Source: Diaporthe sp. PMI_573
Taxonomy: Eukaryota; Ascomycota; Sordariomycetes; Diaporthales; Diaporthaceae
Direction of reading: 5' to 3'
DNA length: 64,000 bases
Assembly (NCBI GenBank): GCA_021399435.1
Contig: JAJTUP010000038.1
Coordinates: 1-64,000 of the forward strand
Shown here: in pieces, positions 1-64,000 of the stretch
Layout of the letters: each line of letters starts with the position of its first letter
Position numbering within the stretch: the first letter of the stretch is position 1
Program-made: the position numbers and the translations under genes
The notes under the pieces: model-generated
Database searches by the model: none
The model's input: only the letters and a program-made list of their open reading frames with translations
Told to the model about the DNA's origin: nothing

Positions 1-504
1 CACGACTCCCGCCCCGACGAGGAGCTATGGAGCCGTTACTACAGCGAGGTCGTGCAGGACGAGGAGAGGCTCTCTGGCGCGACCGAGAGCGAGGTTGGCG
101 ACATGTTTGATGCTTGGATCAGGGACCATCGCCGTGCCCCGACTACCGCCAACGGGTCTCTGAGACCGAATAGCAGGTTTCTCTTCTGCTTAATGCTCGA
201 CGAGGAAAGCATCGAGAACATTCTCGAGCTTCCAGCGGACCCCCGCCGCCGTAATTTTGACTACGGTGCGTCTTGGGTTAAGGTCATCAGCAACACGGTG
301 AAGACGACAGAGGGGGGAGCCAGCGAGAGATGGTGGTTGCGGGTGGGCGTCACCGACTACCTGTGGCCCTTGTGGTTTTCCCCCTCTGACCCGGACACCA
401 TGATTGAGGAGCTGGGGTGGGAGGACGAAGAGGACGGTGTCAGGAACCTCTGGGGCGACCCTGACCTCTGGATGCGCGAGATAAATGCGCAGTACGAAGG
501 ATGA
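1..504 (+). CDS. 3' end of an unrecognised protein (partial)
   Basis: The frame is open from the first base of the window and ends at a TGA at 502-504, so the N-terminus lies outside. About 167 residues are visible. They are acidic and rich in Trp and Asp/Glu near the end, with no signal peptide, membrane segment or repeat. I do not recognise the family. The stop lies only 62 bases from the stop of the convergent GH55-LysM gene. No in-frame ATG occurs in the visible part, which fits a partial gene rather than a short complete one. The protein-like composition and open frame support a real coding end. Confidence 0.55.
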   Translation, partial: HDSRPDEELWSRYYSEVVQDEERLSGATESEVGDMFDAWIRDHRRAPTTANGSLRPNSRFLFCLMLDEESIENILELPADPRRRNFDYGASWVKVISNTVKTTEGGASERWWLRVGVTDYLWPLWFSPSDPDTMIEELGWEDEEDGVRNLWGDPDLWMREINAQYEG

Positions 505-566
505 TGATTCTTTCTCTTTCTTGTTACATACTCAACTATTAAATCCCCTACCAATCTGGGCTATTC

Positions 567-3500
567 TTACAGCTCATCCGCATTGTCCCAGCCATAATTG
601 GGCCCTGTACAATACGCGTTTCCACGCACCAATTTTGACGTGCACGCGGCGTACTCGGTTCCGAGCGAGGGGTTCACCAGGAGGAACTGTGCGATGTCGA
701 TCTCGGACGACAGGCAGACGCTGACGCACGAGTCGCCCTCCTGGGCCACGTGCCACCTGCCGCACCTCGCCGTGGTGCCCGGGGCGGCGGCCGAGCCCTG
801 CGGCGGCGCGATGGGGTTCGACGTGTAGCCGGAGCCCGGGTGCGGCGTGGTGGTGTCGCCGCCGCCGCCGGGCCCGTGGTGCAAGTACTGGCCGTTCTGG
901 GGCGCGGCGCACAGGACCTGGCCGAAGAAGCTGGATGCGCCCGCCAGGTTGCTGCAGTCGTGGTACACCCAGGGGTTGAAGCGCCGAATGTCGCCCAGGG
1001 ACAGGTCGTGCCTGGCCTCGAGCCCCGCGCACGTGTCGTTGGCGGTGTAGGGGATGAGCCTGCCGCAGGAGAGGGGGAGGCACAGCTCGGTGCCGGCGGG
1101 GATGCTGTGGCAGTCGAAGATGGCCGGGTTCATGGTGTACAGCGACACGGTCGAGACCTTTCTCAGGAAGGCGATGTCCTCGCACGTCTCCGGTTGGGCC
1201 CCGACCGTGTGCCACTCGTCTGAGATGCACATGGTGGACTGCTCGGGCAGGGAGGTGATGGGCGGCGGAATTGTGGTGTCGCCCGTCTTCCCGCACGTCT
1301 GGTACACCAGCTCCAAGTCGCTCTTGTAGTTCTTGTCGTACACAGAATAAGGGGTATCCTGCATCGTAGCCAGGCGGTTGACATAACAGTCGGAGCACAT
1401 CTCGTTCCGGGGCATGTCCTTGATAGAGCTGGCCTCGGTGAAGTCGGCAATTATGTCTAATTCCTCGTCAATAACGGTGTCACGATTTCTCGGGAACAAC
1501 ACTATCCTCGGGAAGCGGCTGGGAAAGGGGAGCGATCAGGATTACGTACCGTTACAATACTTGCCGCTGGCGGGATCCTTGAGGCACGTCTCGTTGTAGC
1601 CAACCCACATTCGCCCCCCATGTAATGTAGGGATGTCTCCGGGGACGTTATAGCCCCTACAGTTAAACTCGACATTATCAAACCAGCTGCGCAGCGACTC
1701 GCCGCAGCCCTTGTCGCAGACCGAGTCAGTCAAGCTGGCGTTACCCAGGCTGCCGTGGTACGCCGGCTCCTGAAAGAACTCAACCCAGTAGTCGCACAGG
1801 ATCTTGGTGCCAAGGGCCGTCTTGCACGGATCCGGCAGGATCTGGTTCCTCAAGCTGTCGAGGGTGTAGACGGGGAAGCCGGGGAAAGTGCGCTCGCCTG
1901 AGGTCTCCGTGGAGCCCTCGAGCCAGGCGAGGATGGATGACAGGAAGCCGTTGACATTGTTCTTGGCGAGAGTGGCGACGCCGCTGGTCGGGCTGACCAT
2001 CTCGAGGATGGCCTTGGTGCACAGGTTGTAGATCCACAAGTCTGAGCTCTGCTGGACCTCAACACCATGCCGCTGGCAGTCGTTGGTCTTGAGGCAGTCC
2101 TGGCTGTAATCGCTGAACCACGAGTATATACCCGCCCCTAGGACATAGACGGCCTTAGAGTCGACGATGCGCAGAGCCCACGACGAGTAACAGAGCTTGT
2201 CGTCGGGATCGCAGTTGCTGAAGGTGGGATCGTCGGGGAAGATGCCCGGGCGGAAGGGCTGAGGCGCCAAGGGTAATGGCTGGTAGTAAGGAGACTCCGT
2301 CTGGATCATTCCCATGACAATGTTTGTTGCGTCAGACACCTGATATTGGTAGAGAGCACAGTGCTCCGATGACGTGCCCCAGAGCCAGGCCTTCTTGCTC
2401 TGGACGAGGATACCTCTGCCGACGTAGATGTCAATCTGGGGCCGATCCGACTTGTCGAGGTCATGGTCGGCCACCCAAGCCCAGACGTTCTCCAGATATG
2501 CGGTCGACTCGGGCTTGAGGTGCAAAAGCATAGAGGCCGCCTTGCACTGGGGGTTGATCCGGCCGCTCTTCTTTGCGCACGTCTCCTTTTGCAGGTTGGA
2601 ACCGATTGCTCCCCCAACGCAGAAGTGCGAATCTATACCGAAGTCAGCGTCAAACCCTTCCTCATGGCAAGACGACGGCCACAAGATACTCACCCCACAT
2701 TCCTACGAAGCCCTTGCTGGACTCGCGGGCGTTCCACTCCATCAGCACGGCCCCGGCCGTCGGACCGGAGACGGTGAACATCATATCCTGGATCTCAATA
2801 ATACCTGGTTGATCGCTCGGACGTCCCACCTGAACGACAGCGCGCGGATTGGCCTCATCCTCAAAATTTGCGCCAGTGCCCATGATCTGCGACCACACCT
2901 GGCCGATGATACGGGAGCCCATGGGCACGTACAAGGTGTCCCTGACAACGTATACGCCAAATGGAAAGTAGACAACCGAGGAGGTGTTTGCCGCTCCTGA
3001 CAGGATGGAGTTTAGCACGGCGGTATCATCAGTTTTGCCGTCGCCCTTGGCACCAAGAGCGCGGACGTTCATGACCTTATTGGGCGCAATGTCATAGTAC
3101 TTGGGCCTGCGGCGCGTGAAGAGGTTCGGCTTCATCTTGTCGTTCTTGATACCCGTCAGTTCGTCAGAGCGGTTCATGGCGGGGATGTTGACGCCGTTGA
3201 CGAAACTGCCGGTGCCATTCTTGTTGGTGATGCGGCCGAACCCCCAGCTTTCGACGTAGACCTCGTCGCCACCGGCGAGGAGGGTCTTTTTGGCGATGCT
3301 ATCGGTGACGGCCGTCTTGACGTTGAAGAAGCCGACGTTCTGTAGCAGAAACGAGGTCGAGTTCTCGGCGTGCAGTGAGGTGACAATCCCATTTGGGGTG
3401 TTGGCGATGATGGTGTCCATGAGGATGAGGGAACCCAGGCTCTGCCCCGTGCTGAACTCACCACCGGCGCCGCCGGTGACAACGAGGCCATTGTCACAGC

Positions 3501-4881
3501 CCTCAATAATAAAGTCCTGCATGGTCCAGGCCCAGTCCCAGTGGATCTGGGCGGCCGTCTTGCAGTTCACGAAGACAAGGTGGCTGGTGGTGAACTGCTG
3601 GTTGCCGAAGTAGGCCCCGAAGTTGCCGCCTACAAAGGTCAAGTCTGCCAGAAAGCCGCCTGAGCCGTTCTCCATGTAGATACCCTGCTGCGTGCTGTGC
3701 GGCACGTCAGAGCTGTACTGCATGTAGAACTCGATGTTCTCAAGCGACGACGCCTGCGCGACCTGCCAGTGGATGGCGCAGACATAGGCCCACGGGTCTG
3801 TCAGGCGAATATCAATCTTGAAGTTCTTGATGCTACGGAGGAAGTTGGCCGTGTTGAGATACCAGCCCACGTTGTCGTCAATATACTTGTTGGAAGTGAA
3901 GACGCCGAGCCCGACGAAGCTGGACGCAGCCAGGATGGTGGGAACGTTGATTGGCTCGGGAAAGTCAGCAGGAGCCTCTCTCAATTTGATGCTACTTGGG
4001 ACTTACATCACCGAGAAACTGGGTGTTATAGTACTGGATGATAGATCCGCTGACGAGGTAGGTTCCCGGAGGAAAGTAGACGACGGCCGGAGAAATGGTG
4101 CTCGTCTTGCACTGTTCTCCACAACGAGCACCGTCTGAGATGGCCTTGTTGATGGCCACTGTGTCATCTGTTTACCATCGCCCTTGGCGCCGAAATCCTT
4201 TACGTTGCGCCAAACCTTGTAGCCCGACGGTGAGAAAGGACTCTGGCCGGGGAACTTTTGGTCATCAATAAGCCAGTAGCCGGAGGCGCGCTTCTCATGG
4301 GTTCCGTCGCCGGCGAAGACTGATAGGCGGCCTTCGGGAGCCTGCAGCTCCTCGGCGGCGTTGGTGTCGTTGAGAAAGCTGGGGGTATATTTCTTGCGGA
4401 TCTGGGCCGCAACCTCCTCGTGGTCACCCACGGGGATCTGCGGAGTCGACTCGGCAACGGCTGCGGCCGCCTCGACGAGCTCCTGGGGGATCCGGTAGCT
4501 GCCAATGACAGTCGTGTTCTTGCTGCTCCGCTGAGAGCTCCCATCACTCTGCCTGCGGAACATGGTGGCGATGGAACTGGGCTCGGCCTCGTAGGCGAGC
4601 AGTGGAGCTGGCTTGTACTCCTGCTCCGGGTCCTCGAGTTTCATCTCGTTGAAGACAGGGTTCTCGACGCGGTTTTGGTTGACCACGGCAAGGACCTTGA
4701 GCGCCTTCTCGACGAGCTCCTGGGCGTTGAAGCTGGTGCTGTTCACGGGGCGTTCGACGACATCGCGTACGCTGCCGCCGCTGCTGGGCGCGATCGCCGC
4801 GAGGGTGGCATGGGCAAAAAAGACAAGGAGAAGTGAAGATTTCAGGACGCCATAGGCCCCGGAAAACGAGGCGGGACGCAT
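567..4881 (-). CDS. Secreted GH55 (beta-1,3-glucanase-like) and LysM fusion protein, broken by a 1-nt frameshift
   Basis: Exons by splice signals: 4881-4007, 3954-2694, 2632-1550, 1456-567; the three introns each have a GT donor and an AG acceptor. If the frame were intact the protein would be about 1370 residues: signal peptide (1-32), a disordered stretch, two pectate-lyase-3 / GH55 beta-helix halves (motifs KDFGAKGDG and RALGAKGDGKTDDT), and C-terminal LysM modules (W/YHV openings, paired cysteines, NP motifs). GH55 enzymes are exo-beta-1,3-glucanases; LysM binds chitin. The ATG at 4881 is preferred over 4929 because it starts directly at a good secretion signal. At 4171-4173 one A is missing from a run: the conserved TDDT continuation of GAKGDGK lies in another frame immediately afterwards, so as read the product stops at 4003, before the first intron, at about 292 residues. 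This is either a real lesion or a homopolymer sequencing error. It is divergent from the chitinase at 5832. Confidence 0.85.
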
Positions 4882-5831
4882 TGCGTCGATAGCCAAAGAG
4901 TCAAAGATGATGAATTTGGACTTTCGCAACTGCGCCTGGACGAGAGACTTTTCGAGGTGAGAAGGGGCCGCAAGAGCGAGTATAAGACAGGACGGAGAGG
5001 GTCGTCATAAGACCCTGATGGGATTACCAACTATGGGGATGGATGAGTCGCGAGGCCGAACATTTGCCTATCTAGGTAGGTATATCCTCGGTGAAAGACC
5101 GCAAATGTCGGTCGAAGGAGCTCAGCTGAGAATATCTAATTACCGCGTGCGCATTGCCAAGATGAACTTATCCAAACCAAATGTTTTGATTTTCTCAGGA
5201 ACTTGCAGTCAGTCTTCACTCTCCCAAACTTGTTTAATTAGTACCCACATGTTGGAAGCAGAATGTCTGCGCCAGAAAAATCCTACCTGTAGCCGTTGGT
5301 CGGTAGAGACTGAAAGTATTCGTTGAAGGCTCTCAGCCAAAAACGTCCAATTACCGCACACAATGCCAAGATGGACTTAACCGGATAATTGTGTTTTCTC
5401 TTCCCTAAAGAGCTTTCAGTCAGCCTTGAACCAACAGTCTTCTTTAATGAGTGCCCAGCTTTTGGGATCCGACGTCTCGCGCTAGAGGGATTCAGCCCGA
5501 AGCTATCGTGACTGTTGGTAGGATGGGCAGCCTTGGCACCCCTGCTGTGCCGCAGGCGCCAGATGAGATGGTACTGGATTCGGTCGGCCAAGAGGGCGTC
5601 TCCAAGCGCCGAAAGCCGCGACGACAGCAACGCACGACTTTTTCACGATAGAGTGGGATGGAGGAGATGATGATAAACACGTAGTTCGTCCTCCCTCTGC
5701 TCTTCTCCTCGCCTTGGGATGACACGACTGTCCTTGCGATTCACTTGCACGGCGCGCAACACTGGCACTCTCTTCCCGACCTTTGTCTCTCTCTTCTTCA
5801 TTCGCTCTCTTGGATTCCAGATTCTCGCACC
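4882..5831. promoter_or_regulatory. Shared divergent promoter region of the GH55-LysM and chitinase genes
   Basis: About 950 bases separate the two divergent start codons. No gene is seen. The stretch just before the chitinase ATG is pyrimidine-rich (CTCTCTTCTTC type), as is common before fungal start codons. The middle contains a diverged tandem duplication (separate entry). The head-to-head layout suggests co-regulation; this is inference. Confidence 0.5.
5110..5500. repeat. Diverged tandem duplication in the shared promoter
   Basis: Two units of roughly 170 bases (about 5115-5290 and 5320-5495) share ordered blocks: AATTACCGC, GCCAAGATG, ACTTA, TTTTCTC, CAGTCAG and TTTAAT.AGT. Spacing is similar and many substitutions separate them, so the duplication is old. 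Exact borders were judged by eye. Confidence 0.55.
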
Positions 5832-8800
5832 ATGAAGGCCTCCGCAAGTGCCTTTCTGCGCTTCGGCCTGCTCACGCTCTTTTCACTACTTGTTTTCGTG
5901 ACCTTTGTCTTGGCCCAGGACCCAGAATGCAGCGCTTCCATTCCTTGCAAGGCCGGTTGCTGCTCCAAGTTTGGCTTTTGCGGCTATGGTAAAGACTGTG
6001 AGTTGGTTTCCCTATAAAGCCCTCGAGAGTTACATGAGAAGGGGGGCACTGACGATTTGCAGACTGCCACAAGGATGTGTGCCTCAACAACTGTGACCGC
6101 CTCTCGGAGTGCGATCCCGGTGGCTTCGGCTCCGAGTTTGTTGAGAAGTCCAAATGCCCTTTGAACGTTTGTTGTTCAAAACACGGGTTCTGTGGCTGGA
6201 CCGAAGAGTGCGTCTTACACGTCTTGCAGTGATTCAAGTCTAAGAGACAGACGGCTAAACTCCTCAAAGGTTCTGCGGTGACAAGAAAGTCAAGCGACCT
6301 GGCTGCACCGGCCACTCCCTCCAGCGTGTAGTCGGTTACTACGAGGGCTGGGCTGCCCGCCGTCCTTGCAATGCCTTCATGCCCGAGCAAATTCCCACCG
6401 GCGTCTACACGCACCTAAACTTCGCCTTCGCCACCATAGACCCCGAGACCTTTGAGGTCCGTCCAGCCTCCAGCGCGGACACGCAGCTGTACCGACGCCT
6501 GGCATCACTCAAAGAACTTGATCCGGACCTGAAGGTTATGATTGCTATTGGCGGCTGGACTTTCAACGACCCCGGCCCGACGGCCACTACCTTCTCCGAC
6601 ATTGCACGGTCTGAGTCGGCCCAAAAGGCCTTCATCAAGTCGCTCATTAGCATGATGTCCACATACGACTTTGACGGCGTCGACCTTGACTGGGAATACC
6701 CGGCTGCCGACGACCGCAACGGCCGCGAAGAGGATTTCCAGAATTTCCCAAAGTTCCTTGCTAACCTCAAGGAAGCCCTCAAATCGACCGGCGGAAGGGA
6801 TGAGATATCTTTGACGCTGCCGGCGTCCATGTGTAAGTGATTCTCATACTCTGGCCGACATCTGAAGAAAGCGACTCTAATGACGACCTTAATAGGGTAC
6901 CTGAAGCATTTCGACATTGTCAACCTCGAGAAATATGTGGATTTCTTCAACATGTATGTATTTCCCTTACACAGCGATTTCCACATGCCCACGTTTCACC
7001 AAGCATTTGGGTCGATGCTAACGACGATTTGAATCCAGCATGAGCTACGACCTTCACGGAACATGGGACAAGGGCAATACATGGGTCGGCCCATACCTTA
7101 ATGCTCACACAAATCTCACGGAGATTGAGCAGGCTATGGACCTCCTCTGGAGAAACAATATTGACCCCGACAAAGTTGTGCTAGGTACTGGGTTCTATGG
7201 CCGGGCTTTCACCGCCACGAGCCCCAACTGCCTTGCTCCAGGCTGCACTTACGAATCCGGCGCTCCCCGCCAGCCCTGCAGCAACGAAGTCAGTGTAATG
7301 ATCCAGTCCGAGATCGTGGACGTCATGAGCGGAACAGGCCGCACGCCTACCCTGGATAAGGAGGCTGCGGTCAAGATTCTGACCTTCGACAGCAACCAGT
7401 GGGTTGCCTATGATGATGAAGAGACCTTCAAGATGAAGGCCGACTTTGCTCGCGAGCAATGTATGAGCGGTATAATGGTCTGGGCTGTCTCGCAGGACGT
7501 AGCCGATGGAAAGTACTCCTTGGCCATCGCTAAAGCTGCCGCGCGTAAGTACACCTCGCTGGGGGGCATGTTTCTCGAGTTGCCTGAGGATGACGGCAAC
7601 ATCACTGTCACCACCAAGCATCAGCAGTGCAAGTGGACCAATTGTGGCGAGACATGCCCCTCGGGCTGGGTCCGTATGATGCGCAACGACAAGGAAGCCC
7701 GTAACAACGAGTATATGGTCGATGGATCACACTGTTCCCAGGGCGTACACGAGCTGTGCTGTCCTAGCGAGGACACTCCAACTTGCGGCTAGTACCAGCA
7801 CAATAACGGCAAATGCAACCCAACATGTCCTGAAGGCACCCTAGAGGTCGGCTCTCTCTCGACTCACTGCAACAATGGCAAGTACCAGGCCGCATGCTGC
7901 ACCACGGGCAAGAAAAGCATGGAACTCCACGACCAGTGTGACTGGACAGAGTCGCCCATGTGTATGCGAGGATCATGTAGCAGCGGCCAGGACGAGGTCG
8001 TTCGATCTCCTAGTGGCAGTGGCAACGCCGTCTGTAACGTTGAGACTTGGAGCCGAGACGGCAACGTCAAGATCCAGGAGCGCAAGCTTTGCTGCGAGCA
8101 GGAAGAGAACAAAAAATGGGATGATTGTCAGTGGTACGACAACCTCGGGCCCGGCAAGGACGACGACAGATATTGCCGCAGTGGGTGTCCGAGCGACCGA
8201 GTACGTGTCGCCATGGACAAATACTGGAACAAGGACGACGGCCTCGGATGCGCGCGCGGCGCCAGGGCCAAGTGCTGCATCCCGAAGCACCAGACCATCG
8301 TGGAGAGAGACACTTCACAAAATGAGGTGCTGCGAGATGCCCTCGAGTCGTTCATACAGTCGCCTATGTGCTCTGAGGACGGTGGTGGCTGGGCGTGGGG
8401 GTCTCTGGATTCAAGGGACCTTAACTCATCCGAGCCCAGCTCACTCATATCCTTGATGGAGCGTCAGGAGGCTAGCTACGGCAACTTCGCGCAGGACGAG
8501 ATCAAGAACCTCGTCTACACCCTGCTCCTAGCCCGGGCGACCATTCGACAGGTCGAAATCTGGGACGGCCTGGTGCCGACGAAGTTCCCGAACCTGAAGT
8601 GGTCCACGCTGAAGGACTGGGTCGACGACACCAGCGCCTTGATCCGCTACGGCTACGACCAGCTGGCCTACCTCATCACTTGCCACATGGGCGATTTCAA
8701 TGATTGGGTCGGCGGCACCGAGACGATAAGCTGCGCGTGCGACTCGGACCTCTGCTGCCCCAGCGGCGGAGACTGGTGCAAGTCTGAGGATAGCGTGCCA

Positions 8801-10107
8801 GATGATGACTACGGATGTTCTTCGATGGCTCGGCGGGAAGATGAGACCAGCTCATTACTCATGGCCGCGCCGGGTGATCGACGCAAGTACTGTATCAGGC
8901 AACGTGACGGAACAGTGGTCGAAATAGAAAGTGAAGACGTAAGTGAGCCCATGCGTTGCCTCGCCCGTAGTGGACGAGTTAAGCCCGGAGCAGTCAAGAC
9001 TGACGCATCCCTGCCTTGGCGCATTTGCAGTATTATCCTGCCACACACAGTTTCTGGTATGCCAACCACCCCATTTGGAACAATGTTTATCTATACCCTC
9101 GAGACCGGTGTTTCGAAGTCGAGCCTCAACTATCGACTTATGCACGGGGTAGGGGAGGTGTTCACTGTAGGTCACTGCTCGACCTCTTCTTGCTCGGGCA
9201 CAGACTGACCTGGACATAGATGAGCACTTGATTGAACAGAACACCATTGCACGGTTCTTTACCCATTTCTCCGAGGGGACCTTGCCTTCAGGTGCCCGGA
9301 TGAGAACCCCTCAGGCGAGTTTGCGCCTTGTGGAATCACTCCAGGCCCAGATGCCCGCTGGAAGTACACCCCTGGCTATCGGCAACGCCAACCTGCTCGT
9401 CCCGTTCCAGAGACTGTTCAATGCTCTCGGCAGCAGGGCCAATACGGAACGTGGAGTGTTCGTCGCAGGCGGTATGAACCTCGTCAAAACGGCTGTAAGT
9501 GCATCGCCTTCCAACGCCATGGATTCCTGAGGCTGACCTATGGGCTCTTTGTCAACAGCTTTGGAGACAGACTGACACGGCCAACTGGGGGGATGCTTCC
9601 TGGATGACTACACAAAGAATGTCGGAGGCCCTGCGCAACTTCCGCACCGGCCAGTTTACCCAAAACGTCCGCAACGTGAGTGTCCCCGAAACCCTTCCTC
9701 TTCCCGCCACCGTGGTCATGATCAATATCGTGGAATAGCATATATTAACTTGTGCGCAACAGGTCATCATTGCTGCAAATTACATGCTCGATCCTCTCAG
9801 CTGGAACAGGATCTTGGCCATCAACTTTGACATCCGAGACGAGCTACGCAGGCTGGAGGACTTCCACACCCAGCGCACGGGCATCACCACCGACTTTGTC
9901 GTCTCCGCCTGGGACGAGTTCTTCCGTGACCAGCTGCAAGCGACGATCCGCTATGCCCAGAACTGGGTCCGTAACTGGGTCATAAATGCCCGTAATGACT
10001 GGCGCGACGATAACGACGAGGACGTTATCCAGTTCCTCGCTGTCATGAGCACACTACTGCGCCACGCGGAAGACCTCGAATTCAACTATGATGACCTACC
10101 TAATTAG
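5832..10107 (+). CDS. Killer-toxin-like GH18 chitinase (subgroup C type) with two ChtBD1 modules, interrupted by an in-frame TAG
   Basis: Nine exons: 5832-5997, 6063-6207, 6270-6832, 6896-6953, 7039-8938, 9031-9148, 9220-9494, 9559-9675, 9763-10107. Introns have GT/AG ends and most have a recognisable CTGAC/CTAAC-type branch site. Full length would be about 1228 residues: signal peptide (1-28), two hevein-like chitin-binding domains (CCSKFGFCG, CCSKHGFCG), and a GH18 barrel with the catalytic DGVDLDWE motif intact. A long cysteine-rich tail resembles the alpha/beta-subunit region of Kluyveromyces zymocin-type chitinases. Such enzymes cut chitin at cell walls. A TAG at 7790-7792 (codon 562) sits where relatives usually have Trp between CG and Y; the frame is otherwise open and conserved on both sides. 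The truncated product would keep the whole GH18 domain but lose the C-terminal half. It is the divergent partner of the GH55-LysM gene. Confidence 0.87.
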
Positions 10108-10474
10108 CCAGTTTGAAGCATCATATGACAGAAAAGCGGCTTTCGTATTTCTATAGGTATCTATCTCTAAAATTTAAAAATATATCAAATTACTCAAGAA
10201 TGCTGTCAGACTTCTCGATGGCGTGGATTCCTATGAGTCCCACTGTATGGGGATTAGAAACGAAACTAAACCCCACCCCCCTGCTAAATGAGGCTTCAAG
10301 AGTGTAAGCACCAAGCAAAAAGTCGCACGGTATTAACATCCTCTAGGCCTAGTCAGCTGAGATTAGGTTATTAGTCCTTCGACTGGAGCCTAGAAATTAA
10401 ATATAACATTAAATAGACATCAATAGGTATTAATTAGCTATTTTATACTAGAGTACCATTAAAGTATATATATT

Positions 10475-11571
10475 CTGAAGGTTGGTGGATCGAATGGGAG
10501 TCAGGTAGCAGTAGGGTGCACTGAGGTCTTGTTGGGACGCTTGAGAATGGTTTGGACAACTTTGCATTGAATTCGAGTGGGCTTCTGTCAGCCCTCCTCA
10601 CAGTCCCTCCGACATGACCTCAACCCTGGGCACGCTGCGGTTGGCTCTGGTGCAGGAATGGAGGGGCCGGAAAATTCGGCCCTCAGACCCACCATCTTTG
10701 GCTTCAAACAGCCAGCCAACCCTAACCCTGACAGTAACCAGACTAAATACAGATAAACTTCAGAAATCAGGCTATCTAACAAACTAGGTTACATGCTTTT
10801 TGGGTAAGAAATAAGGGGAATGCAGAGGTTCGAAGTTAGGGTCTTAAAACAGCCCAAAAAATCGGCTCACGGCCACCAAACTCATCTGCCGGCGCGCACG
10901 CCACATAGGCACTTAGCCGAAAAAGTGCCAAGTCTAGGGTAACTCCCTACGTGAAGTCTAGGGTAACCCCTTACGTGCAGCGCCCACACAAGCGTTTCCG
11001 TTTAACATATATTATTTATATAAAAAGGATTTTTAAAAGAACTATAATATCTTTGTTAAACGGAAACGCTTATTAAGGCGCTGCACGTAGGGAGTTACCC
11101 TAGACTTGGCACTAGATTTTCTCTATGTGCCTACGTGGCGTGCGCGGCGAAAGATGAGTTTAGTGGCCGTGAGTCGATTTTTTAGGCTGTTTTAAGACCC
11201 TAACTTCGTACCTCTGTATTGCCCTTATTTCTTACCCAAAAAGTATATAACCTAGTTTATTAGATAGCCTGATTTCTGAAGTTTATCTGTATTTAGTTTG
11301 GTTACTGTCAGGGTTAGGGTTGGCTGGTTATTTAAAGCCAACGATAGTCGGTCTGAGGGCCGAATTTTCCGGCCTCCCTATCTGCGCACCAGAGCCAACC
11401 CACGCGTGCCCACGGGTGAGATGATGTCGGAGGGACTGTGAGGAGGGCTGACAGAAGCCTACTTAAATTCAATGTAAAGTTGTCCGAACCACTCTTAATC
11501 GTCCCAACTTGTCTCCAGACACCCTGCTGCGACCCTGCCAAACACACACTGCTGAAGGCACTATCCTTCAG
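10475..11571. repeat. Large imperfect inverted repeat (foldback/MITE-like element)
   Basis: The left arm, about 10475-11006, is the reverse complement of the right arm, about 11055-11571. A 48-base AT-rich spacer separates them. The innermost 17 bases (10990-11006 and 11055-11071) match perfectly. Outward the arms keep long blocks, including GGCGCTGCACGTA, GCCACGTAGGCAC, TTTCTTACCCAAAAAG, CAGGGTTAGGGTTGGCTG and CGGAGGGACTGTGAGGAGGG, with scattered transitions and small indels. No transposase is present and I could not define a target-site duplication. It is probably a non-autonomous transposon or two inverted copies of one; similarity fades outward beyond the CTGAAGG/CCTTCAG ends. Confidence 0.8.
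10931..10978. repeat. 24-bp direct repeat, two copies, inside the left arm
   Basis: Two adjacent 24-base units (10931-10954 and 10955-10978), each starting AGTCTAGGGTAAC, differ at a few positions. The right arm has only one copy, so this duplication arose after the arms formed or was lost on one side. Confidence 0.75.
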
Positions 11572-12747
11572 AAAACTATTCTTAAGCGTCCTAATAGAGT
11601 CTTTAGGTACTTTACTGCTACCTGATATCTATTTGATCTACTAACCTTTAGAGTATTGACGGTTAAGAAAATTTATTATGCTAAGCCATGTAAAATACTG
11701 TACCCTGTAACAATAGGATAAAAGTTTTGATTTTACTCTTGGGTAAAAATCGCGGACTTGCTATCCGCAACTGCCTGATCACTGCCGTTCACCGCCAGTC
11801 ATAGTCAGGGGGGGCGGCCCTATTTACAGAATTGCAGGGCCCGCTTTTACCGTGAAGGATTCACGATACCCACCTGCGGAATCTGGGGTTTCTTTGAAGC
11901 AGTGTTCCATTGACCGACCGGCATTCCTTGGGAGGGATTCAAAAGCTTAACAGCTTGATGCCAGAAACGCTTGCTTTGCGTGTCTGGATAGCAGGTGGTC
12001 TTAATTTCAATTGGCCCAATTGCGAGAGGTTCCGAACTCGTATTGACCCTCGCTTGGCAGGGGGTCTTGTTGACGCACAGGATGCATCGTCAGAGATATA
12101 ATATTTCACATTCAGGAATGAGACTTGATGTGTTGTATGTGGCAGTAATACTTCAATTTGCCCAATTTGCCCCGTTTCAACACATTTGTAACCTGTTCTC
12201 TTGAGTAAGTAGTCGATGTATGGTATTTTTGAGACGGTCAAAGCGGCCACCGCATCATCCCAGGATCGCTGCACCAAGCCTGTGGAGTGACGCAAAGGCA
12301 CCCAGCCTGGCAGGATTCCAGGCTGAAAAGGATCGATGGAAATTGGCAAGCTTAGCTTGGCCACATAGATGATACTGCTGGAAGTGTGCACCCAATCTCT
12401 GCCGGCAATTCCAAGACGCTGCGGGGAGCAGCCGAGCAAAAGAGATCTTCGCGAGGCGCGGGACGAAGGATCGAGACCAGGGGGGGCTTTGCAACAGGGG
12501 TTTTAGGCAGACCAATTTCCACAGGTGTCATTCGAGCCCGGTGCCCAGGTGCTGGCAGAGTGGATTTCAGCTGAAGGCGATCCTTCAATGCAGAATGAAC
12601 ATTAGTTGAGGCTTGTCCGGAATTTTTCTTTTCTTACTTTTATTTGTCTTGGTCCATCTCAAACCTTTTTCTTTCATACTGACACGTCCGCCCGAGGACC
12701 ATAATTCTAAACTCTATAATTCTGATCATCGAGGGTGGAAACTGAGA

Positions 12748-14024
12748 ATGGAAAACACCAAGCCCGAGGCGCAGCAGAAGGCAGTGTCAGAGACCGACAT
12801 GACATCCGACTCGACATTACAGCAACAACAACAACCTCCAGCTGATATTTCACCTGGCGCCTTCCCCGCCCCATTACAGACAGGCTCGTCAGAAACACGC
12901 TCCCGGTCACGAACAGGAAGTAGCTCAACACCAAGGAGACCCGACGGTGAGACACAGCCAACAGAGCAATCAACACTCTCCTCATCCAGTCACGAGCGCA
13001 TGCCCTCGGTCAACTCACTACCCCCAAAAGAAGGCCACTTCGGCCTGGTATCAAGCAGCGGACAGCTGGTGTGCGAGTTCAGGCCACCGCCCGCAGGCGC
13101 AGTAGAAGCTCCAAAACCACCACCAAAAGTACCGGAGGGATATATCACCAGCGCTTCATTCGCAACATATTCACAGTCGAATTTAGGGGGTGAATCAGTA
13201 TCACCACCACCCCCGCAGGATACCGCCAACCAGCAGTCCGCCGCCCCCTCCCCCCCGACGGTCAGCACGCTAGAGCTGGTGATAGACCACAACAGTTACC
13301 CGGAGGCAGTAGACCGCAACAACTACCCAGAGGTATACATCCCAGAAGCACACCAACAAACACAGCCACAAGAATCAGAAGAGCCAGCCCCAAAACTCCC
13401 CACACGGCACGGCAGCCCACCGGCAGTGATACCGCGCAAGTCACTCCCCATGGACGGCAGCAACAACAACAGCACCGGCGAGTTCTACCCCTCGCCCCCC
13501 TTGGTCTCGTCCCCTCCCGCGCCGGCGTACTCTGGCCCCGCGGACTACCAGCGGATCGGGTACGCGGGGACCCTGGACATGTCGACGGCCGTGGCGACGG
13601 TGACGCCGCTGCACATGCTGGGGGACCAGCCGGACACGGTGGACTGCCCCTTTTGCATGCGGCGGGTCGAGACGAGGGTTAAGAAGAAGGCTTCTAGTCG
13701 GACGCAGTGAGTGTCTCCCCCCCCCCCCCTCCCAAAAAAAAAGAAATTATAGTTCGAATTGGACCGAAGGCTAACGGTGGATTTGAAAACAACAGCACGT
13801 GGGGAGCCATCCTCTTCTTCAGCACCCTCTTCGGCGTCGTGGCGCCCTACTGCTGCGACTGGTACGTCAACGTCGAGCACTACTGCAAGAACTGCAGCCG
13901 CAAGGTGGCGCATAAGAGGTTCGACAGCGACGAGACCGAGCCGCTGGGGACGAGGCCCGAGCACAGACAGGTGTCGTATTTCGAGCCGGCTGAGCAGCCG
14001 GCCAAGAAAAGGTTCCGGTCATAA
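12748..14024 (+). CDS. LITAF-like zinc-ribbon protein with a long disordered N-terminus
   Basis: Two exons, 12748-13706 and 13796-14024, joined by an intron with GTGAGT, a GGCTAACGG branch and a CAG acceptor; product about 395 residues. Residues 1-300 are low-complexity (Gln, Pro, Ser rich). The C-terminus carries the LITAF signature: CPFC pair, then T-W followed by a hydrophobic stretch (AILFFSTLFGVV), and a second CKNC pair. In this family the hydrophobic insert in the zinc ribbon anchors the protein to the cytosolic face of endosomal or plasma membranes. The ATG at 12748 is chosen because upstream in-frame sequence looks like leader. The tail ends in a basic KKRFR-type stretch. It is convergent with the Zn2Cys6 gene. 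The specific role is unknown. Confidence 0.8.
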
Positions 14025-14242
14025 GTCTGTCAGAAGGGAAAGAAAGGAAAGTGGGAGGGAATAAGGAGGGCAAGGATGGTGGTGGTGGTGGTGGGAATCA
14101 GCGATCACAAACCATCAGGACTGGTAGTGTATCGTTCGATGAAAAGTTTCGATTTCGCTACCAGGATACTTTTTTTGGAAGAGCTACATAGATCATGTAC
14201 ATTCTACATACAACATACAAATACCCGGGGCACAGATATATC

Positions 14243-16747
14243 TTAGTCACCACCATGCTCAAAGTCGAGCCACCCAAACTGCACGTCCTCGCTCAGGAGG
14301 TTCCTCATCTCGGCCTCGAACAGCTCGTTCGACATGGCGTCCGCGTCGGCGCCGGGGGCCTGGGCGGCGACAGCCTCGGCGGCGGCGCCGGCCCAGAACG
14401 ACGCGGCGGTGATGTCGTCCTGCCCCATGGTCGCCCCACTATCCAGTGACGCGGTGAGCCGCGGGTCGATGATAGACTCGTCGAGCGCAGCAGACGGTGT
14501 TGTCGCCTCCCTGAACGGATCCCGCAGCTGTGCGGCCTTCCTGTCCGACCGGGACGAGTACGCAGACCGCACCGACGTGCCGCACGACGTGGGCGGCGAG
14601 CCGCCGGAGGAGCTACCGCTCTGGCTGCCCCCTGACCCCGAGGCAGACGACACGTTGCTGCTGCTGCCACCGCCGACCGAGGAGGACGACGACGACGACA
14701 GCGGGCTCGCGATCTGCTGCAGGCCCTGCTGCCACCTCGTGCTGGTGGGCCACGCCCGGTGCAGGTCGCCAAGGACCTGCAGGCACCGCAGGGAGATGGC
14801 CTCGGCGTCGCCCGCCGCGCGCGGGCACAGCTGCGGGTACCGCCACAGGTACGAGGCCAGCGAGCCGCAGATGTAGACGCAGAAGACCAGGATGGCCGGG
14901 AAGCCCTCGCCGAGGGCGGCGCCGGGCCGCGCGGTGCTCGCGCGCAGGGCCGCAAAGGCGTCGATCTGCTCGTGCAGCTCTACCACGCCCGCGAACAGCT
15001 CGTCCGACATGGCGCGCCAGAACCCCTCGGGTGCGCCACCGCCGGCCGTCGTCGCCGTCGTCTTGCTGCTGTTGGTGGATGAGACTGCGTTGGTGTCTGG
15101 GCCACCGATGCTGCTGCTGCTGCTACTCCTGCCGTTGGCGCTCAGCAGGATCTCGTCGAGGTAGATGCGCCGCTCGACGATGTTGCTCACGCGCAGGACC
15201 ATGACCACGGCCAGGTAGGCCAGGTGCAGACCTTCAGAACGCCAGCCGCGCAGGTTCCAGGTCGACCAGCGGTGCCGCTCGGGCATCTCGGCCTCGAAGC
15301 GGCGCAGCTCCTGTGTCAGCTCCTGGTACTCACTGCCCGGCTCCCACGGTTCGGTGCCGTGCGTCTTGAGGTCGGATCGGCACGCGCGCCGTGCCACCTG
15401 GCCCCAGAGGTTGTGCGACTGGACCAGTGTTGCGAAGAGGCAGCGGTCAGGGGATCGTGCGGACTCGGGCTGGAGCTGGGCGGGGAGGGTTCCAGGGAGG
15501 ACAGACCTCGGGGTCGGGTTGACGCCAAAGGCAAAGTCGTGCTCATCGCAGGGGAGGCGGGCGGTGATATCCTCGAGGGGGAACGGAGCGGGTGAGCTGT
15601 AGCCGGCGTGGAGGTTCTCCTGGCTGTGGATCATCCAGAAGGTCCTGCGGGCCGACTCGGCGCGGATGACTTGTTCGGCAGGGGCGCCAGGCGGCAGGAG
15701 ATATGATTCCTCGCGGTGGAGCTTGAGGATGGAGGCCATCCGGACGGCGACGCCCATGTTGACGGAGCTGCGGTCCTTGTCGCCGTTGCCCCACTCGGCG
15801 ATGGCCAACAAGAAAAAGGCCTGGGTCCGCTCGAGCGAGGGCTCGTACATCTCGGAGGGGACCATCATCCTCGCCAGCCTGAGGAAGTTGTCGGTGGCCC
15901 GCTCGGAGCTGCCGTACTTCTGGACCAGGACGGGCGTGAACCTGGCTGAGATGCCGAGTATGCAGCTCAGCAGGAAGGGGCTGACTGCGCTGGCATTGCG
16001 GGAGATGGCCTCGATGAAGATGGCCTTGGGGAGGAAACCAAGCTGGAAGTAGGAGGTGACAAATGACCGGCAGCCGGCCACGATTTCTTCGTGGGATGGG
16101 AAATAGGGGCTCGACGACGATGAAGAAGACGGGCTCACAGACGACCCTTGGCGCCGGCGGCTCATGCTCGCGTATGTATTGGGGTTTGAGAAGCGTGGTG
16201 TGGTGGTGTTGAAAGAGGATGATGATGATGATGAGTGATGGTGACTTCCGGGGCCAAACGAGGCTGCCGAGCCCGGGCCGAAGATGGGGGCGTCGACGGG
16301 CATGGACAGTCCCGCGGGGAGTGGCTGTACAGCAGGAGCCGAAGCCGACAGGTTGTGGGAGGACGTCCCGTGCGAGGCGGATGACGAGGAGACACTCAGC
16401 CTATGAGCAGGTTGTCTCCGTCGGAAGTCCCTATCGACGTCCTTCTCGCCCCTCCTGGGAAACGAGCACTCCGAGGCAGCCTGGGGACCGGCAGAACGGC
16501 ATGCGTCGCAGGGCGGGTTGCTCTCCGGGCCGTGGAGACACTTTGTCCGTAACCTTCGGCACCGGCGACAGGCTACTGTTCCTCGGCGTCGGGGCGGCGG
16601 GGGCGTCTTATGGTTGTCTGCTGCTGAGCTCCTTGGAGGGGGAGGCGACTGGTGGGAGGGAGTAGGAGACGACAGGATGGGGTTTGCAACGCGTATGCTC
16701 CCGCCGCACAGCTCGGCGGATGACTCTCGCTCTCGCTCTGCCTTCAT
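14243..16747 (-). CDS. Zn2Cys6 fungal transcription factor
   Basis: Single-exon gene, 834 residues. A binuclear zinc cluster lies at residues 60-94 with six cysteines spaced CX2CX6CX9CX2CX10C and an Arg-rich loop between Cys3 and Cys4's side. A Ser-rich linker follows, then a fungal transcription-factor middle homology region (about 220-560, with AESARRTFWMI-type motif). Low-complexity Ser/Gly tracts and an acidic C-terminus (FGWLDFEHGGD), which could be an activation tail, complete it. It acts as a nuclear DNA-binding regulator; the target genes cannot be told. Strong GC bias creates long antisense open frames on the plus strand, which I regard as shadows. Start at the first Met. Confidence 0.88.
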   Translation of the reverse strand: MKAERERESSAELCGGSIRVANPILSSPTPSHQSPPPPRSSAADNHKTPPPPRRRGTVACRRCRRLRTKCLHGPESNPPCDACRSAGPQAASECSFPRRGEKDVDRDFRRRQPAHRLSVSSSSASHGTSSHNLSASAPAVQPLPAGLSMPVDAPIFGPGSAASFGPGSHHHSSSSSSSFNTTTPRFSNPNTYASMSRRRQGSSVSPSSSSSSSPYFPSHEEIVAGCRSFVTSYFQLGFLPKAIFIEAISRNASAVSPFLLSCILGISARFTPVLVQKYGSSERATDNFLRLARMMVPSEMYEPSLERTQAFFLLAIAEWGNGDKDRSSVNMGVAVRMASILKLHREESYLLPPGAPAEQVIRAESARRTFWMIHSQENLHAGYSSPAPFPLEDITARLPCDEHDFAFGVNPTPRSVLPGTLPAQLQPESARSPDRCLFATLVQSHNLWGQVARRACRSDLKTHGTEPWEPGSEYQELTQELRRFEAEMPERHRWSTWNLRGWRSEGLHLAYLAVVMVLRVSNIVERRIYLDEILLSANGRSSSSSSIGGPDTNAVSSTNSSKTTATTAGGGAPEGFWRAMSDELFAGVVELHEQIDAFAALRASTARPGAALGEGFPAILVFCVYICGSLASYLWRYPQLCPRAAGDAEAISLRCLQVLGDLHRAWPTSTRWQQGLQQIASPLSSSSSSSVGGGSSSNVSSASGSGGSQSGSSSGGSPPTSCGTSVRSAYSSRSDRKAAQLRDPFREATTPSAALDESIIDPRLTASLDSGATMGQDDITAASFWAGAAAEAVAAQAPGADADAMSNELFEAEMRNLLSEDVQFGWLDFEHGGD

Positions 16748-18445
16748 GACTGATGACTGGACTGAAGGTTTGGCCTTGGCTGGCTGACCTGACTGACTGG
16801 CTGGATTTCTGGCGGACTGACTCAGTGCTCAAGTGTCACGGGGACGAGGAGAGAGAGAGAGAGAGACAGTACTGAGAGAGGAATTACCAGCAGAGAGCAT
16901 CAGACGGAGAGAGACTGGGCTGGGGACACAAACGCAGCACGACACAATACACGACACGAGGGAGCACGACCACCGGGAGACTCTGGACTGGAGGACTCTG
17001 GGGTGAGGGAGGAGATCGTGACGAAGGAAAGGATGAGTGGATGAACGGATGGATGAATGAATAATGAATGGATTACCTCGAGAGTGGGCACATCATGGGG
17101 ATAAGAGTGACTCGAGCCCACTCACCTTCGCCCGCCTCCTCCTCGTCTCGCAGGCCTGGGCTGGCATGGCTCGCCTTTCTCGCCCGCAGGTCGGCATGAC
17201 ACCGGACCGGAAGTGGAAGTTTTGGGGTGATAGGCGGTCGCGCAGCAGTCGTGATAATGGGAAATGGGGGACCGTAACACGGATACAGCACCGTAGCGTG
17301 CGTGTGGAAGTTACACAGTATGTAGGGTGGACTCCATATTGCGGGGCCCAGCCGGGAAGGTTCATGCGGGCTTCAACGCCCTTTGAAGCCAAAGGCGACA
17401 CCAGGAGAGGACTGGGCAGCCCGGTCGCCCCACTGATTAACCACCCCCTCCCTCACTATCGGGATCTGCAACATGGGGGGACCAAGGACGTGCCCCCAAG
17501 AGTCCAAGACGACGCAGAAGCTTATCTGATAGAGGGAAAACTGCTCACGTAACCCCCTTCCTGACCGCCCTGATTCGCCAGGTCCAGTCCGATATGGGAG
17601 ATGGATAACGATACGCATCCTGCAACGACGGAGGGCGCCGGAGATAGCTGATGACTGGGAATAATGACACTGGCTGGCCCTGGCTGGCCCTGTCGCCTCG
17701 TAAGAGGGTCTGCAGGGTCTCTGCCAGTAACGACGCCGGTAAGGGGAGGGGGTTCTGCTGCACGAGTACTTTTAGTCTTGGGAGACTGGGACCAAGCAGA
17801 AATATGTGTAATATCGCCAATCCTTCTCGTCCTCTCCTCCACCTCCGTGATCGCTGTTGACACCATCTGGACCCTTAATGACACTGATTGGAACACCCCG
17901 CTCACACGTTACCCCAGACTCCACCCCGATATGGGCTACTTACGTACAATTATATCCCCTGCACTTGCCCCCCATGACGTTGACTGACTTGCTGATTTCC
18001 AATGTTCCAACAAACCTGCATGCCACACTGTTCTGTCAGACTGCCACTGCCCGGGCTGTCCTTGCCCAGGCTGCCAGGATGGTCAAAAACAGCGAAACCC
18101 AGGTGCCAGGCTCTCGGGGCGGGAAATTATTGTGGTTGGCAACTACCGGTTATGTCGGCTCTCGCTGCATTGTCCTGCCAGCGCCATGCGTGTGACTTGA
18201 CTAATGCAACCCTCCACTTCGGACAATTATCCGTGAGGTTGGTCGATCTCGGACAATGGAGACGACATGTCTTTGTGTGGTGCTTTGTGAGCCTTCTGAG
18301 ACACGGACTGAGAGATGACTTTGCTGCAGTGCTGTCTTTATAGAACAATTACACAGTCTAGGCTATACTAAATATCCACTTTTGAGGTCGATAACGATGC
18401 CTGGGTAGGCGGAGCAACTAATTGCCTTGCCTAGGTAGGTCTGTC
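16748..18445. other. Gene-free interval; promoter of the Zn2Cys6 gene
   Basis: About 1.7 kb without a supported gene. It includes a (GA)8 tract at 16851-16866 close to the Zn2Cys6 start, as is common in fungal 5' leaders. The remainder holds short unrelated frames and the 3' flank of the AlkB-like gene. Confidence 0.55.
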
Positions 18446-21054
18446 TCACTTCTTCGCCTTGGGCTTCTTCGCCTTGGGCTTCTTGGCCTTGGCCTTGGCC
18501 TTCCCCTTCTTCGCTCCAGCTGGCTTGCCCTCACCCTCATCATCGTCCTCGTCCTCGTCGCCGTCGCCGTCGCCCTCAGCCCTCCTCTTCCTTTCCCCAG
18601 CCCAAGAAGGCGTGAACGCCATATCGCGCTCCAACCGCTTGTCCAGCCGGTCCCACTGCTCATTCGTGCCCATGTCCTTCGTCACCCTTCGTAGCGTGAT
18701 GGCGAACCGCATCGGAGACTTGCAGTCCACGGCATGTTCCATATACCGCTGCGTGTTGGGACCCCACATGATCACCACGTCCCCGTGCTGGACCGCGAAA
18801 GAGACGAGGGTCCGCTTGGCGTACGTCCTCTTCTGGCGGAGGTCCGCCATGTGCGCGTCCATGTGCGCTTGGAGCTGGGCCGTCCACTCCGCCGGGGTGG
18901 TCTCCCCGCGCTCGAACGCGGCCTTCAGCTCCTTCCTGAAGGCCTCTTCTGTGCACCCTGTGGGGACGGGGTCGACCTGCCCGTCCTGGGGCTTAATCCA
19001 GGCGCTGTCCTTCTTGGTTCGGCCGTAGTCGAATTGCGGCTTGATGCAGAGTTTGAAGATGGCGCGTCCGCCTAGGGTCCAGGTGCCTGAATTATTCAAG
19101 GTCAGCTAACAAGATATCAAGGACGGAGTGCCAGAGATGCGCGAGGAAGATGCCATTCATGACAAGTCTTGCTTCTTGGGAGGGCTGAACTTAAATCTGA
19201 AAGAAACTTACCAATTACAGGACCCAGATTCTTCTCCCCATCATCATGGAAACTCATACCCATCTTCTTCGACAGGTACGCAGCGATATAAATCTCATTA
19301 AACTCCCACTCATCGCCGCCCTCGCCCCCAAAGTACTCCCACATATACCCATTCGCAGTCGCCAGCGCATCCTGCACGACCCTCGGCGCCCGGTCCAAAG
19401 GAATATCGCTCAGCGCAAAGGGGAGGTGGTACCGCTCGCCATAGTTCTCGACAAAGTGGTTCGTGAGGCTCAGGCCCCCGTTGGCCGAGACGGAGCGCCG
19501 GGCAAGGCCCAGGCGGCCCGACGCCGCGTCCACCTGGACCTGTCTGAAGAGGGCGTCGGCCATCGCGACGGCTAGGCTGCCCGGCTTTGGCCTGAAGATG
19601 GTCACGCGGCAGCCGCCCCCGAAGTCGAGCTCGTGGGCGACGTGGGAGACGAGGTCCACCGCGCCTCGGTAGCCGAGCAGCGTCTCGAGTGGCTTGTCGG
19701 CCTTGGTCTTCGTTGTTTTCTGCTGCTGCCGCTCGGCCTCGAGCAACTCTGGTGTCACCATCGGTGGCGGGGCGTGGAAGACGAAGGGTCTGACGTTGCC
19801 CTGTGCATCTCTGCAATCGGTATTCCGGCAGTGCCATCCGTGGTATTGGACACGCGAGTTTGCGAGTCCGCACTGCGGGCAGGAAATACCGGTAAGTAGA
19901 GCCTCGTTTCTTGCAGCGAGGTTCTGTGGTGTGACAGATGCTTGAAACCCCTTGGGATCGGGGTAGTTCTTTGCAATGAACTGGTCGAATGTCGGGTAAA
20001 GATTGGGATAGGTCTCCTCCAGTGGCCGTGGCGCCAAGGCGTCATCAAACCTGTCGAAACGCTCGCTCAAGAAGTCGTCGTTGTAGACGATGTTGTTTGG
20101 CTCGGTCTCGACGTTCTTGCCGTACACGCGGAACCACTTTGGGCACTGCTGGTTCAGGCACACGAAATGTGGCTCGAACAGCCTCACTGAGTACAGCCCG
20201 CAAGTGTGGCAGATTTCTTGGGCGGCCTTGGTCGTGAAGTCCCGCTCCTCCAAGACTGGGTGCGGCATTGAGGCGTGGGCGGCGTTTGCCCACCAGCTCC
20301 TCTCGCACAGGTCGACTTTTTCGAGTCTCACCATCCACACAGTTTTGGTCTCGCCCTTGGCGTTCATGACTGGCTTCGCCCACATGTAGGTGGGCATAAA
20401 CCAGCCGAGGGCGGCGCAGTCGATGCCCTCAGGGATTGAGCATGGAAAGGTAGTCAAGTTATTTTCGTCCGGCTTCGTGGCGTCTTTACTCACGGCAATG
20501 CCAACTGGGACGCGAAACTGTAGGTTGTGGCCCATCTCCCTCCTACGGTCGGCAATGTGCCTGTCCGTGTTTTCGATACCGTTGATGGAGGTGATTATCA
20601 CCTCCGAGTCAACGTACCGTCCGACGGGAGGGCAGCCGGCGATGTAGAGGCCGGTGCAGTATTTCATCTCCTTGCCGTCTGCGTCCCTGCCGTTTCTGGG
20701 GTCGCCAGCGTTTGTGCTCCAGAACCCGGTCTGCAAGCCGTGAAACCAAGTGGTTGAGCCTGCAAAGTCGGCTCGTCTCTGTGCAAAGTGCTTGGGTTTG
20801 CCAAAGGCCGTCCATGTTTCCATGCCCCTACGGATGATGGTTGCTGCGTGCGTGGCGTTCAAGTGGACACCAGGTCCGCTTGCACTGGTGGTGGCAGAGG
20901 ACTCATTGGTCTTTGTCAAGTATGTGTCAGTTGCTTTTCCTCTGATGTGCTCTTGAGTTGAAGGAGAAGGGGGGGAGGGGGTAATTTGGGTCCTTACCAA
21001 GGAAACAGTGGAAGGTTGGCTCCCCTGGTGGGAGGAAACGGACTTCTTTACCAT
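18446..21054 (-). CDS. AlkB-like 2-oxoglutarate/Fe(II) oxygenase with two cysteine clusters and a Lys-rich tail
   Basis: Exons 21054-19212 and 19086-18446 (intron with GTAAGT, branch GCTGACC, acceptor CAG); about 827 residues. The C-terminal third carries the Fe(II) ligands of the 2OG-oxygenase fold: H603 and D605 in SFHDDGE, H732 in YMEHAVD, then the 2OG-binding arginines in RFAITLRR. These enzymes oxidatively demethylate nucleic acids or modify proteins. N-terminal to this are two clusters with identical spacing, CX2C-X13-CX4C (Cys 282-304 and 392-414), probably zinc-binding. The tail is an acidic run followed by repeated KPKAKK units, which suggests nuclear or nucleic-acid binding. The ATG at 21054 has a good context (CACCATGG) and lies 72 bases from a TATA box. 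A possible extra in-frame intron at 20911-20997 (GTAAGG, CTGAC, CAAAG) would remove 29 residues. Confidence 0.82.
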
Positions 21055-21125
21055 GGTGCTCAGGCGGCGGGCAACAAAAGACAAGAAAAGGGGACAGACG
21101 GGGAAGATGGGGTCCAGAGGATGTG

Positions 21126-21133
21126 TTTATATA
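21126..21133 (-). promoter_or_regulatory. TATA box of the AlkB-like gene
   Basis: On the minus strand the sequence reads TATATAAA, about 72 bases before the ATG at 21054. This supports that start. Confidence 0.5.
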
Positions 21134-21146
21134 GGCAGTGCCACTT

Positions 21147-21216
21147 GAAGACAAGCTTGCGGAGGAGAGAAGATGAAGCTGGAAGACAAGCTCGCGGAGG
21201 AGAGAAGATGAAGCTG
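21147..21216. repeat. 35-bp tandem duplication upstream of the AlkB-like gene
   Basis: Two adjacent 35-base units (21147-21181 and 21182-21216) differ at one base. They lie just upstream of the TATA box and could duplicate a regulatory site. Near identity indicates a recent event. Confidence 0.9.
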
Positions 21217-22612
21217 GAAGTCTCTGGATTGACAGTCCCCTCGATGGATCAAAACCAAGAGCTGGCTCGAAGGCAGGTAGCGCTAGGTATTTGCTGGTCT
21301 TGCGATGCGCCCCCATCAACGCACGAGCCACCATCAACCAACCACCTTGTGAGCCTCCTGTGACAGACTTGGTCTTACGTCACTAGCACTTTGCAATGAA
21401 TGTCTCTCCCAGGGATCGGACGAAGACCAGTGATTAAGAATTGTACAGAAGCAGTCCAGAGCCCCAAACATGGGCAGCTTTCGATCCAGAACACTGGCCA
21501 TTGTCACCATTCTTGGACTGAGGGACTATGTGGAGAACCTTGGGATACGTTTTGAAAGTAATCCGTTAGGTATGAGGTTTCAAGCAATGGAGATACTCTA
21601 GATGCGTCGCCACAGGATGTCAAATATGCCTTGATGAGGTCTCAGTGTCTGAGGAAGATGGCAAACATTTGAATTGGGCCAACTCTCTGACTATGAGCTA
21701 TGAATCTTGTGCGCTATGCATTCTATTCATGTACAGAATCATTATGGTCTCTTATAGTACAGTAATTCAGGCAATGGGAGGAGTATACAGTCCACATTAT
21801 GGATCATTTGATCCAGCTTGGCATCATAGGCTGCAAGAGGTGCCAGTTGGATACACACCAAGCAGTCTGAACCAAAGATACTAGGTTATCTGGAACACGG
21901 ATGATGTTCCGAGCTTGTTAGACTTGTGTTAGTTGTAACAAATCTGTATTGCATCCATATTAGAAGATGAGAATAACCCGACTAGAATGCTAGAGGTTGG
22001 CACGAAGGCTGATTCTCATCATGGAGGAGTTGCGAGGGTTGTGTTCCAGTTTTCCCGGAAGAGCGGTGAAAATAGATAGATACTCAATATCTATAGTTTA
22101 GAGATAGAGAGATAGAGAGGGTATAAAAGGTAGGGTGGCCTTTTGCTTATTAAGAGAAGTACTTTAAAGTCTTGGGGGTGTATATACATACCATTAGGAC
22201 TGGGTGGGCAGATAGAGAAGAGCTGGGTGGGCCCACCTCGGCTGCTTGCCAGGGAGAGTGGCACTGACGATATCTCTTGATGCCAAGGCGACGGCGGGCT
22301 ACTGAGTACAACAACGGCGTGAAAATAAACCGACTGCTCACCATGCAGGTGTCGGTCTTGGAATATGCACGACTTATTATTCCAATCTTGGAAAGTTTCG
22401 TCTTCACTTTTCAACCTCTGCATCTTGTCCAACTAATGGATGAATGAGTGTCGGACAAATTACGTCAGTCTCGCAGCTCAGCTCGTCGCATCAGACCTGC
22501 ACATCCCCCTTCGGGAAATATTAGACGACACTATCGTTTGGGTTGCTGGTGCACTCACTTTACGGTCATTATCTTCCAGTAAAGAAGTATCTTGCTCAAT
22601 GGGCCTTTTCTG
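21217..22612. other. Gene-free AT-rich interval
   Basis: About 1.4 kb of AT-rich DNA between the two divergent genes. I see no supported coding sequence, RNA gene or clear repeat. Confidence 0.5.
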
Positions 22613-22620
22613 TATAAATA
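22613..22620 (+). promoter_or_regulatory. TATA box of the Hint-nuclease gene
   Basis: TATAAATA lies 150 bases before the ATG at 22770. It argues that the upstream in-frame ATG at 22440 is not the real start. Confidence 0.5.
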
Positions 22621-22769
22621 TTGAGGCATCGTCTGTGGAAACCGACACCGTCCTCGTTGCTGATGTGTGCATAGATGTGCCCGCTGAGGTTTCCCCATCA
22701 TCTGCTATTATCCACACCTGCTATACACATTGGTCCATCCCCCAATCCAACTTTTTGTTGATTTCAATC

Positions 22770-25085
22770 ATGGCTGAGTCTGCCGATGTGCGTATTGCTT
22801 CCAAGCGAGCCTATTACGATAACAACAAGCCATATAAGGAGTTCGAGACTATCACCCTGTACATCTACAATGCCGGCCCTGATCGAGCTGTGGCTCCTAC
22901 CGTGAAGGCCGGCTACTCCTATTCTATGAACTATGACCAAGTCACCACTACCCTCCGTCAGACACAGGAGTGGGGTCAACCATCTGAAGCCATCACCATT
23001 CCTGGGTCTCTGACTTGGGCCGATCTGCCCAATCCATCCAGTCACTACGAGGGATGGGACATGGTGACCACTCTACCTGATGTTCCGGCCGGCACACTCA
23101 TGGAGCTCAACTTGTCGTTCCCTATGCTGCAAGAGTCGTCCAATACCGATTATACGATGAATGCGTCGGTCTCGTCCTCCACCGACGATCCGCGGCCGGG
23201 TAATAACTCAACGACATATATCATCACCCCCAACCACCACGACGACGGTCCAGGTTACTGGAACACTCCTGGCGAACTCGCCAACCTGGACTTTGAGGGC
23301 TTGACTGCCGTTGTGCCACTCTCGCAGGCAGATCTGCGGGTTGCCTCGGCCCGGGCCTACTACAACAACGACTTACCCTCTGGGCAGAGCGAGACGTTGA
23401 CGTTCTTCGTTTTCAACGCTGGACCAACCATTGCTACCCAGCCTCTCCTAAAGGCGGGCTATACGTGGTCGATGGACTACAACAAGGTGTCCTGCCACGG
23501 TGCTCAGGTATGGGTGCCTGATGGTACCAATCCTTCGCCGAGTCTAGACGTCTACGAGTGGCAGCCCCTGGGTGATTTGAGCTGCCGTATTGCGGACTGG
23601 GATGTCATCTGCTCCATTCCCAACATCCCGCCCAGCGTCTTATATCGTATCGAGATTGTTTTCCCGATGGCCAATAAAACTTCATACAAGGATTATATTG
23701 CCACCGCGTCGGTCTCCTCTGACGCTGCGATCCTCAATCCCGACAGCACTTCCACGACGTACATCATCACCCCCAATCATGACAACGATGGTGACGACTA
23801 CTGGAAGACCCCAGGGAACATCGCGCAGCTGGACAATGCCTCCACCCCGTCTGGGAGTTGCAAGTGCTTGACTGGCTGGGAGCTCGATGTCCCGGTCGTC
23901 GTGTCAGACAGCAACGGGCGCCGGCAGATCCCGCTGGGCGAACTGGAGGGAGAGATCACCAAGACGCAGCTTATGAGCTACGACCTCGCACACAGGACTT
24001 TGTTGCCCAAGATGGCCACCGACGTCGAATACGGCACATCGTCGGAATACACCGTCGTGTCCTTCTCCACAGACGGAAAGACGCAGCTGTCCTACCGCGC
24101 CCACCCGGACACGATGCTGTACCTGTATCCCCAGACCGTCAAGGTAGGCCAGGACCAGCTACGCATCGGCTACTGGCTCCCCGTTCGGATGCTCTGGGTG
24201 GGTGCCAAGGTGAGGGGGATGAGCGCCTCTGGCTTCGAGACGGAAGTATATGTGACCAACATCCATCAGGCCAAGGGGGCGGAGATCCGCAGCGCCGAGC
24301 CGCACATGGTGAGCCAGAGCCACAGCTACGTGGTCGGGACCGCAGCCGCGGGCGGCGTCCTCGCGCACAACCCGAAGGACGACCAGCGCTGCGGGAACGC
24401 CAACGTCGCCGCCATGACGCTCGCCTTCATGATGATCGCGAGCAACCTGGTATCGACGCCGGCGCCCGACGACCCGAATCAACCGCACGGCTACAGCCTC
24501 CGGTACAGGCGCGATACAGACCCGCCCCTGCCGCCGCCCCCCGCCGCGCCGCCCATCCTGCCCGCCGACGTGCCCCGGCGGGACGAAGACGGCAACTGGC
24601 TGATCTACCTATACGAGGAAGACACCCCGGGGGCGGTGGAGAACGCCCGCTTCGCGGTGAACGAGGTGAACCACCCGTGGCAGCTCACCTACGACCCCAG
24701 GGGCGCGCCGGCCCGGCGGTCCCAGTCCACGGGCCAGTACCCGGCGCAGAGTGAGCTCCTCCAGCTCACCAGCCAGGAGCTCGGGGGCGGTTCCGGCGGC
24801 ACCGGCCAGCTCGACCGCGACGAGTACCCGCCGGCCATCGCTCGCGAGGGGGGTGCCGGCGCCGTCGTCACGTACATCGAGGCAGGGGACAACCGCAGGG
24901 CCGGTAGCCTGATGGGCCAGCAGTTCAACAACTACCGGATGGACCCGCAGCCCGACGGCCATCGGCCGCTCCAGCAGGGGGACACGTTCCGGTATGCTAT
25001 CATCCACAGGAATATGGCCGGCGTCGAGTACCTTGGAGACGACCTCAGTACCGAGTCGCAGATTGAGCGCCCACCTTCAGACTGA
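22770..25085 (+). CDS. Polymorphic-toxin-like protein: tandem beta domains, Hint domain, NucA/NucB-like nuclease
   Basis: Intronless, about 771 residues from the ATG at 22770 (context CAATCATGG, after a TATA box); an in-frame ATG at 22440 would add 110 unrelated residues. Residues 5-174 and 187-355 are a tandem repeat (AD.R.AS.RAYYNN, NAGP, KAGY..SM.Y, TTYIITPNH, YW.TPG) resembling CARDB/DUF11-type beta-sandwiches. Residues 362-534 look like a Hint autoprocessing domain: cysteines at 364/366, a SYDL segment, an AHP motif (H446), and the end signature SHSYVVG...GGVLAHN. After a Pro-rich linker, residues 650-745 resemble NucA/NucB DNases (DEYPPA, EGG, DNRR, GQQFNNYR, GD.F). Bacterial toxins use Hint to release a C-terminal nuclease; that role here is inference. 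No signal peptide or membrane segment is obvious. No adjacent immunity gene is evident. The 3' half is more GC-rich than the 5' half. Confidence 0.78.
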   Translation: MAESADVRIASKRAYYDNNKPYKEFETITLYIYNAGPDRAVAPTVKAGYSYSMNYDQVTTTLRQTQEWGQPSEAITIPGSLTWADLPNPSSHYEGWDMVTTLPDVPAGTLMELNLSFPMLQESSNTDYTMNASVSSSTDDPRPGNNSTTYIITPNHHDDGPGYWNTPGELANLDFEGLTAVVPLSQADLRVASARAYYNNDLPSGQSETLTFFVFNAGPTIATQPLLKAGYTWSMDYNKVSCHGAQVWVPDGTNPSPSLDVYEWQPLGDLSCRIADWDVICSIPNIPPSVLYRIEIVFPMANKTSYKDYIATASVSSDAAILNPDSTSTTYIITPNHDNDGDDYWKTPGNIAQLDNASTPSGSCKCLTGWELDVPVVVSDSNGRRQIPLGELEGEITKTQLMSYDLAHRTLLPKMATDVEYGTSSEYTVVSFSTDGKTQLSYRAHPDTMLYLYPQTVKVGQDQLRIGYWLPVRMLWVGAKVRGMSASGFETEVYVTNIHQAKGAEIRSAEPHMVSQSHSYVVGTAAAGGVLAHNPKDDQRCGNANVAAMTLAFMMIASNLVSTPAPDDPNQPHGYSLRYRRDTDPPLPPPPAAPPILPADVPRRDEDGNWLIYLYEEDTPGAVENARFAVNEVNHPWQLTYDPRGAPARRSQSTGQYPAQSELLQLTSQELGGGSGGTGQLDRDEYPPAIAREGGAGAVVTYIEAGDNRRAGSLMGQQFNNYRMDPQPDGHRPLQQGDTFRYAIIHRNMAGVEYLGDDLSTESQIERPPSD

Positions 25086-26112
25086 CCGACAGCCCTGAGT
25101 TGTTGGTTACCAGTCACCGTTCTGCGATCTTGTATGCAAGCAATCACACACTAGCTAAAGTTTCCCATGTTTCTGTCATGAATGCATGCGCCGTCTTGTC
25201 AAAATTACCTAGACTTGAAGACACAAAGAACTGTGAGAATTTTGAGAGTATCCTTGATTGGAAATTCTAGATTGATTAGATTGTGTGTCTCCAAACGTCT
25301 CTCTCTTGGAGAATAATTGACTCGAAAAACTCTCATATCGGGGCTGCTTCAGGATTGTAGTCGAGGGTCGTTATTCTATTACTGTCTCCCAATAATATCA
25401 CTGTCTTTACTGGCTGCGTTGTTTCCTAGAAACAAAGCATTGTATTCTTTCACAGCCACTTTTGTCTCTCACTTAATGACAAAACGGAAGCCCTTATGCA
25501 ATTAAGAAACTTTCAGAGGTTTTGATTCTACCTAGAGATAGGGCATTACTACTGTAACAATACAGCACTTATATACTGCTTGGTATTTCCAATATTGATT
25601 AGAAATTCTCGTCTTTTACCCAAGAGGTGGAATTTACTAGCAGTAAAATCTTAAACCCATCTTCATTTCTAATCACACAGCTAGGGTTCGAGCACTTTGG
25701 TTGGAAAATCATTCTAGCATCGCGGTAATCCTAGTCATGTATGTTGTCCAAGTTACAGTCTTTACAGTATTTAAGGTGTGGAAAGCCTCCATTTAACCAA
25801 CAGCTGAGAAGTAGATGTTTATAAGCGATAGCCTGACCACAAATTTCCCCTAGCCCTACACAAGTAATCCGTCTTACTCGATGTGAGATCTTAAATTGAT
25901 GCCTTGCTTCCAGACCCAACCCCCTGCAGTAGTAGCCAGGCAGCAGTGTAGAACCGAGGGTCTGGGACTCAAATTCGCCCCACACTGCATACTGGTCTCA
26001 ATTCCTCTCAATGCCACAAAAATCTCAAAGATTTCGGTCTTTAAAAAGCCCCAGAATTTGTGGTTTGTTGTCTCACTCTTCCGCCTCCTTGATACTATCG
26101 CCCACGATCAGC
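25086..26112. other. Gene-free AT-rich interval
   Basis: About 1 kb between two same-strand genes. Short unrelated frames only; no gene or structured element is supported. Confidence 0.5.
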
Positions 26113-27100
26113 ATGGCCTTTCCGGATTGGCTCAGGATGTGAGTTGCTGCCTCGTGTTACACGCTCTTCACTCCAGCTTCAGCATTCTAACTCAGCCGTG
26201 TCCGTATCTCAGTGTGCTCCTGGTGCTTAGTTTCGCATCATTCCTGCCTCAGCTCCAACTACTATGGCTGCGGCGAGACAGCTCGGGCATCAGCCTTTGC
26301 TATGTTCTTTTCAGCCTCGTGGTCGCGACCGAGCTATTCACCATCGACCTGTCCATCCTCACGAGCGCGGAGGGAGGCGAAATCTTTGTGCACTCGCCAG
26401 CCTCGACCGGCGACTGGTTAAATCTCGCTCAGTTTGGAACCGTCTGGTTAATGTGGGCACTGATGTACGTCAACCCCAGGTGCCTTCGTCCGGATTGGAC
26501 AGAAACAAGACTTCCCCCGTTGTTAGATGGCAAACCGCTGACTCTCCTCTCAGCTTCACTGCCTGCATCGTGTTCTACCCTCGTGATCGACCTTACACTG
26601 TGCCTGCGATCGTCTCTACCATCTACACAGGTTACCTCCTCATCTCCCTGGTGCCTCTGATTGTCGTCCCAGCCAGCACGGGCCCTGAAGAGGACCGCAA
26701 GTGGTTCGATGGTCTCTTCACCGGCTTCCACATCATCATCTTGAACCCACTCATCACCATCCTTGGGGTCGCCTCTCTATACCCACAAGCCCGTACGATC
26801 CTGGGGCGTCCTAGCGATTCAGGTCATGGTGCACTGAGTCTCGTGGGTCTCGCGGTGCAGGCAGTGCTGTTCTTGCTTCTAGGCTTGACATGGCCCGGTC
26901 GCTTGGCGTGGCCTGGTCCGATGTTTCGTAGGGCGTTTTCCAGCTGGTTCCAGATGGTCGGGTATGTGGCATTTGACTATATCATTTTTGCTGTCGTGCA
27001 GGCTGTGTTATTATCCATAGCTGTACGGCACAGTGGACGGCGTGTGAGGGTTGACGACGAACGAGTTGAAACTGCTAGTGAGAGAGACCCGCTGCTTTAA
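26113..27100 (+). CDS. PQ-loop-type seven-helix membrane protein
   Basis: Three exons, 26113-26138, 26213-26464 and 26554-27100 (274 residues). Introns have donors GTGAGT and GTACGT and branches TCTAAC and CGCTGAC. The first acceptor was chosen at 26212 because it restores frame and leaves a sensible branch distance. The first helix pair carries SFLPQLQLLWLRRDSSGIS, the PQ-loop signature. Six or seven hydrophobic segments follow, with a basic/acidic cytosolic tail ending ERDPLL. PQ-loop proteins include lysosomal/vacuolar amino-acid exporters and sugar carriers; the ERDPLL end could be an acidic dileucine sorting signal to vacuole or endosome. Substrate unknown. The very short first exon makes the start less certain. 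Confidence 0.75.
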
Positions 27101-27608
27101 CCGCGCTTTTCCCCATCTAGACCATTCTTGATGTTTTGATAGACAAAAGTTCCTGATAATGGCGCTGGCAGCTCTGATATCGTATGCTTAGTCCATATTG
27201 TATGCTTAATGATGCGATTAAGAACGAAGCAAATGGGCAAAGAGACAGTCGGGCTGGTCGGCTTTGACTTGCCAGCTGGCACCAGCTGATCCCAAAGCCG
27301 ACCTCGGCCGTTTGCGGTCCACTGCTGTTGGTGGGTCCAGTCGGAATCTGACTTCATCCAACTCAACTCACCGTCATAACTCACCGTCAATTACAAAGGA
27401 ATTATAGAGTGAAAGTTGTGCTTCATCAGCTCAGGTGTTCCTTTGCATTAGCGTGTTTCACTCTTGTTCCTGCGTTTAGCGACATTCCGAGCCATATTCC
27501 ACAGTTCATTGTCGGTCGTCAGTGACTCGTCACCACTCGTCACCACTCATCGACGAACCCCTGACGAGATCTTATCGTCGCGACACCGTCCAAAATCCGA
27601 GTGTCGTC
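27101..27608. other. Intergenic, 5' flank of the thioesterase gene
   Basis: About 500 bases with no supported gene. A GTCACCACTC direct repeat occurs near 27528-27548 (ACTCGTCACCACTCGTCACCACTC), a short local tandem. Confidence 0.45.
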
Positions 27609-28624
27609 ATGAAAGACGACGAGAACCCCGGCCTCGTTTATGAAGCCGAGGACGGCCCCGACCCGCTTCACTACTCACACACTCCCCTCGTGCTGATTCA
27701 CGATGGCGGCGGCACATGCTTCTCCTGTATGCACCTCACGATATCAAAGCCCTCAAATTCCCATGGCACCATGGATCTTGAATGGCTTCACACGACGCGA
27801 CTCAACATCACCTGTCTCAGAAATGACTAATGACAAGATGAACAGACTATTGCCTGAACCCAATCGGGCGCCTCGTCTACGAGATCCACAACCCACACTT
27901 CTACTCAGCCAAGCCATGGCCAGGCGGCATCCCAGAGATGGCCAGACACTACGTCGGACTGATCCGCAATGCGGTCCCGCGCGGGCGGATCCTCCTGGGC
28001 GGATGGTCGCTCGGCGGACTCCTATCGCTCGAGATGGCACGCGTGCTGGCGGGCGACCCTGACTACACCGTCATCGGAATAGTCATGATGGACAGCATCT
28101 GCCCGGCCGCAAACACGACCAGGACGGGCGCCGCCAAGGCTGCCGTCGTGCCGTATAAACAGCAGTTCGGGCCCAACACGAAGCAGGAGACCATCGAGGG
28201 CGTGGAGAGGTGCTTTGCCGAGGCGAGGAAGTCGATCGCGGCGTGGACCATGCCGCGGTGGGATGGTTCTGATATCGAGGGCGGCGATGGGGTTGAGCGG
28301 GGTGCGGACGGCGCAGCCGCGGGAGAAGGCCAGCAGCCAGCTCATGTGTCATCGTCGGGTATCAAGTGTCCGCCGACGATCCTGCTCCGCGCGAGGGAGG
28401 CTGTCCAGACGGAGCCAGGCGAGGTCAGCTTCGTGGACATGACGCGGCACAGCAGGAGCCTTGGCTGGGAGGAGTACCAGAAGCACTTCCTCGAGGAGAT
28501 TGTGGATATTTCTGGTCATCATTTCTCTATTTTTGCCTGGGAGTACATCGATGATGTTTCGCAGAAACTTATGGATGCGTGTAATACTCTTGAGAAGATG
28601 GCAGCGGGCACGTCATCGCAATAA
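27609..28624 (+). CDS. Free-standing alpha/beta-hydrolase thioesterase
   Basis: Two exons, 27609-27726 and 27846-28624 (298 residues). The intron starts GTATGC and ends CAG; splicing joins FS to YYCLNPIGR. Motifs match PKS/NRPS-type thioesterases: an LIHDGGGT opening, the nucleophile elbow GWSLGG, and a late His in ISGHHFSIF. Type II or releasing thioesterases hydrolyse acyl chains from carrier proteins. No carrier protein or synthase is visible in the window, so whether it serves a metabolite pathway is open. A low-complexity Gly/Glu insertion lies around residues 195-220. It is cytosolic, with no targeting signal. Confidence 0.82.
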
Positions 28625-29421
28625 AGCGGTGTGGAGAAGATGTGGTAAATGATTTGGTTCTATATAGACAGCGAGGCATTACACGACGGAAGGCATATCA
28701 CTATATAAGCAGCTATACAAGTATAGGCCTGGGCGATAGCTGGTAAGGCCACACAACCCGCGGCTTTATACTGCGTTTACACCCTTCATGAAGAAGCCAA
28801 GCGCTTACCCGAGCAAAGCTGTCGCCTATATGAATATCCAGACATCCGTATCCCATATGTTTCGAAAGTTCGATATCGACGGCGCACGTGAAGTCAGGAG
28901 CACGGTATCGAGTTCCGAGCGTGCTGGAAGGTTCCAGGGTCGGGGAGCGACTACCAGTTCAACGATTGGGTCATTAGGTACACAAAAAGACAGTGACGAG
29001 GCATTCGAGACTGGCGTGATGAACACTGTGGCGAGGCTGAAGACATCGGATGCAATGTTCTTCAGACACAGCACTCGACCAAAAGTGTCGTTTCGTAGTA
29101 ATCATTGGGATAAGGGAAACAAATGATATTGTCAGCAGACATGAGAGATATGGCCGTCTCGGGTTTACCCGCGTCTTGGTGAATAGAAAACGAGATCTCT
29201 TAGACATCGGGTGAAACGTTGGTGAGATACATGAAATCAATATGCGCTTTGTCATGCTCACGAACCAGGCAGTGACGAGGATTTCTGTTCATCTTTTAAG
29301 ACCTTTATTTCTACGAACAGGCCTATTATCAAACAGTTTGGTATAGTGTCTACCAAATGACCCTAGTCGCTTTGCTTCCGTGCCTGACGCCGTTGTCCTC
29401 ATTTTGAGATTGGGGAGGCGC
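28625..29421. other. Gene-free interval between convergent genes
   Basis: About 800 bases of AT-rich 3' flanking DNA. No gene or repeat is supported. Confidence 0.5.
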
Positions 29422-30640
29422 TCAACTGCCCCTCACGTCTGAGATGTTGTTAAGAACAGTCTCCTCCAGGGTGACCCATCCCGGACGCCCAAGATCTTTC
29501 AGCAACTGCTCAGCCTTATCACGGGGCTTGATCTCGTTTGGATCCGATCCGGCAGAGAAGTTGTCAGGGAATGTCTTGTTAGGAGCGGTCTTGCGGAGGA
29601 TGTCCAAGACCTCATCCCAGCTGAACCGTCCACCGAAGCCAAAAATTCGCTGGTCCTTGAGGTGGTCAAAGATGGCGGCTGCGACATGCAGTCTACCGGT
29701 ATCCTGCACATCGATGTAATATTCTAGAAAAAAAAATACTTAGCAACCATCCTCAAATTTGACAAAGAGGGTTAAAAACGTACGTGGCGCTATAACGCGG
29801 TGGAAAGGCGTCACTTGTCCTTGCCAGAGTGCGACGGGCAGAGCAGAGCTGCTAGCGTAGCCCTGGTTCACTGGGTCGAGAGACTTGCCGAAGTTGAAGT
29901 TGGGGAGAACTGATAATGTCAGAAACCCTGTAGCTATAGACAATCTCACGATCTGACAAGATCTCACCTGTGTTAACAACCAAGTCGGGGCGCCTGTTGC
30001 GGTTTTCCTTGTGGTACTTCCACACCGCCTTCTCGGCCTCCGTTTTGCTAGCGGCGTAAACAACGGTGCCGCGGTCCTCGGTATAGGGGGGTTCAGCCCA
30101 TGCAGCCTTGATTGCAGCCTCATTCCAGGTATCCTCGGTCACCTCGACGCCGGGGATGGCTGGGTCGGAGAGAACAGCTGCCGATGATGACGAGGTGAAA
30201 ACGAATCGCTTCACGGAGTCCTCCTTGTACGCCGACTTCAGGGCATTCTGAGCAAAGGCGACGGCTGGGGGGATGACGACATTAGGGTCCGCCGCAAAGC
30301 TCATGATGCTGGCGGAGTGTGCGACAATGGAGGTGCCTACACGGGGGGTCAGCCTCTGATTATAAATCCCTCAAGTTCTCAGCATACCCTTGACAGCCTC
30401 GTCGAACGCGCCCTCGGCCGTCAGGTCGGGGATCTTGAAGAGCTCGAAGCTGCCCTTTCCGTACTTCTTGTCGAAGACCGCTTGGAGCCAGGCATTCTTC
30501 TCCGTGTCCCGAACGGTACCGCGTACTTTGTAGCCATGCTCGAGGAACTGGTCGGCAATGTGGGAGCCCAACAGGCCGTTAGCTCCAGTGACAAGCACAG
30601 TGGAGCCCTTGGGTACTGCCAGGTTGGGAAGAGGTGCCAT
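29422..30640 (-). CDS. Extended SDR: NADPH-dependent aldehyde/ketone reductase (Gre2/cinnamyl-reductase type)
   Basis: Four exons, 30640-30388, 30336-29968, 29909-29784, 29723-29422; product 349 residues. Introns are 51-60 nt with GTATGC, GTGAGA and GTACGT donors. The nucleotide site is TGANGLLGSH near the N-terminus, an arginine-containing RDTEK follows the second strand (NADPH preference), and the active site is YAASKTEAE with the upstream Ser run SSSS. Members reduce aldehydes, methylglyoxal or flavonoid-like ketones; the substrate cannot be told. A TATA box lies about 105 bases upstream. It is the first of several oxidoreductases in this 10-kb stretch. Confidence 0.87.
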
Positions 30641-30742
30641 TGTCGTTGAGTGTGGTGAGACGTCGGAAAAAGATATCTTGGTGAGTGTTGAAGTAGCGTT
30701 GAATGTATGTTACCAGATGAAATGGCATACGGTGCCTTCTTG

Positions 30743-30752
30743 GTTATATAGC
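30743..30752 (-). promoter_or_regulatory. TATA box of the SDR gene
   Basis: Minus strand reads CTATATAACC, about 105 bases before the ATG at 30640. Confidence 0.45.
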
Positions 30753-31774
30753 CAAGCCTTTAGCAGAAGCGTCGTCTGAATATGACAAATCAAGCCCCAG
30801 TACCGCGCAGCTGCAGCAATTGACAACCCGATATAACGCTCCTGAAAGAGTGACCTGATAAACTCCGTCCTTTAACGGGGCAATTCTAATATCCATTTGA
30901 GTTTTTCCAATCATACGCGTTTCAATCAGGTCACCTGTGGATACTACACATCTGTCCCTTGGATTACTAATCTCTTTGTATGGAGCAGTACAACCTCGGC
31001 CGAGGCGGGACGGGAGCATCAGTCCGTCCGTTTAAAGTCTCCGCGCATAGTAACTGAGACGTCACTTGGGCTTCACGGCACAATGGCTCGAAATTTGCAC
31101 CAAATTGTGTGGATTTTAGAAGTAGGTCTGCCCAAGGAAGGAAAAAAGGAAATAAGACGCCCTCCGCAGACCTTGGGCAGAAGGGGTGGGGCAGCGGGCC
31201 TTATCGATAGAAATATCGATAAGGTGTCCTGCGGGGTGCCCTCTGATTTGACGATGAGGTCAGAATACTGTAGTTGACAATGAGGCCGAAGAGAACGGTT
31301 TTTCTTGGTCCTTGATCTTTACTTATGGTGCCGGTATTTTCTTGGCACCATCCCTATGGTTCAATGTCGTTCTTTATCATTCATACAAGCTCATTTATTA
31401 GCCATATATCAATGCACGAATATTTCCAAACCTTTTTCATTGACTTGGTCTTAGATCAGCTCGTTGCGGAGCGAATTTGGATTGATTTCGACTTTATTAT
31501 GTTCATATATACGACATGGGGCACAAAATTATTACGGTAGTCGGCATTACCGGAAAGCATGTAGAAATCCCACGTACTGCACTAGAGTCTTGATGTGGAC
31601 TGGTGACGATGAGTCTTGCTGACATCAATCGGAAAGGGTGGATCTGTTGCCGACATATTCGTCCAAGAAAGATGCTCGCAAAATTTAGCTACATTATATT
31701 TACCAGAATCATGTCACCTCGATTATCGTCCCCCCTCTGAGACATTCTTCCAGCCAGCTGTGATGACGTTTGTT
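30753..31774. other. Gene-free interval
   Basis: Roughly 1 kb without a supported gene. It contains one short perfect inverted repeat (31199-31224) and AT-rich sequence. Confidence 0.5.
31199..31224. repeat. Perfect 10-bp inverted repeat with a 6-base loop
   Basis: CCTTATCGAT, then AGAAAT, then ATCGATAAGG. It could be a dimeric regulator site or a hairpin; it lies in intergenic DNA about 560 bases upstream of the SDR start, with no gene start adjacent on the other side. Confidence 0.7.
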
Positions 31775-32815
31775 ACTGTTCAGGCCTTAATATTCGCGAA
31801 GACCTCGTTGAGAGGCTTGGTGGTAGGGTGCAAGTAGAATGAACCTTTCTCAGACCAGACGCCGAAGATAGCGTATAATAGTACCTGGATCTGATCCTTG
31901 GGCATCTATGAATACAATGATGGGTGTAAGGGTAGCTCAGTATACTTCCAGCAAAGGGGGTATCGAGGTCATCATAGGTCACCCCAAATTCCTCGTCTGT
32001 CAAATATTAAATTAGTTCTAGAGCTTAGCCCCTCCCCCTCACTTGGAATTCAGTGGTCTACAGTCGCGCGTTGCCCTACCTGTAACATCCTCAGCAATGC
32101 GGAAAAAGTCATTCCAAGTAAGGGTATCGCCAATAATATAGCTTGCAAGTTCCTACTTCGGGAGGTCTAGGTTTGCAGCAACAAATCCAGCAAGATCTAG
32201 AGCATGGGTCAAGGTAACCGGAGTATTGCCCGTACCAGCAATAACCGCTCTTTTATATTAGATATCGATAGCAATGACGATCTGGCGCTGAAATGAGTTT
32301 ACGCGAGGATGAACCCAATAATCGAGGAAGTAGCCCACATGGAACAAGTCTTATTTAGGGAGGTCTTTGTCAGAGCTTCGACCGCGTCAAGCTTGGACTT
32401 GCCGATATCCATCCCGCTATCTTGGACTTGGCTGTGGCTCTCGTCGTTAGCTCGCGAACATATTGTTGCGTCCCGTTTGTGCTTGAAGGAGGACTAACGT
32501 TTTCGAATACGGAATGCCCCAAATGCTGGGGATGAACCGTCTAGTGTACTGGGACGCCTCGGCTGCCTTCACCAGGTTCACTTGCGGCGAGCCTTCAAAC
32601 GTCACAAATAAAGTCGATATCACAGTGTCGATTTGTCATATATCAGGACCTTGGTCAAGGCGTCAACGACTGTCAGCTTGGTCTGGGGTACCAACCGATC
32701 GGCTAATGATCTTAACTTCAAATTTTCCTTCCGGTAAATAGCCGGGCCGATCCCTCCAGTAACTCCAGCGACCGCAACTGTGGCGATCTTGGTAGTGTCC
32801 AGGGGGATACTTCTC
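31775..32815 (-). pseudogene. Decayed NmrA-like family gene
   Basis: Read on the minus strand, fragments in changing frames match an NmrA-like NAD(P)-binding protein from end to end: AVAGVTGGIG with a following deletion and FEVKIISRS (about 32810-32665), then DTVIST and SPQVNLVKAAEAS...RRFIPSIWGIPYS (about 32640-32510), KLDAVEAL.KTSL and a LDYW/VHP-like segment (about 32410-32300), then HALDLAGF...LDLP and YIIGDTLTWNDFFRIAED (about 32210-32080). Multiple stops, frameshifts and deletions are present, so no functional product is possible. It lies head-to-head with the intact NmrA-like gene at 33110, to which it is distantly similar. Confidence 0.82.
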
Positions 32816-33109
32816 GGAGAGATTTACTCGGGGCAGTTGGTCTTCAGAACTCCGACTCATATTGTGACCATCTTTATTGCTATGTTGCTGGTTATATTCG
32901 TCCGTACGACAGTGGATCCTATAGTTAGATGGCGAATACGACACACGCCGGCCTAATTGACGTCCCGACGGATGAGCGGAGTGGTTTTGAAAAGCAGGCC
33001 AATCGTCATTGAATATACGGGGGTGAGACCCCCCACCTGGGCAAGCTCAACTCTTCCGGGCAGGGAACTAAAGACCGCAAGGCAAAGAAAAAAACACCAG
33101 CAACTCACC

Positions 33110-34255
33110 ATGGTCACTGTCGTAGTCGCCGGGGGCACTGGCGGCGTCGGGCGCTCCATTGTTGACGCGCTCAAGGCGAATGGGAAACACAAGGTCATTA
33201 TCTTGGCCCGCAAAGTACGTGAATGAGCAAGACAGCACATCTCGGACTGAGAGACAGGCACTGAGCAAACTCACGAACAGATTCCAGATAATGTTGAATT
33301 AGGATTCCCCGTGATTGCAGTTGACTACGACGATGTTGACGCCGTACAAGCCGTTCTAGAGGAGCACCACATCGAGACGGTCATTTCAGCACTTGCACTT
33401 CATTTCATTGGTGTCGGCAAGTCGCAGATCAACCTCATCAAGGCAGCCGACAAGGCCAGCACCACGAAACGATTCATTACCAGTACCTGGGCTGTCCGAC
33501 CCTCCACGGAGCAAGGCCCCCTTAAAACCCCGGGCGTAGGCATCACACCGCTAACACAAGCTCCGCTAGTCACCTGGCCCAACTGCCCCACGGCTTCCAG
33601 CATATTGATTCATACGCCGAGCTCGAGAAGACCGGACTCGAATGGACAGCTTTCAACCTGGGTTGGTTCCTCGAATACTACGCGATGCCGCACGTCGACA
33701 CGTACATCACTCAGACGACGTTTGTCGTGGACATGGCCAACAAGCATGCTTCCATACCAGGGAATGGGAAACAGGCCATGACCTTTACATATTCGAAGGA
33801 CGTAGCCAAGTTCGTCGCCGCGGCGCTTGACCTCCCAAAATGGGAGCGAGATACGTATGTCATCGGTGATAAGATGAGCTGGGAGGAATTCGTCAAGGTC
33901 GCTGAAGAAGCCCGAGGTACGCCACCACCGCGTTACATGGCCAGATGGCCTGCCAAGTGCGAGCTTGATTAGAGATGGGCCGTTAACGAATGACTTTCTA
34001 GGAGAGAAATTTACCGTCACTTATGATAGCGTGGAGAAGCTCAAGTCGGGCAAGATCACCGAGCTCCCAGGACAGGTCGCTGCATACTCTTACTTTCCCA
34101 GGGAGTGGACGCAGAAGCTTTATTCCGTCTTTGGCTTGTGGGCCACTGACGGGGTCTTTGACTTCCCCGACCACAAGGCGCTGAACCACCGGTTTCCTGA
34201 CATCAAAGTTACCACTGCGAAGGAAATGCTGGACAAGGCTTGGCGAGGCAAATGA
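33110..34255 (+). CDS. NmrA-like atypical SDR (isoflavone-reductase-like)
   Basis: Four exons, 33110-33214, 33281-33535, 33601-33916, 34002-34255; product 309 residues. Introns have donors GTACGT, GTAGGC and GTACGC; the third has the branch GTTAACG. The N-terminus is the dinucleotide-binding VVVAGGTGGVGRSIV. Conserved family blocks follow: TVISALALHF, KRFITSTWAVRPS, FNLGWFLEYY, FTYSKDVAKFV and TYDSVEKLKSGKITELP. There is no catalytic Tyr-x-x-x-Lys, as usual for the NmrA group. Members act either as NADP-sensing regulators or as reductases in secondary metabolism; which applies here is unknown. The ATG has a good context (CACCATGG). It is divergent from the NmrA pseudogene. Confidence 0.85.
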
Positions 34256-34923
34256 GTAGACAGTTGATAAGATAACAGCCACGATATGACTTTCATTGAG
34301 CACCATGTAGTAGCGGCTGTGTGTTAATATCTCAATTCCTTGTGGCTATCTGTAACCCATTGTGAAGAAATAGAATCGCTGTAGTTGATGGTGGTGCAGG
34401 TGATCTGCCCTTCCCCTCCCTTGATAAAGAGTATCCGCATCAGATCTCAAACATACAAAATCCTCTGTAAAATTAGGGTTGAGAACACGGCCCAGCGCGC
34501 TACCGATAAATGCCCAGTGGCGACCGCCAAGGGCATCTAGGCATTTTTAGGAGCAAGCTTAGGTGCGACAAGTAGGAAGACTTAGTGTAGATTCCACGGG
34601 TGGGCTTGCGCACAGGCTGGAGTGCTGAAGAGCTTCTGAGCCGCGGCCCATCGCTGACAAATGATTCGAAAATTAAAATTCTAGTCTCGGCGGGATGGTT
34701 GTGCCGCAAGCAGCAGCGATGTCATTAGTGGTCATGCTCGTGTGTCGGACGGATTACTCAACTTACATCGCCACATTATTGCACACTCTTCAATCCTAAA
34801 TCAGTATACCTCATTGACGAGATATATATCAATTGCATTTGTATCGATGTTACTATAACCCCTCTGTGTGTGATACTCAATCTTCTCGTTCTGCATCCCT
34901 CTACCTACATTACATCAGCCAAC
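34256..34923 (+). promoter_or_regulatory. Intergenic; promoter of the MDR gene
   Basis: About 670 bases with no gene. An AT-rich ATATATA at 34822-34828, about 95 bases before the next ATG, is a plausible TATA element. Confidence 0.4.
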
Positions 34924-36009
34924 ATGAAAGCTCTTGTCTCCAACAGGAGTATCCTGACCAGGATCATCAATGTCAGCCGCAGCAAGGCCATCGGCGGCCA
35001 AGGCGGCCGTGTTCAGGACGATGTGCCTGTTCCCAAGATCTCCCCCAACGAGATCCTCGTCAAGGTCAGGGCCGTCGCTCTCAACCCGACAGATTTCAAG
35101 CACCTAGACGCCATCTCTCCCCCGCATTCTATCATCGGGTGCGATTACGCGGGCGTGGTCCACCAAGTGGGCAATGCTGTGAAGGAGAAATGGAATATCG
35201 GCGATCGCGTGGCCGGCGCCGTTCACGGTGGCCTGTTCCCCGACAATGGCGCCTTCGCCGAGTACCTGAAGACGGATGCGGACTTGGCCTGGAAGGTCCC
35301 TGACGGCGTGAGCGACACGGACGCGACCACGTACGGCATATCTGCCGTAACCGCCGTGCTCGTCCTCAATGGTCGCCTCGGGCTGCCCTTCGTCACTACT
35401 ACGCCTGCCACCCCAAAGAATGAAGCGGTCTTCATTTACGCGGGAGCTACCAGTGCCGGCCTGTACCATATCGAGATCGCGAAGGCGGCCGGGTACAAGG
35501 TCCTCACAACCGCCTCGCCCCGCTCATTCGACCTGGTCAAGAAGTACGGCGCGGATTCCGTCTTTGACTACAAGTCACCGACCGTCGTAGCAGACATAAT
35601 CAAAGAGTACCCTAGCCTTACAAAGGCAGTGGATTGCTTCTCTGAGGGCAACTCGACGTCCATTTGCGCCGCAGTGCTCAAGCCCAGTGGCGGCAAGGTG
35701 GTTACGCTGCTGCCCAATGGCAAATCGAGCACCCCAGGTGTGACCTATGATCTCGTCATGTCATATACCGGCTTCGGACATCCTTTCCAGTGGCTGCCAC
35801 CTATTGGCCCCAAGTTCGAGGCTAGACCGGACGATCGTGCGACCCTTGCTCGCTTCTATGAAACTCTACCACAGCTCATAGACGTCTTGAAACCTATCCC
35901 AACAATCACTCTCAAGGATGGATTTGACGGTATTCTGGAGGGACTTGACAAGTTGCGGCAAGGGCAGGTAATAGGTGGGAAACAAGTTGTTAAATTTAAT
36001 ACGACGTAG
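34924..36009 (+). CDS. MDR-family oxidoreductase (trans-enoyl-reductase / ToxD-like)
   Basis: Intronless, 361 residues. It has the GroES-like N-domain of zinc-independent MDRs (ILVKVRAVALNPTDFKH, GCDYAGVV, GDRVAG) and a Rossmann domain (VFIYAGATSAGLYHIEIAKAAGYKV). The catalytic zinc cysteines of classical alcohol dehydrogenases are absent, as in LovC-type enoyl reductases and quinone reductases. These use NADPH to reduce enoyl or quinone substrates. Start at the ATG at 34924; no better upstream Met is in good context. It sits among other reductases on the same strand. Confidence 0.87.
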   Translation: MKALVSNRSILTRIINVSRSKAIGGQGGRVQDDVPVPKISPNEILVKVRAVALNPTDFKHLDAISPPHSIIGCDYAGVVHQVGNAVKEKWNIGDRVAGAVHGGLFPDNGAFAEYLKTDADLAWKVPDGVSDTDATTYGISAVTAVLVLNGRLGLPFVTTTPATPKNEAVFIYAGATSAGLYHIEIAKAAGYKVLTTASPRSFDLVKKYGADSVFDYKSPTVVADIIKEYPSLTKAVDCFSEGNSTSICAAVLKPSGGKVVTLLPNGKSSTPGVTYDLVMSYTGFGHPFQWLPPIGPKFEARPDDRATLARFYETLPQLIDVLKPIPTITLKDGFDGILEGLDKLRQGQVIGGKQVVKFNTT

Positions 36010-37157
36010 AGAAATAGACAACACCATTTCTCAGGTGTTATATGTAATGCTGATTGTTTTGCGGAGTGAGTGGCGACTCTCGGTGAGATGCCGCTTACCA
36101 TAATGAAGAGTAAATCCCAGCTTTTACCAAGGGTTTGAGGTGGTGAGAAAGAAGGAACAAAAGTTTGAGCAACGTGGCATGGCCTTTGTGCCTTTGGTAT
36201 AAATATTCAAATGTGAATCTATAGCGAGACTCGAAGATAATAAAAGAGGTGAAATGGAGTCTAAATACGTACCAGACGGAGGCCTCGATGCGAATGGAAG
36301 GGCCAGCGGCTCGCATTGCTGTGCGAAGCTCACAAATCGCTTGCGGACGGCATGTGGTGGGCTTTCAGGCGTGAAAATCCTTGCGTCGGAACCCACTACT
36401 CGTTTCGCACAGTTTAATTCGGCATTCATGACATGTGAATTTCCGGACTGGGTCTCAGGGAGTGGCTCCGACGATTGCGAATGGCCGTTGAAGGAGATGA
36501 ACCACTGAAGCTTTGCCGATGCTATAATTGGCTGGCTCCTGCCGCACGGCAGGTACGTGTCGTCTCCACGTTGTCGGCAGTGGATGCTTTTGCTTGGGAA
36601 GGATTTGACAAGCGTTTTGCGTGGCTGGATCTGTCTTCGAATCCGATACTCTTGAGTTAGCTGCTACCTGAAGCCGATGAGGAAGCTGGTCGAAGGTATG
36701 CCCGTCCCTCCCCACTAATAAGAAGAGGAAAGAAAGAACCAACTGAACAAGACGCCCACAGCACCAAAGATTCATGTGTAGAGTTCAAGATCGGTGCAAT
36801 AATGTTGCCGATGTGGAGAACTTTGCGTCCTGGGCCGCAGTGCGGAGGAACTGTAAAAAGAGAACGCTTCAGGGGTCGAAGCAGTGCCGTCGTTCGTCGT
36901 TCACACCACATGCAACTTCACAGTCTTGGCGACAGTTGCGATTTCAAAGCATATCAGAGGATTAATCTAGACCAATCGCGACGCCGTGAGTCTGTTAATC
37001 ACAGTGAAGAAGGGGAGACATAAAAAGGCAGATGGAAATCGTTTGACAGGTTAAGCACCATCAACGAAGACTCGCAAGAATAGTAAATGGTTTCGATCAC
37101 CTCTAGCATACAGCAAAGGAGCATCGAATTTCAAATTGCTTTACATTGTCAGCCAGG
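36010..37157. other. Gene-free interval
   Basis: About 1.15 kb. No supported gene. A CATAAAAAGG element near 37019 is a possible TATA box for the following SDR. Confidence 0.45.
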
Positions 37158-38132
37158 ATGAATTATGCACTCAGCAACGCAGGGGGTTTGGCGTCTGCGA
37201 CCGTGTTCTACGCAAATGCTCTTCTGCCGGCCGTTCGCCGCAGAGCCATGGTCGTTGGCGGCGTCACGATCGGTCTCTCCGTCCTTCGCCTTGTCAACAA
37301 TGCTCTGAACTCTTGGGCGCTGAGTAACTGGCGCATCAAGGCAGATAATAGGTGGAAATGGGACAAGGAGGTTGCCGTGGTCACAGGCGGCTGTGGGGGC
37401 ATCGGCAGGGAGCTGGTGCTCGGCCTCGTCCGGAAGGGTGTCAGAGTGGCCATATTCGATATTCAACCTCTCCCTGAGGACATGGAGACCGAGGCGAATA
37501 TATTATACCTTAGGACAGACATAACATCGGAAACCAGCATACGGGAGTCGACCTCCGTGGTGCGGAAGACGTTCGGGGACCCGTCTATCCTCATCAACAA
37601 CGCAGGGGTCGCAACGCCGCACACTATCTTGGACACGCCTGCCGCCTTTCTCGACAAAATATTTGGTGTCAACGTCATTGCCCTGTGGCTCATGACAAAA
37701 GAGCTCCTGCCGAGTATGATCCAGGCAAACAAAGGCCACATCGCGAACATCTCGAGCGTGACCGCGTACATGGCGCTGCCTTCCATGGTCGACTACTGCG
37801 CCTCCAAGGCGGCCTCACTTACCTTCCACGAAGGGATCAACTGCGAGCTGAAAACCAAGTACAAGACCAGCGGCATTTTGACAACAATCGTCCAGCCGAC
37901 TTGGGTTCGCACTGGCATGTCTCCCCCGAACGCGGATGAAATCGAGAAGGCGCAGGGGAAGATGCTCTCGCCCCGCGAGGTGGCGGACCGAACACTGGAG
38001 CAAATCTTTAGCGGCAGGGGAGGCCAGATTGTGTTGCCGGGGAAGATGGCATGGTTCAGTGCCGTGAAAGGGTGGCCCAATTGGTTGCAGGAACTCCTTC
38101 GAGACGCGATGGGCAGAGCCAGTTTGCTTTAG
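37158..38132 (+). CDS. Membrane-anchored classical SDR (retinol-dehydrogenase/DHRS-like)
   Basis: Intronless, 324 residues. A hydrophobic N-terminal segment (about residues 5-45) suggests anchoring to the endoplasmic reticulum or lipid droplets. The SDR core follows: VVTGGCGGIGRE (TGxxxGIG), FDIQP acidic cofactor-specificity region (NAD preference), NNAG, the catalytic Ser in NISSVTAYM, and YCASK. Relatives oxidise or reduce retinoid- or steroid-like lipids. The ATG at 37158 follows a CAGG context; the slightly earlier in-frame TTG is not a start. Confidence 0.87.
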   Translation: MNYALSNAGGLASATVFYANALLPAVRRRAMVVGGVTIGLSVLRLVNNALNSWALSNWRIKADNRWKWDKEVAVVTGGCGGIGRELVLGLVRKGVRVAIFDIQPLPEDMETEANILYLRTDITSETSIRESTSVVRKTFGDPSILINNAGVATPHTILDTPAAFLDKIFGVNVIALWLMTKELLPSMIQANKGHIANISSVTAYMALPSMVDYCASKAASLTFHEGINCELKTKYKTSGILTTIVQPTWVRTGMSPPNADEIEKAQGKMLSPREVADRTLEQIFSGRGGQIVLPGKMAWFSAVKGWPNWLQELLRDAMGRASLL

Positions 38133-38908
38133 AGGTGCTGGGATGCTTACGAAGAAATTGACCTTTGATTGGCTTGTATGATGGTTGCTAAGGATGAGAT
38201 TGAATCAGAAACTCTTGAATAAAACCCCGAAGAAGTTCAATAAGACACGTGGCTATTCCGTAGATATGATTCTTTTCCCGTCCCGTTGTTTCAATGGAGG
38301 ACAATATGTTCGTCCATCTTCAACCTATCCTAGCAACATCGCATACCTCAGCGGTGCTTGTCTTCGTCTTTCCTCCAGCCCACCTCTTGCTGATTTCTAG
38401 CGTTCACGAGAAATGGCACAATTCTGATCAATGAAGGCGTCGCTGGCGTCTGGCTTGACTGGATGGCTTCGCGTGGAAAAAGAAATATCCATGGCATGGA
38501 TCATTGAGGAGCGGATAGATTAATGGTTCCGTCTCGCAGCCGGAGTCGGAGTCTCCGATGTCTGATAAATTTATCTTGCGCCAAAGATAAGATTCCCCTA
38601 AGTGATGTGATGCAGACGAAACGCCCTCGTGGTAGGCCCGAGCGCGATGGTGACAGTGTTCACTAATCGATATTTCGATGGTCAGAATTAGTCAGAATTG
38701 ACCACTAAGCATCTAGACTGTTCTCGCAAATGACGGGAGACACATGACGAGGAGCCGAGGCTTCGTCCGCGTATATACATCCATACATATAGACTATAAA
38801 TCGAAGTAATTATGTGCCAAACGGGCAAACGCGACCATCATAGCACACTGATCCTACAACTTATTCCTAGATTACCTTCCTATCGACCCTGCTGGAGAAC
38901 GAACTGAG
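38133..38908. other. Gene-free interval
   Basis: About 780 bases with no supported gene or repeat; includes the 5' flank of the next SDR. Confidence 0.5.
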
Positions 38909-39979
38909 ATGGCGCCTAAACCAGATGACCACGAGCGGCCGACTGTCCTCATTACAGGGTAACGCAACACTCTCCCCAACCCTCAACATCCTCGTGCTTC
39001 GCTAAGACCTCTTGTCTTGATGATAGATGCTCAGCAGGGAGTGCAGGAAATGCTCTCGCACTGGAATTCGCAGCCCGAGGCTTTCGCACATTCGCAACCG
39101 CCCGCTCTAAAAAGGCTCTGTCTAACCTAGAGGAGAAGGGTATCGAGACCTTCGTACTCGATGTCACAAAGCCAGAAAGTATCGCCGCATTAAAGGAAGA
39201 GATAGTGCGGCTTACGAAAGGCACCCTCAATATCCTCTTCAATAATGCCGGCACCCGTACGTATTTCACAAGACCCCATTGAAGTTTTCCAATGCTGTCT
39301 ACAGCGCGGGAAAGAAGAACGTCAGGCAGCTAATCGTTCCACAGTGTATGAAGCCCCCGCCATCGAGGCAGACCCAGCGCGTGTCCGCAGCCTATTCGAC
39401 GCCAACGTGTTTGGCTTGTTCGACATGGTCACAGCATTCGCTCCGCTCCTTCTCGCAGCCGTGCCCTCGTCCAAACGGCCCCCCACCATCGTGAACACCG
39501 CCTCCATCCTCGCACGCCTCCCGTTCCCGTTCTCCTCAGCCTACAACGCAACCAAGGCAGCAGTCGCTTCATACTCGGATACTCTCAGGCTGGAGGTCGA
39601 GCCGCTGGGGGTCAAGGTCGTGACACTATACATGGGCGAGGTTTCGACCCCGCTGATGTCCGCGGATAACATCAATTTCGGCACGGAAAGTGTTTATGCC
39701 GATGTGGAGCACAAAGTCAAGGAGAGGAGTCTGAAGCATGAGAAGACGACAATGAGCCCCGTTGAGTTTGCACGCCAAGTGGTGCGTGCTCTTGACGGCA
39801 GTGGGGACAACTACATCTGGAAAGGTTCTAATGCGTTTGTCGTCTGGCTCCTGAATGCCGTAGGGGGCAGGAAAGTCTTTGACAGCACGATGAAGAGTCC
39901 CGTGGGTTTCGGTGATACTACGTTGAGGAGGAAGCTTTACCAGAAGGGCCAGGCTAAACATGGAGAATCTTCCAAATAA
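38909..39979 (+). CDS. Classical SDR, Ayr1-like (1-acyl-dihydroxyacetone-phosphate reductase type)
   Basis: Three exons, 38909-38958, 39027-39256, 39345-39979; product 304 residues. Intron 1 (68 nt) interrupts the glycine motif, giving VLITGCSAGSAGNAL after splicing; intron 2 (88 nt, donor GTACGT) follows FNNAGT. The core has LDVTKPES, NNAG, the Ser in VNTASILA, YNATK, and a C-terminal hydrophobic patch (FVVWLLNAV). The glycine motif reads GCSAGSAG rather than the common GCSxGGIG, a mild change. Ayr1 acts in phosphatidic acid synthesis and lipid-droplet metabolism; related fungal enzymes act in secondary metabolism. Confidence 0.85.
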
Positions 39980-41191
39980 GTTTATATCGTATTAAATTGT
40001 AATTGGACCGGCACGTTTCGACTGGATAGACACAGCTTTGAAATAAATATTCAGATATTTAATCAATCCTATTACTTTGATATGATTCAGGGTAACAATA
40101 TACATGCTAGAGTTGGAAATTTAGGCTTCATGCCGGGAAAGCTTTCATAGTTGGAGGTCACCTAGGAGTCATGCTGGCTGTGTTTTAATACTCCAGTTTA
40201 CAGTAAACCTAAATATCTACTTATACACTATCCTACGTCGCATCTAACAGAACACTGATTGTATAAGTAGATTGGAAAGTCACTATTTGAAGCCTTGCAT
40301 AGCGAATCTTACTGTTATCGTTGATAAGATATATTATTCCGTGTCCTTAGGATACTCATTCCCGTTCCAGCTTAGTAGAGGAACTCAAAGAATACAAATA
40401 GTCTATACTCTGATTGTGTAATAATAAGTTGTACAAGAAATGTATTGGCCTCGATAGGTGAATAGTTTTAGCAGAGCAAACCCAACGGAAGAATGGGAGT
40501 ATTGGCGAAATTGACGCTCGCTATTATACTTCTACTCATCCGGGGCGCAATTGACCCCGTTCCATACAATCAGGGTAGTCTAATGATCCAGAGTTTGTAA
40601 TAACCCGGTGCACTTATCATCAGAGTCAGTGAAACAAGGACAATCCCCAAAGTGACCCAAGCTGTTGGTGACCAAGTTCCGTCGCGAGCGCTATAAATAT
40701 TCAGTAGGACGGTGAGCAAGGACTACGTCATACAGAAACATGTTCATATTCAATACCGAGAACATAATGATACACATGCGCCCGAAAATGACGACCGTTC
40801 GGTTAGTAAGTATGCGTTGAGGGGATGGACTGGGGACGGTGTTGCGCTGCAGTCAAAGGTGCGGTTCGGAAGCTAAGAGGACCTGTAGATGACGGCTCCA
40901 GGGGGGAAACTGATGGGGGATTCTTTCAGTCTAATGCATGAGTGCGTCAATTGGGCATGGCATTCCTTTCATTCCTTATCAGCAGATGTGACCAATCCTG
41001 TGGCATAATATACAAACAAAGGGGTATACTTCGAACGAGGCCAAATAAAGGAACAACGCCACAAGAACAGACTACACAAACAACCCCGTAATGGCCATAC
41101 TGTTTCAGATGCCCTTTACACCTGAGCATCAAGCAACCGGGACACTTATAAAATTGACACCATTCTCTCTGGCACCAGCTTATTTCTTGCC
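39980..41191. other. Gene-free AT-rich interval
   Basis: About 1.2 kb, AT-rich, with no supported gene, RNA or repeat. Confidence 0.5.
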
Positions 41192-42903
41192 ATGAGGGAA
41201 CAAGAGTGTAGGCGTCAGTTCCCCTGTTCTCGTCAAGAGGGTTTGTCGAGCCTGGAAGATCGCTCTCCAGTCGGTGGAGCCCTTGCACAACACACAACGC
41301 CTTTACAATCCACCAAGCGGTCACAAGACTCGGCATCTACAAACAGATCACCCATCGCAAAACCTGCGCTCCTGGCGCTAAAGGTCCCACGAAGGCGTAA
41401 GCATTCCATAGCACCCGCAATTTGTGGTTTAAATCATTTCACCAACACTCTGGCTTTAGGATCTTCGAGGATCAGGGTGAGGCTCGAAAGAAGTAGCCAA
41501 GCCTCTGCTGTGCCTCCCCGTCCTGCTTATCGCACGCAACCTGAACCTTATGGTAAGCTGCGGGCCCAAGCTGGTACAAAGGGTGATTCGACACCAGTGA
41601 AACAATCACGAGCAAGAGGGAATACACAACGGTGTGCAGTTGAAGGCATCAAAGAAGAGGAGATCACTGAGGTACGAAAAAAAAAACAATGTCTTCCCAC
41701 GCAAATTCAGTTGCTAATGACCTAAAAAAGACTGGAGATCTACAGCAGCCCAGAACTCCTAATCGTGCACCCGTTGGCGTACTAGAAATCAAGACCGTGG
41801 GTGAGAACGAGGCGCTTCCAGCTGAGATTTTGCGGACACGGCAGACCAGTAGCGAAAGTCACAACAGCGGACAAAAGCGTGCAAGGCTCACGCGAGAAAA
41901 CTTGGCTGCCTTTGATAAGATGGCAAAAAAGAAGGCACCTATCAACGCATCGGCATCCCTCACCGCCGATCCTGCCGAGTCTTCGTCAACAGGGACAAAA
42001 TCGACAACTGCACCAGGTTTCGCCATTCAGGCCTATGAAAACGGCATCCTAAAATCACGGTTGTCCAAGCCACCTTCAAACATCAAGCTTATTTATGAAA
42101 ATCATCTTCAGCCTCGTCATTCGCCTTCACCAACCGAGTCACAGTACAAGGAATATGTTCGAGATGTCAAGGGGGCTCGTACCGAAGCAACCCTACTTAA
42201 TAAGACCAGTAGAAAGCTTTTGAAAGAGTACCAGGACGAGGGATATACCAATGAACTCAACTGTGCATTCAGCGGCTTTCCAAAAGACTCTGGCATAAAT
42301 AATGGCTTATCTGCTCCACAGCCTGACTTTGTCGAAGGTCTAGAGATGCAAGAATACTACCCATTCCCAATTCACAAGCAGATTAGGGGAGCAGTCCTCT
42401 ACAAAGATGACCCTTGTTCTATAACGTTGCCACAGCTGGCAGGCGAATGGAAGAGCCGTGGGAAGGATATGGATCAAGCAGAGCTACAGAGTTCCTATGA
42501 CGGAGCTGCTCTGGTGTACGCGAGGAACCAAGCCCTTTCTTACATCAGAAAACCCGATCCACCCAGCCATTCACAAGTCATGACGTTTACGACAGATGGA
42601 ACGAATCTCAACTTGTTTGCACACCATGTTACTCGATCATCCGAGGATGGAAGACTTCAATACCACCAATATCCAGTCGATTCGACGAACCTCACAATCT
42701 CTCACCAGGGCTTCAAGGACGGTCGGAGGGGGCTCAGGAACGCACAGGACTGGGCAAGACAACAAACATACATTCTACGAGATGAGTTGAAGGAACACTG
42801 GAAGCAGAAGTGCGATGCTGTCCCCCACGAAACCGCCGGGGAAGGTCCCCTGACCGCAGCTGACCCCAGTTCTGACGAGATGGACGGAGATGAGGCGGGG
42901 TAG
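41192..42903 (+). CDS. DUF7924-like fungal protein
   Basis: Best model: exons 41192-41671 and 41746-42903 (545 residues). The intron runs GTACGA to CTACAG with a strong branch TTGCTAATGAC, and both sides are in phase 0. This is preferred over two separate genes. A second in-frame intron near 41394-41456 (GTAAGC...TTTAG) is possible. The N-terminal 200 residues are basic and disordered. The C-terminal domain has the blocks of a large fungal family I know as DUF7924: NCAFSGFPKDSGINNGLSAPQPD, FPIHKQIRGAV, ITLPQLAGEWK, QSSYDGAALVYARNQAL, MTFTTDGTNLNLFAHH, YHQYP, and RRGLRNAQD. The D...EWK arrangement recalls PD-(D/E)XK nucleases; that is inference. Function unknown. Confidence 0.75.
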
Positions 42904-43772
42904 GCTGGGAGTGACGAGAAATATGTGTCTTTGCAAAGCGTGAATATGGCACGTTCTGCTCCTAGGAAAAATGAAATGACTATCCCCAATACTACTAGTG
43001 TTCCCACCTGTGTTTCTTCGATTTCTCGCTGTATCCATCCCGACCATCTGTAGGAGTAGGTCTATCTTGATGGATTGTCAATACTAACATTGAGATAACT
43101 ATTACGGCCGGTGGTCATTGCCTCGAATACTGCCAGTTGATGCCAGCAAAACTGGCTCCCGAGTGCTACTATCCTCTATTTCTCATGCAAAATAGCTTCA
43201 AGGAAAAGGAAGGACGTGAAGTTCATTCTGGTCTGCATACTTCTGACCGAAAGACGCTTGGTACCACTGGCAAGGGATGGAGAGAGGGCCGGATCAAGTA
43301 AAACTATCCGCCACGCAAAGTCTACCCCCGAGTCGCAGTGAATCCATTCCAGACCCGCAGTGGGTACATCCTAGAAGTGCAAAACGACCTGTACTGGGTG
43401 TGAAGTACCCTCTTGCGGGGCTGGGCCAAGACCGAGGACGGTAATCTTTATACCGCAAATGACGCAGTCTTCATTTCTACACTACGAAAGAGATAGCAGC
43501 CCCGTTAATTGAAAATGAATCTGTTTGTTTGAGTCATCATGACCCTTGTTGAAACGAGTCAAGACTCCGGAAAATGGTTTCCATCTAAAAAGGGGTTGAG
43601 GTCTCTTAACTGAGCAAAAGGAGTCTGTCTCCCTTGGGCTGTAAAACTATAAGTTATACGTCACATGCATACGCGTATCTTTGGCAAAGGCGTCTAAAAG
43701 ATTCATCTACCAACAACTCTGAAGACTAGACTTCACTCGCAACTATATTACTCCCTTTCCACAACCACGACA
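42904..43772. other. Gene-free interval
   Basis: About 870 bases without a supported gene. The last 60 bases before 43773 are rich in C and T, like a fungal 5' leader. Confidence 0.45.
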
Positions 43773-43937
43773 ATGCAGATCCACAAGACTCTCTACACCG
43801 CCGTCGCCATGCTACTTGCGGCACAGTCCGTCTCGGCCGCCTGCTCGTTCACCTTGTCCTGCCCGACCGAGAAGTGGAGCTGTGGTGATGGATGCTGCTG
43901 CGACAGCTCCAGCGAACGTTGCGTCTGCTCTCCTTAG
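43773..43937 (+). CDS. Small secreted cysteine-rich peptide (54 residues)
   Basis: A complete 54-residue frame: ATG in CGACAATGC context, stop TAG at 43935-43937. Residues 1-22 form a clear signal peptide (hydrophobic core AVAMLLAAQSVSA). The mature part of about 32 residues has eight cysteines, including a CCC triplet in CGDGCCCDSS and the end CVCSP. The pattern fits a disulfide-rich secreted peptide such as an effector or defensive peptide; I cannot assign a family. The pyrimidine-rich leader supports expression. It is intronless and isolated between long gene-free stretches. Confidence 0.7.
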   Translation: MQIHKTLYTAVAMLLAAQSVSAACSFTLSCPTEKWSCGDGCCCDSSSERCVCSP

Positions 43938-46095
43938 GTGCTCGTTGTATCGGAGCCAAGCGCACGAAGATTTTCTCTACCTTTTGAGGTGGGTGCCCAT
44001 CCCTCTAATGGGGCACATGTCTGTGCCAAAGATGTGCAAAGCTGAAATTCCAAATTTATAGGTTTGCACAGGAGCACGCCAAATAACGGTGCCTATCAAC
44101 ATCCAAAATCGTCTGGGTACGGCCGATGAGATGGTAGTGGATCTATATACCGATGCGATATGATGACTCGGGACGGCAGACTTGGAGGTGGCTAGGTCGA
44201 ATTGTGGCTCACGATGGTCATCTCTTCCACGGCCTGAATGAATTCTTCAGATGGGACCATATGCTGGTAATTTCGACTGTGTGATACTAGGCACGAGCAA
44301 TTTTCCCAGTGGTTTAATGAAAGGGTGCGCGAAGCCCGAAGCACGCTCTGATCAGCTATAAAGCTTTAAGGGTGTGGGGCGGTCTGAACTCATCTGCAGG
44401 GGCGGAAGAATCGATGTTGTAAATACAATAGTCGTCGAATTGTTCTGTGGTCGGATGATCTGATGAATCATTTATTCACTCTGCCACAGGTCTTTCCTTG
44501 GACGGCTCCAGACGCCAAACTCCACCCACCTCGATACGATCTCCGACCTTCGCGTTCCCGCGCCGTCCTGTAATAGAAGACTTGGAGGTTCATAGAAGCC
44601 ACAAACCTTCTTGACCCGGACGTAGTCTGATGCACTCGCCGTCTTGCCAGCCTATACAGATTCTCCACCCTCGTCTCCGCTTGCGGATGATCTAGATATC
44701 TCATGTTAATTTCGTGGATCCGACATCAAAGACGAGGTAGACTTCGCTTCCTAGTACCAAGCACTCTATGCAAATGGTCTACATATTATATACGTAGCAG
44801 TGAAATCCCATAGGATGGATGGTACCGTGTCGACCGACATCACTACGGTTGACGAAGCTTATGCGGTAGGTGCCCAGCAGCAAGTGCTGTAAAGATCAGT
44901 GCAAGTTGTGCCTTGGACTTGACTTCATTACTGCACTCGGAGTATACATTGAGAAGCTTGTTAATGGGCAATGAGCTCCAGCAGTCGTATATCCATCATT
45001 CACCGCGTGATATGCCCGAAAACGCCCAGGGCCATACGAGATGCGGAAACCTCAGCAAAGCCCGATGAAAGAGGCTTACCATTCCTGGAGTAAGGGCGTC
45101 AGTTGAAGAATGGGGGAGCCGGTTCACATTAGGCAGCTCGCAGTAGACAAGACATCATCTTCTGGGAGACAAGACCACGTCAACGGTGGCTACGGGAACA
45201 CCCTGAGCAAGCGTCGCCAAAGAAGGTGGCCTTGGGGCTCGTACGTTCCTTGCACTCCCCCCATGATGACATAATACCTGTATTGCGGCCTACAAACTGC
45301 CGAACCCGCTTCAAAACACCCCGGGTCCCCCGAATAGCTGATCTGCGTTTCTGCGAGGAGCTCTTCTGCACCATTTCAGCCTTGTGGGACGCTAAGCCGG
45401 AAGGACAGGAGCAGTCTACGTTTCATTTTCAGAAATAAACAGCACGGGGCAAATCACCTGTCATCTCTCCTTCGGGTTAGGCTTGCTGAGCTTAATTAAT
45501 TGTCTGTGTGTGCTGTTGCGATCAGTGCTACGTAATGTTTGCCAAGCCCCTGAAACGGACAGGATCTTCCTGGTAATTACAAATTGCAGAAAGTAGCCGT
45601 TTGTCAAGGTGCTCAAAAACCTGTTATGCTGTGCTGGCTGGCCTTTGGCGGTTGCATGAAACCAGAAATTACTCCTGGAGATAGAGCTGGTACCTGAGAG
45701 CTGGTTACGGCTGTCGGGGTTTGTACCAGACTAGGGGAACGTTTGCAGGTTACACGGCTTCTGTGAGCTGGTGGTTCTAACACCGAAAGTCACCTCATTC
45801 TCCTCTTTTGCCAGCACAACCTGCTCCATTTGCATCAACTTACTCCACTCCTCAGCGCTTCTCCTTCCATTTCAAGGCAGGGCCCTTAGTAAGTAACATT
45901 GTTTATGGGCACTGTTGCTTTTGGAATTTAGCCATGAACCTTCTCAACGGGCTTGATAACCTAAATTGAAAGCTCTTACTATTTCGAGACTTAACCCCGG
46001 CCGAAGATCATATGAGAACTATATCTCTTTTCATGATTGAGGCGCCACGAAGGCATTTATTTGCCGAGCAAATGAGTGGGCTTCAATGTTCCGGT
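43938..46095. other. Gene-free interval
   Basis: About 2.2 kb. Only short unrelated frames are present; I see no gene, RNA or clear repeat. Confidence 0.5.
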
Positions 46096-46101
46096 TATAA
46101 A
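46096..46101 (+). promoter_or_regulatory. TATA box of the 109-residue secreted protein gene
   Basis: TATAAA followed by GAGGG lies about 120 bases before the ATG at 46219. Confidence 0.5.
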
Positions 46102-46218
46102 GAGGGCCGGTTCTCCGACGTTGAACTCACAAACTTCATCATCTCTTCTCACACCTCCAAGATTACTCGTTAACCATCTACCACCGTCTATCGATATTCA
46201 CGAACCCGAAGCTTCACA

Positions 46219-46548
46219 ATGAAGTTCTTCCTTGCTATCCTCTCCCTCCTCCCTGCCGCCTTGGCCGTCGATACCTGCGTCGCCGAATCGGGCTGCGCGG
46301 GTTGCGGACAAGTCGCCAGCGCCAGTTTCGTCCAGAGCGGCAACAAGCAGGTTGCGACTGCCCCAGGCTGGACCACCATGACTGTGTCGGACTCAACTAT
46401 TGCGCTGGAGAACCTTTCAGGCAGCACTCTGACTATATGCAACTACGGCGTCGTCTGCTATTATATCAGTCCCAAGAGCCAGTGTACCGTCGGAGAGCCG
46501 AATAACTTTAACTTCCAACTTGGCTTGCAGGTTTGGCAGCACCCTTAG
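46219..46548 (+). CDS. Small secreted protein (109 residues), unknown family
   Basis: Complete intronless frame with a strong signal peptide (MKFFLAILSLLPAALA, cleavage likely before VDTC). The mature protein of about 93 residues has six cysteines, Thr/Ser-rich beta-like segments and the motif TICNYGVVCYYI. A TATA box and an ACAATG start context support it. Size, secretion signal and even cysteine number fit a candidate effector or surface protein. No catalytic motif is seen. Confidence 0.75.
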   Translation: MKFFLAILSLLPAALAVDTCVAESGCAGCGQVASASFVQSGNKQVATAPGWTTMTVSDSTIALENLSGSTLTICNYGVVCYYISPKSQCTVGEPNNFNFQLGLQVWQHP

Positions 46549-47080
46549 GTGCAGCAGAGGGAGAGCGTTGAAGCAACGGGAATGCGGGGGCCGTTTTTGG
46601 ACAGTATCTCAAGAGCAGATGGGAAAACATACTTGCGCGGAGGGTGGAGGCGTGTAGGAGGGTGTGTAGTACATCACAGAAACGCAGACACCTCAAGTGC
46701 ATGGTTGTGTCGAGCAGCAACATACCTCTGGAAGACACTTCCCTGCGAATGATATTCAAGGTGGGAGCCTATACTCGTTCGAGGCTCGCATCGATGCATG
46801 ACCTAAAATCAAATGTGCCCATATTCTCTGACTAAAATGGAATCCCCAGTCACATAACTGATGCTTCTATAAAACCCAACCGAAGCGTCCGTTACTGGCG
46901 CGAACATCAAACTTGTAAACTCATCCCCGCTACATCCAACTTCGGCCTCAAGGTGATGTCCCTAGATTAGGAAAAGGCAAAGGGGTCACGGAAATGCCTT
47001 TCCGATGATCTCAGGCTGTAATTGTTCATAGCTGGCCACAGCCTACCTGTCCATCGAACGCGGCACCTAGACAGGATTGC
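46549..47080. other. Intergenic between convergent genes
   Basis: About 530 bases of 3' flanking DNA; nothing supported. Confidence 0.45.
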
Positions 47081-47616
47081 CTACCTCCCAACTCCGAAGA
47101 CCCAAACCAAGGCCGCCACAATACTTGCAATGAACGACGAAATGAAAAACACCGCTGGCATGAGTGTTCCCACCATGGCCATGCTTGTCAGCGTAGCAAA
47201 GAGACCTCCTGCTGGCGTAAAACCGCCATACATGAAAGATTGAAAAGCTGCTGCGGCCGTTCCTATGTCCAATAGGCGTGAATAACAAAAAAAAAAGCCA
47301 AAACTTTAGCGGGAGTGCTTACCTGCAATTATGCCCGCCGGGCCAAATCCGAGTGACATGATTATTGTGCACACGATTGTAAATGTGATCCACCAAGCAA
47401 AGATAATCGCCAAGACATCTGGCGATCGTTTAGTTCCACCGGAGATTGATAACCGCACGAGGCAGACTTACGAGGTTGGGAGAGCCAGTCTGAGAACTCG
47501 GCCCACTGCTCATTCAGGTCGGGCCAGGCAATAGATATTCCAGCAACGTACTGCCGCAGCGTATCCCACATGTTGCCGTCAAATGTGTTCTGGGCAGCAA
47601 AGAGGAGGACCGCCAT
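47081..47616 (-). CDS. IFI6/IFI27 (interferon-induced 6-16)-like small membrane protein
   Basis: Three exons, 47616-47472, 47418-47323, 47262-47081, introns of 53 and 60 nt with GTAAGT and GTAAGC donors; product 140 residues. The C-terminal half is the glycine/alanine-rich membrane domain of the family: GFGPAGIIAGTAAAAFQSF, then GGFTPAGGLFATLTSMAMVG, and further hydrophobic helices. Animal members are mitochondrial or ER membrane proteins that modulate apoptosis; fungal homologues exist but are largely uncharacterised. The N-terminal 50 residues are a soluble, Trp-rich region. The start was chosen at the first Met of the first exon; further upstream exons cannot be excluded. Confidence 0.72.
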
Positions 47617-48469
47617 GCTGATTCCCTGGATGAGATCTCAAGAACTTGATTGACCGCGTTTTCAGGAGTGCCGTTTTCACAAGGGATAAGCAAACACGGA
47701 TGGTCGTGCAACTGAGAACTTTTCCAGTGGAGGATGTGCTGCGGCACCTTATATGTTGCCTAAAGGGCCAGTTGGCGCATGGGTGCAAGGAAAAGCAGGC
47801 GTCTAGCTGAGATCTCAACCAAAGACGGGGAATCCGGCGCGTAATAAGTATGCCTATCTGCATGACCCCACCATTTAGCCACGAAAATGTACTGTTGGCA
47901 GTAGGCCTCAGGCAGGTCAAGGTGTGGCATAGCAAATCAAATGGCTTCGCCTACGTTTTGAGCAGGCTCAGACGGTCTCCTGCAGCGACCTGCATGGGTT
48001 ATCTTAGGCAGCTGAACCGACCCAACACCTCCCGCAAACGAAACAACAAGGAAGACTACATGCATATTCGAAATGAATTGAAGATAACGCATGTATCAAC
48101 GCTTTATGTCAGGGATTGAAATAGAAGAATCAGTCGCATCAGTCGTGTGCGCACAGAGGCGAAGAAACAAATAGCGTTATCTATTCTGGAGCCTGTTCCC
48201 CTGGGCCTCAAGTGCCGTAGCCCAAGACCTCGGGGCCCCCAAAAGTGGAGGTGTGTGGGTTCCTCGCACTGCTTCACTCTGGGCATGGCCGCTACGTGTC
48301 ACAACAACACCCGGAACTGTCGGTAACTTAATGAATATCTCTATGCATATTACTCATACAACATGGCTGTGATTTACTACAAAAGCCATTCCAGCCGGTG
48401 ATACAGGGAAACATCTATGGATAGAAGACCTTTGTCTTCATTACCATTTAACATTATCTGTACTCCGCC
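47617..48469. other. Divergent intergenic region
   Basis: About 850 bases between two divergent genes. No gene or repeat is supported. Confidence 0.45.
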
Positions 48470-49600
48470 ATGTCTGAAACGATGGTCAAAGTCCTTCTCA
48501 CCGGAGCCACCGGCTATATTGGGGGCACCGTGCTCGACCACCTGATCAGGAGCGCAGAGCCCAGCATCAAGTCCCTGACCATCGATGTTCTGGTTAGGAA
48601 CAAAGACGCGGCCGAAATCCTCGTCAAGGAATATGGAGATCGGGTCAGGCCTATATTCTGGACTGGCTTCACGGATATTCCATTTGTCACTGAGACGGCT
48701 CAGAACTACGACATTATCATCAATACTGGTACCGGCTTCATCGCAGATGGAGCCAAGGCTCTTGTCCACGGGCTGGCTGACCGCAGTGCGCCGGCACTGC
48801 CAGCACCGTGGATGCTTCATATCTCTGGATGCTCGAATCTGGCCGATCGACCGCTGACCCGGGCTGCTCATCCGGATCGAGAATGGGATGATGCTGATGG
48901 GAAAGCCGTCTTTGATTTTCTTGAGAATGAAGATGCACACGATCCGTATGCACAGAGGACCACTGAGGTCGCCGTACTCGCAGCTGCTGAAGAAGCAGGC
49001 GTACAGGCAGTGAGCTTGAACTCGCCGTGCATATTCGGCGTGGGTACCGGCCTTTTCAACCGGCAAAGCTTCGTCATCCCACTTTTCATGCGTTATGTTG
49101 TCAAGCATGGATATGGATTCAAACTCAACGAGACGGCTAATTTCGACTGGGTCCATGTGGAGGATCTCGCCGAAATCTATGTGCTGTTGGTACGTGCTAT
49201 TGTGGAGAGAGAAGACCATGGGGTCGGATACATTCCGACTGGTAAACATGGTATTATCTCTACTGCGGTTGGACGTGTCCTGCAAACAGAAATGATGCAG
49301 CTGTGCTTAGACACTGCATTCAATGCTGGCGTGCTGCCTCGCGAGGATACGCCACGTGAGAAGCAAATCAACAAAGTCGAGCTTGACGAGCTCGCGAATG
49401 AGATAATGGCCGGTATGGTGGATATGGCTGAACGGAGCTGGGCAGGGCATAAAGTCATGAGAGCGACTAAAGCAAAGAAGTTACTCAGGTGGAACCCGAC
49501 GAGACTAGATGAGGCATGGAAACAGGAGTATCGGGACGTCCTCAATGCGCTGGAAAAAGGGATAAGCGGTAACGATCTAGAAACATCAATCAGTAGGTAG
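48470..49600 (+). CDS. Extended SDR: NAD-dependent epimerase-like protein
   Basis: Intronless, 376 residues. The N-terminus has VLLTGATGYIGGTVLDHL, the TGxxGxxG site of extended SDRs. Further blocks are HISGCSNLAD, DAHDPYAQRTTE and FDWVHVEDLAEIYVLL, and a C-terminal half that shapes the substrate site. The usual YxxxK is replaced by YAQRT, so classical SDR catalysis is doubtful. This subgroup is frequent in ascomycetes and functionally unknown. The start at the first Met is supported by the CGCCATGTC context. Confidence 0.8.
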   Translation: MSETMVKVLLTGATGYIGGTVLDHLIRSAEPSIKSLTIDVLVRNKDAAEILVKEYGDRVRPIFWTGFTDIPFVTETAQNYDIIINTGTGFIADGAKALVHGLADRSAPALPAPWMLHISGCSNLADRPLTRAAHPDREWDDADGKAVFDFLENEDAHDPYAQRTTEVAVLAAAEEAGVQAVSLNSPCIFGVGTGLFNRQSFVIPLFMRYVVKHGYGFKLNETANFDWVHVEDLAEIYVLLVRAIVEREDHGVGYIPTGKHGIISTAVGRVLQTEMMQLCLDTAFNAGVLPREDTPREKQINKVELDELANEIMAGMVDMAERSWAGHKVMRATKAKKLLRWNPTRLDEAWKQEYRDVLNALEKGISGNDLETSISR

Positions 49601-50443
49601 AAGCAATTAATTGTATAGGAAGTACTTTATTTATACGAATGTAAACAAACGCTGCATCAGCGTAATGTGAAGATCTCAGCAAGCTCGTGGGGCGCAACGG
49701 TATGATGCGCTTGTGTCAACCAAACCTTAGAATAGGCTCTGGAATCACTTCCCCTGCCTAGAGTCCAGAAAACATATTTCACTGTGGATGAGTGGTATCG
49801 TCATTCGGACTTGTGTGCCTTCTGGTATGATGACCTCCGGCGACGAGTTGGTCTGGCGGAGGACCATTGGTTCATGGAGTGACATGCGTGCGAGGTGAGT
49901 CTGTTTCGAATAAGTGACGGAGACCTTGTGGGACGGTCGCATTGTAATTACGCAAGTACGTCAGAATGGTGCAGTTCGTGAGGCTATTGGGAACACTCAT
50001 CGAAAATGCAAGCTGTCCCAAGGTTGTCTATGGAGATAAATGTGTCGGATTTGGCACTGCAGCTTCAAGTTTTGCCCGCAACTTTCGGATTGTTTCCGGC
50101 TCGGTGGGAAGCACTTGAGGTACCAGGTGAGAATGGTAAAAGGAGTAATTATCCGATTCGGGCTATGACATAGGAATAGCGAGCACAGTGAGAACTCATC
50201 AGGGTGACAACACCCTCCTCCAGTTCGAAGCAAGACCTCTGAGAAAGCCTTTGAATTATGTTTTCAGCTCAAGTTGCTGAGCCACCTGAGCTTCGAAGTG
50301 AACTTGATTATGATGTAGAGCTTAAGACCTCAAGTAGATGCATGATTCACCTCCTTGGGAAGAGAGAAAAGCAAGCAGCATTCCGACACAAAGCCTCCAA
50401 CAGCACTTTCCAATCCCCATCTCTTATCGCTCGTATTTCTAGC
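49601..50443. other. Gene-free interval between convergent genes
   Basis: About 840 bases; no supported gene. A plus-strand open frame beginning near 50258 is the antisense shadow of the GFA gene. Confidence 0.45.
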
Positions 50444-51049
50444 TCACTTTTCGATTTCCGTAGGCGTCCAAGTGCGCGACCGCCGCTTGAAGCGCTCTTC
50501 AGGATTGTCCAGTTCATGCTCAAGACTCCACTTCTTTTCGTACTTCTCAAGCTCATCCCGTATATCCAAGCACTGCACGCGCACGACACTGAGCAACTTC
50601 CCGTCGTCACGTTTCCACGTTGCTGCAGGAACAACGCCACAGTTCGTACAGATAAGGAACTCTGCCGTGCCTGTCCCCATACGATACCGATTGACGGAGC
50701 CGGAAGTTTCGATGCTGAGGGTGCCTGCGGCATCAGAAGTGAACGATCCGCCGTGCAGCCTGCAGAAGCTACACTGGCAGGCCCTGGATCCGAGCTCGGA
50801 CGGTGTCTTCTGGGTCCGCAGATGGACTTTGATCCCGCCGCAGTGGCAGGCCCCGTGATAGTCCATGTCTTTCGATTGGGTGTCTTTCTGTGCCCTTGCT
50901 GGGCTATCCGCCATATGACGCCTCTGTGCGGAGACATTTACGGCCGTTCTGCGATACACAGACTGCATCGGCCATGTTCGGAGAGCTGGGCTGGCCTTTC
51001 CGCTTGAGGTCCGGACCTGGGCAGCCAGAAAAGCCGTCCTTCGCAGCAT
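50444..51049 (-). CDS. GFA/CENP-V family protein (glutathione-dependent formaldehyde-activating-like)
   Basis: Intronless, 201 residues. The zinc-binding cysteine pattern is clear: GACHCGGI, then CQCSFCRLHGG, then ICTNCGVVPAA. The family ranges from glutathione-formaldehyde enzymes to structural centromere proteins; most fungal members are of unknown substrate. The N-terminal 45 residues are basic and Ser/Thr-rich with few acids (MLRRTAFLAAQVRTSS), consistent with a mitochondrial presequence; a later Met (residue 46) would give a cytosolic form. Confidence 0.82.
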   Translation of the reverse strand: MLRRTAFLAAQVRTSSGKASPALRTWPMQSVYRRTAVNVSAQRRHMADSPARAQKDTQSKDMDYHGACHCGGIKVHLRTQKTPSELGSRACQCSFCRLHGGSFTSDAAGTLSIETSGSVNRYRMGTGTAEFLICTNCGVVPAATWKRDDGKLLSVVRVQCLDIRDELEKYEKKWSLEHELDNPEERFKRRSRTWTPTEIEK

Positions 51050-51439
51050 TTTGCATATGCTTTGATTGCTAGGCTAGTGATTGCAGGCTCGGAGAGAAGA
51101 GACCACACAGTTTGGAGGTTACCTGGCGAGGACGCGAAGATAGGTGAGATGCGGGGACGTCTTTATGAAACTGAAATTGGGACAAGGTAAGCTCCGTGAT
51201 GACGGTTTGCCCAAGGCCCTTCCACTCTCCCTCATTAGTAAGCCAAGCCGCTGCAACATGGCCATTGTAATTAGAGAAGTTCTACCGGCTTACGGCCGAG
51301 GTGGAAGGTTAGTCTAAGTTGAAGCAGTATTACTTTACTAGCTCAGCTATACCTTGAAGGGTTTAAAGTCCTATTAACATGCTTTAAGTTAGGAGCCCGC
51401 AGACAGGATTCGTGCAAATATATATCCACTTAGCCCGAT

Positions 51440-51780
51440 ATATAACAAGCCCAGGTGTGTTTTCGAGTTGTGCCATATTTGAAGCTGGGGGGAAGTTGTT
51501 TTAAACGCATCAATATCGGTATGAAGATAATGACCATTGGAATCAATGATATATCACCCACATACCTGCCAGCAAAGCGTGCTGGGCCACTGTCGTGATG
51601 CTGGGTCCCAGATCTTGGTGGTCTCATCGTTTGAGCACTCTGCGAACCATCCCAAATCCCCTGAGAATGAAACCAAGCTGACACGCCCGCTATGCCCATC
51701 AATCTCTGGAAGCAAGGGCTCCAATCATCTCCCCTAGCTGGATTAATGATCCAGGTTGGCTCTGTTAAGGTCTCAAGGTA
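51440..51780 (-). pseudogene. WD40-repeat fragment (C-terminal remnant)
   Basis: On the minus strand, pieces in two frames read like one WD40 blade (GHSGRVSLVSFSGDLGWFA, then NDETTKIWDPASRQ) followed by a segment like the end of fungal NACHT-WD40 proteins (DSNGHYLHTDIDAF). No start, no further blades and frame changes are seen, so it is a relic. It lies 4 kb from the NLR gene, but on present evidence is not part of it. Confidence 0.6.
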
Positions 51781-52148
51781 GTGCACTGCAAGTAGCTTGA
51801 CCACCTACGAGTATCCAAATGTGGGGAAAAGGAAAACAGGAACGATTTCTAAATGCAGGCACAGTGTGTTTTCAACATGGACTCCTGTCCCAAGTGCCAT
51901 ATTTATCGTAGGTCATGATGCTTCTGGAGACTTCGGTGCCAAGTCTCCGCGGAAACTGCATCTCAGGCCTCCGCTTGTTAAAGATTGCCTAATTTACCAG
52001 CAGAGCTCAAAAAGCTTTTATACTTTTCTTTTCTTTTCTTTTCTTTCTATCTTTCTCTTGATTTCGTTCCGAAACAAGGGGCCACATTCTTAGAACACAT
52101 GTAGGACTGCCCGAGTTCTCAAAGTGTACAAAACTTAATACATAAGAC
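51781..52148. other. Intergenic
   Basis: About 370 bases. A TTTTCTTTTC pyrimidine tract lies near 52021-52055; nothing else is supported. Confidence 0.4.
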
Positions 52149-53185
52149 TCAATTCCTCGGAATCGGACCAGGCCACTTCCCCTCAGGCCAAAGCTCGCCC
52201 TTGGGGGCCTGGGTATAGTCTCCGGTCTCGAACCAGTCCCTCCATTTCTCGTACAGGTGCGCCTTAAAAAAGGTACCGCCACCTTGCTGGCCGTGCACTA
52301 GCTCGTGCAGCAGCTCGTGCCACCAGCCGTCCTGTTCGGCCGCGTACTCCGCCATCACATACGCGATGATGCTCGGACCCAGGTCCACAAGTTCCCAGTA
52401 GGCGTCGCAGTCGACCGTATAAGCGGAGGAGTTGTTATCGCCGATATGCTCGTGCTGTTGTTCGGCCCAGGCGGCGACAAGGGTGTTGAATTTGAGGGTA
52501 CGCTCGTGGTTGAGATCAATAATCAAGGCTGATTGCTTCTGGAGGTCCTGTTTGTTTTCAATATGGAAAGGTTAGTCACGGGGTGTCTAGCAGGATCTGC
52601 GTCTATAGTTCGCATCGACAATGAGATTTGCTCGGCGTTGCAGAACCTTGAAGTTGGCGATGTCACCCGGGTCGACCTTGTAATTGGTGTCCCGCTCCAA
52701 CGCATTGTCTGTGGCACGATATTGTCAGCTGGTAGGCGCTACTACTTACCAGGCAGTCACAGAACTTGGGACTTACACAGCTGACAGGCCATAAAGTTGC
52801 CGGGCTTGGTAAGTTGGTACACCACAAAAGGTGTGTACTTGGGGCCAAATTGGAGGAGCGCCTCGAATTCTGGGCCCTGGGTGTGAGTGTTGGGGCTGAA
52901 GTAAGAGGGCATATGTCAGCTTTAAAAAGAACAACCTCAGAGATCGGGCATGGCAGGTGGAAGAGACGTTTTTTGAATAGAACAGAATAGAAAGCATGAA
53001 ACGTACTTGGAAGAAGACGTGTTCTCTCCAGTGTACCATGTGGCCTTCCAGGCATCAAAATTCTTGTCGAACTTGGCCTTGGCGTTCTTATCAAGCTTAG
53101 TAACAGTGTTACAGATCGACTCGACGGCCCCCTTTTTGGGCGGCGGGATATGGACGGAAGAATCCATGACGGGCACTGGGGGCAT
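52149..53185 (-). CDS. Unrecognised protein with a HELLH (HExxH) motif
   Basis: Probable exons 53185-53007, 52895-52777, 52708-52620, 52547-52149 (261 residues). The first two introns are well supported (GTACGT, GTAAGT donors). The third donor is uncertain: 52619 or 52646 both keep frame, and the branch GACTAACC with acceptor AACAG is clear. A TATAAAG at 53240-53246 (minus strand) lies about 55 bases before the ATG at 53185. No signal peptide. The last exon contains WWHELLHELVHGQ, a zincin-like HExxH, with further acidic and His residues nearby. The family is unknown to me; a metallopeptidase-like role is only a possibility. Trp and charged residues are frequent. Confidence 0.65.
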
Positions 53186-53581
53186 ATACAGATTTTCGAG
53201 GAGCTGGAGACGATGGCGAGGATGTGGCTGAGGGACAGGCTTTATAACTGTTGGAGTTTGCCTGGGATCTGTTGGGAGCAGGCTGAGCGGCAGCTGCCTG
53301 GGGCCTACTAGAACTATCCCAGTCACGACGTACCAAGCTCGGTACAGCGCACATTACCTTCAACCCTCCCTCACTTCAGCACAATTATATTCTGGCCTAA
53401 CAATTCTTTTTAGATACAGGGCCAGTGAAACAAGAGGGGTGACTACATGGTATCTAGATAGGTAATCAACCCAAGGCTCCGGGCGAACACGGAAGCACAG
53501 ATGCCTTGGGCACATGGTAGGATCGAGGACGAACACATGGCGGAATTAGGAAGACGTTATTCATTATTCCCTTTTCCTGTG
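53186..53581. other. Intergenic
   Basis: About 400 bases, holding the TATA element of the HELLH gene (53240-53246, minus strand) and otherwise nothing supported. Confidence 0.4.
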
Positions 53582-54888
53582 CTAAAGAACGAAACATTGC
53601 GCGCTGTTCTCTAGGCTGCCGCCCTTTTGGGACGTCTCTCTGAACGTCGAAGTATCTGAGCGACTCTCTGAATTGCCTTCCGAGCCGTACTCCTGTTCTC
53701 TGGTTGCGGGACAACGACAGGAGGACGCTCCTCCCGCACAGGCCTCAGCAGCAGCTTCATCCTCATGCGAAACCTCAACTTGGACATCCTCCTCACATAC
53801 AGCCGCGGCACGGGCAGACCTCATTTCATTTTCTTTGATCTGTCGCCTGACAGCCGCTTCGTATATGTCACAAAGCTGCTCGGCCGTGACATCGACCACC
53901 ACTTCTTCGCAGCCAAGAAGTCTAGCTGCATACTCCTCGCAAATAAAATCGCTCAGAAATAAAGTCAGTTTGAAAGAGTCGACAACTTTTCCATCTGCAT
54001 CGCGGAATGACTGCATATAGATCATTGTCAGCCAAGATACATTGATTGCCAGAGGTCACGTCAAGACAAAGGACGGTGAAATATACTTCGTGGTAATCCT
54101 GTTCAGGTACCGTAACTTGGTCGCCATTGATATTCATTGTGTGAGCTCTCCACACAGAAGCGGTCGCCGCGGCCGGTCCTTCTTCGTTCGGCCTCAATGA
54201 TTTCCCCTCATTGGACGCTTTGTATATCTGATTTAGATCCACGTTGACGACGGTACGGATCTTGCCATTGGACAGCTTAATAAGCTCCTGGCGCCCTTTC
54301 CGCCAACTGATCACCATTGTAACGACTCCAGTTGACTTTGAGTACGAACGATGGTTCTGTCTGCTTGCATTCCTCGTGATAAGAGGACCCATCCAGATGT
54401 TTCCTGTTCAATCTTCCCTTGAAATATACTCTTGCACCATCCAGGGCCTTGACGTTCGAAGCAGCTGTTTTTAGAGTTTTCGGAATGGCCTGGTATCCTT
54501 CAATCCCACGCTTTATGTCACTTCTGATCTCGGCGAGGAGATCCTTTAACTGGCCTGCAAATGCGCCATGCAATGGGGTCACAGTCATAAGGATCATGGA
54601 CTCGTTCCTCAGAGTCGAATACTTGTATCTGTAAGCATGTTAGCCTCGATTGGGAGAGCGACCCCTCAGTATCTCCCAAAGTCAGTCAAACCCATACCGG
54701 AGCTCCTTATCGAAATAGTCTCCTAGCTCTTTATCCTTGTGAACACTTTCGATTAGATAGACGTATAGGTCTGGGCTTAGTGTTTGGCTCCAGAACTCCC
54801 GACCGGCGTTCTTTGAGTGGTTGTATTCGGGCACCTTGTTGCGATGGATCTTGTTGACCTCCCTGATGATGGTGCTCCCATGGGCCAC
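53582..54888 (-). pseudogene. Frameshifted member of an expanded fungal family (unknown function)
   Basis: Exon-like pieces on the minus strand: about 54888-54698, 54628-54087 and 54010-53582. Introns have GTATGG/GTATAT donors and GCTAACATG/GGCTGACAATG branches. Spliced blocks (ELRYKYSTLRNESMILM, PSFVLKVNWS, LSNGKIRTVVNVDL, SVWRAHTM, SFRDADGKVVDSFKLTLFLSDF) match a multi-copy ascomycete family of hypothetical proteins with a possible PD-(D/E)XK-like core. Near 54278-54282 an extra T puts LAERAPGAY and LSNGKIR in different frames. No ATG opens the first exon; only a GTG is available before an upstream stop. It is therefore probably dead, or has a missing first exon plus a sequencing error. Confidence 0.62.
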
Positions 54889-55412
54889 AGAGGACCTTGG
54901 GCATCATGGAGCTGCTCTTTTTGGGCGCCAGACTAATGTTTGGCCGAGGGGACTTTGAGGTATGGTCGACAGGCACAACAGCCTGATTGAGGGTCGCTGG
55001 AATTAATATTAAGAGTCGTGAGCGAGTTTTAGGTGCATTGTCCCATAGCTGGGCCACTGAAGAAAAACGCACCCGAAAACGGCCGCATTAACGGGCCTGA
55101 AGTACCTTTGCACCGCTTCTTTTGTGCCCCATCCATCATTCAGGGCACAGTGAAATGGGATAACTTACAGCAGCCCAGCTGCTGGACAGTGCAGGGTAGG
55201 GAGACGCATTTATAGATATCGGCCCCCTGTATTGTGAAAATGACAGCTTGTCAACCACTCGGTACCTTTTCTTGTATGCGTTTCAAATCTATTACATTCA
55301 CACGAGCAAAGGTAGCCAATCTACCAAGAGTTGCAGTGTCCAAGTGCCAGTCTTCTATTCTTCCATACCTCAAACTATTAAATCTTTACCGCAAGAGTGC
55401 CCGATCTTTAGG
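54889..55412. other. Intergenic
   Basis: About 520 bases. It might hide a first exon of the adjacent frameshifted gene, but none is supported. Confidence 0.4.
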
Positions 55413-58400
55413 CTACCGAGGGAGACCGTATGATAACACGGGTCGGGATTCACGGTCCGCGTGTCCAGTAACGCCGCCCCTTGCGGCGAGCTGAAAGTCC
55501 AAAGACACCGCCCCAGTTTCGTCAGCCCTGACGGGGAAGACAATATTCTGCGACCGCGAGGGATTGCACGACAGGATCTGTAGTTTGGCAACTCCAGCTT
55601 CAAGGACAGTCGCAATGTCCAACCTGGCCATGACATCCCGGCCGAAGCCCGGCAGTCCCGGTTCCAGCGCGAGTTTCTGTATCAGCAAGTCCTGTTGCTC
55701 CTCCACGGACCCTGAACTGAATGCCGGGGCACGGTTCTGCACATCGTGCACTCCTAGCCACGTGACAAATCCTGGGAAGCAAGGGTGACATAGGCCGTGA
55801 TAGTAGGATAGATTACCAGGCGGGATATTCTCGCAGACCTTGTGGAAGTGAGACACCCAGTATTCCGCCGCGTATCTCAGCAGGCACACAACCTCCTTCG
55901 TCGGATGCCCAAGGACCGCACCCTTGCAAGGCCTGGCTAACATGTAGAGGTACGCCGTGCATATCTCCAATAGGAGAGCATGGCAGGACTTCAAGGAAAA
56001 GGTGTGTTGCCAGCCATGTCCATCTCGCTTGCCAGTGTCACGGACTCAGTACCGTCGGCGACCGACCCATAATATCCTTCCTCTTCAGTGTCGGAGTCAG
56101 AGAGATCCCACAGTTCGCCATCCGTCGTAATACCGACCGCCGCTATGTCAAGATCCTTCCATGAAGCCTCATCAAGCAGGAACTCCCTGGCGGTTTGGTG
56201 GACAAGGTAGACCTTATGATGTATGATCCGGACGAAGTGACCACAAATAGACTTGATATGGTTCTCGGAAGGGTATACTATCTTGTATTCGGTTGATTTA
56301 AACGTGCGACTGCTTGGTTTGCGTCCAGATGCAGACTCGTCAAACGTGTCGTGGTCAGGGCTTATTGCGAGCGCAACATTTAGCTCGTCGACGGTAAGTG
56401 TCCTCATGGCTCCGAGAATTAGGCTCAGCATCTTTCTGGCTACCGCTTTGGCCGCGGGAGTTACTCCTGCTTTCGACTTGAGGAGGGCTGTGTAGATCGA
56501 GTAGACATCGCGGCTCCGTAGTATCGCATCCATCTCTCTCCTCGATGCCCCTTCGATGACCCTGTCTTTCAACAGTTGAATTATCAAAGTTGCCCACAAG
56601 AAGGTCCGGTCCGCACGCGAAATGAGGTCTCGCTCCACATCCTCCAGGATGTCCAATGGAAGGCCTCCACCCGCTAAGTCACCTATCGCGTCTTTTACCA
56701 CGAGCTCAATATCTTTGCTGATTGCCTCAGACTCGTCCTCTCCCCTAAGCCTGACTATGGCGCAGCGAGGATATCTGGTGGAAGAGCCTGTCGGCTTTTC
56801 TTGCGAGACGTGCCTGTCAAACTTGATCTTGATAGAATTGTCCGGTCTGCTCAGTACCAGCATTTTCAACTTGTGCTGGCTATCTTCGTCATCAAGCTGT
56901 TTCGTGAAATACCTTTCGATGCACTCAAGCAGTTGTCTTCTCGTCTTCTCCTCGCACTCATCCAGGCCATCCAGGAGACAGATCGTCGTCGACGATGATG
57001 TCGCGCATTCAAGAGAATCTTCGAAAATCCTCCAAAGATGCTCGAAATTCTTCAAGCTGGTACCAGGTACACTCAAATGTTCGACGGCCACATCGAAAAG
57101 TTCTTCGTTGGCCGAATAGAGTTGGTACAGGACCGCGGACAACCCAACCACGGCATCTCTCTGTTCCACGTTGTCATCCTTGAAGAAGAAGTAGCATACA
57201 TTGGTTCCTGTTGCCGAATGCTTCTTGTAATGATCTATGAGGTAAGACGTCAACACAGACTTTCCACAGCCGGCATCAGCTGATATCCACAAAAGGGCTC
57301 GGTGAGGGGTGTTTTCCCATGCTTTCAGCTTCTCATGTTGGAGGATCCAAGAACAAGTTCCCTCAACCGCAGTAGGGTTTCGAGCCTTGTGAGATTGGTA
57401 TTTGCTCTTCAGAGCCGCCGTGATTTGTCTTCGTGACCAAGTGGGGAAGGCTGAAGGTAGAAAGAATAAGCATTCATCCCTGAAATCGGGTTGTTAGACT
57501 GACTATTTGCAGTGCTTTGCTTGTTCTTGCTACCTGCCATGTAGTCCACACGGATTTCTCTAAACATATATCGGATGTTTGAAATAACGGGTGCGATTCT
57601 GGGATCATCTTCGCCGGTGAATCTGCAAATGTTACGATGATTCCCGTCAATAGGCACGATTATCTCTCCGGGCCAGCCCAAAGTCGCTGAATCTTGGTTC
57701 ACAACCTATAATTACCAACTGTCAACAATTCTTAAACGAAGACGGCAACGAAACAGAACAATGATTTTTGGGCCTGAACCTACCAGACAATTTAGCCAGT
57801 CCATCTTTTCTGTCTCCACAAAGCTCACAATCTTGAGCCGGTGGCCATGCTCAACGAAAGACTTTGATATTTGGCTGAGGGCATGGGAATTCCGTTCCAA
57901 ATCTCTAGTCAGCTGGGAGTTTGTGTGACTACCCATAACTCCGGCCTTCAAAGCGTGGCTGAAGATAGAGCCCAGCGACGCAAGCTCTGAACCACGATGC
58001 GGCGTTCCGAAGAAGACTATCCCAAAGACGTGACCTAGGACTGCATCTCTGTACCGGCCATTTTCGGCTGCCCTATTGAGTGCCTACCAGGCACGGAAAT
58101 ATTAGTACAGTCTTGTACTGCCGAAAAAAAGAAGCGACTCACCTGCTTCACCACAATCCCACCTAGGCTGTGACATATGAAGACGATAGGACGCCTCTGT
58201 TCCCCCTCTTCCTGTCGCTTTCCTATTAGATGCTCGAGTAATTGATCTGCAAAGACAAAGACATCGGCTGTAGATTTGCTGAATTGGACCGACGAGTTGT
58301 AAGAGAAGGACATAACGCGGGCATGGATCACGTCCTGTTTAGGCAGCACAGCCCCCAACCAGTTCACCAGGTCACCGTTCGGCCGGGTCGCTGTCCATGT

Positions 58401-58565
58401 GTTCTTATAATGCCCATTCAACCCGTGGACTGACACGATGTCCACTATTCCTTCGCCTTCCGCGGCCTTGTTGACGAGCACATGGAGACCATAATCTCCC
58501 GATTGTGCGGGGGCCGTCCCATGGAAGAGGTTCTTCACTCGGCTTGGGACTGAGAACTGATCCAT
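55413..58565 (-). CDS. Fungal NLR: N-terminal alpha/beta hydrolase (SesB-like) and NACHT NTPase
   Basis: Exons 58565-58143, 58083-57784, 57705-57534, 57450-56134 and, by a less certain 110-nt intron, 56023-55413; about 940 residues. Residues 1-240 form an alpha/beta hydrolase: VHGLNGHYKNTW, nucleophile elbow CHSLGGIVVKQ, FFGTPHRGS. A NACHT domain follows, with P-loop ADAGCGKS (about 356-363) and Walker B ICLLDGLDECEE (about 455-465). The C-terminus (FSLKSCHALLLEICTAYLY, LLRYAAEYWVSHF) is the segment that normally precedes ankyrin repeats, but no repeats follow. In fungi such STAND proteins control non-self recognition and cell death, with the hydrolase as effector. If the last intron is wrong, the protein ends at 55991 after an acidic SDSDTEEE stretch. 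The loss of sensor repeats suggests truncation or a short class. Confidence 0.85.
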
Positions 58566-60023
58566 GATGCGAGGAAGGACCTGCCCTTCAAGATCAAGGC
58601 CTAGGCTTGGTGATTCGCTGTGAGGAACGATACGCTCGAGTCTTGTATGAGAAACGGCAGACTCAGATGAAACGGCAGCTGAACGCTGTGAATTGTTGAC
58701 GTGGCGCTATCCATGCAGGAGGCGCGGAGTCTTCGGGTGGTCAGCAGAGTGTGTATGCAGACGGACATCACATGATCATGTCGCGTTTTGCTATTCGTCA
58801 GCACACGCTGCCATCGCGTGGTCAGCCCCTCGCCGAGATATATATACTCGATACAGATAATTCCAATCATTTACGAGTGGGCTTTGGGTTTGAGTTCGCT
58901 ATGTCGATCCTGTAAAACTTGATATGGTTCGTGGATGGACTGACATGATCGATCTCCTGTCGATGTCTTTCACTTTTGAAGGCCCGGCAACTTGCGAAAC
59001 TGCAATAATTCAAGATAATTTGTTACTCATTCCTCCAAAAGTTTCATACAAATTGAGCTTGACTGCACCTATAACCAGTCCCAAAGAATACCTCTAAATG
59101 AATTTTCCTCTGGGTTGTCCCAGTGTCTTGATGGCCGTGCTGTCGTCTTTGCAATGTTTCCGGTATCTTAGAAGCGTGCAAAAATAGAAAGAGTCTTCAG
59201 GCGAGAAAATAGCATTTCCCGGGATTATCCATGCTTCAATACTTGTGCTTCTCATACAGTAGCCATTTCGCTGGGACAAAATGTATTTCTGATATCATCA
59301 TCGCAATATACTCGCTAGAAAACTATTTATCATCGTGTCTGTCAGGGTGCATATTAATTCGTCCGATTCCTGGTTCCGTACTTTATCTTAGACGAGCTCA
59401 AGCATTGATGAATATACGACCAAATGCATGATTCATCCTGGACATCACATGAGATCACCTGCGTCGCGCAATATAAGCCGCGTAGATGTGAAGAATTGAT
59501 TTGGATGATAGCGACGAGCTTGGGCCGAGTTTTCAATGGCTGATATGTCACGAAGACTGATTAATTATCAATCCCTATTGACTAAGATTATTTCTTACAC
59601 AGTCTGATTCGCAATGATGTTTTCCAGGTCCTGCGATTCCGCATTTACAATTGGGGAACCAGTGATTTCCCCAAAAATGAGTGAGAAGAGTGGATGATGG
59701 ATATGGAGATTAGGAATTGGGATGAAGATTTCGCTCCATGTAAGCCTTTTGTCATGGTCCTTCTCCGGACGGCATTGGACTGGACCACTTCGTTTCGGAG
59801 GACCTCACAAGCTTCGGATCCTCTGCTGTAGAGCTTTGTCTCCGAGGTCTCGCTCTCGGAGCTTAAACAATAAATTCGACTCCGGCCTCTAGCTCCGACG
59901 CCATCGCACATGAATCGTAGCTTGTCGACTGTAGCTTTCTGAAATGAAGATGAACGCGGACCTTTGGTCTCCACAATTGGATAGCTACGCGACATTCATG
60001 CAGATCAACCCCAAGAGAGCAAT
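58566..60023. other. Gene-free interval
   Basis: About 1.45 kb between divergent genes. No supported coding sequence, RNA or repeat. Confidence 0.5.
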
Positions 60024-61130
60024 ATGTCACAACCGAACATCACTGAGCTGGCCACTCAAATTGCGTCCAATACACCCAAGGTTAACAAGTACTACCAGGG
60101 CAAAATAATTCCACTGCCTTCATTCGGTGAAAAGGGTCCCACGAAATCTTTGTTCGGTCGGAGGATGCCCACATTAAAGCAGCACGTCGAGCCGTCATCT
60201 TTGACTGCATTTGCGCTTGCCCACGGAAAGGCTACGTACGACTAGTTATCTGAACATCCGGAAAGTCTGTACGTAAAACCCTGTCCCAAGTCACAAAGTC
60301 CTTCGTACCGCAATTCTGGGCAGGGGGAAAAGTCCTCTCAATGTGCACATGCTGACATACGGCCCATGTGCAGCAAGCGCTTTGCGGATATGATGAGATT
60401 CATGACCCAGGAGCCAGGACTGAACCCTGAACACCTTGTCAACGGCTTTCCATAGGCCGAGCTCGGGGAAGCTGTCGTGGTCGATCTAGGTAATTCTCAT
60501 GGTGCCATATCATGTGCCTTAGCCCGCAGGTATCCATCGTTAAAGCCTGTCGTTCATTTACGTGACTATCTTCAACATCAGAGCAGGGCTATGTAGAAAT
60601 AGAAAGCTTACCCATGTATCCTAAAACTCATTTACGACCTCGACGAAGCCGTCTTCCAAAAAGCAGCGGCTCGTGCACCCCCAGAAGTTGCCGATCGGGT
60701 GCAGCTCATGGTCCACGACTTCATGAAGAAACACCCGTCGACTGTTGCAGGCGTCGATGTATTTCTGCTTCGCGGAATTATCCACAACTGGTCTGACAAA
60801 TGCGCGGTACGCATACTGCGCAACCTGATCTCAGCCATGAAAACCGGCGCCAAGATCATCGTCAACGATGTTGTCATTTCAGGGCCGGGCACGGTGCCAC
60901 CGTTGTTTGAGCGCCCTCTGCGGAGAGGTAATTTGATGATGGACATATACTTCAATGCGAGTGATCGAGAACTTGGCGAGTTTGCCATTTTTTTTTTTTT
61001 TGAAGAGGCCTCGTTCGACTCGGGGGAGGACATCGTCCGCCGGGGTCGAAACTGCACATCTCAAAGGCTACGTGGAGAGGAGAGGGCTACTAGTACGGGC
61101 AAGCTCATGAATATTTTAGCACATCCTTGT
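60024..61130 (+). pseudogene. Decayed O-methyltransferase
   Basis: Fragments match a fungal class-I-like O-methyltransferase from end to end. N-terminal helix TELATQIASNTPKVNKYY (60024 on), then FADMMRFMTQEPGLNP, the SAM-binding segment VVVDLGNSHGAISCALARRYPS, and the catalytic region FLLRGIIHNWSD with IIVNDVVI and FNASDRELGEF. Lesions include a TAG at 60453-60455 where relatives have Trp, further stops, frame changes and missing segments between 60240 and 60370. A long T run near 60990-61004 lies in the last block. Such enzymes methylate phenolic groups of secondary metabolites; this copy cannot be functional. Confidence 0.8.
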
Positions 61131-61528
61131 ATGCTTGACACTGCTCATTGCATTTGATTGTCTTCTGATTCCTTCCGGACAATTTTTCGACCGACTCGCT
61201 GTTGGTGACCTGACAGAGGCTCTATTCCAATTAATAGCCCCCGATCTCGACCTCCCCCTTCCCCCCTCTCCCCCCAAGAAAATTGAATAGTGAAGTCCTT
61301 TGATTTGTACAGAATAGCATCGACGAAGTGTTCGTGAAATGCAGGGATTTTGTTGAGAACGAAATTCGAGTTGCAAGCGAAAGATGCCGCTGCCTTGATT
61401 CTTTTGATGCGCTTAGGAAGATCTTGTTGGAAGAGTTGAAGCTTGCATGGCCTATGGTGTACTCCTATCTCTTGTACACATCTGGCGTAACGACCCACTA
61501 CCTATGTGCGCTCATGTTGTGTTGTGTT

Positions 61529-61906
61529 TCAGCGTATCGCCTTATCGCAGGTAGTTCCGGGTCCATCAAGTGCAGCCGGACTGGATGAATCAAAGGCGAT
61601 TTCTTCTGATCCACTCCGAATAATAGGTCGGTATTTTCGACGTAAGCTCTCGACAATAGTGATGCTAGTAAACAGTCCCATGCAGTATAATGTGACAAGG
61701 ACAAAAAGATATTTAAGACAGGTCCTAAGATCTGACTCGAAAAAGTTTATGATTAGAAAGAGGAGGAACGCCAGGGCCGGGTATATCCAAATAAGGAGGG
61801 GTGCAAGCATGTGCCATTCTATTCGGTTGAAGATCGCCAGGTGAGAAACCACTCCAAGTAGAGCGGTGAGTGTGCCTAACAGGGCAAGTTCTGTTGTCAC
61901 AATCAT
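61529..61906 (-). CDS. Possible small membrane protein (125 residues), unknown
   Basis: A complete frame from ATG (61906) to stop with three hydrophobic stretches: about residues 5-27, 33-54 and 64-85, then a hydrophilic tail. No family is recognised. Composition is consistent with a multi-pass membrane protein, but an isolated frame of this size could be chance; no promoter element or conservation evidence is available. Confidence 0.4.
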   Translation of the reverse strand: MIVTTELALLGTLTALLGVVSHLAIFNRIEWHMLAPLLIWIYPALAFLLFLIINFFESDLRTCLKYLFVLVTLYCMGLFTSITIVESLRRKYRPIIRSGSEEIAFDSSSPAALDGPGTTCDKAIR

Positions 61907-62804
61907 GGTTCGGGGGAATGAAATCTCGTCAGGTTTTCGTCTGCGAGAATGAGTGAATGAACCAAGAGGGGGACGAATGTCTCCCGGAGGACTTCTTCAG
62001 CAGGACTTATAGAGATGCGACCTGGAGAAGTGAGTCTAGGTGGAGGCGCGCGCACAGAGCATGGCCACCTCTTGAGACCAAGGTGTTGGTTGATTGCTAA
62101 ATTTGGAAAGATGGGGGCCAATGGCAGGTCTGGAATCTGTTGTTGGTATGTGTGTGTGGTGGAGTGGGGGGTCTCCACAGGTCTCTCGCCTGCGGCGCAG
62201 TACTGCAACGCTGGGGGCGTTTGGGGAGATTGAATGTCGACCGGAGATTTGGCAACAGCTGCCACCGCAACGGCTGTGGAGAGGCTGAAAATACGCTTCC
62301 AGTGATAGACTTCCAATTTCGGCACTTATTAAGGTATATATGTATCCTTCATTAGTGAAAGGAACTTGTATTACCTGACAAAGGGGACTTTTGTATGTAA
62401 ATAGCATGGGAAGGTCCCGTAGGTCAGGTAGTCTGAATTAACTTTATCCACACTCAAATTCTTAGAGAGACCAAGCAGGCAATGCAGATAGTTCATGATT
62501 GCATATTACATTCTATTGAACATGGACTTGAAGTCTGTCAAGTTGATTGTCGACAGGAAGGTATGGAACGATACAGATCGGAATCTGCACTACATAGCCT
62601 GATTGGTTGAAATGCGAACCAACAGCCAACAAGTGAACCAACAGACTTCACACGCCCTGAATTCTGCCGGGCATTTCCCACACCGCCTACAGACCTTAAT
62701 AACGCGAAAGCTGGCATCCACAGGTCAGTGAAGTGATTTTTCTCGCCGCGAAAGTAAAGGACACACGCATAAGAAGCCGAAATCAACTTGATATAAGCTT
62801 GCCG
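61907..62804. other. Gene-free interval
   Basis: About 900 bases with no supported gene, ending next to an (AT)8 tract. Confidence 0.45.
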
Positions 62805-62820
62805 ATATATATATATATAT
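62805..62820. repeat. (AT)8 microsatellite
   Basis: Sixteen bases of alternating A and T, 37 bases before the HET gene start. It may double as a TATA-like element. Confidence 0.7.
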
Positions 62821-62856
62821 TGTTGACATCGAAGCCTATAGTACATCTACTGTGCC

Positions 62857-64000
62857 ATGACCGCATCTATCTATGCCCTATTGCAAAATGATGGCCACGA
62901 ATTCTGACTCCTGTCTCCTCAACCCTCCACCGACCGCCTGGCTTCTGTCCGATGCGAGCTAAACCGGGTGTCTTTTGACGATTGCAATCTTAAGTACAGG
63001 GCTCTATCTTATACTTGGGGCGACCTACTGGTAACGACACCGATCCTTGTGAATGGTGTGGACACGGAGGTTACCCTGAACCTGGAGGCAGCCTTGCGAC
63101 ATATTTGACAAACATTATATGCCGTGACTTTCTGGGTTGATGCGCTGTGTATTAACCAGGAAGACGTGGCCGAGAAAAATTGCCAGGTTGGGATGATGGG
63201 AGAGATATATGCCGGTGCTGAGCTTGTTATCGCTTGGCTGGGAAGTGCTACGGAGGACAGCGACCTTGCAATGAAATTGTTAGAAGGACTGTATGTGGGG
63301 GTGGAGAGTGAAGAAAGCCAACACAAATCGGTTGAAGAGGAGGGGCTGGACCACACAGGCGGCTCGATGCTTAATGATGAATAGAGGGACCATGCGCCTG
63401 TTAGTTGTCCAGAAGAAGACCTCACTGATGCCTCAGCTCAAATTGCTGCATCAGAGCTCGTTGCAACGATGACGGATCGCCAGCACCCCAGTCCCGCGGT
63501 ACTGGCCAATTCTGGGGATAATGCTCTGCTTGACACTGGAGACGACTATCATGACGATCATCACATCACAGACCAGTCTAGTACCTCCTCAACCAGTCAA
63601 GCTTCTAGCAGTCGCTGTTCGGACACGAGTTATTATGGCATTAACTGGCAGGATTTCATAAGGGAATCAGAACGACTCACAACGCGAGAGGCGCTTGCCA
63701 TGCCGAGATTGCTGGAAAGAAGCTGGTTTTCCAGGATCTGGGTGGTCCAGGAGGTACTGCTAGCGAAGAGGGTTATTTTCAAATGTGGCGACGCTGAGGT
63801 TTCCAAAGAGCAAATGATAAGCTACGTGCGGGGACTGGGTTGTTTTCTTATGCCTGCCCACGCTGTTCGACCATCACGGTTCCGTCGATCCCTTTTTTTC
63901 CGCCCTCACTCTTCTGGCAAACATTGGCAGCGTGGGAGTGAACAACGATGCGATGGACTATTTGTACGGCTACGGCACGCAAAAGGCGACCAAACCACAT
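62857..64000 (+). pseudogene. HET-domain gene with premature stops (partial, runs off the window)
   Basis: From the ATG at 62857 one frame carries all three HET blocks: KYRALSYTWGD; WVDALCINQEDVAEKNCQVGMM...IYAGAELVIAWLG; and RSWFSRIWVVQEVLLAKRV. HET domains act in heterokaryon incompatibility and programmed cell death. Three in-frame stops interrupt it: TGA at 62905-62907, TGA at 63106-63108, TAG at 63382-63384. The frame is otherwise open to the window edge. At the two TGA sites relatives usually have Arg or Gln, so CGA/CAA-to-TGA/TAA type C-to-T change fits. Introns cannot explain them: the flanking residues are conserved with no gap. Confidence 0.85.

Follow-up and report, generated by a model that had tools for sequence, protein, structure and literature searches.

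A Diaporthe gene in which DUF11-type repeats, a Hint-like region and a NucA/NucB nuclease region follow the order of an actinobacterial protein

Gene structure and tandem repeats

The window, that is, the whole stretch of 64,000 nucleotides analysed here, belongs to a 716,852-base contig in the 83.7 Mb assembly of Diaporthe sp. PMI_573, and contains an open reading frame, P0001, at positions 22770-25085 of the forward strand. The frame is open over 771 codons with no internal stop, and we read it as an intronless coding sequence of 771 amino acids plus stop that is collinear with a bacterial protein, P0003. An initial annotation had called the gene intronless, and the P0001/P0003 alignment agrees in showing no apparent retained intron. 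A TATAAA sequence at 22613-22618 (+), about 155 nt 5' of the start codon, is a possible core promoter as judged by its match to the consensus only. A motif search upstream of P0001 found no GT[AG]NGT donor in 22370-22780, and an upstream exon encoding a signal peptide was looked for without success. The P0001 frame also stays open for 110 codons 5' of the likely start (22440-22769, +), a segment that was stop-free in 25 of 5000 base shuffles; because its GC content is flat across the three codon positions (0.48, 0.44, 0.48), this segment does not look coding. The earlier statement that the protein has no obvious signal peptide is supported by hydropathy, in that residues 1-60 lack a strongly hydrophobic 12-mer (the best scores 0.5 in P0001 versus 2.5 in P0003, on hydropathy only). 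No Rfam family reaches its gathering score in the 64-kb window, and PADLOC and NCBIfam searches returned no match.

Two tandem repeats of about 170 residues precede the remainder of the protein, which bears out the tandem repeat of about 165 residues proposed at the outset. Repeat 1 (residues 5-174; 22782-23291, +) is of DUF11 type, scoring 25.8 bits against Pfam DUF11 (cut-off 24.6) when scanned alone, and repeat 2 (residues 186-355; 23325-23834, +) is identical to it at 71 of 167 aligned residues. Scanned alone, repeat 2 gives no Pfam match, and whole P0001 scores 22.8 bits against DUF11, under the cut-off. The repeat of P0003 is identical to the P0001 stretches holding repeats 1 and 2 at 64/185 and 65/209 positions, respectively. 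We presume that the DUF11-type repeat of P0001 adopts a beta-sandwich fold. Pfam finds no RHS or haemagglutinin central repeats in P0001, which has the DUF11-type repeats in their place.

The nuclease and Hint-like regions

Pfam, the PDB, identity to P0003 and a predicted model all place a NucA/NucB nuclease region at residues 600-760 (24567-25049, +). The Pfam NucA/NucB (PF14040) score of 23.8 bits lies exactly at the cut-off of 23.8, a PDB sequence search matches NucB with E 1.7e-7, and the model of this region is confident and matches 5omt in Foldseek (E 2.6e-7, TM 0.84 by target), so that the NucA/NucB assignment of the initial annotation stands. Its motif positions are likewise correct (DRDEYP at 682-687, EGG at 693-695 and DNRR at 707-710). 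On alignment, D684-E685 (24819-24824, +) correspond to BlNucB D93 and E94, and N708 (24891-24893, +) to the BlNucB metal ligand N117; all three residues are kept, and an excerpt of PMC5758888 reports that changes at their B. subtilis NucB equivalents leave no significant activity. In the column of BlNucB H53, a supporting histidine, P0001 has asparagine (N625; 24642-24644, +), whereas all 13 remaining NucA/NucB rows of the 14 aligned have His. This histidine is kept as His484 in P0003, and a pattern search recovers it in 75 of the 79 bacterial loci; among the other four, L072 has His by eye and three are apparently read in the wrong frame or place. The same excerpt (PMC5758888) describes replacement of the equivalent His47 by alanine in B. 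subtilis NucB as leaving no significant activity. The two cysteines of Bacillus-type rows are absent from P0001, as they are from a Rahnella VENN-toxin copy.

Between the repeats and the nuclease lies a Hint-like domain (residues 362-534; 23853-24371, +), which is assigned by profile comparison and superposition, its models being of low confidence. When a profile built from the P0001 and P0003 pair was compared with 17 actinobacterial PT-HINTs using hhalign, it gave a probability of 95.6% and a score of 55.7, against 22.1 for the best of 100 column shuffles. P0003 alone gives a probability of 67.8%, and P0001 alone 4.6% with a score of 21.6, which is at shuffle level and not significant. In hmmsearch, P0001 alone scores 7.2 bits with the Hint profile versus 5.3 for the highest among the 400 reported of 500 shuffles (500 were made per sequence, of which 400 and 354 were reported). 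The curated PT-HINT family (PF07591) in Pfam matches neither P0001 nor P0003, querying PDB sequences with the Hint pair returns nothing at E 10, and the PT-HINT profile gives 0 matches across the whole fungal genome in a search that misses P0001's own region too. A profile of mostly canonical Hints finds inteins in the PDB, a result that says nothing on P0001. The Hint domain claimed initially is consequently upheld through the pair with P0003 and not for P0001 alone in hhalign, and the structure prediction suggested as a check gave a confident model with the NucB fold for the nuclease and low-confidence models for the Hint region.

Hint block names, the Cys1 numbering of Hedgehog and the chemistry of asparagine cyclisation are used here as general background. 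The motifs listed for this region were correctly placed (C364, C366, AHP at 444-446, SHSYVVG at 517-523 and GGVLAHN at 528-534). The proposal that Cys364/366 provides the Hint nucleophile is doubtful, however, in that superposition on inteins and Hedgehog puts position 1 at Gly369, and P0003 likewise has glycine (Gly242) there; this position is Ser or Cys in 17/17 canonical rows. C364, C366 and G369 together mark the region of position 1 (23859-23876, +), where P0001 has a CxC[F/L] likeness to 2 of the 17 canonical Hints, and C366 is a possible position 1 given a three-residue insert. Judging from the sequence, the position-1 nucleophile has probably been lost in P0001. The candidate block-B histidine in H445-P446 (24102-24107, +) has no match in P0003, while the block-F-type histidine H518 (24321-24323, +) aligns with P0003 H397, and H533-N534 (24366-24371, +), the predicted C-terminal cleavage pair, with P535 as the next residue, is invariant in 10/10 aligned rows. 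Conservation of the Hint cysteine and histidines in homologues, which had been anticipated, thus extends to H533-N534 and H518, and in P0003 fails for the position-1 cysteine and H445-P446; overall identity in the Hint region is about 23%. Because the position-1 nucleophile is doubtful in P0001 and absent in P0003, only C-terminal (His-Asn) cleavage appears plausible. Just 3' of the Hint region, residues 544-562 (24399-24455, +) form the most hydrophobic 19-mer in P0001, which is a helix of low confidence in the predicted model and is Ala-rich in P0003; a Pro-rich linker, defined by the P0001/P0003 alignment, follows at residues 563-599 (24456-24566, +).

A collinear bacterial protein and the fungal setting

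P0003 is a 724-aa open reading frame of Streptosporangium nondiastaticum (NZ_PXWG01000001, L052:3627-5801). It is collinear with P0001, running from a hydrophobic, signal-type N-terminus through a single repeat, a Hint-like region that terminates in VHN and a Pro-rich linker to a nuclease region with 82 of 161 identical residues (51%). The domain order of repeats, Hint-like region and NucA/NucB first proposed for the fungal gene stands. The two proteins share the DUF11-type repeat, the terminal HN of the Hint-like region, the hydrophobic or Ala-rich stretch, the linker and the nuclease. P0003 differs from P0001 in having the signal-type N-terminus, a single repeat, the retained His484 and about 118 additional C-terminal residues that match nothing in Pfam, and in lacking an HP aligned with H445-P446.

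A nuclease-pattern scan of genome contigs of at least 3 kb from 84,980 species gave 144 stretches, among them 109 relatives, of which 80 were kept; open reading frames were read for 31 of these, and the remainder were given Hint-motif or Hint-profile scans. With this coverage, no locus other than L052 was seen to have the whole domain order. In this alignment-based scan P0003 was the best relative (E 3e-42), the next scoring 4e-12, and a close-relative contig scan with P0001 residues 362-771 yielded 18 pattern stretches and no relative. Whole-protein searches with P0003 matched only its own genome among 394 of its class (two candidates scored per genome) and among 101 of its genus, and a search with the nuclease part matched 11 of 297 genomes in the family of S. 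nondiastaticum, itself at 1.1e-98 and the other ten at 9.7e-13 or weaker. When plasmids and phages were searched by tblastn with P0001, matches were confined to the nuclease end (residues 605 onward) and no record reached 80% coverage; a tblastn-type search of plasmids with P0003 gave none at E 0.01. Viral contigs held 38 nuclease loci, and a [VA]HN motif occurred in 0 of the 28 open reading frames inspected. The order of repeat, Hint and NucA/NucB thus looks rare among the prokaryotes searched. Only two members with a DUF11-type stalk were seen, both tipped with NucA/NucB, in a search made with the nuclease as query. Two other arrangements were recorded in passing. In L059 a Hint match (4438-4896) lies near a NucA/NucB match (5001-5274); the frame read from the match start did not show the nuclease motif and so appears to be broken there. 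A Rahnella plasmid (L009, 3470-4888) encodes a VENN pre-toxin with NucA/NucB whose next gene, annotated SMI1/KNR4, is a possible immunity partner.

A nuclease tree of 123 rows was built from those of the loci L009-L144 in which a DRDE[YWF]P motif is preceded by 45 or more residues, with L052 entered as its own row and P0001 as the sole fungal row; the fungus's own NucA/NucB loci, L008, L074 and the duplicates L001, L005 and L132-L134 were left out. P0001 and P0003 pair with an SH-aLRT of 100 and their nearest rows are actinobacterial; the stem leading to the pair is long, and 57 of the tree's 119 inner branches are open.

P0001 lies among fungal genes; the ten window open reading frames that were scanned include ones with a Fungal_trans transcription-factor domain, with DUF7924 and with NPHP3_N/GPIID_WHD. 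GC3 rises along P0001, from 0.63 and 0.70 for repeats 1 and 2 to 0.86 for the Hint region, 0.92 for the linker and 0.87 for the nuclease; it is 0.91-0.92 in three parts of the P0003 gene and ranges from 0.50 to 0.83 in eight other window frames. A whole-protein search of the fungal genome with P0001 found no other match better than E 0.37. The genome has four other NucA/NucB matches, L003 (C79), L004 (C190), L006 (C187) and L007 (C147), of which two are over the cut-off. By eye, the N-terminus of L004 is hydrophobic and its core reads CDEWPPA in place of DRDEYP. A search of the fungal genome gave no ComJ inhibitor, and known immunity families have no match in the ten window frames, in four P0003 neighbours or in one stretch downstream of P0001, a search that inhibitors outside known families would escape. 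By eye, the downstream neighbour (25896-27100, +) contains hydrophobic stretches; it also matches PQ-loop weakly, under the cut-off. About 31 kb from P0001, an NLR-type fungal gene (55994-57292, -) encodes an NPHP3_N protein that also matches GPIID_WHD and, below the cut-off, NACHT. Elsewhere in the window, two telomere-like matches with one mismatch each lie at 10720-11319, close to a 24-base tandem repeat; none of 100 shuffles gave two such matches. At 21147-21220 a 35-base unit is repeated in tandem, with 2.1 copies and 97% matches.

Origin and possible function

Both traits and parts of P0001 can be set against known systems. As in polymorphic toxins, a processing domain (identified via the P0003 pair) is followed by a C-terminal toxin-type domain; the N-terminal export signal of such proteins is absent from P0001 by hydropathy and present in P0003. 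Bacterial RHS/PT-HINT/NucA-NucB (Tox-ComI) toxins at L080, L101, L112 and L106 resemble P0001 in placing a Hint-type domain directly before a C-terminal NucA/NucB, and differ in having RHS rather than DUF11-type repeats, a Hint that reaches the Pfam cut-off and Ser at position 1; RHS and PT-HINT are above the Pfam cut-off in 4/4, and Pfam lists NucA/NucB at E 1e-5 for two of the four, the other two being identified via tblastn. Bacillus NucB (PDB 5omt; PMC5758888) shares the fold and the D/E/N active-site residues, but is a small secreted enzyme that keeps the supporting histidine and lacks both Hint and repeats. Among the loci of the fungus itself, L003 and L004 (above the cut-off) and L006 (below it) match the same Pfam family, yet their core motif differs by eye and the P0001 whole-protein search misses them. 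The fungal chimerolectin toxin CCTX2 is also a multi-domain protein with a toxin-like layout, although its text (PMC13324453) names no NucA and the passages considered name no Hint domain. The initial annotation knew of no fungal system with this order, and our literature search indeed found no paper describing a repeat/Hint/NucA-NucB architecture in fungi; the parts, however, are not new to the field, since excerpts of Zhang et al. 2012 (PMC3482391) list Tox-ComI, a NucA-type toxin domain, in ascomycete and basidiomycete fungi as well as together with HINT and RHS. Nor did the papers covered report the DUF11-type stalk variant, a full-length copy of it in a fungal chromosome, or the loss of signal peptide, supporting histidine and, probably, position-1 nucleophile.

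The same domain order in S. nondiastaticum suggests transfer from actinobacteria. We consider it somewhat probable that an actinobacterial gene for a secreted protein of polymorphic-toxin type was captured by a filamentous fungus and that its product possibly frees a nuclease by asparagine cyclisation. The acquired gene would have encoded a DUF11-type stalk or adhesive domain, a Hint-like domain, the hydrophobic stretch, the Pro-rich linker and NucA/NucB; the stalk domain would then have been duplicated and the signal peptide lost, either in the fungal lineage or in an unsampled donor. The Hint-like domain would dispense with the position-1 Cys/Ser reaction, and the block-F histidine, the penultimate histidine and Asn534 could still bring about cyclisation and thereby cut the chain after N534, at or near which the initial annotation had also placed the cleavage. 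The freed fragment of about 237 residues, comprising the hydrophobic stretch and the nuclease, may cut DNA using D684, E685 and N708. The domain architecture (its Hint part through the pair with P0003), the homology, the retained and missing catalytic residues and the fungal setting are observed, whereas we infer the direction of transfer, the cleavage, the DNase activity and any role in antagonism or defence.

Several other readings deserve consideration. P0001 might be a domesticated, catalytically weakened relic kept for binding by its repeats, with Hint cleavage and nuclease activity irrelevant, as N625, the glycine superposed on Hint position 1 and the missing signal peptide would suggest; a precedent is Od-Oz/teneurin, which the excerpts of Zhang et al. 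2012 (PMC3482391) describe as derived in animals from a toxin domain and as lacking catalytic activity. A frame open over 771 codons, the retention of D684, E685, N708, H518, H533 and N534, and the 51% identity to the P0003 nuclease region nevertheless make this rather doubtful. It is also unlikely that the captured self-processing toxin is used inside fungal cells, where a Hint-gated nuclease would remain tethered to adhesive repeats until Asn534 cyclises and then act as an effector in defence, cell death or incompatibility; no immunity protein would be needed in this case because activity would be low (N625) and gated. Could P0001 simply be an extracellular nuclease of the kind represented by Bacillus NucB or by the other NucA/NucB proteins of this fungus, scavenging or clearing DNA while its Hint region serves as a spacer? 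The additional loci in this genome, the hydrophobic N-terminus of L004 seen by eye and the signal-type N-terminus of P0003 are compatible with that idea, but P0001 itself has neither a hydrophobic N-terminus nor the Bacillus-type cysteine pair, and the own-genome copies, which lack the DRDEYP form by eye, are missed by its whole-protein search, so that we regard it as decidedly unlikely.

Transfer from fungus to actinomycete, the family being mainly fungal, would accord with the single carrier seen among the prokaryotes searched, the fungal side being this one genome. The pairing of Hint with NucA/NucB is bacterial, however, the nearest tree rows are actinobacterial (with P0001 the sole fungal row), GC3 is high in the 3' half and the fungal copy has no visible intron, all of which render this direction very unlikely; transfer from bacteria to the fungus is likelier, as far as sequences from the prokaryotes searched and one fungal genome indicate. 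The high GC content of the 3' half might alternatively reflect an assembly artefact or bacterial contamination, which is extremely improbable given that fungal-type genes flank P0001 on both sides within so long a contig, that GC3 of its N-terminal half is within the range of its neighbours, and that both flanks have a GC content of about 0.37-0.49, unlike the bacterial L052.

If both capture from actinobacteria and self-cleavage are true, what entered a fungal nuclear genome was not just a toxin domain but the entire architecture of a bacterial toxin. P0001 would then be one defined protein for testing how gated bacterial nucleases are tamed in eukaryotes, and could show whether a Hint domain without a position-1 nucleophile still releases its C-terminal partner.
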